64,000 nucleotides of DNA, from NCBI RefSeq assembly GCF_000800805.1, contig NZ_CP010070.1, forward strand, positions 682,001 through 746,000, in the 5' to 3' direction. Under the pieces are notes generated by a model. That model was not told the DNA's origin and did not search any database. It was given only the letters and a program-made list of their open reading frames with translations. The translations under genes were made by a program, and so were the position numbers. How positions within the stretch are numbered: position 1 is the first letter of the stretch; every line of letters starts with the position of its first letter. This DNA comes from Candidatus Methanoplasma termitum (GTDB lineage: Archaea > Thermoplasmatota > Thermoplasmata > Methanomassiliicoccales > Methanomethylophilaceae). Of this stretch, positions 1 through 64,000 are shown piece after piece.

Positions 1-40
1 CCATCTGACTTTCAAACGGAATGCCGGAATCCTCATGCAT
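1..40 (-). CDS. Possible start of a divergent gene, cut by the window edge
   Basis: A minus-strand ATG at 40 opens a frame reading MHEDSGIPFESQM and runs off the left edge. An AT-rich, TATA-like stretch lies about 26 nt upstream (roughly 62-71), the right distance for a leaderless archaeal start. The 'ESGIP' opening recalls the N-terminus of some archaeal radical SAM proteins, but 13 residues are too few to assign a family. A second ATG in another frame (36-34) cannot be excluded. Confidence 0.3.
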   Translation of the reverse strand, partial: MHEDSGIPFESQM

Positions 41-122
41 GGACAGCAATAATGGAAGGTAATTATAACTTTTATGTCTCTATTACATTATAGAGAAAAT
101 ATTTGAGAAGGGGCATGATTTT

Positions 123-138
123 AGAATGATTTCATTCT
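123..138. promoter_or_regulatory. Inverted repeat upstream of the Sel1 genes
   Basis: AGAATG-ATTT-CATTCT is a perfect 6-bp-arm palindrome with a 4-nt loop, about 50 nt before the first Sel1 start codon and just upstream of an AT-rich stretch (near 152-162) that could be the TATA box. The position fits an operator, but no regulator is known. Confidence 0.3.
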
Positions 139-185
139 GGAAATGGTCACTAAAATGATAAATACATTCGACATATGGAGTAATC

Positions 186-1652
186 ATGCCCTCGGAAAGG
201 TATGACGGCAGTTTTTCAGAAGCACGTTCGCACATGGACTGCGCATCGTCGAGATACGATCTGAATAAAGCAGCTGAAATGCTTGAGAGGTTGTCCTCCG
301 AAGGCAACGGCGCAGCTCAATACCTTTTTTCCCTTTTCTTATTGACGGGGACATCTGTTCTGAAGGATAACGTAACGGCAACGGACCTGCTGGTCCTTTC
401 TGCGGCGTCCGGAAATGAGGATGCGATCATACTGAAGGACGAGATCGATAAAAACGTCAACGCCGCTGAACTCGACAAACTCATTTCACTTAAATTAAGG
501 GGTGAACAGAGGAACACAGATGCATGCAGGGAGCTGTTCGATATCTACACCGAAGGAAGACCCCCCGCGAAGAAGAACCACCGCGTTGCGATAAAATGGT
601 ACACTATCTGCGCAGAAGAGGATGATGTATTCGCACAGAACACAGTAGGATTCATGTATCTGATGGGGAAGGGCGTCAGCAAAGACAAAGATAAAGCTGT
701 GTTCTGGCTGAAAAAAGCGGCTGAGAACGGCAGTGCCGATGCTATGTACCACATGGGGGAAATGTACGAGACGGGGCTTTGCTTTACCGAACCAGATATC
801 AAGCAGGCGCTTATATGGTATCAGCTCGCCGCGGAAGCCGGCAGCGCAGATGCCCAATATTCTCTCGCTGCCATTCACTCTGTCCAAAAAACAAGACAAT
901 TCGACCCCGCAAAGACCGTTCACTATCTTGAAAAAGCCTCTGCACAGGGACACGGTGAGGCACAATATCAGCTGGGAATGATGTATGCCTACGGCAACGG
1001 TGTGAAACGGAATGAAGAAAAGGCCGTGAGTCTACTGGAAGCCTCTTGCAGGTCCGGATTCCAACAGGCGATGGTAGATTATGCGAACATGAGATTCGAG
1101 GGAGATGTCCTGAAGAGGGACCCTGCGATCGCCGCCGAATGGTTTGAGAAGGCGGCCGCATCATGCAACGGTTACGCACAATACGCTCTTGCCGTTATGT
1201 ATGGGAACGGAGATTACTACAATAAAGACGATAAAATGGCCGTCAAATACTTCACCGAGGCTGCGGAGATGGGGGAGGTCAACTCTCAATACAGCCTCGG
1301 CTGTTTCTACTATGAAGGGAGGGGAGTGGAAAAAAGCGAGAAGGATGCCGCACTGTGGTTGGGGCAGGCTGCTGAACAAGGACACCCGGGCGCAAAAGCA
1401 TTCCTCGGAATGCTTACGATCAACGGCAGAGGTGTGGAACAGGATATTGACGAGGGCATGAGGCTTTTGAACGAATCCGCAGATTACGGATACTTCGAAG
1501 GACAATTTTACCTCGGAAAGATCTATATGGAAGGCAAGATCGTAAAGAGAAACATACCGCGTGCGAAAAAATATCTTTCGATGGCGGCAAAACAAGGAGA
1601 TCCGGATGCGAAAAAACTCCTTGAAAAAATAAAAACTGAGAGGATGCATTGA
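186..1652 (+). CDS. Sel1-like repeat protein (488 aa)
   Basis: The protein is built almost entirely of about eleven Sel1-like (SLR/TPR-type) repeats of about 36 residues, with the usual pattern AxxxLGxMYxxGxGVxxDxxKAxxWxxKAAExG repeating from about residue 45 to the end. Such solenoids serve as protein-protein interaction scaffolds. No signal peptide or membrane segment is visible, so it is probably cytoplasmic. The start has a GGAG Shine-Dalgarno about 6 nt upstream. It is the first of three consecutive Sel1 genes, with only 1 nt to the next one, so they are probably co-transcribed. The partner protein is unknown. Sel1 families are expanded in some gut-associated methanogens (established knowledge), but a host-interaction role here is inference. 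Confidence 0.9.
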   Translation: MPSERYDGSFSEARSHMDCASSRYDLNKAAEMLERLSSEGNGAAQYLFSLFLLTGTSVLKDNVTATDLLVLSAASGNEDAIILKDEIDKNVNAAELDKLISLKLRGEQRNTDACRELFDIYTEGRPPAKKNHRVAIKWYTICAEEDDVFAQNTVGFMYLMGKGVSKDKDKAVFWLKKAAENGSADAMYHMGEMYETGLCFTEPDIKQALIWYQLAAEAGSADAQYSLAAIHSVQKTRQFDPAKTVHYLEKASAQGHGEAQYQLGMMYAYGNGVKRNEEKAVSLLEASCRSGFQQAMVDYANMRFEGDVLKRDPAIAAEWFEKAAASCNGYAQYALAVMYGNGDYYNKDDKMAVKYFTEAAEMGEVNSQYSLGCFYYEGRGVEKSEKDAALWLGQAAEQGHPGAKAFLGMLTINGRGVEQDIDEGMRLLNESADYGYFEGQFYLGKIYMEGKIVKRNIPRAKKYLSMAAKQGDPDAKKLLEKIKTERMH

Positions 1653-1653
1653 T

Positions 1654-2766
1654 ATGCCCGGAAGGAACACGAATGACCTGACCATATTTCAGGATGCTGA
1701 AAGGGGAGACCCGTATGCAAGGCTTGGTCTGGCCTATATGTACCACCATGGGAAGAACATCGACCCCGATTCGGACCTTGCTGTCAAATGGTACATAAAA
1801 TCATCCAATTCCGGATGCTCACGGGCAAAATGGGAGTTAGCGAAAATATTCAGAGACGGAACGATAGCCGAGAGAGATAATGAAAAATTCATTAAGTATC
1901 TGAAAGCGGCGGCGGAATCGGGGGTTCCGGAAGCAAAGGTCGAACTGGGTATCGCCCATCTTATCGGCGACCATGTGGAAATAAATGAGGAACGCGCATT
2001 CCAATGGATCAATTCCGCAGCGCGTCAAGACAATCTGATGGGACAATTCATATTGGGTTACATGTATGGGAACGGAATCGGCGTTGACCGTGACCTATCC
2101 AAACGTGAAGAATGGTATACAAAGATCGGTCTCCGGGGGAACGGTGAGCTGTTCTATTGGATCGGCAGGAATTTCGAATACGGTCTGCTGAATATCAAGA
2201 CAGATCCCTACGAAGCGGGCAGATGGTATAAGATGGGGGCCGATATGGGGCACGAGAAATGCATCTTATGCTGGCGTGCCGTGCTTTCGGCCCTTGACGG
2301 CGGTGCACGCGACTCTCTTGAGGAAAGAGAAGCAAGAATTATGAACACAGGCGTTGAAAAAGAAAAGCTTGTCAGAGAACAGGCACTCGTCACCGCAGAC
2401 AGATTCTTTGAAGAGGGTGACGATGAGAAAGCGTTTTCCTTCTACAGAATGGCGGCAGACCTCGGAAATCCGGATGCGCTGTTCACATTAGCAATGCTGT
2501 ACCATACGGGAATACACGTGAAAAGGAATGATAATACAGCCATCGCGTTGTTGACAAAAGCATCATTAGTGGATTCTGAAGACGCGCAATTCATGCTCGG
2601 CATGTTATATGAAGAAGGGAGAGGCGTCAAGAAGGACAAAGAAGAAGCCATAAAATATTATACAAAGGCGGCAGCCAACGGATACTTGGCAGCCTATTAC
2701 CGGCTCAGCCTCTATATGGACAATCCCGAGATACATGTCAGAAACTCGGTAGCGGTCATGAGGTGA
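1654..2766 (+). CDS. Sel1-like repeat protein (370 aa)
   Basis: This is a second Sel1-repeat protein. Repeats are clear at about residues 20-190 and 245-355 (for example LGYMYGNGIGV and LGMLYEEGRGVKKDKEEAI). A less regular charged linker near residues 205-235 separates the two blocks. No signal peptide is seen. It starts 1 nt after the stop of the preceding Sel1 gene and ends 4 nt before the next, implying translational coupling. The function is presumably scaffolding; no enzyme motif is present. Confidence 0.88.
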   Translation: MPGRNTNDLTIFQDAERGDPYARLGLAYMYHHGKNIDPDSDLAVKWYIKSSNSGCSRAKWELAKIFRDGTIAERDNEKFIKYLKAAAESGVPEAKVELGIAHLIGDHVEINEERAFQWINSAARQDNLMGQFILGYMYGNGIGVDRDLSKREEWYTKIGLRGNGELFYWIGRNFEYGLLNIKTDPYEAGRWYKMGADMGHEKCILCWRAVLSALDGGARDSLEEREARIMNTGVEKEKLVREQALVTADRFFEEGDDEKAFSFYRMAADLGNPDALFTLAMLYHTGIHVKRNDNTAIALLTKASLVDSEDAQFMLGMLYEEGRGVKKDKEEAIKYYTKAAANGYLAAYYRLSLYMDNPEIHVRNSVAVMR

Positions 2767-2770
2767 GCGC

Positions 2771-3499
2771 ATGGGATTCAAAGAAGTGATGGATGCCGCT
2801 TCGGGAGGCGATCCTCATGCGCAGAATGCACTGGGTTACATTTATTTTGATGGCAACGGCGTGCAGAAGGATCTCGACAAAGCGTTCATGTGGTTCCGGT
2901 TGTCTGCTAGGCAGGGCGATCCGGAAGGACAATGCAACATGGGTTATATGCTCACCCACGGATACGGTGCGAACCAGGATGTCGAGAAGGCGTTCGGGCT
3001 GTACAAGAAGTCGGCAGAACAGGAGTATACCAGAGCTCAATTCAACCTCGCCCACATGTATTCGGAGGGTCTCGGTACCGAGCAGGATTGGAACGAGGCC
3101 CTGAAATGGTATACGAAGGCTGCTGAGAACGGCAGCATGGCCGCGTACTACAGAATAGGCGTTATGAAAGAGGAAGGCAGAGGCATACCGTCGGACGAGA
3201 CGGAAGCTATTAAGATCTATTCCAAATGTGTTGAACACGGGCACCAAAAAGCTATGTTCAGGCTCGGAATGATGATATTCGAAGGTAGAGGATTGAAAAA
3301 GGACCCAGACAAAGCGGCAAAGCTGTTGATAAAAGCGGCAGATGACGGAAACCCCGAAGCGATGCTGCAACTTGGAAAGATGTCGCTGAGCGGGGAGGGG
3401 ATGGTAAAGAGCAGCAGCAACGCCATGAAGTGGTTCAGGAAAGCTGCCGCAAGAGGTAATGAAGAAGCAAAAAACATTATCGGGGATACGTCGCCCTGA
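2771..3499 (+). CDS. Sel1-like repeat protein (242 aa)
   Basis: This third member of the tandem set has about six regular Sel1 repeats spanning nearly the whole chain (for example ALGYIYFDGNGVQKDLDKA). It is the most regular of the three and lacks extra domains. It begins 4 nt after the previous stop. The three proteins share repeat style but are not close copies, so the array probably arose by old duplication followed by divergence. Confidence 0.88.
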   Translation: MGFKEVMDAASGGDPHAQNALGYIYFDGNGVQKDLDKAFMWFRLSARQGDPEGQCNMGYMLTHGYGANQDVEKAFGLYKKSAEQEYTRAQFNLAHMYSEGLGTEQDWNEALKWYTKAAENGSMAAYYRIGVMKEEGRGIPSDETEAIKIYSKCVEHGHQKAMFRLGMMIFEGRGLKKDPDKAAKLLIKAADDGNPEAMLQLGKMSLSGEGMVKSSSNAMKWFRKAAARGNEEAKNIIGDTSP

Positions 3500-3531
3500 C
3501 ATATTGGTCTCGAGAGTAACGAAGTGTTTTT

Positions 3532-4307
3532 ATGAATAAAGTGGCGGCCATAACTGGAACAACAAGCGGCATCGGATATGCTTTATGCGAGAGATTCGCA
3601 AAGGAAAAAACAGACATCATACTGATATCCAGAAACAAAGAGAAGCTGATGAAACAACAGGAAGACCTTCAACAAAAATATGGGATCAAGGTGTGGTCCA
3701 TCCAACAAGATCTTGGGCAGGCGGGTTCGGCGCAGACCGTCTTTCAAAGACTGTGCGAATTGAATGTCAGCGTCGACTATCTAGTCAACAATGCCGGATT
3801 CGACGTGTCCGGAAGGTTTGTTGACACAGATATCGAAAAAGAAAAGAAATGATACAGCTGAACGTCGTCTTTATCACAGAATTCACCAAATTGATCCTTC
3901 CTGGAATGGTAGAGAGGAAGAGCGGCAGGATATTGTTCTTGGGATCGATGGTGGCATATGCTCCGTGTGCCTTGAACGCCGTATATTCGGCATCGAAAGC
4001 ATACGTCCTTTTCTTTTCAAGAGCGATAAGGACCGAACTGAAAGGTACCGGCGTCAGTGTGACAGTCCTTTGCCCCGGAGCGACGGAAACAAACTTCGCA
4101 AAGAGATCCGGCCTGGTGGGGACTCAGGCTTTCAGCAAACATGTCATGAGTGCCGAAATGGTTGCGGATGCGGGGTATGAAAGTATGATGAAGGGTAGAA
4201 TAAAACACACTCCGGGGCTGTACAATAAACTCTTGGCATTCTCATCGAGGATCCTTCCCGCATCCTTCGTTGACGGATATACAATGAGGATCTTCTCGAA
4301 AAAATGA
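3532..4307 (+). pseudogene. Short-chain dehydrogenase/reductase, frameshifted
   Basis: Two overlapping frames together make one classical SDR of about 258 aa. The first (3532-3852) has the Rossmann start with TGTTSGIG and the NNAG motif. The second (3849-4307) continues with MIQLNVV, the catalytic Ser region and YSASK (YxxxK). They overlap by 4 nt (ATGA) in an A-rich run around 3837-3849, and adding one base there restores a continuous SDR. This looks like loss of one A, either a real disruption or a sequencing/assembly error. The run is a poor match to a known -1 slippery heptamer, so programmed frameshifting is less likely. Substrate unknown. Confidence 0.8.
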
Positions 4308-4313
4308 CCGGTC

Positions 4314-5030
4314 TCACTGGCTTTTCTTGAATTCGGCCGGTGTGCCCATTGAGAACTTACCGCCTGCCGCCAATTCGAAGTGAAGTTTGGTTATACCAAG
4401 GTCGATCATTGTCAGATTCCCCTCCGGTATATGAACGGAGAGTTTTCCGTCAGAATAACTGAATCTGGCCTTTTGACTGTTCATTGCGGTCGGTGCGAAC
4501 TGGACTGCCTTCATTGCCGACTCTATCCATTCCGGTACCTCCTTGTTCCCGCCGAGGAATTCGGATATGCTTTTTGTTTTGCGGTGCGGAGCGTTCGGGA
4601 CCTTTGTCGAAATGCCCATGCCTTCTTCACCGTATCCGATGGAAATAACGCATACAACAGTCTCGTCGTCCTTTGTATCCAGGGATTTGCTCCTTTTATT
4701 GAAGCCGGCCACCCAGCATGTGCCCAGTCCGTGATAAGTTGCCTCGAGCACTACTCTCTCCCCGTAATATCCGCACTTCTCTTTCAGATCCGGATCATTG
4801 GTCTTTCCTTTGACCACTATTGCAGATCGGACATTCTTGAAGTTTATTGTAAGGATGGATTTGAAGGAGTCAAAATTCTCTACGAACTCCATTGTAAGCC
4901 CGGAGATCTCGTTAAGTTCGGAGATCGATTTCTCAAGGAGTTCGATCTTTTTCTCTTCTATCCTCTTGTCAAGGTACTTTCTTACAGATGTCCGCCTCCA
5001 TATCGCATCGTAAAGGTCTTTGTCGTACAT
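4314..5030 (-). CDS. Nitroreductase-fold flavoprotein
   Basis: This 238-aa protein has two halves of the nitroreductase fold. The N-terminal RRTSVRKY is typical of the FMN phosphate-binding segment, and the C-terminal half has APTAMNSQ, another FMN-binding signature. It resembles the putative TM-nitroreductase family (single-chain, duplicated fold), which reduces unknown substrates with NAD(P)H and FMN. The start has a strong GAGGGG Shine-Dalgarno. It lies 11 nt downstream of the clamp-loader gene on the same strand, probably in one transcript, with no obvious functional link. Confidence 0.82.
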   Translation of the reverse strand: MYDKDLYDAIWRRTSVRKYLDKRIEEKKIELLEKSISELNEISGLTMEFVENFDSFKSILTINFKNVRSAIVVKGKTNDPDLKEKCGYYGERVVLEATYHGLGTCWVAGFNKRSKSLDTKDDETVVCVISIGYGEEGMGISTKVPNAPHRKTKSISEFLGGNKEVPEWIESAMKAVQFAPTAMNSQKARFSYSDGKLSVHIPEGNLTMIDLGITKLHFELAAGGKFSMGTPAEFKKSQ

Positions 5031-5041
5031 TGTTCCCCTCT

Positions 5042-6001
5042 TTATCTCTTATTTCCGCCCATCATCACCAGGTATGCCAGCAAGGCTTCGAGCTGTATCC
5101 TCTCGTTGCTTCCCTCTACGATCCTGAACTCGATCTCTCCGGTCTTGTCGATCAGCCTGACCTTCTCGGAATCGGTTATGCTGAGGTCATAGAATGATGT
5201 GTGTATCTGCTTGATAACGTCCTGTCCGGAAAGGCCGTACGATATCATGATGTTATCAAGCATATCTCTGGCACCGATGAAATTCCCCGCTAATGCCGTC
5301 TCCATCATTTTCTTTATTTCTTCGGGCTTTGCCATTCCCGTTGTCTGATAGATAACATCCATTGTGATCTGCTTTCCTAAAGAGGCTGCGACCTGAAGCG
5401 AGTTCACCGCACGCCTCATATCTCCTCTTGCAACGTGGACCAGTCCCTCTAAAGCATCACTGTCTATCTTCACTTTCTCTTTTTCGACTATCTTCTTTAG
5501 ATAATTCTCGATGTCCTCTTTTTGAAGAGGACTGAACCTGAACACCGCACATCTTGATTGGATGGGGTCGATGATCTTAGACGAATAGTTGCATGAGAAA
5601 ACGAACCTGCACACTTTTGAGAACTTCTCCATCGTCCTTCTGAGGGCCGCTTGTGCGTCCGATGTCAGATTATCTGCCTCGTCGAGGAATATTATCTTGA
5701 ATTCAGCTTTTCCGAGAGGTGCGGTCCTGGCGACCTCTTTGATCTTTCCCCTTACAACATCTATCCCCCTTTCGTCCGAGGCATTCAATTCGACGAAATT
5801 CCCTTTCCATTCGTCACCGAATAACCCTCTTGCCAATGCGATGGCGCATGTTGTCTTCCCGGTGCCTGCCGGGCCGGCGAACATAAGGTGGGGCATATTG
5901 CCTGACGAGACGTAAGCTTTGAGCCTCTCGGTGATATGTTTTTGACCAACTACTTCGTCAAGGTCCTTCGGCCTGTATCTCTCGGTCCAAATCTCGTTCA
6001 T
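5042..6001 (-). CDS. rfcS: Replication factor C small subunit (clamp loader)
   Basis: This AAA+ clamp-loader ATPase of 319 aa loads PCNA onto primed DNA. It has the RFC N-terminal WTERYRPK, Walker A GPAGTGKTT near residue 43, Walker B FLDEAD, sensor-1 SCN and the SRC arginine-finger motif. The start at 6001 (MNEIWTERYRPK) matches the family N-terminus; the frame extends 22 codons further upstream but that part is not RFC-like. No large subunit is in the window. The nitroreductase-like gene follows immediately. Confidence 0.96.
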   Translation of the reverse strand: MNEIWTERYRPKDLDEVVGQKHITERLKAYVSSGNMPHLMFAGPAGTGKTTCAIALARGLFGDEWKGNFVELNASDERGIDVVRGKIKEVARTAPLGKAEFKIIFLDEADNLTSDAQAALRRTMEKFSKVCRFVFSCNYSSKIIDPIQSRCAVFRFSPLQKEDIENYLKKIVEKEKVKIDSDALEGLVHVARGDMRRAVNSLQVAASLGKQITMDVIYQTTGMAKPEEIKKMMETALAGNFIGARDMLDNIMISYGLSGQDVIKQIHTSFYDLSITDSEKVRLIDKTGEIEFRIVEGSNERIQLEALLAYLVMMGGNKR

Positions 6002-6101
6002 GGCTAACGGCTCTCCATGGCATATGTGTATGATAAAAGTTTTCTGAAAAATGATTGCCGATAACAAGATTAATTATGAGCTCGGTCATTTCGAACATCA
6101 T

Positions 6102-7064
6102 ATGAAAGTCTACGATGCCTATAAACTGGCGATAGAGACAGGGATCAAGAACGACCCGAGACCGAAAGAAGAGGTCAATATTGTCTTGAAGAATGCCAAA
6201 GAAGAGTATGACAAGCTTCCCAAGAACAAAAAAGAATATTTTGACAAAGAGAAACTCTGGAACCCATATTCCGACTCCAGGCTCTCCTGGGGCGAAGAAT
6301 TGGCAAAAGAAACGGAAGCGGAGAGATTCATCTGGGGCATTGACATCGGTACCGGAGAGATCATGCTTGCCGACCGTCTGAAAGAGAAGGGTCAGAAGAT
6401 ATCGGCCGTGGTCGCACATCATCCAACGGGCATGTCTAGGACCCCTTTCCCGGAAGTAATGTGGATGCAGACGGATATGTTCCACGATGTCGGGATACCG
6501 ATCAATATTACCGAAGGGTTGATAAAAACGAGGATGGACGAGGTCTCGAGGAATGTCATGGGCTCAAACTACAACCAGCCCGTGGATGCCGCCAGGCTTT
6601 TGGACATACTGATGTTCAATATCCATTCTCCCGCAGACAACATGGTGCAGCTTTACCTTGAAGATCTCATAGAGAAGGCCGAACCGAAATATCTGGAGGA
6701 TATTATCGACCTTCTTATGACCGAACCCGAGTTCAAACTGGCTTCGAAATACAACGACCCGCCGAAGATAATGGTCGGAAACAAAAAGAGCCGCTGCGGA
6801 AAGGTAATAGCGAAAATGACGGGCGGAACATCCGGCCCGAAGGAGATGTATGAAAAACTCGCTCAGGCCGGGGTCGGTACTGTTGTGGGGATGCACTTCC
6901 CGGAGAATCATCTGGAAGAGGCAAAGAAACAGAACATCAACATGATCATCTCGGGCCACATGGCTTCCGACTCACTGGGAATAAACAGAATATGCGATGT
7001 CTGGGAGAAGAAAGGCATCGAAGTCATCGGCTGCGGCGGATTCATGAGGTTCAGCAGGAATTAA
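6102..7064 (+). CDS. NIF3-like (NGG1p-interacting factor 3 family) protein
   Basis: This is an archaeal NIF3-family protein of about 320 aa. Members are probable metal-dependent proteins of unclear biochemical role, proposed to be hydrolases or cyclohydrolase-like. Visible features are a VVAHHPTG segment with the paired His expected to bind metal, the central MTGGTSGP stretch and a C-terminal SGHMASDSLG. I prefer the ATG at 6102 (MKVYDAYKLA) because the family usually begins there. An in-frame ATG at 6051 would add 17 unconserved residues. It heads a plus-strand run with Cdc6 (2-nt gap) and TtuA. Confidence 0.85.
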   Translation: MKVYDAYKLAIETGIKNDPRPKEEVNIVLKNAKEEYDKLPKNKKEYFDKEKLWNPYSDSRLSWGEELAKETEAERFIWGIDIGTGEIMLADRLKEKGQKISAVVAHHPTGMSRTPFPEVMWMQTDMFHDVGIPINITEGLIKTRMDEVSRNVMGSNYNQPVDAARLLDILMFNIHSPADNMVQLYLEDLIEKAEPKYLEDIIDLLMTEPEFKLASKYNDPPKIMVGNKKSRCGKVIAKMTGGTSGPKEMYEKLAQAGVGTVVGMHFPENHLEEAKKQNINMIISGHMASDSLGINRICDVWEKKGIEVIGCGGFMRFSRN

Positions 7065-7066
7065 CG

Positions 7067-8248
7067 ATGTTCGACAGATCGTCTGCCGTAATAAGGGACG
7101 CCAAGAAACTGTCCTTCGAATATGTCCCCGAGAAATTGGTTCACAGGGAAGAGCAGATGCGCCGTCTCGAAACGCTTTTCAAACCAATGATAACGGATAA
7201 TCTGTCTTGTTCTGCCTTCCTGCACGGAGGCGTAGGGACCGGCAAAACCGCAACTGCGAAAAGGTTCTGTGAAGATGTGCTGAAATATTGCGCCGGTAAA
7301 AATAAACAGGTCGGCCTCATATTCATCAACTGCAGGATCAGGAACACCGAGCACGGAGTGTTGATACACCTTTTAAGATATTTTGACTCCGGATTCCCGG
7401 ACCGCGGGTTCTCCGTCGAAGAGATGCTCAGATCTTTGAAGAGACATATGGATGAGGGAAGCAGACCGTACGTTATCGTGCTGGATGAGGTGGACGTGCT
7501 CCTTAAGAACGGCACAAAGGACCTTATGTACCAGCTGACAAGATTCACCGACGAACTGCGCAACTCCTCGGTGTCTCTGATATTGATCTCACAGGAGGCT
7601 GTCGTCGAGATGCTGGACACCGCCTCTCTTTCCAGTTTCAAGCGGGCTAACGCCATCAAATTCGACAAATACACAAAGAACGAGCTGAAGGATATAGTTA
7701 TCTTGAGAGCAGAAGAGGCTCTTGTTCCTAACGCGATGAGTATAGATGTCGCAGACCTTTTGGCGGATATCGGAAAGGGGTTTGGTGACGCCCGCCTTGT
7801 GATAGAGATGTTGGAGAAGGCTGCGAACATCGCCGAAGAAAGGTCTGGCGGCAAGTTAATGGCGGATGATGTAAGATCTGCGAATGCGATGATCTACTCT
7901 AATGTGTCTGAGAACAAACTCGCAAATCTGGACACTAAAAGGAAGATCGCACTGCTGGCTATAGCGAGGGCAATAAAGGGAGAGCCGTATGTCAGCATAA
8001 CAAAGGTGGAAAAAACATACGAGGTCGTATGCGAGGAATACGGGCATCCTGCAAGAAAGCATACCCAATTCTGGACATATGTCCAGGATATGGAAAAGAT
8101 GAATCTTCTGGAAACAATGGTAAGAAGCGAACCGGACGGGGGCAGGACCACATATATTTCCCTTCCGGACATCCCGCCGAAAGAACTTGCAAAGAAATTA
8201 GAATATCTCCTTGAAACACCGGTTTCAGATGATTTTGTTGAGTTCTGA
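7067..8248 (+). CDS. cdc6: Cdc6/Orc1 family replication initiator
   Basis: This 393-aa AAA+ protein has Walker A GGVGTGKTATAKRF near residue 50, Walker B IVLDEVDVL, sensor residues and a C-terminal winged-helix segment (HPARKHTQFWTYVQDMEK). Family members bind origin recognition boxes and load MCM. The ATG at 7067 fits the family; the frame is open 25 codons upstream, but that part overlaps NIF3. It sits 2 nt after NIF3. No origin-like repeat cluster was recognised in the short flanks, so I cannot say whether an origin lies nearby. Confidence 0.93.
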   Translation: MFDRSSAVIRDAKKLSFEYVPEKLVHREEQMRRLETLFKPMITDNLSCSAFLHGGVGTGKTATAKRFCEDVLKYCAGKNKQVGLIFINCRIRNTEHGVLIHLLRYFDSGFPDRGFSVEEMLRSLKRHMDEGSRPYVIVLDEVDVLLKNGTKDLMYQLTRFTDELRNSSVSLILISQEAVVEMLDTASLSSFKRANAIKFDKYTKNELKDIVILRAEEALVPNAMSIDVADLLADIGKGFGDARLVIEMLEKAANIAEERSGGKLMADDVRSANAMIYSNVSENKLANLDTKRKIALLAIARAIKGEPYVSITKVEKTYEVVCEEYGHPARKHTQFWTYVQDMEKMNLLETMVRSEPDGGRTTYISLPDIPPKELAKKLEYLLETPVSDDFVEF

Positions 8249-8252
8249 TAGA

Positions 8253-9173
8253 ATGAAATGCGATCTTTGTTCACACGAGGCAGTAACTTTGATAAGATAT
8301 AACGGGTCCCACCTATGCGGCGAACATTTTACGTCCTACGTAGAAAAACGGGTGAAGAAAGAAATCCGCAAACAGATCGATGTGAACTCGGGAGACACGA
8401 TCGCCGTCGCAGTGTCCGGAGGAAAGGACAGCATGGTGACGCTCCATATCCTCGACATGGTCTTCGGAGAAAGAAGGGACATTTCTCTTTGTGCGATAAC
8501 CATCGACGAGGGCATCGCTGGATACAGACCGCCTAGCATCGATATCGTCAAAGATTTCTGCAGGGAACGCGGCATCACCTCCTATATAAGAGCCTTCTCC
8601 GAGATGGAAATGAGCATGGATATGATCGCCGGGGTCACCGGAGATAGCAGCCCCTGCACATATTGCGGTGTCTTCAGAAGAAAGCTGATGAACGACCAGG
8701 CCAGAAAGGTCGGCGCCAAGTACCTTGCCACGGGACATAACCTTGATGATATGGCGCAGTCGGTAATGATGAACATCGTAAGGGGAGATGTTGAACGTTT
8801 GGCCAGACTCGGACCGCATACAAAAGTGCAGCCCGGATTGATACCGAGGTTCCTCCCCCTGAGGATGATACCTGAGAAAGAATCCCTTCTGTATGCGATT
8901 GTCTCCGGGATACCTTTCTGGGACGGAGAGTGTCCATATTACATGGACGCGTTGAGGAATCAATACAGGGACGTTGTGGATCAACTTGAGGACAGATCTC
9001 CGGGTTCGAAATTCAGCATCCTTTCTTCATACGATACTTTGAAACCTATGCTGACAGAACATTTTCCGCCCTCCGGGTTACATGCATGCTCCTGCGGCGA
9101 GCCCACTCTCGGTGAAAAGTGTAAAGCGTGCGAGTTCCAGTCCGTGCTCGGTAAAAGGATCAGATATCTCTGA
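8253..9173 (+). CDS. ttuA: TtuA/Ncs6-family tRNA thiolation enzyme
   Basis: This 306-aa PP-loop ATPase probably makes 2-thiouridine (or a related thiolation) in tRNA. It has an N-terminal zinc finger (CDLC...CGEH), the PP-loop SGGKDS near residue 53, a CTYCG motif contributing the Fe-S/catalytic cysteine, the LATGHNLDD motif and a C-terminal CSCG...CKAC zinc finger. The start at 8253 (MKCDLC), 4 nt after the Cdc6 stop, fits the family. Its sulfur donor in archaea is a ubiquitin-like protein, and a candidate lies at 20720-20914. Its 3' end overlaps the convergent radical SAM gene by 14 nt. Confidence 0.92.
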   Translation: MKCDLCSHEAVTLIRYNGSHLCGEHFTSYVEKRVKKEIRKQIDVNSGDTIAVAVSGGKDSMVTLHILDMVFGERRDISLCAITIDEGIAGYRPPSIDIVKDFCRERGITSYIRAFSEMEMSMDMIAGVTGDSSPCTYCGVFRRKLMNDQARKVGAKYLATGHNLDDMAQSVMMNIVRGDVERLARLGPHTKVQPGLIPRFLPLRMIPEKESLLYAIVSGIPFWDGECPYYMDALRNQYRDVVDQLEDRSPGSKFSILSSYDTLKPMLTEHFPPSGLHACSCGEPTLGEKCKACEFQSVLGKRIRYL

Positions 9174-10191
9174 ACGGCACTATGTCGCAGCAGCCGCACT
9201 CTATGCACATGGTGTGACAGTTTCTAGTGTCCAGACCGTATTCAGCAAGCTTCCTCTTCTGCATCCTGGCTAATCGCATTATCCTTTCTGCATCGACTGC
9301 AGGTTGTTCCCCGATCGTCGATCTCAACGCGGAGCTGTTCGTTGAATTGATATGGATCGAGCGCACCGTCGGTATTATCCCTCTTGAACAGAAGAACTCG
9401 AACATATCTTCTATCTCTTCATCGGTCTCCCCCATCCCGAATATCATATTCGATGTTACCATGCCCGGGCCGAAAACATTAACAGAATACAGAAGCAGCT
9501 CAATGATACGGTCATAATCCAGATCGGGACATGCTTTTTCGAATATCTTTCTGTTCGGGGACTGTATATTCAGTTTGATCTCGGTCGCCCCCGCTTCCTT
9601 CAGTGCCCTCACGTGTTCTTTTTTTGAAACATAGGGTTCGACACCGATAGGCAGTTCCGGGAACTCTTTTCTGAGCTTTGATACACACGACACAAACCTA
9701 TCCACTGTCTTATCCACACTGTCCGCGACGCCGCTTGTAAGTGAAACTGACACAACCTTCTGTTTTCCAATGGCTTCTTTCGTCATTCTTACGATATCGT
9801 TGTCTGTAAGTCTTTTGTTCAATTCCTTACCTAACAAAGGTGAAACGCAGAAAGCACAGTGGTACATGCACCTTTGGTCAATATTGAAGAACGCCTGTTC
9901 GGGGGAATGGTACACAACAGGTTCGATCCTCACTTCATCAAGGAACGGCTCGCCGCCTCTGGTCATTGAGAGTATGCCGTCATTCTCGATAAGAACAAAT
10001 TCCCCCGAGTCATATGAAATGCTCTTTTTCACTCTGTGTCCGTAAAAAGAGAAAACCGCCGATGATGAACCGGCTCCCGGTCCTGCGGTAGACCTTGACA
10101 CCCTGAACGGAAAAACAAACCCCTCGGGCAGCCTGACCCCTCCTCCCAGGATGAGTTCGGCTTTTTTCCTTACGTTCACATCTTCTTCCAT
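9160..10191 (-). CDS. Radical SAM protein of unknown function
   Basis: This 343-aa protein has a canonical radical SAM cluster motif, CMYHCAFC (CX3CX2C), at about residues 108-115. It is followed by a BioB/lipoyl-synthase-like TIM-barrel pattern (GVEPYVSK, MIFGMGETDEEI). The C-terminus is cysteine-rich (CHTMCIECGCC), suggesting an auxiliary Fe-S cluster. About 85 residues precede the barrel and could form an extra domain. It overlaps the end of cysS by 16 nt and is downstream of it, so they are co-transcribed. I cannot assign the reaction; cofactor or tRNA modification are possibilities only. Confidence 0.82.
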   Translation of the reverse strand: MEEDVNVRKKAELILGGGVRLPEGFVFPFRVSRSTAGPGAGSSSAVFSFYGHRVKKSISYDSGEFVLIENDGILSMTRGGEPFLDEVRIEPVVYHSPEQAFFNIDQRCMYHCAFCVSPLLGKELNKRLTDNDIVRMTKEAIGKQKVVSVSLTSGVADSVDKTVDRFVSCVSKLRKEFPELPIGVEPYVSKKEHVRALKEAGATEIKLNIQSPNRKIFEKACPDLDYDRIIELLLYSVNVFGPGMVTSNMIFGMGETDEEIEDMFEFFCSRGIIPTVRSIHINSTNSSALRSTIGEQPAVDAERIMRLARMQKRKLAEYGLDTRNCHTMCIECGCCDIVPFRDI

Positions 10192-11582
10192 TTCATACCG
10201 TCCGCAGAGTCCTCCAGAACGATCCCCGCTTCAGCTAATTTGTTCCTTATCATATCTGCAAGATCGTACTGTTTCCTTGCTCTGAGCTCTTTGCGGAGTT
10301 CGATCAAGACGCCCATGGCCGCGTCGGCTGTTCCGTCATCCTTCATGTCATCATCTTCCGGCAGTATTCCGAGTATGGTGTTGAACTCATCTATCATTTT
10401 TATTATCTTTGCGGCGGTCCTCTTTGAAAGGGACTTGTCGGCCATCATCTTGTTCGTCGAGCGTGCGAGTTCGAACATTACCTCTATGGCAATGCTTGTG
10501 TTTATGTCATCGTTCATGGCATCCATGAAACGATACCTTGCGCTTTCGAGTATGTCGCAGCTGTCATCGTCCGCTCCGGGGCCTTTCTTTGAGTAGTCAA
10601 GCAGCTCGGCATAGTTGTTCTTCAGCCTTTTGAGTGCGGACTGAGCTTCTGTAAGCATATCTTCCCCATATGCAAGGGGGCTGCTGTAATGAGTATTAAG
10701 GAAATAGAATCTTATTGTATTGGAATCGAACTTTTTGCTGACATCCCGTACTCTGAAGAAGTTGTTCAGTGACTTAGACATCTTCTCATCCTTTACCTGA
10801 AGCATGCCGTTGTGCATCCAATAATTTGCGAGCATGTCGTGCGTTACCGCTTCAGTCTGAAGTATCTCATTCTCGTGGTGCGGGAATATCAGGTCGCTTC
10901 CGCCGCCGTGGATATCTATTTTGTCTCCGAGATACTGTTTGATCATCGCCGAGCACTCAATGTGCCAGCCTGGCCTTCCTTTCCCCCAAGGCGAGTCCCA
11001 TGAGCATTCTCCGGATTTTGCGCCTTTCCACACGGCGAAATCCATCGGGTCCTTCTTCTGCTCGTCGAGGACCACTCTCCCCGATGATTCCATGCTGTCG
11101 AGCTTCTGTTTTGAAAGCTTTCCGTACTCCTTGACCTTCCTGACCTCAAAATATACGCTGCCGTCCGGTGTCGGATATGCAAAGCCGTTCGCAATGATCT
11201 CTTCTATCATCTCTATTATCGGAGCCATGCTCTCGCTTGCTTTCGGGTATATGTCCGCTCTTTTTATTCCGAGGCTGTCCGCATCTTCGAAGTATCTTTC
11301 GATATACCTCGCAGAAAGTTCCAACGGGTCCGTCCCTTCTTTGTTGGCCTTGTTGATTATCTTGTCGTCGACATCTGTGAAGTTGGTGACATGGGTGACA
11401 TCGTAGCCGATGAATCTCAGATACCTGACCAAAGTGTCGAAGACGATCATGCTTCTGGCGTGGCCCATGTGTATGTCATCGTACACTGTTACTCCGCACA
11501 CGTACAGCTTGACCTTCCCTTCTTCGATAGGTATGAATTCCTCTTTCTTTTTGGTGAGGTTGTTGTAAATTATTAGGGACAT
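10176..11582 (-). CDS. cysS: Cysteinyl-tRNA synthetase
   Basis: This 468-aa class I aminoacyl-tRNA synthetase has the HIGH-equivalent HMGHARS, the CGVTVYD zinc-binding start, WHIECS, HGGGSDLIFPHHENE and the KMSKS motif. It charges tRNA-Cys. The start at 11582 (MSLIIYNNLTKKK) is the family N-terminus. A TATA-like AT stretch about 25-30 nt upstream (near 11609-11616) suggests a short leader. It overlaps the radical SAM gene downstream. Many methanogens use the SepRS/SepCysS route, so this organism has at least the direct route. Confidence 0.96.
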   Translation of the reverse strand: MSLIIYNNLTKKKEEFIPIEEGKVKLYVCGVTVYDDIHMGHARSMIVFDTLVRYLRFIGYDVTHVTNFTDVDDKIINKANKEGTDPLELSARYIERYFEDADSLGIKRADIYPKASESMAPIIEMIEEIIANGFAYPTPDGSVYFEVRKVKEYGKLSKQKLDSMESSGRVVLDEQKKDPMDFAVWKGAKSGECSWDSPWGKGRPGWHIECSAMIKQYLGDKIDIHGGGSDLIFPHHENEILQTEAVTHDMLANYWMHNGMLQVKDEKMSKSLNNFFRVRDVSKKFDSNTIRFYFLNTHYSSPLAYGEDMLTEAQSALKRLKNNYAELLDYSKKGPGADDDSCDILESARYRFMDAMNDDINTSIAIEVMFELARSTNKMMADKSLSKRTAAKIIKMIDEFNTILGILPEDDDMKDDGTADAAMGVLIELRKELRARKQYDLADMIRNKLAEAGIVLEDSADGMKWKKM

Positions 11583-11650
11583 CTTATCACAGCATACTTC
11601 CAGGGAACATTTATTGTTTTCCGATGATATCTTTGAGTTCGGGAACCGAT

Positions 11651-13588
11651 TCATATAAGATCGACCGCATCTGCGGCGTCGGCACCGAATTTGACGGCCG
11701 GACACGGACCGAAGCAATCCTTACAGAATATGCACTCGTCCTCGTGTATCTCCACCTTTCCGTCCTTCATATACAGCGCTTTCGGGGTGCATCTTGCGAC
11801 ACAGAGGCCGCATCCGATGCATTGTTCTGAACGTACAACCAGTTGGAATGCCTCGTCGATCCTGATCCTTGCATCCTTTTCCACGTTGGCCTTGCAGATG
11901 ATGGATCCCGCACCGTAGAATGTCACGTAGTCTGCGGAGAGGATGTCGTTCTCCTCATCCAGTTCCACCGACCAACCGATCGCATGCGTGAACGGCTTCA
12001 GTTTCTTGAGATCTATGGGTCTTGAAAGCGCAGCCTCTATGCTGTATCCGATCACACACGGAGAATACCCTTCCTGGACCTTCATTGCGATTGGACCCTT
12101 GTCTGATACGGCTTTCCTCTTTGTAAATTCCGGAACGTCTTTTCCTGTCACTTTCTTTACCTCTTCGCGTATTGACGGGGGTGCATTCTTCCACCTCCAA
12201 AGACCGAAATCTTTCCATTCCACAGGGAGTCCGTTCGCCTCGATGTACTCGCTGAGGAACTTATTCCACTGAGGGGACCTATCGCTGTCCTTGGATATTA
12301 TCTCTAACTCCGAAAGGTCCGATGCGGGGCAAAGGAAACAACCGATCCTGTCCAATCCTCGTGTGTACCAAACATTGAATGGTTCTTTCTTTGAAAAGAT
12401 GTATAGCCAGACATGCATCGCACACCAATTCTGTATCGGTGATGCACCCAATTGTCCCGGGGTCCATGGGTTCCTCCAGACCCTTGGTTTTTCGCTTCTT
12501 GCTTCGGACTCGTATTTACGCTGTCCGATAAAAGATAAAACGCCGTCGGGGAAGTTCTTGTTTATCGCCGCAACAGTCGGTCCGAGTTTATTGGTCTTAC
12601 AGCACCATCTGAAATCCTTTGCCGGCGGCCCGAAGAAACGAACATTCCCGAAGAATGCATCGGTCGGTGCCTTCTCTTCGATCAGAGTCAGACCGTGCCT
12701 CTTCACGACATCGTGAACGTGCTGGACCGTCTCGGACAGCTCCAATCCGGTGTCGATGAAAAGGATCGGAATATCCAATCCGGCATCAAGTGCCAGCAGC
12801 AAACATGCGAGACTGTCCTTTCCCCCAGAAAAAGAAACTGCCGCGGGGAGATCGTTCCTCTCGATCGTGTTCTTCATGAAGCCGACCGCTTCGTTAACTC
12901 TCTTGTCGATTATGCTCTGATTAGCCGCAACTACATCGTCCCAAGTGTGTTCAATCTGCAAATCTGTGAACTCTTCCGTTTTGTACCATCTTGTCTTGAC
13001 GGCTACGCCTTTATCGCTGTTCTTCATCTCTTCCGCAGACATCTTGGCGTTTCCGGTCGCAACAACGTTCATGTCCGGATCTACGATGATGACCTCATCA
13101 CCGATCTTTACATCGGGGTGTGCGTCATTCACTCCGGGTGCCATCAGGTTCTTGCTTTCTTTGATGAATTTGACAGCACCGGCATCGCACACGACATATC
13201 CCTTGGACAATTTCTTTCCTATCCGCAACGCACCCTGCATCCTGGCGATGAACTTCCATCCGTTGCCGATGTCGTATCTGATCGCTCCGACTATCGCGCC
13301 GTCGACAACGACCTCGTCCATCCTGTCTACGGATGGCGCCTTGCTCATCAGCACAATATGGCCGTCGGGGAGCAGCGCCTTTCCCGCACCCTCCCCGAAA
13401 TCATCATCGACAAGTCCTCTCACTAAACTGATGTCGTGATCGAACGCGGGGCGCGCATCGGCGGGCGGGGTCAATTCGATCTCTTTTGTTTCGGCACCGC
13501 ATACCGGGCAGAGTTTGCTCTCCATTATCGGAAGGTTGCATGAATAACACCACCTGAGATGATTCTTACCCAGTATCATTGCGCCCAT
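11651..13588 (-). CDS. PAPS-reductase-like PP-loop protein fused to PUA-like and ferredoxin domains
   Basis: This 645-aa multidomain protein has an N-terminal zinc ribbon (CYSCNLP...CPVCG). A PUA-like RNA-binding segment follows at about residues 130-200. Next is a PAPS-reductase/PP-loop domain with SFSGGKDS near residue 250 and a CFLCPAS motif. The C-terminus carries a two-cluster ferredoxin domain (CIGCGLCVARC and CIFCKDCFGPC). The architecture resembles archaeal 'PAPS reductase' proteins such as the MJ0066 type. The PUA part suggests it may act on RNA or in sulfur transfer rather than sulfate assimilation; that is inference. A start three codons downstream (13579) is equally possible. It precedes cysS on the same strand. 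Confidence 0.88.
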   Translation of the reverse strand: MGAMILGKNHLRWCYSCNLPIMESKLCPVCGAETKEIELTPPADARPAFDHDISLVRGLVDDDFGEGAGKALLPDGHIVLMSKAPSVDRMDEVVVDGAIVGAIRYDIGNGWKFIARMQGALRIGKKLSKGYVVCDAGAVKFIKESKNLMAPGVNDAHPDVKIGDEVIIVDPDMNVVATGNAKMSAEEMKNSDKGVAVKTRWYKTEEFTDLQIEHTWDDVVAANQSIIDKRVNEAVGFMKNTIERNDLPAAVSFSGGKDSLACLLLALDAGLDIPILFIDTGLELSETVQHVHDVVKRHGLTLIEEKAPTDAFFGNVRFFGPPAKDFRWCCKTNKLGPTVAAINKNFPDGVLSFIGQRKYESEARSEKPRVWRNPWTPGQLGASPIQNWCAMHVWLYIFSKKEPFNVWYTRGLDRIGCFLCPASDLSELEIISKDSDRSPQWNKFLSEYIEANGLPVEWKDFGLWRWKNAPPSIREEVKKVTGKDVPEFTKRKAVSDKGPIAMKVQEGYSPCVIGYSIEAALSRPIDLKKLKPFTHAIGWSVELDEENDILSADYVTFYGAGSIICKANVEKDARIRIDEAFQLVVRSEQCIGCGLCVARCTPKALYMKDGKVEIHEDECIFCKDCFGPCPAVKFGADAADAVDLI

Positions 13589-13652
13589 GCCGTCAGCTAT
13601 ATCGGGCAGAGATAAAAATCAAACGGTGTGACCGTGTTATAATTAAAATGGA

Positions 13653-13665
13653 AATGTAGGCTACA
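13653..13665. promoter_or_regulatory. Short palindrome in a divergent intergenic region
   Basis: ATGTAG-G-CTACAT (6-bp arms, 1-nt centre) lies between the divergent PP-loop gene and the small membrane protein gene, just upstream of an AT-rich TATA-like run (13676-13686). It may be an operator for either side; no regulator is known. Confidence 0.28.
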
Positions 13666-13815
13666 TGTAATAGCTTTATTTTATATCAACAGGCAGACTG
13701 AAACATCATTCATGGAAGAAAAAATAATTCGGATCCGGATGTTCCTTTGGACTCTTTGGTTCCCATAAAATCATTTGACGATACAAGAAGTAATCAGAAT
13801 AGATGGAGAAATAAC

Positions 13816-14304
13816 ATGCATAGCAATAGTTTTGATGCAACTACTGCAAATGCAGTCCAAACGCTGAAAGAAGATTTCGACAGGCAGTTAGAGTTGGTTT
13901 CTGATAGACAGAATACAATGGTGCAATCAATAGGTATCATTTTGGCATTTGCGTCTGTTCTGCTTATGGAAACCATACAGATGGTACATCTAAGCCACAG
14001 CAGCGTTCCTGGTATTGCATCCGTTATTGCGCTTTTTACATGTTGCCTTATCGGCATAGCAACCATCTGGGAGTGGAAAAGTTGGAGTCTCCACACCGGT
14101 TTTGATTTATACGAAATAATTGAGGTCTTTAACAAAAGGGATTTTGTTAGATTCTACTCCTTACTCTTTGAGGGGGCAGTCAGGTCGTACGAATCTATGT
14201 CTGACAATAACTATATCCTTAAAAGGAGAATAACATATCTTGTGTTGTCATTGGTGACAGGAACAGCGTTCGCAGTAATTGGCATGGTGATAGAATGGGC
14301 ATAA
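13816..14304 (+). CDS. Small integral membrane protein of unknown function
   Basis: This protein of about 162 aa has three predicted hydrophobic segments: near residues 37-55, 63-83 and at the C-terminus (about 140-158). A charged N-terminus and a cytoplasmic-looking loop complete it. I do not recognise a family. The ATG at 13816 is preceded by GGAG with 9-nt spacing. A TTG at 13747 in the same frame would lengthen it by 23 residues but lacks such a site. It stands alone with its own TATA-like element upstream. Confidence 0.65.
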   Translation: MHSNSFDATTANAVQTLKEDFDRQLELVSDRQNTMVQSIGIILAFASVLLMETIQMVHLSHSSVPGIASVIALFTCCLIGIATIWEWKSWSLHTGFDLYEIIEVFNKRDFVRFYSLLFEGAVRSYESMSDNNYILKRRITYLVLSLVTGTAFAVIGMVIEWA

Positions 14305-14310
14305 GGAACA

Positions 14311-14320
14311 TATTTAAAAG
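14311..14320 (+). promoter_or_regulatory. TATA box-like promoter element
   Basis: TATTTAAAAG is a near-ideal archaeal TATA box directly after the membrane protein stop. Transcription would start near 14341, about 29 nt before the small ORF at 14370. No other gene starts in range, which suggests the small ORF or a short RNA is transcribed. Confidence 0.45.
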
Positions 14321-14369
14321 AAGAGAAAGGCCCTCCACAGAAGGTCTTCAAAGTGGGGAGCAAAAAAAT

Positions 14370-14453
14370 ATGAAAACCCAAAAGGTCATATTACCGCCAA
14401 TGGATGAGAACGGTCGCTGGATCCAGGATAGACCCATCAACGGTAAGCGTTGA
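14370..14453 (+). CDS. Possible 27-aa small protein
   Basis: A short frame encodes a basic peptide beginning MKTQKVILPPMDENGRW and ending in NGKR. It has a GGAG Shine-Dalgarno 9 nt upstream and a good TATA box at the right distance, and it ends in TGA. No homologue is recognised. It could instead be the decayed start of a longer gene or a leader. The sequence from 14454 to the aminotransferase promoter shows no further coding signal. Confidence 0.35.
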   Translation: MKTQKVILPPMDENGRWIQDRPINGKR

Positions 14454-14548
14454 ATTTCACCAAAACACTTACGGTGCACGTGGGATTTCAAACACCATAT
14501 GCGTCGCCAACTTCGATTTTTCATATTTACAACTGTCTCACAATACTG

Positions 14549-14556
14549 TTTAAATA
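14549..14556 (+). promoter_or_regulatory. TATA box for the aminotransferase gene
   Basis: TTTAAATA lies about 26 nt before a predicted start site near 14578. The resulting leader of about 12 nt would carry the GGTGA Shine-Dalgarno preceding the ATG at 14591. Confidence 0.5.
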
Positions 14557-14590
14557 ACTAAACCAACTTTTCGAGCCTGGTGAATCAAAA

Positions 14591-15793
14591 ATGCAGAAGA
14601 TGAAAGCTTCAAGCAGGGCAATGAGCATGGACTACGCGATACGCGAGGTAACAGTTCCAGCCGCAGCAGCTGCAAAGAGGGGTATGAAGCTTTACAACTT
14701 CAACATCGGAGACCCGAACAAATGGGACTTCGAGACACCGGAATACTTCAAATCAACGCTCAGGCGCGCTGTGGACTGCATCGATAACGGATACGGCGAC
14801 TCACAGGGAGAGATGTCTCTCAGAAAAGCGATAGTCGACCGAGAATACGAGAAACACGGTGCGAGAATAGATGCTGACCGAGTGTACATCACAAGCGGGG
14901 TCAGCGAGGGGATCAACGTCCTTATGGCGACGCTTCTCGAACCGGGGGATGAGGTTCTCCTTCCGGGTCCGGGATATCCCTCTTACGCCCAGTATATCCG
15001 CTTCTACGGCGGCAAGGTCGTACCGTACAGACAGATCGAAGAAGAGGATTGGAGATTGGACGTCGATATGGTCCGCAAAAGGATCACAAATAAGACCAGA
15101 GCGATCGTTGTCATCAACCCGAACAACCCTACTTCGGCCGTTTACAGTGAAAAGACCATCAGAGAGATGGGGGACATCGCAGCTGAATACGGGATACCGC
15201 TGATCTCCGATGAGATTTACGACAAACTGATGTTCGAGGGAAAATACTTCTCGGCGTCTCAGCTTCCGTCGGACGTTCCGAGGGTGATATTCAACGGATT
15301 CTCGAAAGTGAATCTGATGCCCGGCTGGAGGGAAGGTTACTGTTACTTCATGTATGAAGACGATTTCATGGATGATATCCGCGAGGGAATGATGAAACAG
15401 CTCCGCACAAGGATCTGTCCCAACGTCCCCTGCCAGGAGGCTGCGAGGGTATCCCTGCAAGGTCCTCAGGATTACATAGTGGACATGAACAAAAGACTGA
15501 AAGAAAGAGGGGATTACTCATACAAAAGATTGAACGAGATCCCGGGGATCACCACCAATAAAGCAAAGGGTGCTTTCTACATGTTCCCGAAGGTCGAGCT
15601 TTACGACTGGAAGACCGATAAGGATTTTGTGATCGACCTGATCAACGAAGAGGGAGTGGTCTTTGTTCACGGCTCAGGCTTCGACAGTGAGTTCGGAGGA
15701 GGTCATTTCAGAACTATTCTGTTACCGCCGATGAACATCATCGAAGAGGCGTACGACAAGCTCGAGAAGTTCATGATAAGGCACAGCAGATAA
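14591..15793 (+). CDS. Class I/II PLP-dependent aminotransferase (alanine/aspartate type)
   Basis: This 400-aa fold-type I aminotransferase resembles the AlaC/AspC group. It has the substrate-arm NIGDPNKWDF, VINPNNPTSAVY, SDEIYDKL, and the Schiff-base lysine in FNGFSKVNLMPGWREGY. A C-terminal FRTILLPP provides the carboxylate-binding Arg. It probably interconverts alanine or aspartate with 2-oxo acids; exact specificity cannot be read from sequence. It has its own promoter and a hairpin terminator right after the stop. Confidence 0.92.
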   Translation: MQKMKASSRAMSMDYAIREVTVPAAAAAKRGMKLYNFNIGDPNKWDFETPEYFKSTLRRAVDCIDNGYGDSQGEMSLRKAIVDREYEKHGARIDADRVYITSGVSEGINVLMATLLEPGDEVLLPGPGYPSYAQYIRFYGGKVVPYRQIEEEDWRLDVDMVRKRITNKTRAIVVINPNNPTSAVYSEKTIREMGDIAAEYGIPLISDEIYDKLMFEGKYFSASQLPSDVPRVIFNGFSKVNLMPGWREGYCYFMYEDDFMDDIREGMMKQLRTRICPNVPCQEAARVSLQGPQDYIVDMNKRLKERGDYSYKRLNEIPGITTNKAKGAFYMFPKVELYDWKTDKDFVIDLINEEGVVFVHGSGFDSEFGGGHFRTILLPPMNIIEEAYDKLEKFMIRHSR

Positions 15794-15801
15794 ACTTTAA
15801 A

Positions 15802-15825
15802 GTGCCTGCGGAACTCCGCAGGCAC
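15802..15825. terminator. Hairpin between convergent genes
   Basis: A perfect 10-bp stem (GTGCCTGCGG / CCGCAGGCAC) with a 4-nt AACT loop is followed on the plus strand by a T-rich run (TGTTTT). It sits between the aminotransferase stop and the convergent rmuC stop at 15833, so it could serve both strands. Confidence 0.6.
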
Positions 15826-15832
15826 ATGTGTT

Positions 15833-17047
15833 TTAATCGGCTGGGTCATCAGAGATATAACCGGTGATCAACGGCTGTTTCTCACTCTGTGTTTCTGAGA
15901 CAGACTTCAGGCTGCGTTCTATCGCTCTTGTACGGGTGCCGACGGAATCGATCTCTTTCGCAGCTGAATCGATCTTCTTTTTTATGTTATCGACAACGTC
16001 CCCGAACTTCCTGAACTCGGTCTTCACCACACCCAATATCTCCCAGACCTCGTTGGAACGGCGTTCTATCGCAAGCGTCCTGAATCCCATCTGCAGACTC
16101 GAAAGGAACGCAGCAAGGTTCGTGGGTCCCACCACTGTTACCTTGAACGACCTCTGGAGTGTTTCGAACAACTCTGTCCTGCGTACTATCTCGGCATAGA
16201 GACCTTCTGTCGGGACGAACATTATCGCAAAGTCGGTCGTCACGGGCGGGTTGATGTATTTATCGTGGATGTCCTTGGCGCATTTTTTGACCGATGCCTC
16301 AAAGCTGTTCGACACAGACCTCATTTCATTATCCGGTATGCGGGCCTCAATGGCATCAAGCAGCCTTTGGTAGTCCTCCGTCGGGAACTTGGAATCGATC
16401 GGAAGCAGCAATGTCCTGTCGGAACTGTTCTTGTCAGGCAGTTTTATCACATAGTCGACGCGCTCCTGACTCCCTTCTTTGACCGCCTTTTGTGCTTCGA
16501 ATTGATTGAATGACATTATTTGCTCAAGAATGGAGCCTAATTGTATCTCACCCAGATTGCCTTTGGTCTTGACATTGATGAGTACCTTCCTAAGATCATC
16601 TACGCCTGAAGCAAGCTGCTTCATCTCCCCGAGGCCTTTATGCACCTGCTCAAGCCTTTCGCTGATGAGTTTGAAAGACTCGTTGAACCTTTTTTCAACA
16701 GTCTCTTTCAGATTCTCGTCTACGGTCTTCCTCATCTCTTCAAGCTTCTTTTCATTCTCTGCGCGGATCTCTTTGAGCTGAAGGTCGATCGCCTGGCGCA
16801 TCTTCTCCTGTTGTATGCTCTGTTCCTCTCTGTTCTCGCGTGCGGCCCTGTTGTTCTCTTCTCTGTTACGAACGAATTCGCTGCGTATCATAGGATCGAA
16901 TTTCTCAAAAGATGATTCCATTGAAGCAAGCCTGTTCTCAAGCCTCGGCGATATGTTGGTCTCGTTCCTTTTTCTAACGCTGATGAAGATGTTGACAACT
17001 ACCAATACACACAGCAAAGCCAATATCACAACGATCGATGCATCCAT
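15833..17047 (-). CDS. rmuC: RmuC family protein
   Basis: This 404-aa protein has an N-terminal membrane anchor (about residues 3-22), a long coiled coil (about 35-150) and the RmuC nuclease-like core. Core motifs include KGNLGEIQLG, PIDSKFPTEDY and DFAIMFVPTEGLY. RmuC limits DNA inversions/recombination in bacteria and has a restriction-endonuclease-like fold. The start at 17047 (MDASIVVIL) places the anchor at the N-terminus; the upstream 39 codons of open frame look non-coding. The family is mainly bacterial, so horizontal acquisition is plausible. Confidence 0.92.
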   Translation of the reverse strand: MDASIVVILALLCVLVVVNIFISVRKRNETNISPRLENRLASMESSFEKFDPMIRSEFVRNREENNRAARENREEQSIQQEKMRQAIDLQLKEIRAENEKKLEEMRKTVDENLKETVEKRFNESFKLISERLEQVHKGLGEMKQLASGVDDLRKVLINVKTKGNLGEIQLGSILEQIMSFNQFEAQKAVKEGSQERVDYVIKLPDKNSSDRTLLLPIDSKFPTEDYQRLLDAIEARIPDNEMRSVSNSFEASVKKCAKDIHDKYINPPVTTDFAIMFVPTEGLYAEIVRRTELFETLQRSFKVTVVGPTNLAAFLSSLQMGFRTLAIERRSNEVWEILGVVKTEFRKFGDVVDNIKKKIDSAAKEIDSVGTRTRAIERSLKSVSETQSEKQPLITGYISDDPAD

Positions 17048-17223
17048 ATTTTTCCCTATCTTTGGAGAGGGGTCCTTTAGTTTATAAAGAAAATCGGGGG
17101 GTGTCCGAAAGTACCGAAAGTACGAAAAATTTGTTAGAAATTGTATGTGAGCGCAAATGATCAACGACTGGTTTTTAAATTCGCCCCATACGTCCGGCTA
17201 TGTGGGCAGATGCTTATTCTTTC

Positions 17224-17403
17224 TTACTTCCTCTTCTTACCTTCTTTCTTTGCGATGACCTCTCCGTTCTCATCGGAAAGTGTGCTTACCTCGATGTCTC
17301 TCTCATCCACGTTCTGGAAGTAGGCCTTTGCCTCCGAGAGGTTCTCGAATTCTTTCTTGCTCTCGTATCCATCGTCATACTTTGTTTCTACTTTGTACGC
17401 CAT
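17224..17403 (-). CDS. Small acidic protein, unknown (59 aa)
   Basis: A 60-codon frame encodes a compact charged protein beginning MAYKVETKYDDGYES and ending in a basic tail (KKEGKKRK). An AGGAG Shine-Dalgarno lies 9-10 nt before the ATG. The regular alternation of charged and hydrophobic residues suggests a small beta-alpha fold. No family is recognised. The 107 nt between it and the Fic-like remnant at 17512 hold no feature I can name. Confidence 0.6.
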   Translation of the reverse strand: MAYKVETKYDDGYESKKEFENLSEAKAYFQNVDERDIEVSTLSDENGEVIAKKEGKKRK

Positions 17404-17511
17404 TTTTTAACACTCCTATTGTGTCCATGATTTCATTGATCAAATGCAAGCCATGCACAGTATCTTCTTGTATTTAAGAGCCACACAGATCATAAGATTC
17501 TGAATCGAAAA

Positions 17512-17922
17512 TTATTTGCACAATTCTCTGCCTTTCTTTGTCAGCACGTATTTTTGCAGTTTGCTGCTCGGTTTGTCTGGGACTGTCATTTCAATGTATC
17601 CTTTGATTGTAAGGGGCTCGATGTTGCGCTTGAACGCCCTGAAGTCGTTCTTTAGACCGATCTCTGAGAAGATCTCATTACGTGACGGGCTTTTTTCTTC
17701 GAGAGCTTTCAGAACAGATAGCGTTTCTCCCGAAACGGACTCATCTCTGTGCTCATCTCTGTGCTTTTCCTGTATTTTTACAATATCGAGAAGCGCAGAC
17801 AGAGTGAATTCTATGAATGGGGCAGAATCGTCTGCATTTCTTGCTTCATCAAATAACGTAAAATCATGTAAATTTTTTGTAAATTTTTTTATTAGTGATA
17901 TTTTTAAGAAAGTAATCTTTCT
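17512..17922 (-). pseudogene. Start-less remnant resembling the C-terminus of a Fic-family protein
   Basis: A minus-strand frame is open for 136 codons between stops at 17923-17925 and 17512-17514, but has no ATG, GTG or TTG until the last third. It contains ADDSAPFIEFTLSALLDI, close to the segment just after the Fic domain in many bacterial/archaeal Fic proteins. A winged-helix-like tail follows (SPSRNEIFSEIGLKND... and YVLTKKGREL). The Fic catalytic motif itself (HPFxxGNGR) is absent. I infer a decayed gene that lost its N-terminal two thirds. The adjoining 17926-18080 holds no recognisable remainder. Confidence 0.6.
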
Positions 17923-18080
17923 TTAAATTGCCTTTACGAAAAATTCTGACAATTTTTTCTTTGATCATTCCCGCACCCATCATCACACTTTGCACCTGAA
18001 ATATACCAACGACCTCATGAACCGCAATATCTGATGCAAAGTTATTATCTGAATATCCGTATTCTTGTCCGAAGGATAAG

Positions 18081-19898
18081 ATGGACAACATAACAAAAAA
18101 AGTGAAAGAAGAGATCGACTGCGGGTGGATAGGCTCGAACGAGCTTTGTCCATACCATCCCTGCCATTTCACCGGCCAGGACTGCACGTTCTGCTTCTGC
18201 CCATTCTATCCCTGCCGCGATGCGGACCTCGGCCAGAATATAATTTCCAAGAGAGGTTCCGAAATTTGGGACTGCTCCCCGTGTCTGTTCATACATCGTC
18301 CCGCGGTGGCGAAGTTCGTTATGTCAGAAATAAAAAGAATGGGCATTACCGATCCAAAGGATCCGAGGATCAAGGACATATTCCCTGCCGCTAAAGCAAG
18401 ATTCTACAAAGAAGGAAGATCGATCATGTTCCTCGGCGCAACATCGGATGCGGGGAAATCGATCACTGTCGCAGCCGTCTGCAGGATCCTCCACAGAAAA
18501 GGGTACATCGTAACTCCTTTCAAATCCCAAAATATGAGTTTGAACTCCAAGGTAACTAGGAAAGGACATGAAATCGCAATGATCCAGACCTTGCAGAGCG
18601 AGGCCGCGGGCCTAAAGAATCCCGATGCACATATGAACCCCATACTCATGAAACCGAAAGGCGACATGATGTCCCAGGTTATCGTTGAAGGTGAGCCCTA
18701 CGGCGACTATAACGTCACAGATTACTACGAGAAGTTCGTACCCGGCCCCGGCGTTGAGATCGTAAAAAGGAACATTGGTTTCCTGAAGAAACATTATGAC
18801 TTTGTTGTAATGGAAGGTGCCGGCTCTCCGGCTGAGATCAACATCTACAACAGAGATATCGCGAACATGGGCGCCGCAAGAATCGCCGACGCTCCATGCA
18901 TACTCGTTGTGAACGTTGAGTGGGGAGGCTCCTTTGCATATGCAGTCGGCACTGTGGAACTTCTCCCCGAAGAAGACAGGAAGAGGATCAAAGGGATAAT
19001 ACTCAACAACATCCGCGGGGACATCTCGAAAATGGAATCCGGGGCAAGGGAATTAGAGAGGATCATAGGCATCCCGGTCATAGGTCTTATTCCGCATGCG
19101 GAACTGGAGCTCCCTCACGAGGACTCCGAAGCGTTCAGGGGTGTAAAGAGCAGAGGCACGGGGAAGATGAAGATAGCTGTCATCAAGCTCCCCAGAATAT
19201 CGAACTTCACAGATCTTGATCCTCTTTATGTAGAGGATACAATGGTCACATTCGTGACCGACCCCGAAGATCTGGAAGGCACGGATGCTATAATCATACC
19301 CGGGACAAAGAACACGATCAACGACCTGAAATGGATGAAAGAAAAAGGTCTCGACAAAGCGATCGTCAAACTTAAGGGAAAGGTTCCGATACTCGGAATA
19401 TGCGGAGGATACCAGATGATGAGCAGATCGCTGGAAGATCCTAATGGTATCGAAGACAGACCGGCGGGAACGACAAAGGGGTTGGGTCTCTTCAACAATA
19501 TAGCCAGATGGAATGAATACAAAAAGGTGACGATCCTTGACGAGGGGGTTCTCATCCGAACTGGGGAACCGATCACAGGCTTCGAGATACATATGGGGAT
19601 CAGCGAAACGCATGAAGAGCCGCTGTTCAGGATGGAGCGCATATCCGGAGAAGAGCTTGAAGGTTCGTTCAGAGAGAAAGAGATGTTGTTCGGAACATAT
19701 CTTCACGGAATTTTAGAAAAGCCGGCGTTCAGAAGATTCTTCCTTTCGTTCGTGAAGGGAGGAAAAGAGATACTCTCAAGAACGGAACCGAAAGACTATG
19801 ACGACCTGATAGAAGAGAACTTAGAGAAATTGGCAAATGTTTTCGAGAGGAACCTCGATATGGGAAAACTAATGGAAATACTGGGGGAGGAACAATGA
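18081..19898 (+). CDS. cobQ: Cobyric acid synthase CobQ with N-terminal Cys-rich domain
   Basis: This 605-aa enzyme amidates adenosylcobyrinic acid a,c-diamide at four side chains in corrinoid biosynthesis. Residues about 14-50 form a cysteine-rich small domain (CPYHPC, CTFCFCPFYPC), not part of standard CobQ. The synthetase domain follows (P-loop GATSDAGKS near 118, PFKSQNMSLNS, EGAGSPAEINI). The class I glutaminase domain has nucleophile Cys in GICGGYQMM and His in TYLHGIL. A Shine-Dalgarno-like AAGGA precedes the start. It overlaps the next gene by ATGA. The Cys-rich domain probably binds metal; its role here is inference. Confidence 0.94.
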   Translation: MDNITKKVKEEIDCGWIGSNELCPYHPCHFTGQDCTFCFCPFYPCRDADLGQNIISKRGSEIWDCSPCLFIHRPAVAKFVMSEIKRMGITDPKDPRIKDIFPAAKARFYKEGRSIMFLGATSDAGKSITVAAVCRILHRKGYIVTPFKSQNMSLNSKVTRKGHEIAMIQTLQSEAAGLKNPDAHMNPILMKPKGDMMSQVIVEGEPYGDYNVTDYYEKFVPGPGVEIVKRNIGFLKKHYDFVVMEGAGSPAEINIYNRDIANMGAARIADAPCILVVNVEWGGSFAYAVGTVELLPEEDRKRIKGIILNNIRGDISKMESGARELERIIGIPVIGLIPHAELELPHEDSEAFRGVKSRGTGKMKIAVIKLPRISNFTDLDPLYVEDTMVTFVTDPEDLEGTDAIIIPGTKNTINDLKWMKEKGLDKAIVKLKGKVPILGICGGYQMMSRSLEDPNGIEDRPAGTTKGLGLFNNIARWNEYKKVTILDEGVLIRTGEPITGFEIHMGISETHEEPLFRMERISGEELEGSFREKEMLFGTYLHGILEKPAFRRFFLSFVKGGKEILSRTEPKDYDDLIEENLEKLANVFERNLDMGKLMEILGEEQ

Positions 19899-20731
19899 AG
19901 AAAGTGATCTTCCTGGGTACTTCTTCCGGTGCCGGGAAAACAACTGTCACCGCATTATACTGCAGATATCTGAAAAGAGAAGGCATCAGCGTCGCACCGT
20001 TCAAGGCCTCCAACCTTGCTTTGAACTCATTCGTCACTAAAAATGGGAATGAGATAGGTACCGGGCAGGCTTTCCAGGCATGGGTGTCTGGAATAGAGCC
20101 AACAAGCGAAATGAACCCGGTGCTGCTGAAACCATGCGGGAACGGGATAATGCAGCTGGTCGTGAACGGCAGAATTCAAGGCAGCATCTCTGACAAAGAA
20201 CCGATGGATAGGAAAGCGGTGATGAAGAGTGCCTGCGAAGCCTTTGACAGACTGTCTGAAAAATACGACGCTGTCGTCTGCGAAGGCTCCGGATCGCCGG
20301 CCGAATTGAACCTTATGGAGAGAGATATCGCCAACATCGGAATGATGAGAGAGCGCAACATACCGGCCATCTTGATAGGAGATATCGAAAGGGGCGGCGT
20401 GTTCGCCGCTTTGTACGGGACCTGGCTGCTTATGCCCGAGGATGTCCGTCCCTTGCTGAAGGGATTCATCATCAACAGGTTCAGGGGGGATCCGACGATA
20501 CTTGATAGCGCCATTCAAAAAATAAAAGAACTGACAGGAATGGAATTCATAGGAACCATTCCTTATGTGGACCTTAAATTCCCGGAGGAAGACTCCCTTT
20601 CGAATAGCGGAGGGAGGCTTGAGGGCCCTAACCTTGTGGATGCTTTCATTGCCAACGCAGACAGTTTGTTAGAGACATCCGAGGAATACGGGCTCGATCT
20701 GAAGAAGATAGATGATATCTCATCCGCCTGA
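19895..20731 (+). CDS. CobQ-like synthetase lacking the glutaminase domain
   Basis: This 278-aa paralogue covers only the ATP-dependent synthetase half of CobQ: P-loop GTSSGAGKTT, PFKASNLALNS, EGSGSPAELNL, ERDIANIG and DIERGGVFAALYG. It ends before any glutaminase domain, and no separate glutaminase follows. It is coupled to the full-length cobQ by an ATGA overlap. It might partner with the neighbour's glutaminase, use ammonia, or act on a different tetrapyrrole or acid. The end overlaps the convergent sulfur-carrier gene by 12 nt. Confidence 0.88.
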   Translation: MKKVIFLGTSSGAGKTTVTALYCRYLKREGISVAPFKASNLALNSFVTKNGNEIGTGQAFQAWVSGIEPTSEMNPVLLKPCGNGIMQLVVNGRIQGSISDKEPMDRKAVMKSACEAFDRLSEKYDAVVCEGSGSPAELNLMERDIANIGMMRERNIPAILIGDIERGGVFAALYGTWLLMPEDVRPLLKGFIINRFRGDPTILDSAIQKIKELTGMEFIGTIPYVDLKFPEEDSLSNSGGRLEGPNLVDAFIANADSLLETSEEYGLDLKKIDDISSA

Positions 20732-20914
20732 TGCGACCTTGACCGCTTTGATCACGTCCCCGTCTGCGATCTGAGTATCCATCGGGACAGGTCTCCCGTT
20801 CATCATAAAGACGAACGCGTCCGGAATAAAGCCGATTGAACGTACCGCGTCGCAGATGGTTGTTCCGGGATCTACGCCGTACTCTTTGTTTAGGACCGTT
20901 ATTTTTGCTGCCAC
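20720..20914 (-). CDS. Ubiquitin-like sulfur carrier (MoaD/ThiS/SAMP type)
   Basis: This 64-aa beta-grasp protein ends in the diagnostic Gly-Gly (VKVASGG). It has the pattern ITVLNKEY, MNGRPVPMD and ADGDVIKAV typical of ThiS/MoaD/SAMP proteins. The C-terminal glycine is thiocarboxylated by an E1-like enzyme and donates sulfur (tRNA thiolation, molybdopterin or thiamin) or modifies proteins. No E1 is in the window. TtuA at 8253-9173 is a candidate acceptor. Its 3' end overlaps the convergent CobQ-like gene. Confidence 0.85.
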   Translation of the reverse strand: MAAKITVLNKEYGVDPGTTICDAVRSIGFIPDAFVFMMNGRPVPMDTQIADGDVIKAVKVASGG

Positions 20915-21002
20915 ATTATAACAGATGTACAGCTTTTATTTTGATTTTTTGAAAAAGAAAAGAGTGAAGAAGTTTCATGTTTCCGAGAAAAGCAACTCTG
21001 TC

Positions 21003-23540
21003 TTACATAAGCGAGAGTTCCAAGTACTCTTTCCTGTTCTCCATCGCCACGACGATCGGAAGGCCCGACACTGTCCTGCCATCCTTCACGGCCGCGGTTA
21101 TTGTCACTACGGAGTCTCTCTTTGCCCTTACTCTGCACTTGCCTTTAGAGTTCGTATAGACCGTACCGCCGCGGATCTTTCCGCCCTTCTCTACGCTGTA
21201 TGTCACACCCACTCCTGAGATTACCTCGCCGTTATTCGCCACACTGATAAAGAGACCTGATCTGATCCTAAGCAGGAAAAGTGCAAGCAAAGCTGCAATG
21301 ATCAGCAGTATCAAAAGTCCTATCGCCAATAACCCGATACCGCTCGTTCCGCCTGAATCGACATCGCTTGAATCCGACCGTGTTGCTACCGCACTCGCAA
21401 TGGTTATAATATGGTCGGACTGCACATTATAGAAGGTGTACTGCCCGCTGTTGACATTCCCATTAAAGAGCTGGTCCCCATCTATCAACACAGATGTGAT
21501 AACATTCCCCGCTCCCGCAGTGAATCTGAACGTCATATCCGTTCCTCCGAGAACATTAAAGGTTCCGTTTGGCGATATTGTCGCTCCTTTATCTGAAGTT
21601 GCGGTGATGATGTATTCTGACTTTCCGGGGACATCTGGTACGCCAAGAGTACCCGGGGGAGCGACTTTTTCCGCAACGCTGGTGACAGATATCGAATGAT
21701 CCGCAAGAACACCGAAGAATGTGTACTGCCCGCTGCTGACCTTCCCGTTGAATAGGGGAACACCGTCGATCTTGACTGAAGTTATCACATATCCGCTCTT
21801 TGCATAGAAGTCGAATGTCTTGTCTGTTCCCGCCTGAACAGCGACAGCCCCTCTGGGGGATATGACGGAACCAGAGTCTGATGTTGCGGTGATGTTGAGG
21901 TCTGCCTGTGCGGCGGGACCGAAAATAGCTGTTACAGACCTGTCGGAGCCCATGATCAGATTATATTGAAGATTTGTTCCGAACGCTTCTCCGCTCCACT
22001 CTACAGTGCCTCTGACTGACGGAGCTGCGGTCAGGACAACATCAGCCACGTTTGTCGGTACGTAGACCTCTCCGCTTGAGCTGAGTGTGCCGTATGATCC
22101 CGTTCCGTCGCTTACTTCCACTGAACCGCTGCCGACGATCGTTATGGTTACTGTGTAATGGGGTCTCATGAAGTCGACCGATGCGCCGCTTGTCATAAGC
22201 TCTCCGCCCGTCTTCACGATCGGGCTGTTGTCATAGCCGTTGAGTCCGAAGACGAAATCGTCTGCGCTTCCCGTGGTTGTGAATGCAGACATCATCTTTG
22301 CTTCTGCTCCTGTCCCTAGACCTGTCAGAAGATCGATCGTCATATTGAATGGTGCCGGGAGTTCTGCCTCCACCGCATTTGCTGATGCGGGGTTCGCTGT
22401 GAACTTTACCGTATTTCCTATTTTGCCTGCTGTTCCGAGCAGATTGCCCTCGGACAACATCACAAGAATGTTATCGGTCTGGCCGTAGTGGCCGAGACCA
22501 TCTGTACCCGCTCCTATGTCCGGAGATATACCATCTCCGCTTTTTGCGGTCACCTTGGTATTTTCACCGTAGATCAGGATGTCGCCGCTGTCTCCGCCGT
22601 AGACAACGGACAGCCAATTGTATATGCAGCTGCCACCACCGATGCCTGCGCCGGAACTATTGCCATAATGTCCGCCAGTCGCCTCTACGTCGCCGCCGGA
22701 TATTGTGATCGTGCCGCAGAAGGATTGATTACCTGCGCTGCCGATCCCCGCGCTGCTGCTTCCGCCAAACGCTTTGATCGTGCCGCCGGTGATCGTGATC
22801 GTGCCGCCGCTCTCTTGAACCCCGTAGCCGCCCCCGATGCCTGCAGCCCCGCTGTTCCCGGAACCGCCTATCGCCGTCACAGTGCCGCCGTTTATAGTAA
22901 TGCGGTCAAGATAAGTGCCTGCACCGCCCCCGATGCCTGCACCGTACGCTCCGCCTCTTGCATACACAATGCCGCCGTTTATGGTAACAGATCCGCCGGA
23001 ATAGCCCGACCCCGAACCTATGCCTGCATTCATATGGGCATTGGCTGTCGTGATGTATCCGCCGTTGATGGTTATGTCGCCGCATATGCTCAAACTGCCT
23101 ATGCAAGCGTTGTATAGACGGCTGTAAACCGTCAGGCTGCCGATCCTTTCAATATCGGTCGATTGAGCATATATTGTCAGACTGTTAGGCGCGGTCACAT
23201 CGATCGGACCGCCTAATATCGTCACACAATAATCGGCAAGGATGATGTGCACATCACCATTTATTGTGATGGGGACAGCGTATTGTATATCAGGGATGAG
23301 TGTCCCGGTGAAAAGATACCATCCCGAATCCAGTGTTATCTGGGAAAGATGATCCACTATTGTCACATTATCTTTGAATTGAGTTGTTCCGTTCTCGTCT
23401 ATGTATGGCACGCCGCTCTGCGTATCTGCATCGTCAGCGGGCGCTAATGACACGACCCCTGCAACAAGAACTGATACTGCGGCAATAAATAATGCTGTCT
23501 AAATGATTTTTGATCCTTTGAGGATGATTTTCTTTTGCAT
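21003..23540 (-). CDS. Large secreted, membrane-anchored surface protein with an in-frame TAG in its signal peptide
   Basis: The gene has a GGTGG Shine-Dalgarno and ATG at 23538-23540 and starts MQKKIILKGSKII. A TAG codon at 23499-23501 follows, then the same frame continues with a classic hydrophobic signal core (TALFIAAVSVLVAGVVSLAPA). If TAG is read through (pyrrolysine), the protein is 845 aa. If not, a GTG at 23453 would give 816 aa without a signal peptide. The mature part has glycine-rich repeats of about 35 residues (TINGGTV, GAGIGGG; about 22600-23060), two InlB-like modules (SGQYTFF, SGQYTFY) and a transmembrane helix. An 80-residue beta-rich domain follows the helix. Probable cell-surface adhesin. 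Confidence 0.82.
22600..23060 (-). repeat. Glycine-rich tandem repeats inside the surface protein
   Basis: Four to five imperfect repeats of roughly 35 codons share the pattern ITINGGxVxAxGGxxxAGIGGG. The regular hydrophobic/glycine alternation suggests a right-handed beta-helix. The opposite strand of this region is also open but is a compositional shadow. Confidence 0.65.
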
Positions 23541-23804
23541 TTTTCTACCACCAATGGTATATTTTTCCATTTCATGCAGATAGATCGGTGCCTGGACCTT
23601 TCATGGAGCCCATGAAACCTGATTACAGCCCCCTTTCCCCACAATGAATGTATAGCGAAGTATGTAAAAACGGTATTTAAAATATGGTCTGAAAAAAATA
23701 TGTAGTTGTATTGCCCACCAAAATGAACGAACCATAAATCAAAATTATTCGCCTGGGGATCCACTACAATCGGTTCTTTATATCTTGAGACTATCAGCGA
23801 ACGC

Positions 23805-24359
23805 ATGAAGAAGCTTAAGGCAGCAGTGTTCATGATAACGGCGATCTCAATGGTCGTTCTGTTTTTTGCACCGCCTTCATTTGCTTCGGACGGGACCGTA
23901 GTGATCCAATACGACCCGACCAACGACATAGATGCCACGATACCAAAAACGATACAGAAAGGAGGTACTCTGGAAATATTAGCTTTTTCAGACAAGTATG
24001 ACCTTGGAAAAGCCGGGATGATGCTGTATATCCTCGATCAATACGGCGAACCGGACCGCACAACATCAGGACGACCTCTGAGCGATCCGCCCACTCTCCA
24101 GAAGGACGGCTCATATCGATTTGTTTTCTACAACGTCACAGAGAATGTGGAGGTTAGCTTTGCACTGCCGCTCCCGCTGAAAGAACACAATCAGTCAGAA
24201 ACCCCCGGTGAGGACCTCATTGTTATCGAAGCAGACAACACAATAACGGTCGCAATTATGTTTGTGTCCGTTATCGCCGGAGTGATAATGCTTGTCATCA
24301 TGGCAACGGTCATGAGGATATTGGATCGATCCTCAGCAAGATCAAGGGTGGCATCGTGA
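23805..24359 (+). CDS. Secreted single-pass membrane protein, unknown
   Basis: This 184-aa protein has an N-terminal signal peptide (MKKLKAAVFMITAIS..., cleavage near SFAS). An extracellular domain of about 110 aa follows, then a transmembrane helix at about residues 145-170 and a short basic tail. The ectodomain contains KDGSYRFVFYNVTENVEVSF, reminiscent of the InlB-like modules in the divergent surface protein. A TATA-like TTTATATC lies about 25-30 nt upstream. It overlaps the exonuclease gene by GTGA. The 264-nt divergent spacer upstream holds only promoter-like AT-rich tracts. Confidence 0.75.
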   Translation: MKKLKAAVFMITAISMVVLFFAPPSFASDGTVVIQYDPTNDIDATIPKTIQKGGTLEILAFSDKYDLGKAGMMLYILDQYGEPDRTTSGRPLSDPPTLQKDGSYRFVFYNVTENVEVSFALPLPLKEHNQSETPGEDLIVIEADNTITVAIMFVSVIAGVIMLVIMATVMRILDRSSARSRVAS

Positions 24360-24964
24360 ATATTGAGGATTACTTCAAGGCTGCTGATGAGATCTACGTA
24401 ATTGATACCGAGACAACAGGCCTTGGCGGCGGACCTAGAGACCTTGTCGTGGATATAGGTATTTGCTCGGTCGATCTCGAAAAAGGTCTTGTTAAAGACG
24501 TATATTCCTCAGTTGTGGGTTATGACATTACAGATTGGGGAGACCACAGAACAAAGGCCTGGATCTTCGAAAATACAGATCTGACCTTGGATGCTGTTGC
24601 GGCAGCAAGACCCTTCTCCAATGTGAAAAAGGATGTTATCGATCTGCTCAGAGGAAAGACTGTTACTTCATACAACGTACCCTTCGACATGGATAGTTTC
24701 CTTTTCAGAGAGCCGTGGTGTCTGAGGGGGATATTCAACGTCTGCACGGACATAATGAAAGCTGCCACGGATGTCTGTAAACTCCCCAGCGAGTTCTACG
24801 GAGTGAGCTACAGGTTCCCTAAGCTTGACTACGCTTACAGAACGATTGCAAGCGGCGACCCCGCCGGTGTAGGCGACAAACAATGCCACCGTGCTATGTC
24901 GGATGCCAAAATGGCATCATATATTATGATAGAGATGTACAAGTCCGGGAACTATCGTCCCTGA
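24356..24964 (+). CDS. DEDDh-type 3'-5' exonuclease (DnaQ family)
   Basis: This 202-aa protein has all three exonuclease motifs: ExoI VIDTETTGL (Asp, Glu), ExoII SYNVPFDMDSF (Asp) and ExoIII HRAMSDAKMA (His, Asp). This gives a complete DEDDh site for metal-dependent DNA or RNA 3'-5' hydrolysis. The start is GTG, overlapping the preceding stop. A catalytically degenerate homologue lies at 33204-33761. It meets the convergent P-type ATPase at a shared TGATCA. Confidence 0.9.
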   Translation: MNIEDYFKAADEIYVIDTETTGLGGGPRDLVVDIGICSVDLEKGLVKDVYSSVVGYDITDWGDHRTKAWIFENTDLTLDAVAAARPFSNVKKDVIDLLRGKTVTSYNVPFDMDSFLFREPWCLRGIFNVCTDIMKAATDVCKLPSEFYGVSYRFPKLDYAYRTIASGDPAGVGDKQCHRAMSDAKMASYIMIEMYKSGNYRP

Positions 24965-27547
24965 TCATTCTTCTCTTTCTTGCTCCCGATCGACAGTCTT
25001 TTCGAATCCGGTCTCGGCTGCATCTGCTATTCTGTTCATCAGCCTGCTCTTCAACAAGAAAACCGCAACGAAGAACCATAACACAACGAACCCGAAGATC
25101 AACAAGAAATACTCCGGCGGGAACACAACGAGCGATACTAATCCTACTGCGACCTGCGGTATGTTATACACCAATGCAACGAGGGCAAAAAGCAGCAGTG
25201 CCAGTATCGATGGTTTGAGATCTCTGGAGACCTCTCCGTTGATGGAATAGAACTTAAATAAGGGGTAAATCAGGAACAGTTGAGCTATTCCCGAAAGAAT
25301 AAGGAAAGTAAGCATTGCATTCCTTGCTGTCACCTCAGTAAATGTTTCCGGGCTTGAGCCGTAAGTTATCATCATGTGATCCAAAAAAGTGCGTCCCAGA
25401 TAGGGATCGTCAAAACTGTTCCACATCGGGGAACTTCCGTAACTGTTATAGATCCCTTCGTAGAAGCTCTTTCCGAGATCGAATGTGCCGTTATCTGTGA
25501 AATGTGAGAAAACGAAATACACAATGAACCCAAACACAGCGATTATCACCGCCATCGGTATCGAGAATCTCAGCACCCCCGGCAATATCATAGCTTTGTT
25601 GCTCGACGGCTTCGCCCATATGGCCATCAGGAATGCGGCGAAAGAAACGGATGCAAGCGCATACAACGTATTCTGTACGGGCAGCATGGAGATCTTCCCT
25701 ATTACAAGCATGAAAACCCCGATCACAATTGCAAGCACGAAGTTCCTTGTGAGATACAGACGAAGGATATCCCTCATTCCGGTGACCGTCCTTTTTCCCT
25801 CGGTAATTGCTTTCGGAAGTGCAGAGAATCTGTCGTCCACCAGGACCATGTCTGCGACCCCTCTCGCTGCGCCGCTGCCGCTTTGCAATGCAACGCCTAC
25901 ATTAGCTGATTTGATCGCTCTGACATCATTTACCCCGTCCCCGACCATCGCAACATAGCGTCCGTTCTTCTTTAGCGAGTTAATGACCATCTCTTTCTGC
26001 TCGGGTTTCATCCTACCGAAGATATTTGTTCTTACAACAACATCATCGATATCGTCTTCGGAGAGAGAATCCAATTCATTGCCTGAAATGATGTTCCTCT
26101 CTCCGGGTATCTCCGCTAGAGAGAACAGTGCGTTGATCGTCTCCGGGTCATCGCCGGATATAACTTTGAGTTCCATGCCGTTCGTCTGGAATTCATCTAT
26201 GATCTTTCTGCAGTCATGCCTTACTTCATCCCTTATTGCGATCAATGCTACAAGCTTGAGTTCGGGTATAATCGGTTCTTCTCCGTCAAATAATTGCATA
26301 TCGGGGCCGCTGCAAATGACCACTGTCCTCAATCCTTTTCTGGATATCTCCGAAACCTTATCCGAAATGTCGGCACCCTTCACATGTCCCTTAAGCGACG
26401 GCCACGCCCCCATGAATATCGTCTGTGCTGTTCCTTCCGATGATACTCTTACGGCACTGTATTTCCTATCTGAAGAGAACGGGACCTCTTCCATAAGGGT
26501 GGATTCCTTCGGCCCGAACTCTTTCTCCAACGCCTTCACCGTGCGATTCTTGCTTCCCGTAGAGGATGCGAAGACCCGGATTATATTCTCAGCTTCATTT
26601 TCATCTATGAAGGCTTCCATTCCTTCGTAAACAAGATTATTTGTGGTTATCGTCCCCGTCTTGTCCATACAAACTGTGTCTACGTGGCTCATCGACTCAA
26701 CGGAGTTCGAGTTCTGCAGCAGCACGCCGCTGTTGGCCATCCTCACGGCGGCGATCATGTATGTTATAGTTATCAGAAGGAATAATGCGATCGGAACAAT
26801 GTCGAGGGCAACAACCGCCTTCATTGCCATGAGTTTAGGTCCGTCAGCAACAATGGTGTTTCGTACCGCGATGATTAGCACAAAAACCAATGCGGTGATC
26901 ATCAGTATGTTCGTGATGGTCGTTGTTTCTCTCTGCAAAGGAGTTTTCTTTTTTTTGTACTTCTTGGCGCTTTCCAGCATCTTTGATGCAAAGGTGTCCT
27001 CTCCCAGAGCCGTTACTTTATAGTGACCGCTTCCGGTTATACAGAACGCGCCAGAATGTATCTCGTCTCCGTCGCGCTTCCTTATAGAATTGGATTCCCC
27101 GGTCAACAACGATTCGTCCATCTCCAGCGATGCCGAGTATAATACTTCGCCGTCGACAAGTGCCTGATCCCCCGATGACAGAGGGATTATGTCATCCATC
27201 ACTATCTTGGACGGATCGATCTGTATCTCCTCACCGTTTCTGAGAACATGCACGGTGGGTCTCAGGAGCAAAGCTATTTTGTCCAGCCTTCTTTTTGCCC
27301 TCATTTCCTGTACTGTAGCAATCAAAATGTTGAGTAGAATGACACCTACTGCGGATATGGCGCTGATCGGTTCGTTGAAATAAAGAAGAGCTGCGCCGAG
27401 AATGAACAATATCAGGTTGAAAAGCGTGAGTATGTTCTTCGCCAAGATGTCCAGATAGCTTCTGCTCACCTGCGATTCGAATTTATTGACCTTTCCTTGG
27501 GATATCCTCTCTTTGACCTCTTCATCAGTGAGTCCCCGCAGTTCCAT
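24965..27547 (-). CDS. P-type cation-transporting ATPase
   Basis: This 860-aa ion pump has an actuator motif TGES, the phosphorylation motif DKTGT, hinge GDGVNDVRAI, and about ten membrane helices. Helix M4 carries DIVPIAL rather than the CPC or PEGL of heavy-metal or classical calcium pumps. It most resembles the CtpE-like group, for which calcium uptake is reported; ion specificity here is uncertain. The ATG at 27547 (MELRGLTDEEV) is 1 nt after the upstream helicase stop with an AGGA site, so it is translated from the AddAB-like operon. Confidence 0.9.
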   Translation of the reverse strand: MELRGLTDEEVKERISQGKVNKFESQVSRSYLDILAKNILTLFNLILFILGAALLYFNEPISAISAVGVILLNILIATVQEMRAKRRLDKIALLLRPTVHVLRNGEEIQIDPSKIVMDDIIPLSSGDQALVDGEVLYSASLEMDESLLTGESNSIRKRDGDEIHSGAFCITGSGHYKVTALGEDTFASKMLESAKKYKKKKTPLQRETTTITNILMITALVFVLIIAVRNTIVADGPKLMAMKAVVALDIVPIALFLLITITYMIAAVRMANSGVLLQNSNSVESMSHVDTVCMDKTGTITTNNLVYEGMEAFIDENEAENIIRVFASSTGSKNRTVKALEKEFGPKESTLMEEVPFSSDRKYSAVRVSSEGTAQTIFMGAWPSLKGHVKGADISDKVSEISRKGLRTVVICSGPDMQLFDGEEPIIPELKLVALIAIRDEVRHDCRKIIDEFQTNGMELKVISGDDPETINALFSLAEIPGERNIISGNELDSLSEDDIDDVVVRTNIFGRMKPEQKEMVINSLKKNGRYVAMVGDGVNDVRAIKSANVGVALQSGSGAARGVADMVLVDDRFSALPKAITEGKRTVTGMRDILRLYLTRNFVLAIVIGVFMLVIGKISMLPVQNTLYALASVSFAAFLMAIWAKPSSNKAMILPGVLRFSIPMAVIIAVFGFIVYFVFSHFTDNGTFDLGKSFYEGIYNSYGSSPMWNSFDDPYLGRTFLDHMMITYGSSPETFTEVTARNAMLTFLILSGIAQLFLIYPLFKFYSINGEVSRDLKPSILALLLFALVALVYNIPQVAVGLVSLVVFPPEYFLLIFGFVVLWFFVAVFLLKSRLMNRIADAAETGFEKTVDREQEREE

Positions 27548-27548
27548 A

Positions 27549-30452
27549 TCAATCCTGTACGCGCAATAGGGCAATATACTCTTTGACTCTATCAATGATC
27601 ATTTCCTTGGGTAGAGGATCGAATTCGACTGTCCTTTTCTTGGAAACATAATCGATAATACATTTTGCGGGTTTGCCATAATATTCGGATGCCGCATAAG
27701 CATATACGCTCAGCTGTATCTTGTATTCTCCCTCGTTCGATCGATCCTCGTCGGTCTTGTAATCATGTATCTCTATCGCATCGGGCTTCAGGACAAGAAG
27801 GTCTATCACACCTTTCAGAGTAACGTTGAATTCGTTGACCGGGAGTGAACATTCCACTTCTGGGAATATCATACCCGCTGCCTCGGCAGAGGCGATGATC
27901 TCTTTTATCACAGGTATCTCCGTATGGTCATCGTTCACATCATGGCGTGTTGCCATCGCATGTGCCAGATCGTGTATCTTTGTTCCATATTCCCTGCCTT
28001 TTCCAGATACTTCGTCCACGTCGTTATCAGGATGCATCGTGCCTCCGAAACGCATTATGTCATGCACTCCGATATTGATCCTTCTCTGAACAAGATCCCC
28101 GACCGCCGGGGCCTGTATCAGCTCGGACTCGACCCTGAGATCCATCTTTGTGATGTCTCCTGAACCGCATTCCCTTACCCGTCCTTTAGAAAGATGTTCA
28201 AAGAAGGGTGACGGCTTCGGTCCGGATATGACAGTAAGATACTGTTTGGCTCTGGAGACCGCGACGAACATCAGCCTTCTTTCTTCGCTGTAATCTGCGG
28301 TCAGCGTGTGCTTTGCCAGAAGCGTCCTCCATGAGTTCGTTATCTTCGAATAATCGTTCCCGAAAGAGGAAACATCTTTCTTGCACCTTATTCCTGTTTT
28401 TTCATCGAATGAATAAACGGACATATCGCGCGGCCTCCCGGGCATAACGCTTTGATCCACGCCGGCGATTATCACTATCGGGTATTCCAGCCCCTTGGAT
28501 TTGTGCATGGTCTGGATCGTTACAGCTTTGCGGTCCAGCATACCGTCGACCGGATACTCTGTATGATCGTCTATGTCCTTTTCGATCATGCTTATGACAT
28601 CGGAGATCGTCAGAAGCGATTCCCTGTGGGATGACGAGACCACCGAGATTATTGTTTGGGTTATGTCATTGTTCAGGCCGTAGAATGCGAATATCGATGA
28701 TATCAGGTCGGTGATGCGTCTCTTTTTCCTTAAAAGCGTATCTCTCATTTTTGAGAATTCCTGCGGAGGATCCTCTCTCATCTTCAGGATATCTTCCAGA
28801 GAATAACCGGCATCCGCCATGATCGGACCTATTCCCCATTCGTCCCTCCAGTTGTTTATGTATTTCAACCAGGCAAGTGCAAGTTTCCCCTCTCTCGTGC
28901 ACATCACTTCAACGTCGCCCTGGAGAAATGCCGGTATCCCGGATGCGGTCGCTGCCTCGCTTATGGTGCGGCACAGATCGGTCTTCCTGCACAATACCGC
29001 AATATCGCCGAAATCTGGTCTCCTCTCGACGCTTTTCCCGTTTATTTTCTCATGTATCTTATAATCACCGCTTACATAACCCGCGATCGTCCTTACGACC
29101 TCGGCGGCCTCGTCTTCTCTGGCCTTTGTCGAAACGAATTCTATCTTCGTATCATTGCCGATGTCGTCCCTTTTTGCGGCGATCCTAGTTATATCATTGT
29201 TCAGTTTATCGGTGTCGATGAACTCGTCTTTCTTTGCGGGAATATATAAGGAGTCGTAAGCTGCGTCGACTATTGACTGCGAGCTCCTGTAATTCTCATT
29301 GAGAGATAGTTTTCTCACTTCCGGCATCATGAACGGGACCCTTACGGTATCATCATTCAGTATCCTCCTCAATGCGGCCACTCTGTCCTCGAAATACAGG
29401 ATATTGTCGATAGAAACATGCCTGAACCCGTATATTCCCTGTTTCCAATCTCCCACTACGCAGAGGTTCGGTTCCTTGAGCAACATCAATGCGATCATCA
29501 GCTGGTTCTCGTTGGTATCCTGGAACTCATCTATCATCAGATACCTCACGGACATCCTTTCCCTTACTCCCTTGTCGCTGTAAAGGACGATAAAAGCGAA
29601 AGATGCCACAAGACCGTATGTCAATCTGTCGTCGTCTATACATGCTCTGATGTATTCGTAGTAGATGTCGTGGATAAGTGCCAGGATATCGGCCCTGTTC
29701 TCTTCGGCGGCCTCCTTGATCATTTCATCCGGGAGCGGTTCCTTCTCCGAAACACCGTATTTATCGAAGAACGCCCGGTCGTCAGCCATTTTTTCGCGGA
29801 GGAACTTTGACAGCTTGTAACTCCCGTTTGAATTTGTTTCTCTGTTCAAAGCCGAAAGCGATGCATATATCTCATCGGGATGACCGGACAGTTTTTTCCC
29901 GTCGTCGCCCCCGAACCACCCCTTCCTCAGAGGAAGTATGCCTCTCGACATAAGTTCGTTGATTATTCCGTAAAGATCGGGGACATTCTGAGATGCTATG
30001 ACCCCTTGCGTTCCGTATTCATTAGGGCGGGAGATCATGAACCTGTCGAAGAAGTCCGTGAAATACTCAATGTTCAGTGTGTTGTTCTCGACGAGCGACG
30101 CCTTCCTTGTGAGGATTTCATCCATTCTGAAGAACCTGCTCACGGTCTCCGGAGACTCCATTACCACGGAATAACAGAAGGAATCGAAAGTGCTCGTTTG
30201 TATGAACTTTGATGACCCCGATAACTCCGTGGCGGCCATCCTGCCCCTCACTCGTTCTTCCATCTCGCTTGCGGCGTTCCTTGTGAAGGTCAGAAGGAGG
30301 ACGTCTTTTGTGCCTATGTTCTCTTTTCTGAGAATATTCATGAATCTGTCAACTATCGTATGTGTCTTGCCTGTCCCCGGCCCGGCGTCAACCACGATCA
30401 TGCCGTCCAATGCCTCGGCGATAGCTTTCTGCGAGGGGTTGAGTTCACTCAT
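27549..30452 (-). CDS. AddA-like UvrD/Rep helicase-nuclease
   Basis: This 967-aa superfamily 1A helicase has Walker A AGPGTGKTHTI near residue 28, Walker B MIDEFQDTNENQ, motif III GDWKQGIYGFR, motif V TMHKSKGLEYPIV and motif VI VAVSRAKQ. It ends in a RecB-like PD-(D/E)XK nuclease (GVIDLL, IHDYKTD, QLSVYAYA). The layout matches AddA of bacterial AddAB, which processes double-strand DNA ends. The start at 30452 (MSELNPSQ) overlaps the upstream AddB-like gene by 8 nt. Confidence 0.9.
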   Translation of the reverse strand: MSELNPSQKAIAEALDGMIVVDAGPGTGKTHTIVDRFMNILRKENIGTKDVLLLTFTRNAASEMEERVRGRMAATELSGSSKFIQTSTFDSFCYSVVMESPETVSRFFRMDEILTRKASLVENNTLNIEYFTDFFDRFMISRPNEYGTQGVIASQNVPDLYGIINELMSRGILPLRKGWFGGDDGKKLSGHPDEIYASLSALNRETNSNGSYKLSKFLREKMADDRAFFDKYGVSEKEPLPDEMIKEAAEENRADILALIHDIYYEYIRACIDDDRLTYGLVASFAFIVLYSDKGVRERMSVRYLMIDEFQDTNENQLMIALMLLKEPNLCVVGDWKQGIYGFRHVSIDNILYFEDRVAALRRILNDDTVRVPFMMPEVRKLSLNENYRSSQSIVDAAYDSLYIPAKKDEFIDTDKLNNDITRIAAKRDDIGNDTKIEFVSTKAREDEAAEVVRTIAGYVSGDYKIHEKINGKSVERRPDFGDIAVLCRKTDLCRTISEAATASGIPAFLQGDVEVMCTREGKLALAWLKYINNWRDEWGIGPIMADAGYSLEDILKMREDPPQEFSKMRDTLLRKKRRITDLISSIFAFYGLNNDITQTIISVVSSSHRESLLTISDVISMIEKDIDDHTEYPVDGMLDRKAVTIQTMHKSKGLEYPIVIIAGVDQSVMPGRPRDMSVYSFDEKTGIRCKKDVSSFGNDYSKITNSWRTLLAKHTLTADYSEERRLMFVAVSRAKQYLTVISGPKPSPFFEHLSKGRVRECGSGDITKMDLRVESELIQAPAVGDLVQRRINIGVHDIMRFGGTMHPDNDVDEVSGKGREYGTKIHDLAHAMATRHDVNDDHTEIPVIKEIIASAEAAGMIFPEVECSLPVNEFNVTLKGVIDLLVLKPDAIEIHDYKTDEDRSNEGEYKIQLSVYAYAASEYYGKPAKCIIDYVSKKRTVEFDPLPKEMIIDRVKEYIALLRVQD

Positions 30453-33114
30453 CTTTCTCACCCGCATCGATCTCGGTTTTATCTCTGGTGCAGGCTTTGA
30501 AAAAGTCGCACTTATTGCAATTCCGCCTCGGTTCCGCAGGGAAATCCGTATACTTCAGGACCGACGCGCGGCTGTGGTCCTCATCTATGCGCAAAAGGAA
30601 ATTTTCAAGGGTGTCCGACGGGACAATGACCTTATTCTCGCTGGACAACATGCCTTCCGATATTATGTCGGAAAGTTTCTTCAACGCAGCGGATATGTTC
30701 TTCCTGTTGGTCGCTGTGTCATTCATTCCCAATGTGTTCAGCAGCGATGATATCAGAAGCTCGTTGTCCTTCCACTCTTTACAATTATCCTCTCCCGACT
30801 CGAACGCTTTGTTGACGAATGCGGTCCACCCTTCCCTGACCTTTGCGTATGATTTCCCGAAATCATCCTTTGCGTCCGAATTCGGATCGGAAAGGAACTC
30901 CCGCATATCCTCTTTCAGAAGGTGGACGTCGCAGATGTTCTCATAGATTGTGAAATCATCATCGGTGACGGATCTTACGTCGTTCGCTGCGACATAAACT
31001 AAACTGAACCTGTACGGCGGCGGAGCATTCTCCCTCAGAAGCGAGAGGTATATCAGCGGCTGGAATTCAAAGAAATCCTGTCTCTTTGATGTGTTCATAT
31101 GCTTCATCACATCGGCGGGTCTGCTTGCCTTCCCGGTCTTATAATCTACGATCCTGCTTCCAGTCACCAGATCGAAGTTGCCTGACAGAGGATGTACGGA
31201 AGACGCAAATGCCGTCTCGGTCATGCTGCTGTATTTTTCGCATTTGTTCATTTCCATGAACATATTCTTGTATTTTCTTTTTGAATTGTCCATGTCGAGA
31301 GGGACACTCTCGATCTTTAGAGAATCTACGAAACGCATGATGTTGGTCATACATATCCTGATCTTGCTCCAGTCGATGTCCTGCATCTGCTGGCTCGACA
31401 GCCCCGAGTACTTCTCGCGTACCATTTCCGTAAAGTCGTAGATCTTTCCCTCTACCAATTCGGGATAACAGAGATAGAACTCGGCGAATTGGTGAATGAT
31501 GTTCCCTAACATAGTTTGCTCGGAGTCGGGCATGTGTATGAATGACACGTACATGTATGCGCGGGGACAGGCGAAATAATTGTTATATGTGGTTTTGGAG
31601 AACTTCCATTCTTTCGACTCGGCCGCATCGACGATCTCCTCTCCCCTTGAGACCGGTTCATCTGCCGTAGGCGACGTCCACTGTCCTTTAACGACCTTTT
31701 TCGACACTTCATCGAATGTTGATACGACAGCGGGGACTTCCCCGGGAACTTTATCATATTCTTTTATCTGCTCGAACACCGGACAGGGGGTCGATTCTTT
31801 GCCGTTCCTCATTGAATTGACCGCATACACTCTCGAAACGCCCTGCTGCAGAAGCACAGAGAATCTGTACATGTTGACCTCTGCCTCTGCCTCCTTGTCG
31901 ACATATTCCTTCCCCACCGACACATGTGACCACTCCGGCCCCAGTCCGAGATATATTACGAACGGCCTGTCCACATACATTGATTTCAAACAGTCTGCGA
32001 GCAGAACGCCCTTCTTTTCTTTATCCGGGATCTCTTCGTTATGGCGCAGATCATCTATGTTGTTGACCGCATAGGTCAGCTCGTTCACCAGCCTGGATGT
32101 TATCTTTACATCTTTCATCCTCATATCATCGAGAAGCATAGTTATCTGGGGGCGGTGGACGCTTCCGACCACTTTTTCGCAGACCTCTTGGAATGTCATT
32201 TCTCTGATATTCTTTGCAATGAGTGTGAGCTCTTTCTGCCTCCCTTCCAACAAGGGTTCCATTTTGTAAAGAAGATATTCGTCCTCTCTCTGATTGAAAA
32301 ATCCTTTGTAGCCCGAGAACAGCTCCCTTACATGCCTCACTCTCAGTGTCTCATACGACAGCGAAACCGTTAGGAATTGAATGTAATCTCTGACCTGAGA
32401 AAGGTCTTTCACCGACATTGTGTTCTTGAACGGTATGTCTTTTCTGTACAGGGCCGCCCTTACCGCATCTGCGATCGGCCCGGATGTATCCATAACGATC
32501 GCGGTATCGTTCGCCGTTTCCTTTGTTATCAGATCGACGGCGTTCTCGGCAAGCTGCCTGTCGTTCCCCACTTCATAAATGATGTCGATCTCATAGTTTC
32601 CGTCAGTGAATATCCCTATCTCGATATGATCCTGAGGAATGAAGTGCTTATCGAGATCATCAAAAAAATCCAGGCCGATGACGGCCACTTTCTTCCCTTC
32701 GAAGAACCTGCCTTTCTCCGGGATGTATGAGTCCATCATCTTCTCTACTGTCTGCAGTCCCAGAAAGGAATCGTAGACCTCTCTTGATGACTTCGTGTAA
32801 AGATATTTTTTTACTTCTTTTTTGTATTTCCTTATGTTCCTTATGTTCTCAAGTTCGCTGTGTATGTATTTGAGACTGAATCCGGTTTCGTTAGCGATCT
32901 CGGTGATTATCTGCAGGTCGCTAAGAGCACCCGTTCCATAGAAAGGAACGGCCTCATTATCCGCAACATGTCTCGGAGTATAAGCGAATCCTCCTATCCT
33001 CGGAGTGTCTATCTTCGCATTAAGCGCTGTCGCGAGAGCGGCGTCGTTGGTCAGGACCACATCAAACCCTTTGACCTCTTCGTAAAGCTCATCGATGCTC
33101 TTTGCGCGGCGCAT
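30445..33114 (-). CDS. AddB-like nuclease subunit with Fe-S cluster motif
   Basis: This 889-aa protein has a C-terminal PD-(D/E)XK nuclease (NFDLVTGSRIVDYKTGK). It also has the AddB iron-sulfur signature: one Cys in FACPRAY and three in CNKCDFFKAC. The helicase-like N-terminal half lacks a Walker A motif, as expected of an inactive scaffold. It is probably AddA's partner in a two-nuclease end-resection machine. The ATG at 33114 lies about 26 nt from a TATA box (33136-33143), implying a leaderless transcript for the operon AddB - AddA - P-type ATPase. Bacterial AddB is usually longer, about 1,100 aa. Confidence 0.85.
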   Translation of the reverse strand: MRRAKSIDELYEEVKGFDVVLTNDAALATALNAKIDTPRIGGFAYTPRHVADNEAVPFYGTGALSDLQIITEIANETGFSLKYIHSELENIRNIRKYKKEVKKYLYTKSSREVYDSFLGLQTVEKMMDSYIPEKGRFFEGKKVAVIGLDFFDDLDKHFIPQDHIEIGIFTDGNYEIDIIYEVGNDRQLAENAVDLITKETANDTAIVMDTSGPIADAVRAALYRKDIPFKNTMSVKDLSQVRDYIQFLTVSLSYETLRVRHVRELFSGYKGFFNQREDEYLLYKMEPLLEGRQKELTLIAKNIREMTFQEVCEKVVGSVHRPQITMLLDDMRMKDVKITSRLVNELTYAVNNIDDLRHNEEIPDKEKKGVLLADCLKSMYVDRPFVIYLGLGPEWSHVSVGKEYVDKEAEAEVNMYRFSVLLQQGVSRVYAVNSMRNGKESTPCPVFEQIKEYDKVPGEVPAVVSTFDEVSKKVVKGQWTSPTADEPVSRGEEIVDAAESKEWKFSKTTYNNYFACPRAYMYVSFIHMPDSEQTMLGNIIHQFAEFYLCYPELVEGKIYDFTEMVREKYSGLSSQQMQDIDWSKIRICMTNIMRFVDSLKIESVPLDMDNSKRKYKNMFMEMNKCEKYSSMTETAFASSVHPLSGNFDLVTGSRIVDYKTGKASRPADVMKHMNTSKRQDFFEFQPLIYLSLLRENAPPPYRFSLVYVAANDVRSVTDDDFTIYENICDVHLLKEDMREFLSDPNSDAKDDFGKSYAKVREGWTAFVNKAFESGEDNCKEWKDNELLISSLLNTLGMNDTATNRKNISAALKKLSDIISEGMLSSENKVIVPSDTLENFLLRIDEDHSRASVLKYTDFPAEPRRNCNKCDFFKACTRDKTEIDAGEKDE

Positions 33115-33130
33115 GTTCCGAACACGCCAT

Positions 33131-33149
33131 AAGAATATTTATACTTAAG
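33131..33149. promoter_or_regulatory. Divergent promoter region for the AddB-like operon and the exonuclease-like gene
   Basis: The stretch AAGAATATTTATACTTAAG contains TATTTATA, which reads as a TATA box on either strand. On the minus strand its centre is about 26 nt from the AddB-like ATG. On the plus strand it predicts a start near 33166, ahead of the GTG at 33204. Confidence 0.45.
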
Positions 33150-33203
33150 ATAGGGGATCGAAAGCGGCGAAAGTACAATTATACCGTCCACATAACAGAT
33201 GCC

Positions 33204-33761
33204 GTGGCAGACGATATATTCGTAATACAGGCGCTCCCGACCGGCCCTGACGGCTATCCTTACGATGAGATAGCGGACATAGCCATCTGCAAAGTGGATC
33301 TTAAGAGCGGTACATATCAGACGGTCTACCACAACATCATATCTTATGATCCGAAACAGCTGGGAAAGAAGAAGCTCGATTATCTTGCTGCGGTGGGGAA
33401 GATATATGCCGAAGATCTCTACGCCGGAGACCCGGAGAAGAAAGTGACGGGAGAAGTATCGCAGATGATCGAAGGGAACAATGTTGCCGCATACGACGGC
33501 AAGCATGAGTTCGGTAGATACATGACATACGGCAACTGGGGCCTCACGCACCGTACCTCGATCATGCCGTCGGTCTCGGCGAAGATGCCGATCAGCCTCA
33601 AATGCAGGTTCCCTTCGGACGAGCCCATCACAATAAGAAAAGCTTACAGAAGGCTCTTGAGGAACGACCCCGCTTGCATCGGAACAGGGAGAAGAGCGAT
33701 ACATCTGGCACAAATGACATCAGAGCTCATGATACATATGAGGGGCAAAGGCAAATATTAA
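33204..33761 (+). CDS. Catalytically degenerate DnaQ-like exonuclease paralogue
   Basis: This protein of about 185 aa aligns by eye along its length with the intact exonuclease at 24356-24964. VIQALPTGP replaces VIDTETTGL, AAYDGKHEFGRYM replaces SYNVPFDMDSF, and RRAIHLAQM replaces HRAMSDAKM. All DEDDh catalytic residues are lost, yet the fold positions and the AYR...NDPAxxG segment remain. It is therefore probably a non-catalytic binding protein. The start is uncertain: no ATG exists in frame near the predicted transcript start, and GTG 33204 is my choice. The frame is open upstream to a TTG at 33102. It converges on the zinc-ribbon gene with a 4-nt overlap. Confidence 0.72.
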   Translation: MADDIFVIQALPTGPDGYPYDEIADIAICKVDLKSGTYQTVYHNIISYDPKQLGKKKLDYLAAVGKIYAEDLYAGDPEKKVTGEVSQMIEGNNVAAYDGKHEFGRYMTYGNWGLTHRTSIMPSVSAKMPISLKCRFPSDEPITIRKAYRRLLRNDPACIGTGRRAIHLAQMTSELMIHMRGKGKY

Positions 33762-34198
33762 AATTTGAGTATCCTGAAGACCGAACCGAACACGGTCTCG
33801 ATGAATGCTGCCGCTGCCGCCGAGGCATAGAGAAGGAATATTATCACGAGCACAATGAACAACAGAACGGCGGACAGGAAGCCCGAGCTGCTCATTATAT
33901 ATAACAATGCCAAGAACGGCAGGAACAACGCCAGCCCTATGGCCAATATCCAGTATCCGTTCTTGTCCCTATGGTCCAGATATATCATACCGAGACCGAG
34001 GAGGCCGAAGAATGGAGGTATCACGGCAAGCAGCACTGCGACTGTAGGAGGTTTTCCGGATTTCTCTTTCTTATCCTCTTTGATAACATATTCCGGGCTC
34101 AACGGCTGATCGCGCGGTATCTCTTTGAAACACTTCTGGCACGTCAGACTGTTCTTTTGAATATATTCTCCGCAGTGGGGGCATTTGTTCGTGCTCAT
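33758..34198 (-). CDS. Zinc-ribbon membrane protein
   Basis: This 146-aa protein has an N-terminal zinc ribbon (CPHCG and CQKC, residues 6-24) and a charged linker. Three to four membrane helices follow from about residue 50 on (GLLGLGMIYLDHRDKNGYW recalls TM2-type domains). The function is unknown. It is coupled to the upstream thioesterase gene by an ATGA overlap. Confidence 0.75.
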   Translation of the reverse strand: MSTNKCPHCGEYIQKNSLTCQKCFKEIPRDQPLSPEYVIKEDKKEKSGKPPTVAVLLAVIPPFFGLLGLGMIYLDHRDKNGYWILAIGLALFLPFLALLYIMSSSGFLSAVLLFIVLVIIFLLYASAAAAAFIETVFGSVFRILKF

Positions 34199-34632
34199 CT
34201 CTTAGGCCTCTCGGTGATGAAACCGATACAGGCAGCCGTAGAGATGAGTTTGCCCTCAGACCAAAGGTACACATCGACGGTCATCAACGATCTGGATCTA
34301 TTGATGATCTTTGCTTCGGCTTCAATGACGCTTCCGAAGCACGGGCGGTGGTATATGATATTGCATGAAAGACCGACCGTGCGGACATCCATGTTGCATA
34401 TTACGGCGAACGTTTGGTCCATAAGACCGAATATTGTCGCGCCGTGTACGACGCCGTTGCTGTTCAGATCCTGAGGGGTGACCGTCTTCTTCATCCACAC
34501 AGATTCTTTGTTCGCACTGACAAGCTCTATGCCATTCTCCACCGCATAGGGTGTATTGCACATCTCAAGAAGGTTATCCAGATGTTCGTACAGTTCCGGA
34601 TCCACCAGCCTGCGCAGGGTCTCCATGTCCAT
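34195..34632 (-). CDS. PaaI-family hotdog thioesterase
   Basis: This 145-aa hotdog-fold protein has NSNGVVHGATIFGLMDQ, where the HG..F..D arrangement forms the active-site helix of PaaI-type acyl-CoA thioesterases. It also has the closing strand SLMTVDVYLWSEGKLI. It probably hydrolyses small acyl- or aryl-CoA esters; substrate unknown. An alternative start lies two codons in. It heads a two-gene unit with the zinc-ribbon protein. Confidence 0.85.
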   Translation of the reverse strand: MDMETLRRLVDPELYEHLDNLLEMCNTPYAVENGIELVSANKESVWMKKTVTPQDLNSNGVVHGATIFGLMDQTFAVICNMDVRTVGLSCNIIYHRPCFGSVIEAEAKIINRSRSLMTVDVYLWSEGKLISTAACIGFITERPKR

Positions 34633-34718
34633 ATATCGTGTATATTATGGGTCATATTTAACTAAAACACAAGAATTACGACCGCATCTTAATAAATATG
34701 CAACTGCAATTCATGAAT

Positions 34719-34940
34719 ATGGCATCAAAACTTGGATCCGCCGAAAAGAAGGGCAAGGATCAGTATGTTCTGCCCCATCCGGACGGCGGATGGCAGGTAA
34801 AAGGCGAAGGTAATTCCAAAGCGACCGTAAGGACCAAAACGGAAGAGGATGCTATAAGGGTTGCAAAGGAGATCGCCTGGAATCAGGGTTCTAAGTACAT
34901 TCCGTATGAAAAGAACAAAGGTTTGTTAAAAAGAAAATAA
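34719..34940 (+). CDS. DUF2188 domain protein
   Basis: This protein of about 73 aa has a DUF2188-like core, YVLPHPDGGWQVKGEG followed by AIRVAKEIAWNQGSKY. Such small proteins are widespread in bacteria, and their function is unknown. A TATA-like AATAAATA (about 34690-34698) sits about 25 nt ahead of the ATG at 34719, suggesting a leaderless start. The frame also offers ATGs at 34698 and 34713. It is followed after 12 nt by a membrane protein gene. Confidence 0.72.
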   Translation: MASKLGSAEKKGKDQYVLPHPDGGWQVKGEGNSKATVRTKTEEDAIRVAKEIAWNQGSKYIPYEKNKGLLKRK

Positions 34941-34952
34941 CGAGGAATAATA

Positions 34953-35351
34953 ATGGCAGAGAAAAAAGAAAAAAAGAGCGTAGGCTCGTCGCTGCTGGGT
35001 GGGATAGTTATGACAATAATACTGGTCATTATAGTGCCGGTAGTATTGGGCTTGATCATACAGCCGATCGTTGAAAATGTGATCGATAACACGACGTTTC
35101 AGGGACTGTCGTCCGGAGTGATCGTCGCTATCATAATGTTCGTCATATTGATAATATTCATGCTGCTCTTGGGCGGCGGAGCGATCCTCAGGAAGTATGG
35201 GGTCATCGGAATAGCCGGATTGATAATAGCATACATACTGCTCGGCTACTTTGTGAACCCGGCCTTCTACACCGGATGGATATTGCCGGTGATAATCGTC
35301 TGTATCCTCGGCGGCATATCCTTCCTGCGTGACAAAAAGAAAGGGAAGTAA
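34953..35351 (+). CDS. Small four-helix membrane protein, unknown
   Basis: This 132-aa protein has a lysine-rich N-terminus, then four hydrophobic segments at about residues 17-40, 55-77, 83-100 and 108-124, and a basic C-terminus. No family is recognised. It is preceded by a good Shine-Dalgarno (GAGGAA) and followed by a hairpin terminator. It is probably co-transcribed with the DUF2188 gene. Confidence 0.7.
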   Translation: MAEKKEKKSVGSSLLGGIVMTIILVIIVPVVLGLIIQPIVENVIDNTTFQGLSSGVIVAIIMFVILIIFMLLLGGGAILRKYGVIGIAGLIIAYILLGYFVNPAFYTGWILPVIIVCILGGISFLRDKKKGK

Positions 35352-35374
35352 GAAGTAAGAGTCGAAAACCGTTT

Positions 35375-35396
35375 ATCGGGGGGTTCACCCCCCGAT
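35375..35396 (+). terminator. Hairpin terminator
   Basis: A perfect 9-bp G/C stem (ATCGGGGGG / CCCCCCGAT) with a TTCA loop is followed by GTTTTATTTTT. It ends the DUF2188/membrane protein transcript and also lies downstream of the convergent DUF4139 gene. Confidence 0.7.
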
Positions 35397-35458
35397 GTTT
35401 TATTTTTGTCCTGAACGGCAGGGTTGCGCGACTGCAGCGGCTATATCCTTATGCCTTC

Positions 35459-37030
35459 TTACTCCAAAAGAACCGTAGTGTTCTTCGGGCTGGTCACAAC
35501 GTACTTCACAGAGGCTGACTTGGACTCGGAGGGCTTCAGCGTGAATTTCCACGTCAGTGTGCCTGTGTCCTTGTCCAGATCGGCACCCGAGACCTCCGTT
35601 ATGTCGACCGTGATCTGTTTGTTCACCGAAACAGGGACCTGGTCCAACATTTCTATCTCGATCGGAACGGCCTTCAGGTTGCGGGCGGTAAGCTCCCACT
35701 GGCGGGTCTGCTTTACGTTACCACCTGTGAGGGTTTTTGCTGTGAAATCCTTGCCGCGAATGCGCGTTACGATAACAGATTTATCCACACCCAGCGACAG
35801 GTCTATATTTTCATCGGCACGGCGCGGGTCGATGTATGCTTTACCGACATACCTGTTCTCAAAGAAGATGGACGCTTCCCCTGCGATGAGATTCAATTGC
35901 TCCCATCCGCTGACAGCCGCCAGCAGGAATACTTCGCGCTCCAGCTTTCGGATGCTGTAATAGCGGTACTTTGCGGGCAGGGAATGTACGGTTATCTCCA
36001 CATCCTGCCCGCCGTCGCCGCTGGCGACGGTATATGGGGCGGTGATGTTGTATTCCACGCTTGTCACCGATTCGGTCACGGTCACAGACGGTTTGTACTC
36101 TTCGCTCACTTGGATCTGGATATCTTCTAACGGATTGAGGCTGTGCTCGCTTTTCATTTTCATAGCCGGTGCCGCATTGAACGCTTGGAATTGGCTGTGC
36201 TGTACCTCCCTGTAGAAGTCAATGTACCACGGGTTCAGCTGCGGGCAGACGCCGCCCGCACGGGGGTTGCCAGTGGAAAGGGTCATCTTGACCTCTTCCC
36301 AGTTCTCACCGGAATGTTGGGACACCTTGGCCTTATAGTGCAGGGCAATATTGCTGTTCGTATCTTTCGCACGGATGTCGTAGGACGGTGCCCAGCTTGC
36401 GTCAAAGATGAAATATGACAGTGTCAGTTCTTTCCCGGCAGAGTTCCCATCTGCGGCAAGGGTAACGGTGATCTCGCTCACCGGTTCCGAACGTGTGCCG
36501 GTATATCTGCCAAGCTGAGCCTGTATCGAGTTTATCTCTTCATTCAGCTCTTTTATTCTTAGGTTGCAGGCCATGCGACTTTCCCGAACGGCGGCCATTC
36601 TTTCATTGTAGAATAAAATGGCGGCCTTGAGCTCGTCTGCTTTCAGCCCCGATTCTGTTCCGGCAAGTTTTCTGTTCTCTGCGAACATGTTCTCTTCTAA
36701 CTGCCCCAGTTCTATCTTGTTCCATTCATTTTGGCGATCGTTGGTCAGAACATCGAGCTTCTTTTGAAGCTGTGTGATCTTGCCGGAATAATCCGCTGTT
36801 TGAAGATAGTTGACAGCATGCTCCACAGAATGAATGACTATGCCTTCTCCTGCAGAGACCTGAATGCTTTCCGGCTGCAATCGCCCGGGGAGCTTTTTAA
36901 AGACATATTTCTGCGCCCCTTGCGCCGCAGGCACGGCGCATTTCCGGGTTATCTGAGCTCCGGAGAGGTAGACAGTCACGTCGGTGATGCGGCTCTCGAT
37001 TGAAGTTGGTGTTTGTTTAGCGTTATTCAT
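35459..37030 (-). CDS. DUF4139/DUF4140 (MuiA-like) protein
   Basis: This 523-aa protein has an N-terminal DUF4140-like strand region (VTVYLSGAQITR), a coiled coil at about residues 80-170, and a C-terminal DUF4139 beta domain (SWAPSYDIRA, TWKFTLKPSESKS, YVVTSPK). The family is annotated as mucoidy inhibitor A-like, but its biochemistry is unknown. It is predominantly bacterial. The ATG at 37030 has a GGGATGAG site. No neighbours share its strand, so it stands alone. Confidence 0.85.
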   Translation of the reverse strand: MNNAKQTPTSIESRITDVTVYLSGAQITRKCAVPAAQGAQKYVFKKLPGRLQPESIQVSAGEGIVIHSVEHAVNYLQTADYSGKITQLQKKLDVLTNDRQNEWNKIELGQLEENMFAENRKLAGTESGLKADELKAAILFYNERMAAVRESRMACNLRIKELNEEINSIQAQLGRYTGTRSEPVSEITVTLAADGNSAGKELTLSYFIFDASWAPSYDIRAKDTNSNIALHYKAKVSQHSGENWEEVKMTLSTGNPRAGGVCPQLNPWYIDFYREVQHSQFQAFNAAPAMKMKSEHSLNPLEDIQIQVSEEYKPSVTVTESVTSVEYNITAPYTVASGDGGQDVEITVHSLPAKYRYYSIRKLEREVFLLAAVSGWEQLNLIAGEASIFFENRYVGKAYIDPRRADENIDLSLGVDKSVIVTRIRGKDFTAKTLTGGNVKQTRQWELTARNLKAVPIEIEMLDQVPVSVNKQITVDITEVSGADLDKDTGTLTWKFTLKPSESKSASVKYVVTSPKNTTVLLE

Positions 37031-37176
37031 TAACTCATCCCTCTTTATTAGAGTATTATAATGTTATAAATTAAAATAAGTTTCACCGCAACCAACTCAC
37101 TGTGTATTTCGTCTGTCCCGAACGGAGCCTGACGTGCAACAGTAAATAGATTAAACCTTAGATACATCGGGATTTC

Positions 37177-38439
37177 ATGGCGGAGACGATAACTGTAACT
37201 CAATTGAATACGAGGGTCAGATCCATACTGTCCGAGTCTCCTGCTGTTAAGGACATCTGGGTCATGGGGGAGATATCTAATTTAAAAAAATATCCTTCCG
37301 GACATTATTACTTCACGCTCAAGGACAGCGGCAGCGAGATCCGCGGCGTCATGTTCAAACCGTCGCGCGGAAGGATAGATTTCGAACCTCAGGATAACAT
37401 GAAGGTCTCTGCTTTCGGAAGGGTCGATCTTTACGTTGAGAGGGGGTCGTACCAATTCATTGTGGAGACCATGCAGAGGTCAGGCGTGGGCGATCTGTAC
37501 CTTGCGTATGAGGCACTGAAAAAGAAGCTCGAAGCAGAGGGTCTGTTCGACAGTTCAAGAAAAAGGAAGCTGCCGCTTTATCCCAAGGTGATAGGTGTTG
37601 TGACATCTCCCACCGGAGCCGTAATACATGATATTATCACAACCTCCGGCCGGCTCTTCCCTGCCGATATCCTCCTATACCCTGCACAGGTGCAGGGTAA
37701 GGGTGCCGCCGAATCCATTGTCAAAGGGATCGAGTCTCTTAACAAAGAAGGCGTGGACATTATCATTGTGGGAAGGGGCGGGGGGTCCATTGAAGACTTA
37801 TGGGCGTTCAATGAAGAGGTCGTCGCAAGAGCTATAGCATCTTCGGAGGCCCCGATCATATCCGCCGTAGGGCATGAAACAGACTTCACCATAGCCGACT
37901 TTGTCGCTGATGTCAGAGCTCCTACGCCGACTGGTGCCGCAGAGCTTGCGTTAAGAGACCGCAAAGAGGTTAACAAACATCTGGATACCGACATGATCAG
38001 ACTGAATAAATCACTCTTGAGAGTATTGGATCGGATGCATTATCGGTTCAGGATATTGGATTCTAAGCTTGATCCTAAACGCGCTGAACAAAAGGTATCG
38101 ATGCATTCGATGAGACTCGACGAATTGTATTCGAGGATGAACTCGGCGCTTATCGGAAAAGCTGAGACCTCTCGGAGAAGGTTCATAAAGGCCGATTCAA
38201 AAATGGATACCAGGATCCAAAGGATGCTTGAGAACAGCAATAAGGATCTTCAGAGGTACTCCGAAAGGCTCGAAAGCATAAACCCGATGAAAGTACTGGA
38301 CAGAGGATACGCGTTGGTCACCGATTATGACGGTACAGCCCTTACTTCTTCAAGGCAGGTTCATATCGGGAAGGAAATCAACATAATACTGAAAGACGGA
38401 AAGGCAGAGGCAAAGGTCAAGAAAGTGGAGATGAGATGA
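37177..38439 (+). CDS. xseA: Exodeoxyribonuclease VII large subunit
   Basis: This 420-aa protein has an N-terminal OB-fold (DIWVMGEISNLKKYPSGHYYFTLKD split over residues 23-47), the catalytic core with VVTSPTGAVIHDI, VGRGGGSIEDLWAFN and AVGHETDFTIADFVAD, and a C-terminal coiled coil. With XseB it degrades single-stranded DNA in both directions. A TATA-like stretch centred about 26 nt upstream suggests a leaderless start. xseB follows with a 4-nt overlap. Confidence 0.96.
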   Translation: MAETITVTQLNTRVRSILSESPAVKDIWVMGEISNLKKYPSGHYYFTLKDSGSEIRGVMFKPSRGRIDFEPQDNMKVSAFGRVDLYVERGSYQFIVETMQRSGVGDLYLAYEALKKKLEAEGLFDSSRKRKLPLYPKVIGVVTSPTGAVIHDIITTSGRLFPADILLYPAQVQGKGAAESIVKGIESLNKEGVDIIIVGRGGGSIEDLWAFNEEVVARAIASSEAPIISAVGHETDFTIADFVADVRAPTPTGAAELALRDRKEVNKHLDTDMIRLNKSLLRVLDRMHYRFRILDSKLDPKRAEQKVSMHSMRLDELYSRMNSALIGKAETSRRRFIKADSKMDTRIQRMLENSNKDLQRYSERLESINPMKVLDRGYALVTDYDGTALTSSRQVHIGKEINIILKDGKAEAKVKKVEMR

Positions 38440-38666
38440 TGGAAGCAGATGAAATGACATTCGAAGAAAGTCTGAGGACGCTAGAGCAGCTCGTGAATGA
38501 ATTGGAGATGGGAAATCTGGAGCTCGATAGGGCACTGGAGATCTATGAGAGGGCGATCGCTCTGAGAGATCACTGCAGAAAGATACTTGACGAGTGCGAC
38601 AGAAGGGTCCGGAAGATGATCGAGACATCTGAAGGAATTAAAAAAGAAGATCTGATCATTGATTGA
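38436..38666 (+). CDS. xseB: Exodeoxyribonuclease VII small subunit
   Basis: This 76-aa helical protein has the family pattern FEESLRTLEQLVNELEMGNL and LDRALEIYERAIAL. It binds the XseA coiled coil and is needed for activity. It is translationally coupled to xseA. Its end overlaps the convergent DUF4435 gene by 11 nt. Confidence 0.94.
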   Translation: MMEADEMTFEESLRTLEQLVNELEMGNLELDRALEIYERAIALRDHCRKILDECDRRVRKMIETSEGIKKEDLIID

Positions 38667-39519
38667 TCCACAGAACAAAACCGTTCCTCGCAGACCATTT
38701 GACCGTGTCTTTGTAAAGATCCGTATCCTCGAAGTAATCCAGCCCGAACGCCAGCCGCAGTGCGCCGCTCACCTGACCATCCTTTATACCCAGGCAATTA
38801 TATGAACCGAATGCGTTCTGTAATCCTATGGTCAGTATGGCCACTGCATCGTGCCCCCTGACCGCTATCCATGGATCGTCAAGCAACTCTTCCCTCTCGA
38901 ATATCTTATCGGCAAGATCCTTTTTCCCAATGCTTTTGTTTACGGACTGTGCAAAAACCGAATTGATCATCTTCATTATGTCTATAGCCAGCGTCTTTTT
39001 GTTTATGAAATAAGAGTAGTCCATATCCTTAAAATATAATCCGATCCCCTCCGTCATTGAGATGAACATCAACAGTCCGATCGGATACGATGATCTCGCA
39101 ATGACCTCTCTTATCGATCCGTACTTCTCTTCGAACTTTTCTATTTGCTCCGGTTCGGAATACTCTGCCAGCAGATCGTCAAGGGCGCCGGAGCTCATCA
39201 TCATGGCTTCCAGATCCCTTTTGTCGGAAAAGAAGATCGGCGGGTTGACAGTCATACCCAAAAGCCTGTCGATATCTGCATCCACAATCCCGATCACTTT
39301 TTTATCATTCCTTTTACCCCATACCTCGGCAACGGATCTCCTGACATTATCTTTGGAGTGGGCGATGATGATCTTCACATCGTCCCTGTCAATGAATTTA
39401 CCGAACAAACGGGAGTCGGTCACACCTTCCACGACTACGATCGGCCCCTTGTGTGACGATCTCAGCATTGAGACGGTGTTAGCTATATCGAATGAAGTAA
39501 GATCATTTATCATTTTCAA
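38656..39519 (-). CDS. TOPRIM/DUF4435 protein (AriB-like)
   Basis: This 287-aa protein has a TOPRIM core: Glu31 in IVVVEGVTDSRLF and the DxD pair Asp80/Asp82 in IGIVDADID, matching the metal-binding acids of DUF4435 nucleases. In the PARIS anti-phage system, AriB is a DUF4435 effector released by AriA that cleaves host tRNA. Here it is second in a two-gene unit, overlapping the ATPase gene by 17 nt, the PARIS arrangement. The assignment rests on domain pairing and motifs. Other ATPase-TOPRIM pairs of the OLD superfamily remain possible. Confidence 0.78.
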   Translation of the reverse strand: MKMINDLTSFDIANTVSMLRSSHKGPIVVVEGVTDSRLFGKFIDRDDVKIIIAHSKDNVRRSVAEVWGKRNDKKVIGIVDADIDRLLGMTVNPPIFFSDKRDLEAMMMSSGALDDLLAEYSEPEQIEKFEEKYGSIREVIARSSYPIGLLMFISMTEGIGLYFKDMDYSYFINKKTLAIDIMKMINSVFAQSVNKSIGKKDLADKIFEREELLDDPWIAVRGHDAVAILTIGLQNAFGSYNCLGIKDGQVSGALRLAFGLDYFEDTDLYKDTVKWSARNGFVLWINQ

Positions 39520-40546
39520 TCCTCAGCTCAACAGACAAATCCCATTTGTCATGTATCACCTGAGGTGAGTGGGTTGCGACGATCACATGCAACCCGCGCA
39601 GTTTGGCTATATCGGAGAATGTCTTTCCGAGGCTCTGCTGCCATGCCACGTGGAGGGATATCTCAGGTTCGTCGATTATCACCAGGGACTTGTGCTTTGC
39701 AACGAAAAGGAACAGATAGAACATTATCAGGATCTGCTTCTCCCCCGAAGACAGCTTATCTATCGGCAACGCAGCGCCGTTGTCCATTCTGACGCTCAGG
39801 ATGCTTCCTTCATTGAAGTAGATGTTTTTCCTTACCAGAAGATCGTTCACAATATCTACATAAACAATCGCTGACTCGGCAAGTTCGTAATATTTGTTGA
39901 TATATTCTTCCACAGAGAATGCCAGATCCTCGTAGTCCTGCCTGTGCTTCATTATCTCGAACCTTGTGGGTGGGAATCTGCGCCCGGATGGCATATCCGG
40001 TTCCATCCCTGCACGCTTCATGAAGTCCAGCTTTGCCTTGAGGTCCTTGCTCCAGAATTCCAGCTCAGCGTCGTTATATTCTTTCCTGCCCTTTTTCGGG
40101 ACGCTTGCGAGCTTGTTGTCTTCTTTCGCGTCTCTGAGCTTTTCCATCAAGCTTTCCATGTATATGTTTAATGCTGGCCTGAGCTCTCCGCACCCCATGA
40201 TGATCGATCTGTCCGGCGAAATATAGAGCACATCCAGTATGCTCTTCAGATCTTCCGGCTGAATTTCCTCTTCCAGCTCGTTCTTCTGCATTTGTAAGAG
40301 CGGTTGTTCTCCGTCATTCTCAACTATGAGGGCGGTGCCGTTGTCGAACCTCAGATCCATTCTCTCAAAGTTGACGTTCCCCACCTCATCAATGTTCCCT
40401 TTCAGGATATCATTGATAAGTTTCATTATTGTGGATTTTCCATATCCGTTGAGCGAATGGATGAACGTTATGTTGCTGTCGCTGAGATCAATCTCGTAGC
40501 TATATTCGCCGAACAGGCCGTATATGGAGAATCCTTTGAGCATCAT
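39503..40546 (-). CDS. SMC/ABC-like AAA ATPase (AriA-like)
   Basis: This 347-aa ATPase has Walker A NGYGKST near residue 37, an inserted helical region (about 120-230), the ABC signature LSSGEKQ, Walker B LVIIDEPEISLH and the H-loop VIVATHSPQVI. This is the AAA_15/OLD-type ATPase that pairs with DUF4435 in PARIS, where AriA senses phage anti-restriction proteins. It is somewhat shorter than typical AriA. Its stop overlaps the start of the TOPRIM gene. Confidence 0.82.
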   Translation of the reverse strand: MMLKGFSIYGLFGEYSYEIDLSDSNITFIHSLNGYGKSTIMKLINDILKGNIDEVGNVNFERMDLRFDNGTALIVENDGEQPLLQMQKNELEEEIQPEDLKSILDVLYISPDRSIIMGCGELRPALNIYMESLMEKLRDAKEDNKLASVPKKGRKEYNDAELEFWSKDLKAKLDFMKRAGMEPDMPSGRRFPPTRFEIMKHRQDYEDLAFSVEEYINKYYELAESAIVYVDIVNDLLVRKNIYFNEGSILSVRMDNGAALPIDKLSSGEKQILIMFYLFLFVAKHKSLVIIDEPEISLHVAWQQSLGKTFSDIAKLRGLHVIVATHSPQVIHDKWDLSVELRIENDK

Positions 40547-40639
40547 CTGACCATACTATATCTTCATGATAATATTTGAATCCATCAATCAGGCATTTCA
40601 GACTCAATCTTTATCATTATCAAGGAGATATACAAATAA

Positions 40640-41479
40640 ATGGAGAAAGAGAAAGTTCTGAAAGAAATACAATCCAGCATACGGGCCGGCAAAACTGACC
40701 TGGCATCGATACAGATCCGGGAAATGGCCAATAATTTCTCTGATGACCCGTTCACGTTGTTGACCTGTGCATCGCTTTTGAAGGTCATTGGGGATGAGAA
40801 AGGTGCAAAAAAGATCGTTGACGGCATCGTCGGCAATATAAAGGACGAGAACAGGCTTGAGGTTTCCAAAGGCCTGCGTGGTATTGGTTACCCGGCTGAG
40901 GCAGAAAAGCTGCTTGCTGATGTCCTCGGAGGCGATGATATGTTCAGAGAGATTATGCTTGTGTCCTTTGATCTTGGAAAATATTCTGAGTGCACCGCAT
41001 CATATGGGAAACTGTCAACCCCTACGATCGATGACACTGCGATGATGATAGATTCTGTTTCCGCAAGCGGCGATCACAACCGCGCGGTGAAACTGGCAAA
41101 AGAACTTCTCGCCGAAGCGCCTGATGACCTGAACGTGCAGAAATGCTACTGCTCGGCTATGATATCCGCAGGTATGTCGAAGGAAGCGGGTAAGTTCGTA
41201 AAGGACAACCTAAAAAAGAATAAGAGCTCATCGGATGCAGATGCCTTGGCGTCATACTTCCTGTGGATCGAGGGGAAATCAAAAAGTGCCGGCGCGTATG
41301 CATCGAAAGCGATCAAGGCGGATCCTGAGAACACAATGGCGATGGAGATACTGGCATATTGCCTCGTCGAGAAAAAAAAATTACAAGAAGCAAAGATCGT
41401 TGCCGGCGCCATCAACGAGAAAAGACCGGGCGACCCGGCAGTGGTAAGGATATTGGACGCCTGCAGAAACGCCGATTGA
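40640..41479 (+). CDS. TPR-type repeat protein
   Basis: This 279-aa all-helical protein has degenerate TPR units, most clearly in the C-terminal half (SAGAYASKAIKADPENTMAMEIL and the following KKKLQEAKIVAGAI). No signal peptide or catalytic motif is seen. It probably mediates protein contacts. It is monocistronic and ends at a shared TGATCA with trkH. Confidence 0.75.
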   Translation: MEKEKVLKEIQSSIRAGKTDLASIQIREMANNFSDDPFTLLTCASLLKVIGDEKGAKKIVDGIVGNIKDENRLEVSKGLRGIGYPAEAEKLLADVLGGDDMFREIMLVSFDLGKYSECTASYGKLSTPTIDDTAMMIDSVSASGDHNRAVKLAKELLAEAPDDLNVQKCYCSAMISAGMSKEAGKFVKDNLKKNKSSSDADALASYFLWIEGKSKSAGAYASKAIKADPENTMAMEILAYCLVEKKKLQEAKIVAGAINEKRPGDPAVVRILDACRNAD

Positions 41480-42991
41480 TCAGGCCTTCCCTCTTTTTGC
41501 CCTATTCCCCTTTATGTCCATTGCTAGATCTGACCAGAACGTCTTGGTGAATAGCAATAGTGCGATAATGACCTCCAAACGTCCCACCCACATCATAAAT
41601 GCCATGAATATCTTTGTCGCATCTTTGAGTTCCATAAATGTGGCTGTGCCCATATTCACACCTGAGTTGCTTATAGCCGCTACCGCCAAGCCCGTAGACT
41701 CCGAGATGCTCAGGCTCGGTTCCAATATGATAGTAATGAGCAACGAAACAACGACTGTGCCTATGAACATAGAGATAACCAACACCGCCGATACGACCGC
41801 ATCGTTGTTCACGGACTGGTTGTCCATCTTCACGTCTTTGACCGCAAGGGGGTGGAACATTTTGTAGACACCGTTCGTGATGTAAGATTTGATGATCAGG
41901 AACCTATAGATCTTGATCCCTCCCGATGTGGACCCGGACATGAAACCGGCCAGCATGACCAACCAAAATACAACATAGGTGGCAATAGGCCAGAACGGTT
42001 GATCCACAACTGCGTACCCTGTTGTTGTTCCGAAGGACACCACTGTGAAAAGAGTATCCCAGAATGTGCCGCCGATGTCTGATATCTGCCCGTTGCCGAT
42101 AGCGAAAATAATTGCCATAATTATCACAGTTGAAGCTATGACACTGATGACCGTCCATATGAACTCCTGACTGGTCCTGTATGCGGACAGTTCCCTTTTG
42201 TATATCGCACGGTAGTGCAGATAGAAGTTCGTACCTCCCAAGAACATGAAAGCGAGAACGATAAATTGTACGACAAAAGAATAATCTGCCATGCTTCCGT
42301 TTGCCATGAATCCTCCGGTTGATATGGTCGAGAACATCGTCGTCACCGATTCGAAAACACTGACCCCGCTGATAACAAGCAAAATAGCCTCTACTGCAGA
42401 AAGAAGAACATATATCGCAACGAAATTGCTGACCGCTCCGCTTATCTTCATCGAGAAATTGTACGACTCTGAGCCTGCAAGTTCATTATTTAAGAAGGCT
42501 TTACCTCCCAATCCCATCATCGGGATCAAATACAGGAAAAGTACGATGATAGCCAGACCGCCGGCCCATTGCGTGAATGCCACCCAGAAGACCAGGCTGT
42601 GCGAAGATATCCCATTCATTATGGATGCGCCTGTGGCAGTGAATCCGCTGATCCCCTGGAACAGGGAATCCACAAAGCTCATGCCGTACAGATAGAGCGG
42701 GACCGCACTGACAAAGAATGCTATCCACCAAACAAGGAATATCATCATCAGACCGCTTGCCGGCCTCAGAGTTTGTCCGCGTTTGAAAAAAAGATACTGG
42801 AACGCGCCCAATATCAAAAGGATGGGCGCGGGCACAATGAAGACCATCGGGTCCTCATCATACATAAAAGCAATGACCGCAGGCATCAGCAATGCCATAC
42901 CCAGCATCAGCTCCACCAATCCCAGCACCTTGACGGTGCTGCTTTCCCATATAGCAATATTCTTAATGCGGAGTTTCAGCGTATGGAACAT
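41480..42991 (-). CDS. trkH: TrkH-family potassium uptake transporter
   Basis: This protein of about 503 aa has roughly ten membrane helices. Selectivity-filter-like loops are FTATGASI, FSTISTGGF, SFGTTTGY and NSGVNMG, typical of the four-fold pore of TrkH/KtrB potassium channels-transporters. I prefer the ATG at 42991, with GGAG 8 nt upstream, over a GTG at 42997 that overlaps trkA's stop. It is co-transcribed with trkA, its gating ring. Confidence 0.94.
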   Translation of the reverse strand: MFHTLKLRIKNIAIWESSTVKVLGLVELMLGMALLMPAVIAFMYDEDPMVFIVPAPILLILGAFQYLFFKRGQTLRPASGLMMIFLVWWIAFFVSAVPLYLYGMSFVDSLFQGISGFTATGASIMNGISSHSLVFWVAFTQWAGGLAIIVLFLYLIPMMGLGGKAFLNNELAGSESYNFSMKISGAVSNFVAIYVLLSAVEAILLVISGVSVFESVTTMFSTISTGGFMANGSMADYSFVVQFIVLAFMFLGGTNFYLHYRAIYKRELSAYRTSQEFIWTVISVIASTVIIMAIIFAIGNGQISDIGGTFWDTLFTVVSFGTTTGYAVVDQPFWPIATYVVFWLVMLAGFMSGSTSGGIKIYRFLIIKSYITNGVYKMFHPLAVKDVKMDNQSVNNDAVVSAVLVISMFIGTVVVSLLITIILEPSLSISESTGLAVAAISNSGVNMGTATFMELKDATKIFMAFMMWVGRLEVIIALLLFTKTFWSDLAMDIKGNRAKRGKA

Positions 42992-42993
42992 GA

Positions 42994-44346
42994 TCACAGC
43001 TCCAACGGCTTGCTGCTCCCGAACATTCTGTTAAGCTTGACCGGGTTGGCCATATGAGTAAATACGAGCACTCTGTCATTTTCCACAAACTTTGTGTCCA
43101 TGCGGGGATAGATGGTCCTGTTTCCTCTTTTGACGGCCGCTATTTTGACCCCATCCGGTAGATTGATGTCACCCAGACGGTTGTCGAGCAGCGGCGATCT
43201 CGAGCCCACAACAACACTGAAGAAGAACTCTCTGTTACCTTCGGTCGCCAATATTGCGTTGTCGTCGAAGATCAGGTTCTTCGTTATCTCGTTATAGATA
43301 ATGCGGTGGTACCCTATGATCGATTCTATCCCGGTGTATCTGAATATCTTTTCGTATTCCTCGTTAGAATATTTTGAAATTATCTTCTTCGTTCCGAATC
43401 TTAGGCCTGCGATACAAGCAAGCAGGTTACGTTCATCCACTTGCGATGCGGCGATTATCACGTCCGCCCTTTGAACATCTTCCGATTTCAGCACTGCGAC
43501 ATCGATGAAGTCCCCACATACAACAGTGACGCCATCCAGTTCTCTCGCGGCGAACCTGCTGCGGCCCTCATTGTTCTCAATTAACTTTACCAGCCTTTTC
43601 TTGTTGCTCTGTGCGAGCCTTTTCGCCGTCTCCATTCCCACTATGCTTGCGCCGAGGATCACGAACTCCTTTGCCTCTCTCTCGACCCCGACCAATTTGT
43701 TGAATAAAGTGATGGATTCGGGAGAACCTATCACTCTTATTCTGTCCCCGACATGTATCTCCGTCGTCTCATTGTTCAATATCACATTCCCTTCGCGGTT
43801 GACAGCGATGATGTTGCAGTCAGCCGGTTTATCAATGTCGAGAACCACCTTTCCTACAAGTTTGTGTCCTTCTCCTATCCTGAATGTCGCGAGATCTATG
43901 TTCATTCCGGGAAGGCGGTCATAGGTAATCGCATTCTCCAGAACAGCGAGCTTTTCTATTTTTTCGGACGTGATGAGTTCGGGCGAGATCAGAATGTCTA
44001 TTCCTTCCAGCCCTTCTTTGGATGTTTTTACGGTAAAGTCCGGATCCCTCAGGCAAGCGACCGTCTGGATGGTTGGTTTTACGCGTTTTGCCATCAAGCA
44101 TATGAAAATATTGTGGGCGTCGTCTGGTATCGCAGATATTATTGTATCCGCATCGATCCTTTTGATAGCAGCCTCTATCACTCTCGGATTGCTGCCGTCC
44201 TCATGCAGCACCGATGCGTTCAGCAACGCTTTTGCATTCTCCGCCATTGTGGCGTCCTTCTCAACTATCAGAACATCATGCGACTTGGAAAGCGCCTTTG
44301 CAGAGGTGAAACCTACGTTGCCTGCTCCGACTATCACTACCTTCAT
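42994..44346 (-). CDS. trkA: TrkA potassium uptake regulatory protein
   Basis: This 450-aa cytoplasmic protein has two repeats of an RCK-N NAD-binding domain followed by an RCK-C domain: IVGAGNVGFTSAKAL at the N-terminus and VILGASIVGMETAKRL near residue 230. It regulates TrkH by nucleotide binding. Its length is standard. It lies immediately upstream of trkH. A TATA-like GTTATATTTG lies about 40 nt upstream. Confidence 0.95.
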   Translation of the reverse strand: MKVVIVGAGNVGFTSAKALSKSHDVLIVEKDATMAENAKALLNASVLHEDGSNPRVIEAAIKRIDADTIISAIPDDAHNIFICLMAKRVKPTIQTVACLRDPDFTVKTSKEGLEGIDILISPELITSEKIEKLAVLENAITYDRLPGMNIDLATFRIGEGHKLVGKVVLDIDKPADCNIIAVNREGNVILNNETTEIHVGDRIRVIGSPESITLFNKLVGVEREAKEFVILGASIVGMETAKRLAQSNKKRLVKLIENNEGRSRFAARELDGVTVVCGDFIDVAVLKSEDVQRADVIIAASQVDERNLLACIAGLRFGTKKIISKYSNEEYEKIFRYTGIESIIGYHRIIYNEITKNLIFDDNAILATEGNREFFFSVVVGSRSPLLDNRLGDINLPDGVKIAAVKRGNRTIYPRMDTKFVENDRVLVFTHMANPVKLNRMFGSSKPLEL

Positions 44347-44433
44347 AGCAATGCCTTATTTGCCCCTACATCTCTGAGAGGTTATATTTGTAACGTTCAA
44401 AAACGACGTTTTCTTAAATAAAATAAATTGGGG

Positions 44434-44447
44434 GCCGCTTTCGCGGC
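44434..44447 (-). terminator. Hairpin terminator after the peroxiredoxin gene
   Basis: On the minus strand, GCCGC-GAAA-GCGGC is followed by CCCCAATTTATTTTATTT. It begins 8 nt after the peroxiredoxin stop and has the stem plus T-rich tail of an intrinsic-type terminator. Confidence 0.5.
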
Positions 44448-44455
44448 ATGTTTGT

Positions 44456-45136
44456 TTAAGATTCTTTGTTGAAGCACAGGAACCAGTCGAGACAGTACTG
44501 TTTCCCGGAAAGCTGCATCCTCTCTTTCGCCAAACTCATCGTCTTTGGCGGCGGTATGATGGTGTCCTGACCGGGCTTCCAGTCCATTGGTGTGGCGCAC
44601 TTGTCCTTATCCGCTTTCTGGAGTGCCATAACTGCTCTCTTTATCTCGTCGAAGTTCCTTCCCGTGCTGAGCGGATAATAGATGATCAATCTGATTATTC
44701 CGTTCGGATCTATTATGAATACTGCCCTTACGGCCTGCGTGTTCGACTGTCCGGGCATGATCATGCCGAATTTGTTCGCAACACTCATTGATATGTCTTC
44801 GATCAGAGGGAACTGAACGTCGACATTCTTCATGTCCTTCCACGTGAGCTCTTTGATCCTTCTCAGCCACGCAATGTGGGCGGATATCGAGTCCACCGAT
44901 AGCCCAACGAGCTGGACGTTTATGTCTGACAGCTCCTTGGATCTGTGGGCGAAGGTCATGAACTCTGTCGTACAGACGGGGGTGAAGTCCGCCGGATGGG
45001 AGAAGAGGATGATCCATTTGCCTTTGCTTGTGAAATCCTGAGGGAATTTGATGTTCCCCTGGGTGGTCATAGCTTCAAACTCTGGGCATTTGTCCCCTAT
45101 CAGGGGCATTTGCATTTTTGTTCCATTATCGCACAT
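44456..45136 (-). CDS. Peroxiredoxin (AhpC/Prx6 type)
   Basis: This 226-aa thioredoxin-fold peroxidase has the peroxidatic Cys in DFTPVCTTEF (about residue 54) and the conserved Arg in TQAVRAVFIIDP. C-terminal cysteines (QYCLDWFLC) could serve as resolving residues, as in archaeal 2-Cys Prx6-like enzymes. It detoxifies peroxides, useful to a strict anaerobe. A strong AAGGAGG Shine-Dalgarno precedes the ATG. It is monocistronic, and the 119-nt spacer upstream is AT-rich promoter sequence. Confidence 0.94.
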   Translation of the reverse strand: MCDNGTKMQMPLIGDKCPEFEAMTTQGNIKFPQDFTSKGKWIILFSHPADFTPVCTTEFMTFAHRSKELSDINVQLVGLSVDSISAHIAWLRRIKELTWKDMKNVDVQFPLIEDISMSVANKFGMIMPGQSNTQAVRAVFIIDPNGIIRLIIYYPLSTGRNFDEIKRAVMALQKADKDKCATPMDWKPGQDTIIPPPKTMSLAKERMQLSGKQYCLDWFLCFNKES

Positions 45137-45255
45137 TTTTTAAAAACCTCCTTATTTGAATTCATTTAGATTATTGCAAAGATAAATACCTACCGAATTT
45201 AACAAATAATCAGTATTTAGGGGGGGAGACTTTTTTGATGTCATTCTGTCCGTTT

Positions 45256-45846
45256 TTACAGAACTATCTCTTGCCCCGGTTCGACTATCAGTTTGTTCGG
45301 CGCTTCCCATCTCTCTGCCTTTTCATGGTCGAACAGTTCACCGGGTTTTACATGGACGATAATGTTATGCTTCGCACCGATCAATTCGGCGCATTCCGCA
45401 GCCTCTTTCAGTCCCATGTTGAATTTACCGTCGCCGCAGAGTATCGCATAGTCAAGCTTCAATGCGGCGAATGTTCCCATCTGTTTTGTTTTCGAGGTAT
45501 CGCCGGAACCATATATCTTGATCCCGTCGATCCCGACAATGTAACCGACACATTTCTTTGGGCTGTGCAGCAGATTCTTCGCTTCCACAGACGCAATGGT
45601 TATCCCGCCCAAATCAAAACTGTTATGTTTTTTTCCTTCAAGCGCCTCAACATTGGTTATTATTCTGCAGCTTGACTTCTTCGCACATAACTGTATCTGA
45701 TTGTGGTCCGGGTGATCATGGGTTACCAGTATCAGATCGGCAGGGGCGTCGTACCCCTCGCCGGCATATGGATCGAAGTACACGACGCGTCCGTCATTCG
45801 CTGTCAGTCTGTAGCTCCCATGCCCCTGATAAAGTAACTTTGTCAT
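45256..45846 (-). CDS. Metallo-beta-lactamase fold hydrolase (UPF0173-like)
   Basis: This 196-aa protein has the zinc motif THDHPDH near residue 43, a GSGDTSKT segment and a C-terminal HVKPGE, like the UPF0173/YtkL-type hydrolases. Substrate unknown. It is 14 nt downstream of nadA on the same strand and probably in its transcript. Confidence 0.85.
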   Translation of the reverse strand: MTKLLYQGHGSYRLTANDGRVVYFDPYAGEGYDAPADLILVTHDHPDHNQIQLCAKKSSCRIITNVEALEGKKHNSFDLGGITIASVEAKNLLHSPKKCVGYIVGIDGIKIYGSGDTSKTKQMGTFAALKLDYAILCGDGKFNMGLKEAAECAELIGAKHNIIVHVKPGELFDHEKAERWEAPNKLIVEPGQEIVL

Positions 45847-45860
45847 TTTTCACCTCATTC

Positions 45861-46760
45861 TCATTTGATGTCGATCATTTTTTGTACAGGGTTCCTTGCT
45901 TTTTCCAAGATATCTCTGCTGAGTATTACCTCTCCTGTACCGTGCTCAAGTGCGCGGAGTATCGATTCCGGTGAGGGCATCTTCATCGTTGTGCACACTG
46001 CACTTTCTGGGAAAAAGAACATTTTTCCGGGGTTCTCTTTCTCCAATCTGTACTTCATCCCCACCTCCGTCAGAATTATGAATTCCTTTTCATTTAGGGT
46101 CTTGGACATTTTCAGTATCGCCTCTGTTGAGCCCACGTGATCCGCGAGTTCGAGCACCTCCGCCCTGCATTCCGGATGAGCCAGGATCAATGCGCGTGGG
46201 TGTTTTTTCTTAAGGCTGTTGACCTGCGAAACGGTTATCCCCTGGTGGATGGGACAGAAACCATCCCATAGTCTTATGTTGACCCCGGTGACCGATGAAG
46301 CATAGGCTCCGAGGTTCTTGTCGGGTACGAAGAGTATGTCGTTCCATTTGACGGACTCCACTATTTTCACCGCATTGGATGATGTGCAGCATATATCCAT
46401 CTCTTTCTTTGCTTCCGCAGAGCTGTTCACGTACCCTATTATCAAAAACCCGGGGTTACATTCTTTGAAATCTCTGAGCTGATCTCCGGTACACATAGCG
46501 GCCATCGCACAGTGCGCATCCGGCTCCGGTAAAAGCACCGTCTTGTTCGGGCTGAGTATCTTTGCCGTCTCCCCCATGAATGAGACCCCGCAAAAGACGA
46601 TTATGTCTGCATCGGTCTTCGAGGCTTCCATTGATAGTCCGAGGGAATCTCCGACATAATCAGCCAGGTCCTGTACCTCCGGTAAAGTGTAATTATGAGC
46701 CAGGATCACAGCGTTCTTCTCCTTTTTCAACCGCTGTATCCTCTCTGCAACTGAAACCAT
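45861..46760 (-). CDS. nadA: Quinolinate synthase
   Basis: This protein of about 299 aa condenses iminoaspartate with dihydroxyacetone phosphate to form quinolinate for NAD. Features are ILAHNYTLPEVQDLADYVGDS, the three cluster-ligand Cys contexts (FCGVSFMGETAKIL, CCTSSNA, ECRAEVLEL) and the C-terminal Fe-S region. The ATG at 46760 is 26.5 nt from the centre of a TTTAAA box, implying a leaderless mRNA. An ATG seven codons upstream lies too near the box. No nadB is in the window. Confidence 0.94.
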   Translation of the reverse strand: MVSVAERIQRLKKEKNAVILAHNYTLPEVQDLADYVGDSLGLSMEASKTDADIIVFCGVSFMGETAKILSPNKTVLLPEPDAHCAMAAMCTGDQLRDFKECNPGFLIIGYVNSSAEAKKEMDICCTSSNAVKIVESVKWNDILFVPDKNLGAYASSVTGVNIRLWDGFCPIHQGITVSQVNSLKKKHPRALILAHPECRAEVLELADHVGSTEAILKMSKTLNEKEFIILTEVGMKYRLEKENPGKMFFFPESAVCTTMKMPSPESILRALEHGTGEVILSRDILEKARNPVQKMIDIK

Positions 46761-46783
46761 ATGCAGGGGTAAACAGAACATCC

Positions 46784-46789
46784 TTTAAA
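46784..46789. promoter_or_regulatory. Symmetric bidirectional TATA box for nadA and mptD
   Basis: The palindrome TTTAAA is centred at 46786.5, exactly 26.5 nt from the first base of the nadA ATG (46760, minus) and of the mptD ATG (46813, plus). That is the usual TATA-to-start-site distance on both sides. One box would therefore drive two leaderless genes. Confidence 0.55.
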
Positions 46790-46812
46790 TCATGTGCGCA
46801 CTACACTTGCCG

Positions 46813-47190
46813 ATGAAGAGCAGGGAGGAGCTTGCGGCGGAGAAATTCAAATGCTCCACAAAAGAACGAGCATTGTTCGAGGCCGGCATCAAAATGGGCA
46901 CTATATACCATCAGTTCGTAGGTATGCCGCTTAATGAGGACAGCATTGAGTCGCTGGAAGATGCTATCGAAAGGGGCGTACTTGTACAGCCCTACGTGGA
47001 AAGCGTGAAAGTAAGGATAGACAGAAGCATTTTCGGCCCTAAAAAAGATGAGTACTCCTATCGTTCGCTGACCGGGGAAATGCTGGATGTCGTTTTGGTT
47101 ATAAAAATTGATAATGTACGTGTAAAAGCCGAGATGAGATATGACCCTAAGCTGAATTATCCGCTCATGTATATTTCTGATGTCGAATAA
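46813..47190 (+). CDS. mptD: Archaeal dihydroneopterin aldolase MptD
   Basis: This protein of about 125 aa belongs to the archaeal MptD family (KERALFEAGIKMGTIYHQFVG). The family cleaves 7,8-dihydroneopterin to 6-hydroxymethyl-dihydropterin for methanopterin biosynthesis, which supports a methanogen or methanopterin user. The start at 46813 (MKSREELAAE) is positioned for leaderless expression. An upstream ATG at 46792 overlaps the promoter. Confidence 0.87.
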   Translation: MKSREELAAEKFKCSTKERALFEAGIKMGTIYHQFVGMPLNEDSIESLEDAIERGVLVQPYVESVKVRIDRSIFGPKKDEYSYRSLTGEMLDVVLVIKIDNVRVKAEMRYDPKLNYPLMYISDVE

Positions 47191-47253
47191 ATCTGTCTCC
47201 TCCATTATATATATGGCCTATACCATACAGTCTTTCTTGCAGGAGGTGGAAAG

Positions 47254-47799
47254 TTGATTAGCGATATAAAAATCGGTATCACGGGTCTTCCGGGTTCCGG
47301 GAAGACGTATGCTCTTTTGAGAGTAATTGAAATGCTCAAAGACGACGATTTAGTTATCGGTGGGATGATCGACGAACCACTTACTGACGGGAAACGAAGA
47401 ACGGGGTTCTCCGTTAGGAATATTCTTACAGGCGAGTCCAAGGTGTTCGCCAGTGTGGAGATCGAAAGCAAAATAATGATCGGCAGGATCGGAGTGGATC
47501 TCACAAAATTCGAAGAGGTCGGGATCTCAGCAATAAAAGTAGCATGCGAGAAGTGCGACATTATAGTTATCGATGAAGTGGGAAAGGTAGAGGTTGAGAG
47601 CCAGGCATTCATCGATGCGGTGAAAGAAGCACTTGATGTGAACAAGCCCATGATACTGACCTTGCATAAAAAATCAAGAAATCCGCTTTTGCAGGACATA
47701 AGGAGAAGGGATGACGTGAGGGTGCTGGAAGTCACTCCCACGAACCGCAATATCCTCCCATACAAGATCCTGCGTCTGATGAACGGTGAAAACGTCTGA
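47254..47799 (+). CDS. THEP1-family nucleoside-triphosphatase
   Basis: This 181-aa P-loop NTPase has Walker A GLPGSGKT near residue 10 and Walker B IIVIDEVGKVE near residue 105, the THEP1/NTPase_1 signature. It hydrolyses NTPs in vitro; the cellular role is unclear. The start is TTG with a strong AGGAGG Shine-Dalgarno. It overlaps trm1 by 1 nt (TGATG). Confidence 0.9.
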   Translation: MISDIKIGITGLPGSGKTYALLRVIEMLKDDDLVIGGMIDEPLTDGKRRTGFSVRNILTGESKVFASVEIESKIMIGRIGVDLTKFEEVGISAIKVACEKCDIIVIDEVGKVEVESQAFIDAVKEALDVNKPMILTLHKKSRNPLLQDIRRRDDVRVLEVTPTNRNILPYKILRLMNGENV

Positions 47800-48911
47800 T
47801 GCCCTCGGGTATTGAGATCACTGAAGGAAGAACAAAACTTCTTGTCCCCGAATCGCACTCTCTTCACGGTCCCGGAACCAGGACCGCCAGCGTGTTCTTC
47901 AATGAACAGATGGCATTCGGAAGGGACATTTCGATAATGTTCCTGAGAGCTTTGGATAAAGGGCAGATAAGTGTCGTTGATGCTATGAGTGCAACAGGAG
48001 CTCGTGCAGTGAGGATCGCAAACGAGGTTGCCGGCACATCAGTAACAGCCAATGACATCGACCCAAAAGCGATACCTTACATCGAGCATAACATCTCGCT
48101 GAACGGCCTTTCCAACTGTGTCCCGTCAAATAAAGACCTCCACATTCTTTTCGCCGAATCATCATTTGATTACGTGGACATCGATCCCTTCGGGTCTCCG
48201 ACCCCCTTCATACAATCTGCGATAAGAGGGTGCAGAAAAAAAGGAATACTCGCGATAACAGCAACCGACACGGCACCACTCGCAGGCGCACAGGTAGGGA
48301 AATGCAGAAGAAGATACCAATCCGAACCAATAAGGGGATATATGTGCCATGAGAGCGGGTTACGCATTCTAATGTGCAACATCGCCAAAGAACTGGCAAA
48401 ATTCGACAGAGGAATGAAGCCTTTACTCTCATTCTATGCCGACCATTATTTCAGGGTCTATGTTCAGGTCGAGGAGGGTGCCGCCCCGACCGATCGGTCG
48501 TTAGATCAGATCGGCTATCTCCACTACGATCCGAACACGCTTGGGAGATCGGTCTCCAAACATCCGGATGCGACATTTGATAAGGGTCCATTTTGGATCG
48601 GTCTGCTTCACGATAAAGCGCTTCTCGCAAGAATGAACACCGAAGGAGCGGAAAAAGAGAAACGCTGTATAAAGATGCTTGACCTTTGGAGGAACGAGCT
48701 TGACGAACAGGTCTTTTTGTATGACATAAGCGAGCTGTCGTCGTTCACAAAATTATCCCCGCCGAAGATAGAAGCTCTGATCGATGCTTTGAATGAAAGT
48801 GGAAGAACGACCCCGACACATATGAGCCCCACCTCATTCAAGACAGAGCTGGTCCCTAAAGACGTGATCTCAATTTACAAAGAAAACAGCCCGGACAGTA
48901 TCAGGCAATGA
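47799..48911 (+). CDS. trm1: tRNA (guanine-26 N2)-dimethyltransferase Trm1
   Basis: This 370-aa Rossmann methyltransferase has the SAM motif VVDAMSATGARAVRIA, motif IV DIDPFGSPTPF and the archaeal/eukaryal Trm1 C-terminal domain. It methylates G26 of tRNA. It is translationally coupled to the THEP1 gene. Confidence 0.95.
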   Translation: MPSGIEITEGRTKLLVPESHSLHGPGTRTASVFFNEQMAFGRDISIMFLRALDKGQISVVDAMSATGARAVRIANEVAGTSVTANDIDPKAIPYIEHNISLNGLSNCVPSNKDLHILFAESSFDYVDIDPFGSPTPFIQSAIRGCRKKGILAITATDTAPLAGAQVGKCRRRYQSEPIRGYMCHESGLRILMCNIAKELAKFDRGMKPLLSFYADHYFRVYVQVEEGAAPTDRSLDQIGYLHYDPNTLGRSVSKHPDATFDKGPFWIGLLHDKALLARMNTEGAEKEKRCIKMLDLWRNELDEQVFLYDISELSSFTKLSPPKIEALIDALNESGRTTPTHMSPTSFKTELVPKDVISIYKENSPDSIRQ

Positions 48912-48957
48912 ATGTATAACAACATTTATAGCACTAAAATGACTGAAGAGACCTGGT

Positions 48958-50268
48958 GTGATTTTGCCGAGTCTTGCGATCATTGGAGCACAGTGGGGCG
49001 ATGAAGGGAAGGGAAAAATAACAGATTATCTTGATAAAACAGCAGACCTTATCGTACGTTTCCAAGGCGGCAACAATGCGGGACATACCATAAAAGTCGG
49101 AGATACCGTATTCAAGCTTCACGGCCTCCCTTCCGGCGTTGTAAGAAAAGGAAAGCTTGCCGTGATAGGCAACGGCACCGTCGTCAACATGGACGAACTT
49201 CTGGAGGAGATGGAGCAGGTCTCGAAGGCGGGAGGGTCCCTTGAAGGATTGAGGATCTCCGACAGGGCTCATTTGATCATCCCGCTTCACAAGAAATTAG
49301 ATGGAGCAGAAGAGAAGTACCGCGGCAACAAGGTCGTGGGAACAACAAAAAAAGGCATCGGACCGGCATATCAGGACAAGGTTGCAAGACTAGGCATACG
49401 CGTCGGAGACCTTTTGGAAGACAAGACTCTGAGAGATAAAGCCGATTTCTTTTTGCCATATAAAAAAGACCTCCTTAATATGCTTGATGCAGAACCATGC
49501 AATTGCGACACCGATATGCTGTACAACAAACTGAAGGGTTGGAGCGAGAAAGTGAGCATGTACATCTGCGATACATCGGTCCTTATCAACGAATCTTTGG
49601 ACGAAGGGAAGAAGGTCCTTTTCGAGGGGGCGCAGGGGGCGATGCTGGATATCGATCACGGCACTTACCCCTATGTTACTTCTTCATCGACCTGCGCCGG
49701 AGGAATATGCACCGGTGCGGGAGTGGCGCCCAATCGTATCGATAAAGTGGTAGGCTGTCTGAAAGCCTACACCACACGTGTAGGCGAGGGTCCGTTCGCA
49801 ACTGAACTCAAAGGGAAGGAAGCTGAGGAACTGCAGAAGAAAGGCGGGGAGTTCGGAGTGACCACCGGCAGAGGAAGGAGATGCGGATGGCTGGACCTGG
49901 TCGTTGCGGAGCACGCATCCAGATTATGCGGATTTAGTTCTTGGGCCATAACGAAATTGGATGTTCTCAATGACTATGCCAAACTCCCGGTATGCGTAGC
50001 ATACAAAATAGACGGCAAAGAGACAAAGTACTTCCCGGCTTCGATAACAAAGCAGGAAAGGGCGGTCCCGGTATACAAAGTAATGAAGGGTTGGAAGAGC
50101 TGGAACGACACGGAATCCGTAGTTAAAGGAGGATATGACAGCCTTCCGAAAGAGATGAGAGCATACATCCAATTCATTGAGAAGGAAACAAAGCTCCCTG
50201 CCGACATCATCAGCGTGGGTCCGGATAGAAAAGAGACGATAGACAGGAAAAAAGATTGGTGGGCCTGA
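48958..50268 (+). CDS. purA: Adenylosuccinate synthetase
   Basis: This 436-aa GTP-dependent ligase converts IMP and aspartate to adenylosuccinate in AMP synthesis. It has GAQWGDEGKGK at the N-terminus, the GGNNAGHT motif, GTTKKGIGPAYQDK, FEGAQGAMLDID and TTGRGRRCGWLD. The start is GTG at 48958. A TATA-like CATTTATA lies about 30 nt upstream. It meets the convergent ubiD gene at TGATCA. Confidence 0.96.
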   Translation: MILPSLAIIGAQWGDEGKGKITDYLDKTADLIVRFQGGNNAGHTIKVGDTVFKLHGLPSGVVRKGKLAVIGNGTVVNMDELLEEMEQVSKAGGSLEGLRISDRAHLIIPLHKKLDGAEEKYRGNKVVGTTKKGIGPAYQDKVARLGIRVGDLLEDKTLRDKADFFLPYKKDLLNMLDAEPCNCDTDMLYNKLKGWSEKVSMYICDTSVLINESLDEGKKVLFEGAQGAMLDIDHGTYPYVTSSSTCAGGICTGAGVAPNRIDKVVGCLKAYTTRVGEGPFATELKGKEAEELQKKGGEFGVTTGRGRRCGWLDLVVAEHASRLCGFSSWAITKLDVLNDYAKLPVCVAYKIDGKETKYFPASITKQERAVPVYKVMKGWKSWNDTESVVKGGYDSLPKEMRAYIQFIEKETKLPADIISVGPDRKETIDRKKDWWA

Positions 50269-51540
50269 TCATTTACGAACGGCGACCTTTGCTTTTTCAT
50301 AGAGCTTTCTGTCTCTGTTCAACGGGATCGTTGCATCATATCCGACCTTCCATGTTGTGGTATCGCAGCTTGGATCCAACGACGAACCGGCAGCGCCGGG
50401 TATCTTGATTATCCGGTCGCCCTGCATTCTGGTGGCCATCGCCCACTCCACTTCCCTGTCGTTGAATATATCGATGTCATCGTCGACAACGATGACCTGT
50501 TTCATCGAGGTGTGGCCGGAAAAGGCTGCCAATATCGCATTAACGCCGTCGCCTTCCTTGTTCTTCGCGATGGATACGACCCCATTGAGCCAGCAGCACC
50601 CTCCTTCGGTCAGACGGACGTTCTTTACCCTGGGTACTGCCTGCCTTACGGTCTTGAGGATGACCGGCTCCCTCGGGAGCCCCATGAACAAGAAATGATC
50701 GTTCCCTCCCGGAAGCAGCAGGTGGAATATCGGGTCTTTGCATGACCACATCTTTTCTATTTTGATGACCGGCTGATCTCTTACAATATCATATGTGCCG
50801 GTGATGTCCACAAACGGGCCTTCCTTTGTCGTTTCGAACGTTATCTTCCCTTCGAACACATAATCGCTGCTCGACGGAACTAACAGTCCGTTGTCACACT
50901 TTCCCACCTCTAAGGGCTTGCCGTGGCCTTTTTTCATCATCGCCGAAGCTATCATCAGTTCATCGGATCCGAAGTCTGTTGAAACGGCAGCGGCGAGAAG
51001 GACCTCTGCCTGAAGACCCACACATATCGAGATATTGAGCTCTTTGCCGTCCTTTTTTGCTTCATTGTATAATGTGAAGAGGTGTCTCGGGACCAGCCTC
51101 ACCGCGATGCGGTCTTTGTCCATTATCATCATCCTGTGGAAGGAGACATTCTTCTTTCCTTTGTATTCCGCAACTATCACGCCAGACGAAATGTAACGGC
51201 CTCCGTCCTCAGGGTAATATTTCGGGATCGGAAGGGACATCAGATCCACTTTCAGCGAATTTTGTTTGAATTCCGGGTTCTTCACTTCTTTTACATCACA
51301 TGGGGATTCGAGTGCCGACAATATGTGTTCGACAATACTGTCGGGCCGGATGTTCATCGCCGCTGCGACCTTCTTCCTCGTCGAGAACACGTTGCCTGCG
51401 GCTTTTTTTCCGTTGACGTTCTCGAACAATACGGTCCTTTCCTGATCTTCTATCAGCATTTCGGTGATCTTGCTTGAATCTTGGTCCACTTTCTCTTTCA
51501 CGGAACAGACGTTTTCTCTCAGAAAGTCCCTTATAGGCAT
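50269..51540 (-). CDS. UbiD-family decarboxylase
   Basis: This 423-aa protein has UbiD-family hallmarks, including YISSGVIV, IAVRLVPRH, EGPFVDITGTYD and VVDDDIDIFND. UbiD enzymes use prenylated FMN. In many archaea a UbiD homologue is the anhydromevalonate phosphate decarboxylase of the modified mevalonate pathway, which is the likeliest role here; aromatic acid decarboxylation is an alternative. No UbiX partner is in the window. A TATA-like TTATATTA about 27 nt upstream suggests a leaderless mRNA. Confidence 0.88.
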   Translation of the reverse strand: MPIRDFLRENVCSVKEKVDQDSSKITEMLIEDQERTVLFENVNGKKAAGNVFSTRKKVAAAMNIRPDSIVEHILSALESPCDVKEVKNPEFKQNSLKVDLMSLPIPKYYPEDGGRYISSGVIVAEYKGKKNVSFHRMMIMDKDRIAVRLVPRHLFTLYNEAKKDGKELNISICVGLQAEVLLAAAVSTDFGSDELMIASAMMKKGHGKPLEVGKCDNGLLVPSSSDYVFEGKITFETTKEGPFVDITGTYDIVRDQPVIKIEKMWSCKDPIFHLLLPGGNDHFLFMGLPREPVILKTVRQAVPRVKNVRLTEGGCCWLNGVVSIAKNKEGDGVNAILAAFSGHTSMKQVIVVDDDIDIFNDREVEWAMATRMQGDRIIKIPGAAGSSLDPSCDTTTWKVGYDATIPLNRDRKLYEKAKVAVRK

Positions 51541-51630
51541 ATTTTACCGTAAGCGATTCACCCTTATATTATTAGCCCGAAGCGGAAACACAAATGAACA
51601 TCATAAATATTCGAAGTAGAATCAGCACTT

Positions 51631-53316
51631 ATGTCTGACGACCGCACCGAGGCACTGATCCGGAAATATGCACTGCAGAACGCAGTATTCTTCAAAGGCA
51701 CCGCCAATTCCAAAGCTGTCGTAGGAAAGGTGCTGAGCGAAAACCCGGAGCTCAGGAGCAAGGCCGGAGAGCTTACTCCTTTGATCGAATCCATAACTGC
51801 AGATGTGAACAAGATGTCTTTGGAGGAACAGACAAAAATGCTTTCGGATATCGATCCTTCGCTGATGGTCAAAGAAAAGAAAGAAAGAATATACCTTCTT
51901 CCCGAGCTCAGGAACGCCGTTGACGGAAAGGTAGTGATGAGGATCGCCCCGGGTCCTTCCGGACCACTGCATATCGGACACACACGGGTTTCAATACTCA
52001 ACGACGAATATGTAAAAAGATACAACGGTAAACTGATTATAAGGTATGAGGACACCAACCCGGAGAAAATAGACCCTGACGCATACAGAATGATCTCGGA
52101 GGATCTCGACTGGCTGGGGGTAAAGATACACGAAAGCATCACTCAATCAGACAGGTTCGAGATCTATTACGAGATCACAAGAGAACTGATCGATAAAGGA
52201 CACGCATACGTCTGCACCTGTAAGGGCGACGATTGGAGGGAGATGAAAGAGGATGAGAAGGAGTGCCCATGCCGCAGCCTCCCCATAAATGTTCAACTGG
52301 AAAGATATGATAAACTGCTTAACGGAGAATACGGCGAAGGAGATGCCGTTGCCGTTGTGAAAACGGAGCTTGATCATCCCAACCCAGCCATCAGGGATTT
52401 CGTTGCGTTGAGGGTAGTAGACCATCCTCATCCGAAAACGGGGGACAGATACCGTGCATACCCGATGATGAATCTGTCTGTTGCGATAGACGATCATCTT
52501 CTCGGTGTTACCCACGTCATACGCGGAAAGGACCACCTGAACAACACTCTCAGACAGGAATACATCTTCAATTACTTCGGCTGGAAAAAACCTGAGTACT
52601 ACCATTATGGTTTGGTGAACATACCGGACGCTGTTCTGAAGACATCGTTGATCAAAGAAAGCATCCGCTCGGGAGAGTACAGCGGATGGGATGATGTCAG
52701 AACTGGAACTGTAAGAGCCATCGAAAGAAGAGGGATCAGGCCGGAAGCGGTCAGGAGATATTGGGTCGAGAGCGGAATAAAATCAGTCGACATTCAATTT
52801 TCTTGGGACAACCTTTACGGAATGAACCGCGACATCATCGATGATATTTCAAACAGGTATTTCTTCGTAGCCGACCCGGTAAAATACAACATCGAAGGCG
52901 TTGAAACAATTGACGGTCATGCACCGCTCCATCCCGATCACCCGGAGAGAGGTAGCAGGAATTACCGCCTTAGCGGGAAAAAGACCGTGTCGATCTCGTC
53001 CGAGGATTCGAAGGTTTTTGCAGAGCACAAACTCATAAGACTGAAAGACCTCTGCAATCTTGAGTACGGCACACCGGCAAAATTCGCAGGCAATGACCTG
53101 TCTTTGTTAAAGAAGGGTGCCAAGGCTGTTCAGTGGGTGGGGAAGAACGGGATCAAAACAGAATTGTACATGCCTGACGGAAGCATTATACATGGGATGG
53201 CCGAAGATGCGATCCTGAAGGAGAGCAAAGATACGGTCCAGTTCGAGCGTGTGGGCTTCGTCAGGATCGAGGCTAAGAAAGACAATGGAATAAGAGCGAT
53301 ATTCACACACCGCTGA
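51631..53316 (+). CDS. gltX: Glutamyl-tRNA synthetase, archaeal type
   Basis: This 561-aa class I synthetase of the archaeal/eukaryal GluRS/GlnRS branch has GPLHIGHTRVSI (HIGH), GLVNIPDA, a degenerate KMSKS (LKTSLIKESI) and a beta-barrel anticodon-binding C-terminus. It probably charges tRNA-Glu and tRNA-Gln, and supplies Glu-tRNA to HemA in the tetrapyrrole operon. A TATA-like CATAAATA about 26 nt upstream indicates a leaderless start. It converges on the DtxR gene at TGATCA. Confidence 0.95.
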   Translation: MSDDRTEALIRKYALQNAVFFKGTANSKAVVGKVLSENPELRSKAGELTPLIESITADVNKMSLEEQTKMLSDIDPSLMVKEKKERIYLLPELRNAVDGKVVMRIAPGPSGPLHIGHTRVSILNDEYVKRYNGKLIIRYEDTNPEKIDPDAYRMISEDLDWLGVKIHESITQSDRFEIYYEITRELIDKGHAYVCTCKGDDWREMKEDEKECPCRSLPINVQLERYDKLLNGEYGEGDAVAVVKTELDHPNPAIRDFVALRVVDHPHPKTGDRYRAYPMMNLSVAIDDHLLGVTHVIRGKDHLNNTLRQEYIFNYFGWKKPEYYHYGLVNIPDAVLKTSLIKESIRSGEYSGWDDVRTGTVRAIERRGIRPEAVRRYWVESGIKSVDIQFSWDNLYGMNRDIIDDISNRYFFVADPVKYNIEGVETIDGHAPLHPDHPERGSRNYRLSGKKTVSISSEDSKVFAEHKLIRLKDLCNLEYGTPAKFAGNDLSLLKKGAKAVQWVGKNGIKTELYMPDGSIIHGMAEDAILKESKDTVQFERVGFVRIEAKKDNGIRAIFTHR

Positions 53317-53979
53317 TCATTCGCTTGTGTCGATAAAAACAGACGATGCCAGATCTGCCGGCAGAGCTACCACGGACTCCCCAAGATCGACAATGGTGAC
53401 GTTGTTGCTGTACGGGTCCGGATCCATTGTGAGCTTGCGCCCGGGTATGAATCCCATCATCATCAGCTTCTTGATTACCTTCGAATCATTGTTCTTAAGG
53501 TGGGATATCACCCCGTGTTCTCCGGGATTCAGATCCGACAGAGACGCTGTTATGCGGATCCCTTCCGATAACACGGCATTGCATGGTGTGGAACAGCTCT
53601 GACAATCGCTGTCGACCTGTATTCCCAGCATCTGGCACATCTTGATGGCCGATTCCTCGGATAATGCATGCTCCAGCCTACATGCCTCATTATGTGCCGT
53701 TGTTTTATCCACATTCAGGAAATTTATCAAGAAGTTCTCTAACACATGATGCTTCTTCCGAATGACCCTTGCATAATCAAGACCCTCTTCGGTCAGTTTC
53801 ACACCGTGGTATTTCTCATATTCAACAAGCCCTTCGCTCGAAAGGATCTTAAGCATCTCTGTAACACTGGCGGGTGCGATATTCATATATGACGCCAATT
53901 CGGTGGTTCTTGTGGCATTCTCGCCCTCTGTCAGCCTGAGTATGTTGATGAGATAATCCTCACGATTCTGGGTGGTCAT
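53317..53979 (-). CDS. DtxR/MntR-family metal-dependent regulator
   Basis: This 220-aa protein has an N-terminal winged helix (TRTTELASYMNIAPASVTEML). A metal-binding dimerisation domain follows with HHVLENFLIN, H/E ligands and CQSCSTPC. It ends in a FeoA/SH3-like domain. It senses iron or manganese and represses uptake genes. No transporter is adjacent on its strand, so targets are unknown. Confidence 0.92.
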   Translation of the reverse strand: MTTQNREDYLINILRLTEGENATRTTELASYMNIAPASVTEMLKILSSEGLVEYEKYHGVKLTEEGLDYARVIRKKHHVLENFLINFLNVDKTTAHNEACRLEHALSEESAIKMCQMLGIQVDSDCQSCSTPCNAVLSEGIRITASLSDLNPGEHGVISHLKNNDSKVIKKLMMMGFIPGRKLTMDPDPYSNNVTIVDLGESVVALPADLASSVFIDTSE

Positions 53980-54050
53980 CAGTTCAATATCTTCTGGAAG
54001 GTAGATAAAAGTTAGGAATATCGCTTTTAGATCATATTCAAAAGGTTTGG

Positions 54051-54074
54051 CTGCCCCGCCGCAATGCGGGGCAG
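54051..54074 (-). terminator. Hairpin terminator after the flavoprotein gene
   Basis: A 9-bp stem (CTGCCCCGC / GCGGGGCAG) with a 6-nt loop begins 6 nt after the flavoprotein stop on the minus strand. It is followed by CCAAACCTTTT. Confidence 0.55.
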
Positions 54075-54080
54075 TCTTGA

Positions 54081-54629
54081 TCAGAGTTTCTTGCCGATTG
54101 CGGCAGCCTCGTCGAGGATGGCTTTGTTCTTCGATGCCTCGTCCGGGGCGTTGCCGCCTGTGAATACCATCTTGCCGACTGACACGAACTTGAAGTAGTT
54201 AACCATACTCTTCTCCAACTTATCAGCCAACGCTTTTGCACCGTCGACGCCGCCTCCGCAGCTGACCACAACGGCGAGTTTCTTCCCTGGATCTATATTT
54301 GATGCCATTCCGGCTCCTAGGAAGCTGTAGAATCTATCCTGGAAGAGTCTGAACTGTCCACAGGCCTCTCCGAAGTAGTCCGGGGTTGAAAGGATCACTC
54401 CTTCAGCTTTCCTCATCTCATTCAGGATCTCGGCATGGTCATCTTTCACCACACAGCCGACGCTCTTCTTGCAGCCCATGCAAGCTTGGCAGCCTTTCGC
54501 ATTGGAAAGTTTGTTAAGATAGTAAATTTTAACATCCTTTCCGTTCTTTTTTGCTGCATCGGTCATTGCCCCCACTATCGCATTCGAATTGCCTTTTCTA
54601 GGACTGGCTACTATAGCTACTATTGACAT
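54081..54629 (-). CDS. Iron-sulfur flavoprotein / NADPH-dependent FMN reductase family
   Basis: This 182-aa flavodoxin-fold protein has the FMN phosphate loop SPRKGNSN and a cysteine motif CQACMGCKKSVGC (about residues 47-59) typical of iron-sulfur flavoproteins of methanogens. These transfer electrons or reduce oxidants. It is divergent from the HxlR regulator, with palindromic sites in the shared promoter. Confidence 0.9.
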   Translation of the reverse strand: MSIVAIVASPRKGNSNAIVGAMTDAAKKNGKDVKIYYLNKLSNAKGCQACMGCKKSVGCVVKDDHAEILNEMRKAEGVILSTPDYFGEACGQFRLFQDRFYSFLGAGMASNIDPGKKLAVVVSCGGGVDGAKALADKLEKSMVNYFKFVSVGKMVFTGGNAPDEASKNKAILDEAAAIGKKL

Positions 54630-54638
54630 AATATCGCC

Positions 54639-54705
54639 ACTATCAAAATGATAGTTAAAGTATATAATTATTGTTAGTTAATAATAAATATCAAAATTGT
54701 ATAGT
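54639..54705. promoter_or_regulatory. Divergent promoter with paired operator-like sites
   Basis: ACTATC-AAAAT-GATAGT (54639-54655) is a perfect 6-bp-arm palindrome next to the flavoprotein start. A related degenerate site, TATCAAAATTGTATAGT (about 54689-54705), lies near the regulator start. The arrangement suggests HxlR binding to both and controlling both genes. Confidence 0.4.
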
Positions 54706-54712
54706 TATTGTC

Positions 54713-55117
54713 ATGGGGAACAAATCTAATGCGCCAAGGATGGATTGCGCCTTGGATGCGGCGATGGCTGTCATAGAGGGAAAATGGAAAGCTGCGATAC
54801 TCTGCAAACTTTGTGTGAAGGGCACCTTACGTTTCAACCAGCTGATGAAAGAGCTTGAGGTCGTTTCACCGAGAATACTCACAAAACAGCTGAGAGAGAT
54901 GGAGAAAGATGGGCTTATAATCAGGGCCGTCAAATCAGAGATACCTGTGGGTGTAGAATATTCAATTTCCGAAAAAGGATTGACACTGATCCCGGCATTG
55001 AAGATCCTCGCCGAATGGGGAGTGAACAACGTTCTCAGATACAACGTTAAACTTGATGACAGCATTATCCTACCCCACAAAGAAGACCAGAGTCCGTTTC
55101 GCTCAGCAGATGCTTAA
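54713..55117 (+). CDS. HxlR-family transcriptional regulator
   Basis: This 134-aa winged-helix regulator has the HxlR signature: MDCALDAAMAVIEGKWKAAI, LRFNQLMKEL, SPRILTKQLREME, and PVGVEYSISEKG. The single N-terminal Cys near residue 12 is at the position used for redox or electrophile sensing in the family. The start at 54713 (MGNKSNAPRM) fits the family. It probably controls the divergent flavoprotein and itself. Confidence 0.9.
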   Translation: MGNKSNAPRMDCALDAAMAVIEGKWKAAILCKLCVKGTLRFNQLMKELEVVSPRILTKQLREMEKDGLIIRAVKSEIPVGVEYSISEKGLTLIPALKILAEWGVNNVLRYNVKLDDSIILPHKEDQSPFRSADA

Positions 55118-55130
55118 TAGGATCGATGGC

Positions 55131-55517
55131 TCATTTCATACTGTTGACCTTTTCTATCAGTATCTCTGTGATCTTCGGGTCATCTCCGATCGGAGTGGCG
55201 TACTTCACTTTCATCATCCTGCCGTTTATCTTTACGGAGCCGCGTGTGCCATTCTCGGGCACCCCTATCTTTTCGGGTATATCTTTTGTAAGGTGTATGC
55301 CTGATGCTATGAAAAGCGGCAAAGCGGTTATCGTATCCACTCCGTCCGCAGCCATTCTCTCCAACGTCTCCTCGATCGACGGTAGCGATATCTCATTGAA
55401 TCCGATGTAGACGTTCTTGAATCCTTTCTCCCTCATGCGTTTAGCATGAAGTTCCATTATCTCTTTGTTGAAGTTCAATTTCGAGCCGTGTCCGATTATG
55501 ATTATTCCTTCTTTCAT
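55131..55517 (-). CDS. cbiX: Small sirohydrochlorin metal chelatase (CbiX/CfbA)
   Basis: This 128-aa short archaeal chelatase (GHGSKLNFNKEI, PLFIASGIHLTKDIP) inserts cobalt, or nickel for F430, into sirohydrochlorin. In methanogens the same short form is CfbA. The start at 55517 (MKEGIIIIGHGS) lies 2 nt after hemD's stop; the frame extends further upstream into hemD but that part is unrelated. It is the last gene of the tetrapyrrole operon. Confidence 0.92.
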   Translation of the reverse strand: MKEGIIIIGHGSKLNFNKEIMELHAKRMREKGFKNVYIGFNEISLPSIEETLERMAADGVDTITALPLFIASGIHLTKDIPEKIGVPENGTRGSVKINGRMMKVKYATPIGDDPKITEILIEKVNSMK

Positions 55518-55519
55518 TC

Positions 55520-56272
55520 TTACATCTCCGTCATCTTCTTTATTGCGGCGATCATTTCCTCGAACGTCGCCTTGACCGGAACTATATCTGCCCATATCCC
55601 GAGTGATGCCAGCATATCAGTTGTTGGTTTTCCTATGGCGGCGACCTTTGATCTTTTGAACATATCTTTGGCATCTATCCCTCTTTTCTCCGCCGCCTCG
55701 ACAAAAGAACTTGCAGAGAGCGGGCTTGTGAATGCGAACACATCTACCTTGCCAAGCCTTCCCGCATCTAATATCTTATTCAGATGCTTCGGGTCGACAG
55801 GCTTCAGACTGTATGCGATGAAATCCACGACCTCTGCGCCCATGGCCCTGAGGCCTTCGTCCAGGACGCGTGAGCCATGGTCCGACCTTATAAGTATTAT
55901 CTTCTTTCCCTTCACAGAGCCGTGCAGATGCTCCACTATGCCTTCGGAACTATATTCTGAAGGCATTGTGTCCGTGGCCACTCCGAGACGCTCCAGAGCT
56001 TTCGCCGTCCCCGGCCCGATGGAAAGTATGTGTGCATCTCTCATCGAATCTTTGAAAATGGGTGATCTTCCGCACTCCTCTGCGGATGTGGGGGATGTGA
56101 ACACCACAACGTCGTTCTCGCTTATTGTACGGAACAACTGCTCCATATCTTGGATACTGCATGGGATTATCTCCAGAGATGGAGCGGCCATCACGGTGAA
56201 TCCCGCGGCCTCTGCTGCCTTTATCGATTCTTTAAGTCTTCTTTCGGGTCTCGTAAAGGCAATTACTGTCAA
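55520..56272 (-). CDS. hemD: Uroporphyrinogen-III synthase
   Basis: This 250-aa two-domain protein (VVFTSPTSAEEC, VFAFTSPLSASSF, KVAAIGKPT) cyclises hydroxymethylbilane to uroporphyrinogen III. Sequence conservation is low, as is normal for HemD. It is coupled to cobA upstream by an ATGA overlap. Confidence 0.9.
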   Translation of the reverse strand: MTVIAFTRPERRLKESIKAAEAAGFTVMAAPSLEIIPCSIQDMEQLFRTISENDVVVFTSPTSAEECGRSPIFKDSMRDAHILSIGPGTAKALERLGVATDTMPSEYSSEGIVEHLHGSVKGKKIILIRSDHGSRVLDEGLRAMGAEVVDFIAYSLKPVDPKHLNKILDAGRLGKVDVFAFTSPLSASSFVEAAEKRGIDAKDMFKRSKVAAIGKPTTDMLASLGIWADIVPVKATFEEMIAAIKKMTEM

Positions 56273-57006
56273 TACAGGTCCCCCAGAACGCTCCGCTGTG
56301 TCACCACATCTCCGATGAGGATTATCCCCGGGGCCTTCATCTCCTTTATTTTTATCATCGAAGCCAGCTCGGACAGCGTGGATACCTCCGTCCTGTAACG
56401 ACCGCGCTCATTCACAACGGCTGCCGCAGGTGTATCTCTTTTCATCCCTCCTTCCATCAACTCAAATGAGATGCGCTCTGCGTTGCTCATTCCCATCAAA
56501 ATAACAATGGTCCCGTCCGTTTTTGCAAGTTTTCTCCAGTCGACCTTATCCTCAGAGCGGTCGGCCCTTTCGTGGCCTGTGGCGATAGTCACATAGGAGG
56601 CGTTGTCTCTGTGCGTGAGCGGTATCCCGGCAAGTTCCGGCACGGATATCGACGATGACACACCCGGAACAACGTGCACTTCGATCCCGGCCTTCCTAAG
56701 CTCGGCGACCTCCTCGGCCCCTCTTCCGAAAAGGAACGGATCCCCTCCTTTCAAACGGACCACGTCCTTTCCTTCGCTCGCAAGTCTGACCAATGTCTCA
56801 TTGATCTCTTCCTGGGTCATCTTATGGTTTCCGCCGCGTTTGCCAGCGTCGATCAGCTCGGCACCCTTACACTCCTTTAAGATATCTGGGTCTATGAGCG
56901 CATCGTGCACGACCGTTTTTGCTGATCTCAGCAGTTCCAGTCCCCTGACCGTGATCAGACCTATGCCTCCGGGTCCGGCCCCTACAAGATATACTTTTCC
57001 TTTCAT
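56269..57006 (-). CDS. cobA: Uroporphyrinogen-III C-methyltransferase (SUMT)
   Basis: This 245-aa SAM-dependent enzyme makes precorrin-2. It has GAGPGGIGLITVRG, VRLKGGDPFLFGRG and the VPGVSSSISVPELAGIPLTHR segment. It is coupled by ATGA overlaps to hemC upstream and hemD downstream. Confidence 0.95.
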   Translation of the reverse strand: MKGKVYLVGAGPGGIGLITVRGLELLRSAKTVVHDALIDPDILKECKGAELIDAGKRGGNHKMTQEEINETLVRLASEGKDVVRLKGGDPFLFGRGAEEVAELRKAGIEVHVVPGVSSSISVPELAGIPLTHRDNASYVTIATGHERADRSEDKVDWRKLAKTDGTIVILMGMSNAERISFELMEGGMKRDTPAAAVVNERGRYRTEVSTLSELASMIKIKEMKAPGIILIGDVVTQRSVLGDLY

Positions 57007-57873
57007 TGAACCGCCCCCTTCAATATTGCTGCGATGTGCTCAAGTTCGGACAATTTATATTTAGCCGATAACACGGAGTCATACTTCCTTATTGTTTCCC
57101 CATCAAAGAACGTCGCCCTTATTCTCAATCCGTCTTCCTGTTTTTTTGCGTTTATTCCGATCGGTGACGAACATATACCGCCCATGATCCTCATGATCTT
57201 CCTCTCTGCTTCCGTCTCCGTCCTTGCGTCCTTGTCATCGATCTTGCCGAGGGTCTCTACGATTTTCTCATCGGACGATCTGCAGGCGATCGCGATCGCG
57301 CCCTGCCCGGGCAGGCACAAAATCGTCCAGTTCGAGGGTGTGCATCTCTCTTCTTATACCGAGACGCTCAAGTCCGGCCTTTGCCAATATTATCGCATCG
57401 TATTTTCCGGAATCGAGTTTTCTCAGTCTCGTATCGATATTTCCCCTCAACCCCACCACTTCAAGGTCGGGGCGGACGCTTTTCAGGATGAAATTCCTCC
57501 TTACGGAAGATGACCCTACGACCGCTCCGTAAGGGAGGTCTTCAATGCGCATCGGCAGGATGACATCCTCAACGGGAGCCCTCGGAAGTACGGCACCTAT
57601 TATTATCTCGGTTCCTCTGAACACCGGCATATCCTTCATTGAATTTACCGAAACGTCAATATCTCCTGCTAGAAGGGCGTTATCCAGTTCCCTCACAAAT
57701 GCTCCGTACCCTCCCATATCTTTCAGTTCGGTCGTTTGGTCTATATCGCCGGATGTTTTGACAGCCTTCACTTCCATCTTCTCATCCGAAACGGCGGCCA
57801 TCAGCTCCATAAAAATGTCGGTCTGAGCAAGTGCCAGTCTGCTGTCCCTTGTTCCTATTATCAAAAGATGCAC
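57003..57873 (-). pseudogene. hemC: Hydroxymethylbilane synthase, frameshifted
   Basis: Two frames make one HemC. The first (57873-57268, GTG start) covers the catalytic N-terminal half: GTRDSRLALAQTD, SVNSMKDMP, GSSSVRR and LRGNIDTRL. It then runs out of register at DDFVPA. The second frame (57320-57003) resumes with PGQGAIAIACRSSDE. It contains the dipyrromethane cofactor Cys in GGICSSPIG. Removing one base from the C/G run gcccgggc near 57310 gives DDFVPAGQGAIAI. HemC is required for all tetrapyrroles and the rest of the operon is intact, so a one-base sequencing/assembly error is likelier than loss. Confidence 0.88.
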
Positions 57874-59111
57874 CTCATGTTCTTATCGAATTCTTCGGCG
57901 ATCTTTTTCAATGCAGGCCCATGTTCGGTCGAGAGGAAGCTTACTTCGAGTGCCGACGGCGGCAGATATACTCCTGCGTCCAACATGAGTTTGAAAAGCC
58001 CGAAAAACGTTTTCCTGTCGCACTTCAATGCGTCTGCCGCATTGCGAACAGAATCCACTCCGAAAAATATCTGGAACATCGATCCGACAGAGTTGATCGT
58101 CGCCGGGATATTGTTATCCTCTATCGAGTCGGATAAAGATGATGCGAGCTCAGAACCCATCTTGTTCAATGCGGCGTACCGTTCACGTGTCATCTCTTTC
58201 AGCGTAGCCGTTCCGGCCACGGCTGTCAGCGGGTTCCCCGAGAACGTGCCTGCCTGGTACACAGTTCCCGCCGGAGAAAGGTTCTGCATTATTTCTTTTC
58301 GTCCTGCCAAAGCTCCTGCGGGAAGTCCCCCTCCCATTATCTTTCCCATTGTGCATAGGTCAGGGATGACATTGTACAGTTCCTGCGCCCCGCCTGCAGA
58401 AAGTCTGAATCCTGTGATCACCTCGTCAAAGATCAGGAGAACTCCGTTTTTCTTGGTGATCTTCCTTATTTTCTGCAGATAATCTTTCTTTGGTGGCACT
58501 ATTCCTACATTCCCAAGTACCGGCTCCATTATGACCGCGGCAATGTCGTCGTTTTTCTCAAGCATGGATTCCATCTGTTCCTCTGAGTTGTACTCGACAA
58601 CATAGGTACAGGATGCCGTCTCCGAAAGTATCCCGTTCTTCAGCGACCGCTGCGTATTGTCGGAGAGGACGGCATCATGCGAGCCGTGGAACCCTCCGTT
58701 CATCTTTACTATGCCACGTTTACCGGTGTAACCTCTGGCCAGGCGTATGGAATGCATCGTTGCCTCTGTTCCGGAGTTCACCAGACGGACCATTTCGGCA
58801 CACGGCATTCTTTTTGAGATCTCTTTTATCAGTTCCCTTTCCTGAGGCGAAGGCGTACCGAACACCGTCCCCCTTTCAGTCTGTTTTTCAACAGCCGACA
58901 CGACCGCCGGATGGGAATGTCCCAGTATCAGTGGGCCGTATGCCATGCACAGGTCCACATACTCGTTCCCGTCAACATCGGTCACACTGCATCCCTTCCC
59001 GCTTGCCATATATACGGGGCTGGGTTCGAACGCTCTGACGGGACTCGATACGCCACCGGGGGTCAGATCCCGCATCTCCTGATGATAGCGGAACGATGTT
59101 CCCCTGTTCAT
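57861..59111 (-). CDS. hemL: Glutamate-1-semialdehyde 2,1-aminomutase
   Basis: This 416-aa PLP enzyme converts glutamate-1-semialdehyde to 5-aminolevulinate. Motifs include GVSSPVRAF, NSGTEATMHSIRLAR, FDEVITGFRLSAGGAQ and the PLP lysine in TMGKIMGGGLPAGA. It overlaps hemC by 13 nt and hemB by 4 nt. Confidence 0.96.
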   Translation of the reverse strand: MNRGTSFRYHQEMRDLTPGGVSSPVRAFEPSPVYMASGKGCSVTDVDGNEYVDLCMAYGPLILGHSHPAVVSAVEKQTERGTVFGTPSPQERELIKEISKRMPCAEMVRLVNSGTEATMHSIRLARGYTGKRGIVKMNGGFHGSHDAVLSDNTQRSLKNGILSETASCTYVVEYNSEEQMESMLEKNDDIAAVIMEPVLGNVGIVPPKKDYLQKIRKITKKNGVLLIFDEVITGFRLSAGGAQELYNVIPDLCTMGKIMGGGLPAGALAGRKEIMQNLSPAGTVYQAGTFSGNPLTAVAGTATLKEMTRERYAALNKMGSELASSLSDSIEDNNIPATINSVGSMFQIFFGVDSVRNAADALKCDRKTFFGLFKLMLDAGVYLPPSALEVSFLSTEHGPALKKIAEEFDKNMRCIF

Positions 59112-60076
59112 TTCTTCAGCTCCTTCAGAACCTCTTCGGCGAAATAAGTTATCAAAATATCCGCACCGGCCCTTTTTATGGATATCAGTGATTCCATCAT
59201 TGTCCTGCGCTCATCCAGCCAACCGTTTGCGGCCGCTGCCTTGATCATGGCATACTCGCCCGAGACCTGATACGCCGCGATCGGAATACAAAGTTCATTC
59301 TTTGCCTGCTTTATCACATCGAGATATGGCATTGCCGGCTTTACCATTATTATGTCCGCTCCCTCTTCGATATCTCTGCGCATCTCGGTCATCGCTTCTC
59401 TTCCGTTTGCCGGGTTCATCTGATAGGTCTCTCTTCCGTAAGCTGAGGGCGCGGAGTGAGCTATATCTCGGAAAGGACCGTAGAACCCGCTGCAGAATTT
59501 TGCGCTGTACGCCATGATCGGGACCTCTTTGTGCCCGGAATCGTCCAGCGCCTCTCGTATATTCATTATCTGACCGTCCATCATTCCGCTGGGAGCGATC
59601 ATGTGCGCACCTGCGTCTGCGAGAGATTCTGCGATCTTTCTGTATTTGATCAATGTGAGATCATTGTCGACGCCGTGTTCACACACTATCCCGCAGTGCC
59701 CGTGGTCGGTATATTCACACATACAGAGGTCGGCTGCCACGAGCAGGTCTGAGGTAGATTCGATCTTCCTTATTGCGCTTTGCACCACACCGTTCTTCGC
59801 GAATGCACCGGATCCCTCCGCATCCTTACGTCTGGGTATTCCGAAGAGCATGACCGCATTGATCCCCGCAGAGTACAGCCTTTCTGACACCTCTGCAGCT
59901 TTGCTCAGAGGGTATGTCGGAACACCTGGCATTGAATCAGTATATTTGATGGAGTCCAAAGACTCATCGAAGAACAACGGGAGCATAAGGTCGTTCGGAT
60001 GCAGCCTTGTCTCGGTGAGCATGTTCCTTATCATTTCATTCGAGCGTCTGCGCCTCATCCTGTCAGTTGGGAACAT
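59108..60076 (-). CDS. hemB: Porphobilinogen synthase (5-aminolevulinate dehydratase)
   Basis: This 322-aa enzyme condenses two 5-aminolevulinates. The zinc-type cysteines are in DLCMCEYTDHGHCG, and the active-site lysines are in MAYSAKFCSGFYGPFRD and IMVKPAMPYLD. It overlaps hemA's stop by 1 nt (TAATG). Confidence 0.96.
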   Translation of the reverse strand: MFPTDRMRRRRSNEMIRNMLTETRLHPNDLMLPLFFDESLDSIKYTDSMPGVPTYPLSKAAEVSERLYSAGINAVMLFGIPRRKDAEGSGAFAKNGVVQSAIRKIESTSDLLVAADLCMCEYTDHGHCGIVCEHGVDNDLTLIKYRKIAESLADAGAHMIAPSGMMDGQIMNIREALDDSGHKEVPIMAYSAKFCSGFYGPFRDIAHSAPSAYGRETYQMNPANGREAMTEMRRDIEEGADIIMVKPAMPYLDVIKQAKNELCIPIAAYQVSGEYAMIKAAAANGWLDERRTMMESLISIKRAGADILITYFAEEVLKELKK

Positions 60077-61314
60077 TATTTCACCTCCAGTCCGAAAAGA
60101 TATTTTGCCGCATCGATGATATCGTACTCTCCGTTGACCGAAGAGTTCCTGAGCTGCTCATATGCGTCAAAAAGTAACTTTGACACTATCGCCCTCGACA
60201 TGTCCTCAAACACTTCGTCTATATCAGCGGTTACAGCCCTTTTCTTTGCCCTCAATAATTCTTCTTCTCTTATGGCCGCCGCTTTCCTGCTTATCTCTCC
60301 GATGATATTGTCTGCCTTTTCCGTCAGGTGGTCAACGTCCATCTTGGCGATCTCCTCGCTGACGATACGTTCGGCCTCCGTGATCTCGGACATCCTTTTC
60401 ATCATGTTCTCTGCGGCCACTCCCTGGAGTCCGTCCATTGATTCCAATGATATCCCGGGGATCTCTCCAACGCTGCTGTCTACGTTCTTTGGTACAGAAA
60501 CATCCACGATCAAAAGTGGTCTTCTGCGGTTCCCCGCCGATCTTATCGTCTCGGGAAAGATCAGTGGGTGCGGCGCCTTGGTGGCAACGAACATCACATC
60601 GCTGTCGGCGATAGCCGATGGGAGATAATCCAAGCTGAAGGCCGTGCCTCCGGTCATGATCGCAAGCTCCGATGCTCTGTTGAATGTGCGGCTTGACAGG
60701 AATATGGCACTTGTGCCCTTATCCATAAGGGCCTTTGCTATCGTTGTAGCAACGCTTCCCGCGCCTATTATAGTGATGGTCTTGTCTTTCAATCCGCCTA
60801 CTCTCTTCTCTGCCAATTCCACCGCTGCGGACCCGACAGATAACGAACAGTCGCTTATGCGTGTCTTTGCCCTTACTCTCTTACCTAACGCAAGAGCCCT
60901 GTCGAAAAGCTTTGATAGGTATTTGGAAACGTGCCCTTCCACCTTTGCCCTCACATATGCATCTCTGACCTGCCCCTGTATCTGGTCCTCGCCAACAATG
61001 AGAGAATCAAGGCCGCATGATACTCTGAAAAGGTGTCTTATGGATTCTTTTCCCTGAAGAATGAACGGTATGTTCTGTTCTTTCGAACGGGGGACCGTGT
61101 TCTGTACAAATGATTCTAACTCTTTCCTCACCGTTTCAACATTGTCCGTCCCGACATATATCTCAAAACGGTTGCACGTTTTCAGCATAACGTATTCATT
61201 CTCTCTGGTCGTGCTCACAAGATACTTAGGGATGTTGGATTCCATCACCTGAGCGATGTTGCTCATGGCTTCGACGCCTGCGCATGAATGGGTTACGTGG
61301 AGACTTATTATCAC
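60076..61314 (-). CDS. hemA: Glutamyl-tRNA reductase
   Basis: This 412-aa NADPH-dependent enzyme is the first committed step to tetrapyrroles. The nucleophilic Cys is in LKTCNRFEIY, followed by GLDSLIVGEDQIQGQ and the NADPH-binding IGAGSVATTIAKAL, with a C-terminal helical dimerisation domain. The start is GTG, overlapping sirC's stop (GTGA). Confidence 0.96.
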   Translation of the reverse strand: MIISLHVTHSCAGVEAMSNIAQVMESNIPKYLVSTTRENEYVMLKTCNRFEIYVGTDNVETVRKELESFVQNTVPRSKEQNIPFILQGKESIRHLFRVSCGLDSLIVGEDQIQGQVRDAYVRAKVEGHVSKYLSKLFDRALALGKRVRAKTRISDCSLSVGSAAVELAEKRVGGLKDKTITIIGAGSVATTIAKALMDKGTSAIFLSSRTFNRASELAIMTGGTAFSLDYLPSAIADSDVMFVATKAPHPLIFPETIRSAGNRRRPLLIVDVSVPKNVDSSVGEIPGISLESMDGLQGVAAENMMKRMSEITEAERIVSEEIAKMDVDHLTEKADNIIGEISRKAAAIREEELLRAKKRAVTADIDEVFEDMSRAIVSKLLFDAYEQLRNSSVNGEYDIIDAAKYLFGLEVK

Positions 61315-61925
61315 TTCGGCACCCCCAGCTCTTTGACCCTGTCCGTTGCGGATAATACGTCCCCGTCTGCGGCATATCTCCTCACTTCAGGATCGTGGGC
61401 CACTCTTTTCAGGAATTCGGAACGTTTCTTCTGTGTTCCTTTACCGGCGCACATGATCCTTGCTTCAAATAAAATGTCATACATTGCGTCAAATCTCCCG
61501 TCCAGAAAGGTCTCAAGCTCTTCTACAACGAAAGGAGGGAATGCCGGAAGCTTTCCGTTCGTTGAAACTGTGACCAAATATCTCCCTCTGTCCAGAACTG
61601 ACGGTATCAGTATGTTGCCTCCGCCGTGGGCGGAATTGATGTAGAGGCCTTGGCTCAAAGCGTGATCTCTTATCTCAGAATTCATTGTTTCGTTGTCTGT
61701 GGCCATGACCGTGATATCGAAATCACTCATCATTTCACATATTTCGAGTACGGTCACCCTCTTTTTTATTACATTTTTGGCAACGTCCGCTATCCCCTCC
61801 ATGGTCTTTTCCGCTATCACGGTTATATCTGCGCCTTCAAAATGCATGCACTTCCGAAGGGCTACCGGCCCTCCGCCTACAACAAGCACCCTGAGGCCAT
61901 CTGGGGATACCAACAGAGGGATCAT
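61311..61925 (-). CDS. sirC: Precorrin-2 dehydrogenase (SirC/CysG N-terminal type)
   Basis: This 204-aa NAD-dependent enzyme oxidises precorrin-2 to sirohydrochlorin. It has VLVVGGGPVALRK at the N-terminus and NSAHGGGNILIPSVLDRGR. It lacks the extra domains of full CysG. As first gene of the operon, it lies behind a TATA box (about 62018-62030, minus strand) flanked by two operator-like palindromes. Confidence 0.93.
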   Translation of the reverse strand: MIPLLVSPDGLRVLVVGGGPVALRKCMHFEGADITVIAEKTMEGIADVAKNVIKKRVTVLEICEMMSDFDITVMATDNETMNSEIRDHALSQGLYINSAHGGGNILIPSVLDRGRYLVTVSTNGKLPAFPPFVVEELETFLDGRFDAMYDILFEARIMCAGKGTQKKRSEFLKRVAHDPEVRRYAADGDVLSATDRVKELGVPK

Positions 61926-61985
61926 TACACCTGCGCCTCCAGGCAGAATGCGATCTTTTCCTTTTCATTTATCATTTAATGTCAC

Positions 61986-62002
61986 TTGGATGTATTATCC
62001 AA
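61986..62002. promoter_or_regulatory. Operator-like palindrome 1 upstream of the tetrapyrrole operon
   Basis: TTGGA-TGTATTA-TCCAA spans the predicted transcription start for sirC (about 26 nt from the TATA box). It matches palindrome 2 at 15 of 17 positions. Confidence 0.55.
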
Positions 62003-62017
62003 CTATGAAAAGCATTC

Positions 62018-62030
62018 TTTATATTTATAT
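62018..62030 (-). promoter_or_regulatory. TATA box of the tetrapyrrole operon
   Basis: On the minus strand, the AATATAAATATAAAG region is a good TATA box placed between the two palindromes. Confidence 0.45.
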
Positions 62031-62046
62031 TGGATGTATACTCCAA
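62030..62046. promoter_or_regulatory. Operator-like palindrome 2 upstream of the tetrapyrrole operon
   Basis: TTGGA-TGTATAC-TCCAA, extendable to 8-bp arms (ATATTGGA/TCCAATAT), is adjacent to the TATA box. It is spaced 44 bp (about four helical turns) from palindrome 1, start to start. Confidence 0.55.
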
Positions 62047-62127
62047 TATACTGATACTTATTAACTTTCTTCTTTTAAGTCTTTGAAGGGAGTCAATGGT
62101 TCGGATGTGTTCCGAATTGCACTTTCT

Positions 62128-62886
62128 TCAAACTTTCTTTATCTTTATCAGATACACATTGATAGAGAAGAAAGCTACGCAGAAGCATAACAACACAAAG
62201 AGAGACATCCAGGGAAAATCCCAACCTAAGGATGATGCTCTTGCAGTAACGCTTGAATGCGTAAGAGGCAGCGCATACAGTACAGCCTTGAACACTGACG
62301 GAAGTCCGTCGACCGCAAAGAAGGTGCCGCAAAGGAAGGTCATCGGGAGGATCACCAGATTGCTGAACAATGCTATTGCCTGATGCGTGTTCGCCAAAAA
62401 GGCTGCGGTAACACCCAAGAATGCAAAGGTAAAACATGACAGAAGGATGGAAATTGCAAAAAGAGGAGTGAAATGCAGATGTTCCGGGGACAATGCGATC
62501 CCTATCGCAAATATTATGCCGCTGCTGATCAACCCTCTGATCACTCCGTGCATAGACTTCCCCAGCACTACGGCGGGTATGCTCACCGGACACATCAAGG
62601 TCTCATCCAAAGAACGATAGTATAAGCGCTGGACGTTAAGTCTTGTGGAAACAGCGGAGAATGATGCAGATAATGAAGACAGCGCCGCGATACCCGGTAT
62701 GATGAACGCAATGTACGGGATGCCGTCGACATCGATGTTCTTCACCATCCCGAGTCCGAAGCCGAATGCCAAAAGATACAGCAAAGGACTCATTATTGTC
62801 GAGACAGAGATGTTCAGTAGATTGTGCCTCATGAATCTCAGGTCCCCCCACATAACGTAGTAGATCTCTTTCAAGAACCCTAACAT
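62128..62886 (-). CDS. ABC-2 type transporter permease
   Basis: This 252-aa membrane protein has six predicted helices and the ABC-2 pattern (AFIIPGIAALSSL, LYALPLTHS near the end). It pairs with the upstream ATPase (1-nt TGATG overlap) to form a DrrAB-like exporter of unknown substrate. Confidence 0.9.
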   Translation of the reverse strand: MLGFLKEIYYVMWGDLRFMRHNLLNISVSTIMSPLLYLLAFGFGLGMVKNIDVDGIPYIAFIIPGIAALSSLSASFSAVSTRLNVQRLYYRSLDETLMCPVSIPAVVLGKSMHGVIRGLISSGIIFAIGIALSPEHLHFTPLFAISILLSCFTFAFLGVTAAFLANTHQAIALFSNLVILPMTFLCGTFFAVDGLPSVFKAVLYALPLTHSSVTARASSLGWDFPWMSLFVLLCFCVAFFSINVYLIKIKKV

Positions 62887-63743
62887 CAGTCCTCACCCAC
62901 TTTCTTACCTGTGAGTTCCACGAAACAGTCCTCCAGGCTGGTGTTCCTTATCAGCACGGTATTTCTGTCTCCGAGGGTGGAAACAAAATCATTGGCTTCG
63001 TTCCTGGATCGAAAATACCGATAGTGGGTCTTGTGATCCTGACCATAGTACTCCACGGCGGTGGATCCTATTCTGTTGCAGAGATCTGAGGGTGCACCGT
63101 ATGCTATCAGTTTACCCTTATCTATTATCCCTACCGTATCACACAATACCTCGATCTCTTCTATGTAATGAGAAGTAAGGAATATTGTTGTGCCGTTGTC
63201 ATTCAGTTGCCTGATCAGGTCCCAAAGAAGTCTTCTGGCCTGAATATCCAGCCCGGCTGTGGGTTCATCCATGAAAAGCACTTTCGGTTCGTGTATCAGC
63301 GAACATACGATTGCGGCCCTTTTCTTCCATCCCCCGGACAGAGAATCCACTGTACGCTCCATGTATTCTTCAAGACCGACATGTTTTGCCAGCGTCTCTA
63401 TTTTTGTCTTCCTTTCCTTTGGAGGTATCTTTTGAAGCATCGCATGGTGCATCATGTTCTCTCTGATCGTCAGATCTTTGTCTAAGCTGATATGCTGCTG
63501 AATTACCCCCATCAGCTTCTTCGCTTCCTTTGGATTTTTCAGCACATCGTATCCTCCGACGGATATCTCGCCCTCGGAAAAACTGGTAAGCGTCGAGATC
63601 ATCCTCACTGTTGTTGTCTTTCCGGCGCCGTTCGGTCCGAGGAACCCGAAGATCTCACCTTCGGCCACTGTAAGATCCAGACCATCCACCGCTGTCTCGT
63701 CCCCATATTTTTTTACGAGCCCTTTGACAACTATTATGTCCAC
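62886..63743 (-). CDS. ABC transporter ATP-binding protein (DrrA-like)
   Basis: This 285-aa ATPase has Walker A GPNGAGKTT, Q-loop IQQHISLD, signature LSGGWKKRAAI, Walker B VLFMDEPTAGLD and the H-loop TSHYIEE. A C-terminal extension of about 70 aa follows. The start is GTG with an AGGTG site. It is 21 nt downstream of cbiC and followed by its permease. Confidence 0.93.
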   Translation of the reverse strand: MDIIVVKGLVKKYGDETAVDGLDLTVAEGEIFGFLGPNGAGKTTTVRMISTLTSFSEGEISVGGYDVLKNPKEAKKLMGVIQQHISLDKDLTIRENMMHHAMLQKIPPKERKTKIETLAKHVGLEEYMERTVDSLSGGWKKRAAIVCSLIHEPKVLFMDEPTAGLDIQARRLLWDLIRQLNDNGTTIFLTSHYIEEIEVLCDTVGIIDKGKLIAYGAPSDLCNRIGSTAVEYYGQDHKTHYRYFRSRNEANDFVSTLGDRNTVLIRNTSLEDCFVELTGKKVGED

Positions 63744-63764
63744 AAAACACCTGCCTTAGTGTAT

Positions 63765-64000
63765 TCAGTCTTTGTAGTATATCATTGCATTGCATATAGT
63801 GGCGGCGATGTTGCTGCCGCCCTTCCTTCCTTTTGCGACAATGTACGGGATATCGAGTTCCATTATCATCTCTTTCGATTCCACGACGTTCACAAAGCCG
63901 ACAGGTACACCTATGATCAGGTCCGGCCTTATTTTCCCGGCCTTTATCAGATCATACAAAGCTATCAGAGCTGTGGGGGCATTGCCGCATGCGATCACCA
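63765..64000 (-). CDS. cbiC: Precorrin-8X methylmutase CbiC, 3' part
   Basis: The C-terminal 77 or so residues of CbiC/CobH (VIACGNAPTALIAL, LIIGVPVGFVNVVESKE, GRKGGSNIAATICNA) are visible; the 5' part lies beyond the right edge. The enzyme migrates a methyl from C11 to C12 of the corrin ring to give cobyrinate. This supports corrinoid biosynthesis alongside CobQ and the tetrapyrrole operon. Confidence 0.92.
   Translation of the reverse strand, partial: VIACGNAPTALIALYDLIKAGKIRPDLIIGVPVGFVNVVESKEMIMELDIPYIVAKGRKGGSNIAATICNAMIYYKD

Follow-up and report, generated by a model that had tools for sequence, protein, structure and literature searches.

The window, a 64,000-nucleotide stretch (positions 682001-746000) of the single-contig, 1,488,669-base (1.49 Mb) genome of Candidatus Methanoplasma termitum, carries on its minus strand a long gene with an in-frame TAG near its 5'-end. 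In agreement with the preliminary description, the minus-strand sequence harbors a Shine-Dalgarno (SD) site and an ATG at 23540, followed by 13 codons, TAG and the same frame continuing into a signal-peptide core (ACC ATT GGT GGT AGA AAA ATG CAA AAG AAA ATC ATC CTC AAA GGA TCA AAA ATC ATT TAG ACA GCA TTA TTT ATT GCC GCA GTA; the spacer between SD and ATG is AGAAAA, and T-ALFIAAVSVLVAGVVSLA follows TAG). The features of the locus are as follows.

23547..23552, minus strand: SD-like GGTGGT, 6 nt 5' of the ATG, from sequence
21003..23540, minus strand: complete coding sequence with TAG read as pyrrolysine, 845 residues plus TAA, from coding score
23502..23540, minus strand: signal-peptide n-region, codons 1-13, MQKKIILKGSKII, from sequence and homologue alignment
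23499..23501, minus strand: in-frame TAG, codon 14, proposed pyrrolysine, from sequence
23442..23495, minus strand: hydrophobic signal core ALFIAAVSVLVAGVVSLA, from sequence, aligned with homologue cores
23451..23453, minus strand: GTG, the earliest ATG/GTG/TTG 3' of TAG, inside the signal core
22824..22901, minus strand: best Beta_helix_3 (PF18889) stretch, from a Pfam scan
21270..21338, minus strand: C-terminal hydrophobic membrane segment IGLLAIGLLILLIIAALLALFLL, from sequence

The TAG is flanked on both sides by coding sequence of one protein, the 5' part being the 13-codon n-region with its SD and ATG. Downstream of it 831 codons are open up to TAA at 21005-21003 (minus strand), and the coding score of this frame (about +135 to +146) is among the highest of the window. 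The Pfam scan of the protein detected no methyltransferase domain. Its C-terminal region is common to ten other places in the genome (query 98% identical), and the membrane segment and tail are also found in other large ORFs of the genome. Given the Beta_helix_3 match and the shared C-terminal segment and tail, we refer to the product, with its signal peptide, beta-helix repeats and C-terminal membrane segment, as a putative surface protein. The 816 residues given in the preliminary description do not correspond to the whole protein, which has 845 residues when TAG is read; they do correspond to the frame counted from GTG 23453, inside the core. A standard-code ORF search thus truncates the protein at this GTG and drops the signal peptide.

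One way to avoid reading TAG is to place the real start behind it, with initiation either at GTG 23453 or from some non-canonical codon past TAG, leaving the 13 codons as a leader. Non-canonical starts are plausible elsewhere in the genus (phosphoglycerate kinase at ACG), and two surface genes of genome G051 lack ATG, GTG or TTG ahead of the core. However, no ATG, GTG or TTG lies between TAG (23501-23499) and the signal core of the window gene, initiation at GTG 23453 would remove the core, and no SD-like site was seen before the codons that follow TAG. The 13 codons resemble an n-region and are in frame with the core; of random intergenic sites in this genome, 5.2% have, 6-25 codons upstream, an in-frame ATG preceded by an SD of equal quality, and 0.8% have one that also gives a net charge of at least +3. 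A start downstream of TAG is therefore very hard to credit.

Elsewhere, N-terminal TAGs were attributed to 5' leaders with a better start downstream in a PaaK-like ligase (L064 3508), at L066 8939 and L068 15149, in phosphoglycerate kinase (L056 1846) and at L046/L185. At the expected start of phosphoglycerate kinase, ACG is found in four of four loci, one from Ca. Methanoplasma termitum (L209) and three others (L212, L213 and L214), in a context of the type GGTGAG-AGC-ACG-AAA-GAC; three of these loci have no ATG, GTG or TTG at the expected start, and genome G043 has ATG. ACG thus looks like a conserved start of this gene in the genus, and with an ACG start in L209 the TAG 7-8 codons upstream would fall in the leader. 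In the two G051 surface genes (L198 and L203), ATC/ATT comes after a G-rich run and might serve as a non-canonical start.

Whether TAG can be read depends on the rest of the genome. The pylS, pylB, pylC and pylD genes lie in one cluster and all score above curated cut-offs (PylS with the model of its C-terminal domain), and a tRNA-Pyl(CUA) gene, missed by ARAGORN in default mode, is located directly 5' of pylS (L064 12038-12107, about 607.04-607.11 kb of the genome). Among 16 other genomes of the genus, 14 have PylD above its cut-off; the remaining two are 75% and 65% complete. Counting stop codons in 864 kb (58% of the genome), we found that genes with a score above 20 end in TGA (373), TAA (168) or TAG (9). 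Five of the nine TAG-ended frames end at internal TAGs, in two mtmB genes, a DUF1266 protein, a two-domain CbiX-like protein and a transposase, the latter two named by reading the sequence and not by a library scan. True TAG stops are thus at most 4 of 550 scored genes, as compared with 18.3% predicted from intergenic triplets (P ~ 4e-42), and in relatives sampled at 380-400 kb per genome the pattern was alike. For comparison, published proportions of TAG stops are 1.6% for Ca. M. alvus (PMC4153887) and reach their maximum, 11%, with M. luminyensis (PMC3941956). In the window, 58 of 59 predicted genes end in TGA or TAA, and the remaining one, a 71-aa frame at 62621-62860 that ends in TAG and has a score of 11, faces a better gene on the opposite strand. 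The preliminary description, which had proposed TAG as a pyrrolysine codon and noted that the complete genes it checked end only in TGA or TAA, is supported in this respect: the pylTSBCD cassette is complete, less than 1% of confident genes end in TAG, and further genes carry in-frame TAG.

Two other TAG-ended genes deserve mention. An FtsZ/tubulin-like gene of Ca. Methanoplasma termitum (L092 12830, minus strand; recognized by eye from a GGGTGSGT motif) terminates at a TAG that TGA follows after a further 7 codons, so that readthrough would add a short tail only. An adenylate-kinase-like gene, named from its GTPGTGK motif and by reading (L262, also L092 5284 minus, in Ca. Methanoplasma termitum; L256-L271 overall), carries a TAG following ...WF in each of 16 genomes from four genera, TAG stops being otherwise uncommon there. 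From an ATG/GTG immediately 5' of this TAG, the next frame reads V-L-D..., and overlap with a downstream gene may be what keeps the TAG in place. Some archaea reportedly (2025) read all TAG codons as pyrrolysine, and the adenylate-kinase-like TAG is a natural case for testing whether this applies to every TAG. The in-frame amber genes listed for ISO4-H5 include an adenylate kinase (PMC5011839).

A recent nonsense mutation, with translation ending at UAG in what would be a young pseudogene or an off allele, would fit a TAG seen in a single genome and lacking in homologues. Surface genes can decay, as a degraded paralogue fragment of the C-terminal domain of the window gene, with TGA and TAG inside, exists in the same genome (G000:C1:920050-920298). 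Yet the 831 codons 3' of TAG contain no further disabling stop, neither TAA nor TGA, and have a strong coding score, the genome encodes the suppressor tRNA together with the entire biosynthetic set, and other intact genes carry in-frame TAG. We therefore consider a nonsense mutation unlikely. The cassette, the rarity of TAG stops and the other genes with in-frame TAG together make translation of codon 14 as pyrrolysine the best account, one that we hold with high confidence, the insertion itself being deduced from the genome. Accepting this account, tRNA-Pyl charged by PylS would read the codon-14 TAG, in a genome in which TAG appears to have largely lost its role as a stop. Pyrrolysine would then stand at the n/h boundary and would probably be removed along with the signal peptide upon export and cleavage.

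The position of this TAG led the preliminary description to propose that pyrrolysine supply could gate secretion, UAG being retained in the signal peptide so that export of the surface protein tracks Pyl. Relevant here is another surface protein encoded by this genome, at L071 on the minus strand (about 2,580 codons); it begins GGAGAGGGGACC-ATG, MRLRSEI-O-ERFSTLAIIALFLIMVAV, and carries one TAG in its signal n-region and another in a List_Bact repeat (GWNT-O-DDGSG), an independent profile search likewise placing one TAG within the List_Bact domain. A sibling repeat reads FAGWNTAADGNG, suggesting that the residue at the repeat TAG is replaceable. The signal n-regions, about 0.23% of coding codons, hold 2 of the 6 non-MtmB in-frame TAGs of this genome, an excess estimated by hand at P ~ 1e-4 with the window gene and ~0.01 without it. 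This enrichment is suggestive but unproven; since the estimate is post hoc and the numbers are small, we make no claim of enrichment. Samples of G043, G010 and G023 had no n-region case and gave no sign of a general enrichment of TAG in signal peptides. The sample of G044 contained one candidate (L100 5364, minus strand), with TAG just past the signal core, reading MKKKNNLVPVLAVVCALMALSVIGIAV-O-NGDSADGG and then 385 more codons.

Within the genus, homologue signal peptides align with MQKKIILKGSKII-O-TALF... (e.g. MQVARISKITEFRRNLLLTAAIATALVV in G044), and the column of the TAG is occupied by L, M, V, I, F, T or other residues; a scan of genome contigs for a close orthologue of the window gene found none. 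The homologues thus have ordinary codons at this position, with one ambiguous exception in G058, where TTG-AAG-GTA-TAG-CAA precedes the core and the start is uncertain. Although this possible TAG and the L071 n-region would suit control of secretion by Pyl supply, the position is unconserved among the homologues, unrelated genes and a repeat domain contain TAG as well, and pyl genes are genus-wide. The positive support for such control amounts to the two n-region cases in one genome, and we regard it as not supported and highly improbable; as it is compatible with readthrough, what small probability it has overlaps with that of the preferred account. The same low credence applies to its genus-wide form, in which UAGs would gather in n-regions because early placement ties surface display to Pyl-tRNA supply, hence to methylamine availability. 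The unconserved site, the TAGs in a transposase and other unrelated genes, and the repeat-domain TAG favor neutral gain. The codon most likely arose from a sense codon by a one-base change that was presumably neutral, and pyrrolysine in this export signal is most likely harmless drift and not a switch. Neutral gain has also been argued for Pyl candidates of Ca. M. alvus (PMC4153887).

Comparable cases are known. MtmB, present here in two copies, likewise has an in-frame TAG read as pyrrolysine, which in that enzyme is a conserved catalytic residue, whereas the position in the window gene varies; conservation of the methyltransferase type was not found for the window gene, whose homologues have sense codons. 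Closer are Ca. Methanomethylophilus alvus and ISO4-H5, of the same order, which have a pyl cassette, few TAG stops and in-frame TAG in non-methyltransferase genes (PMC4153887, PMC5011839); the ISO4-H5 candidates include one adhesin-like gene (PMC5011839), and a TAG in the signal peptide, as here, is not described in the available parts of these reports. A tRNAHis guanylyltransferase has likewise been proposed to have gained pyrrolysine neutrally, without any need for it; this is another protein in another organism, and its readthrough was studied experimentally, whereas the window gene is known from its sequence (Heinemann 2009, as presented in PMC4153887).

As many Pyl-candidate genes of this order have already been published (PMC4153887, PMC5011839), the signal-peptide position alone is new, and the window gene is otherwise a further instance of a published phenomenon. 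This position makes the entire exported protein depend on how the TAG is read. As the signal core is reachable only via UAG, finding the mature product on the cell surface would directly show efficient reading of an early UAG outside methyltransferase genes. The list of likely pyrrolysine sites gains an exported protein, with the site in its signal peptide.
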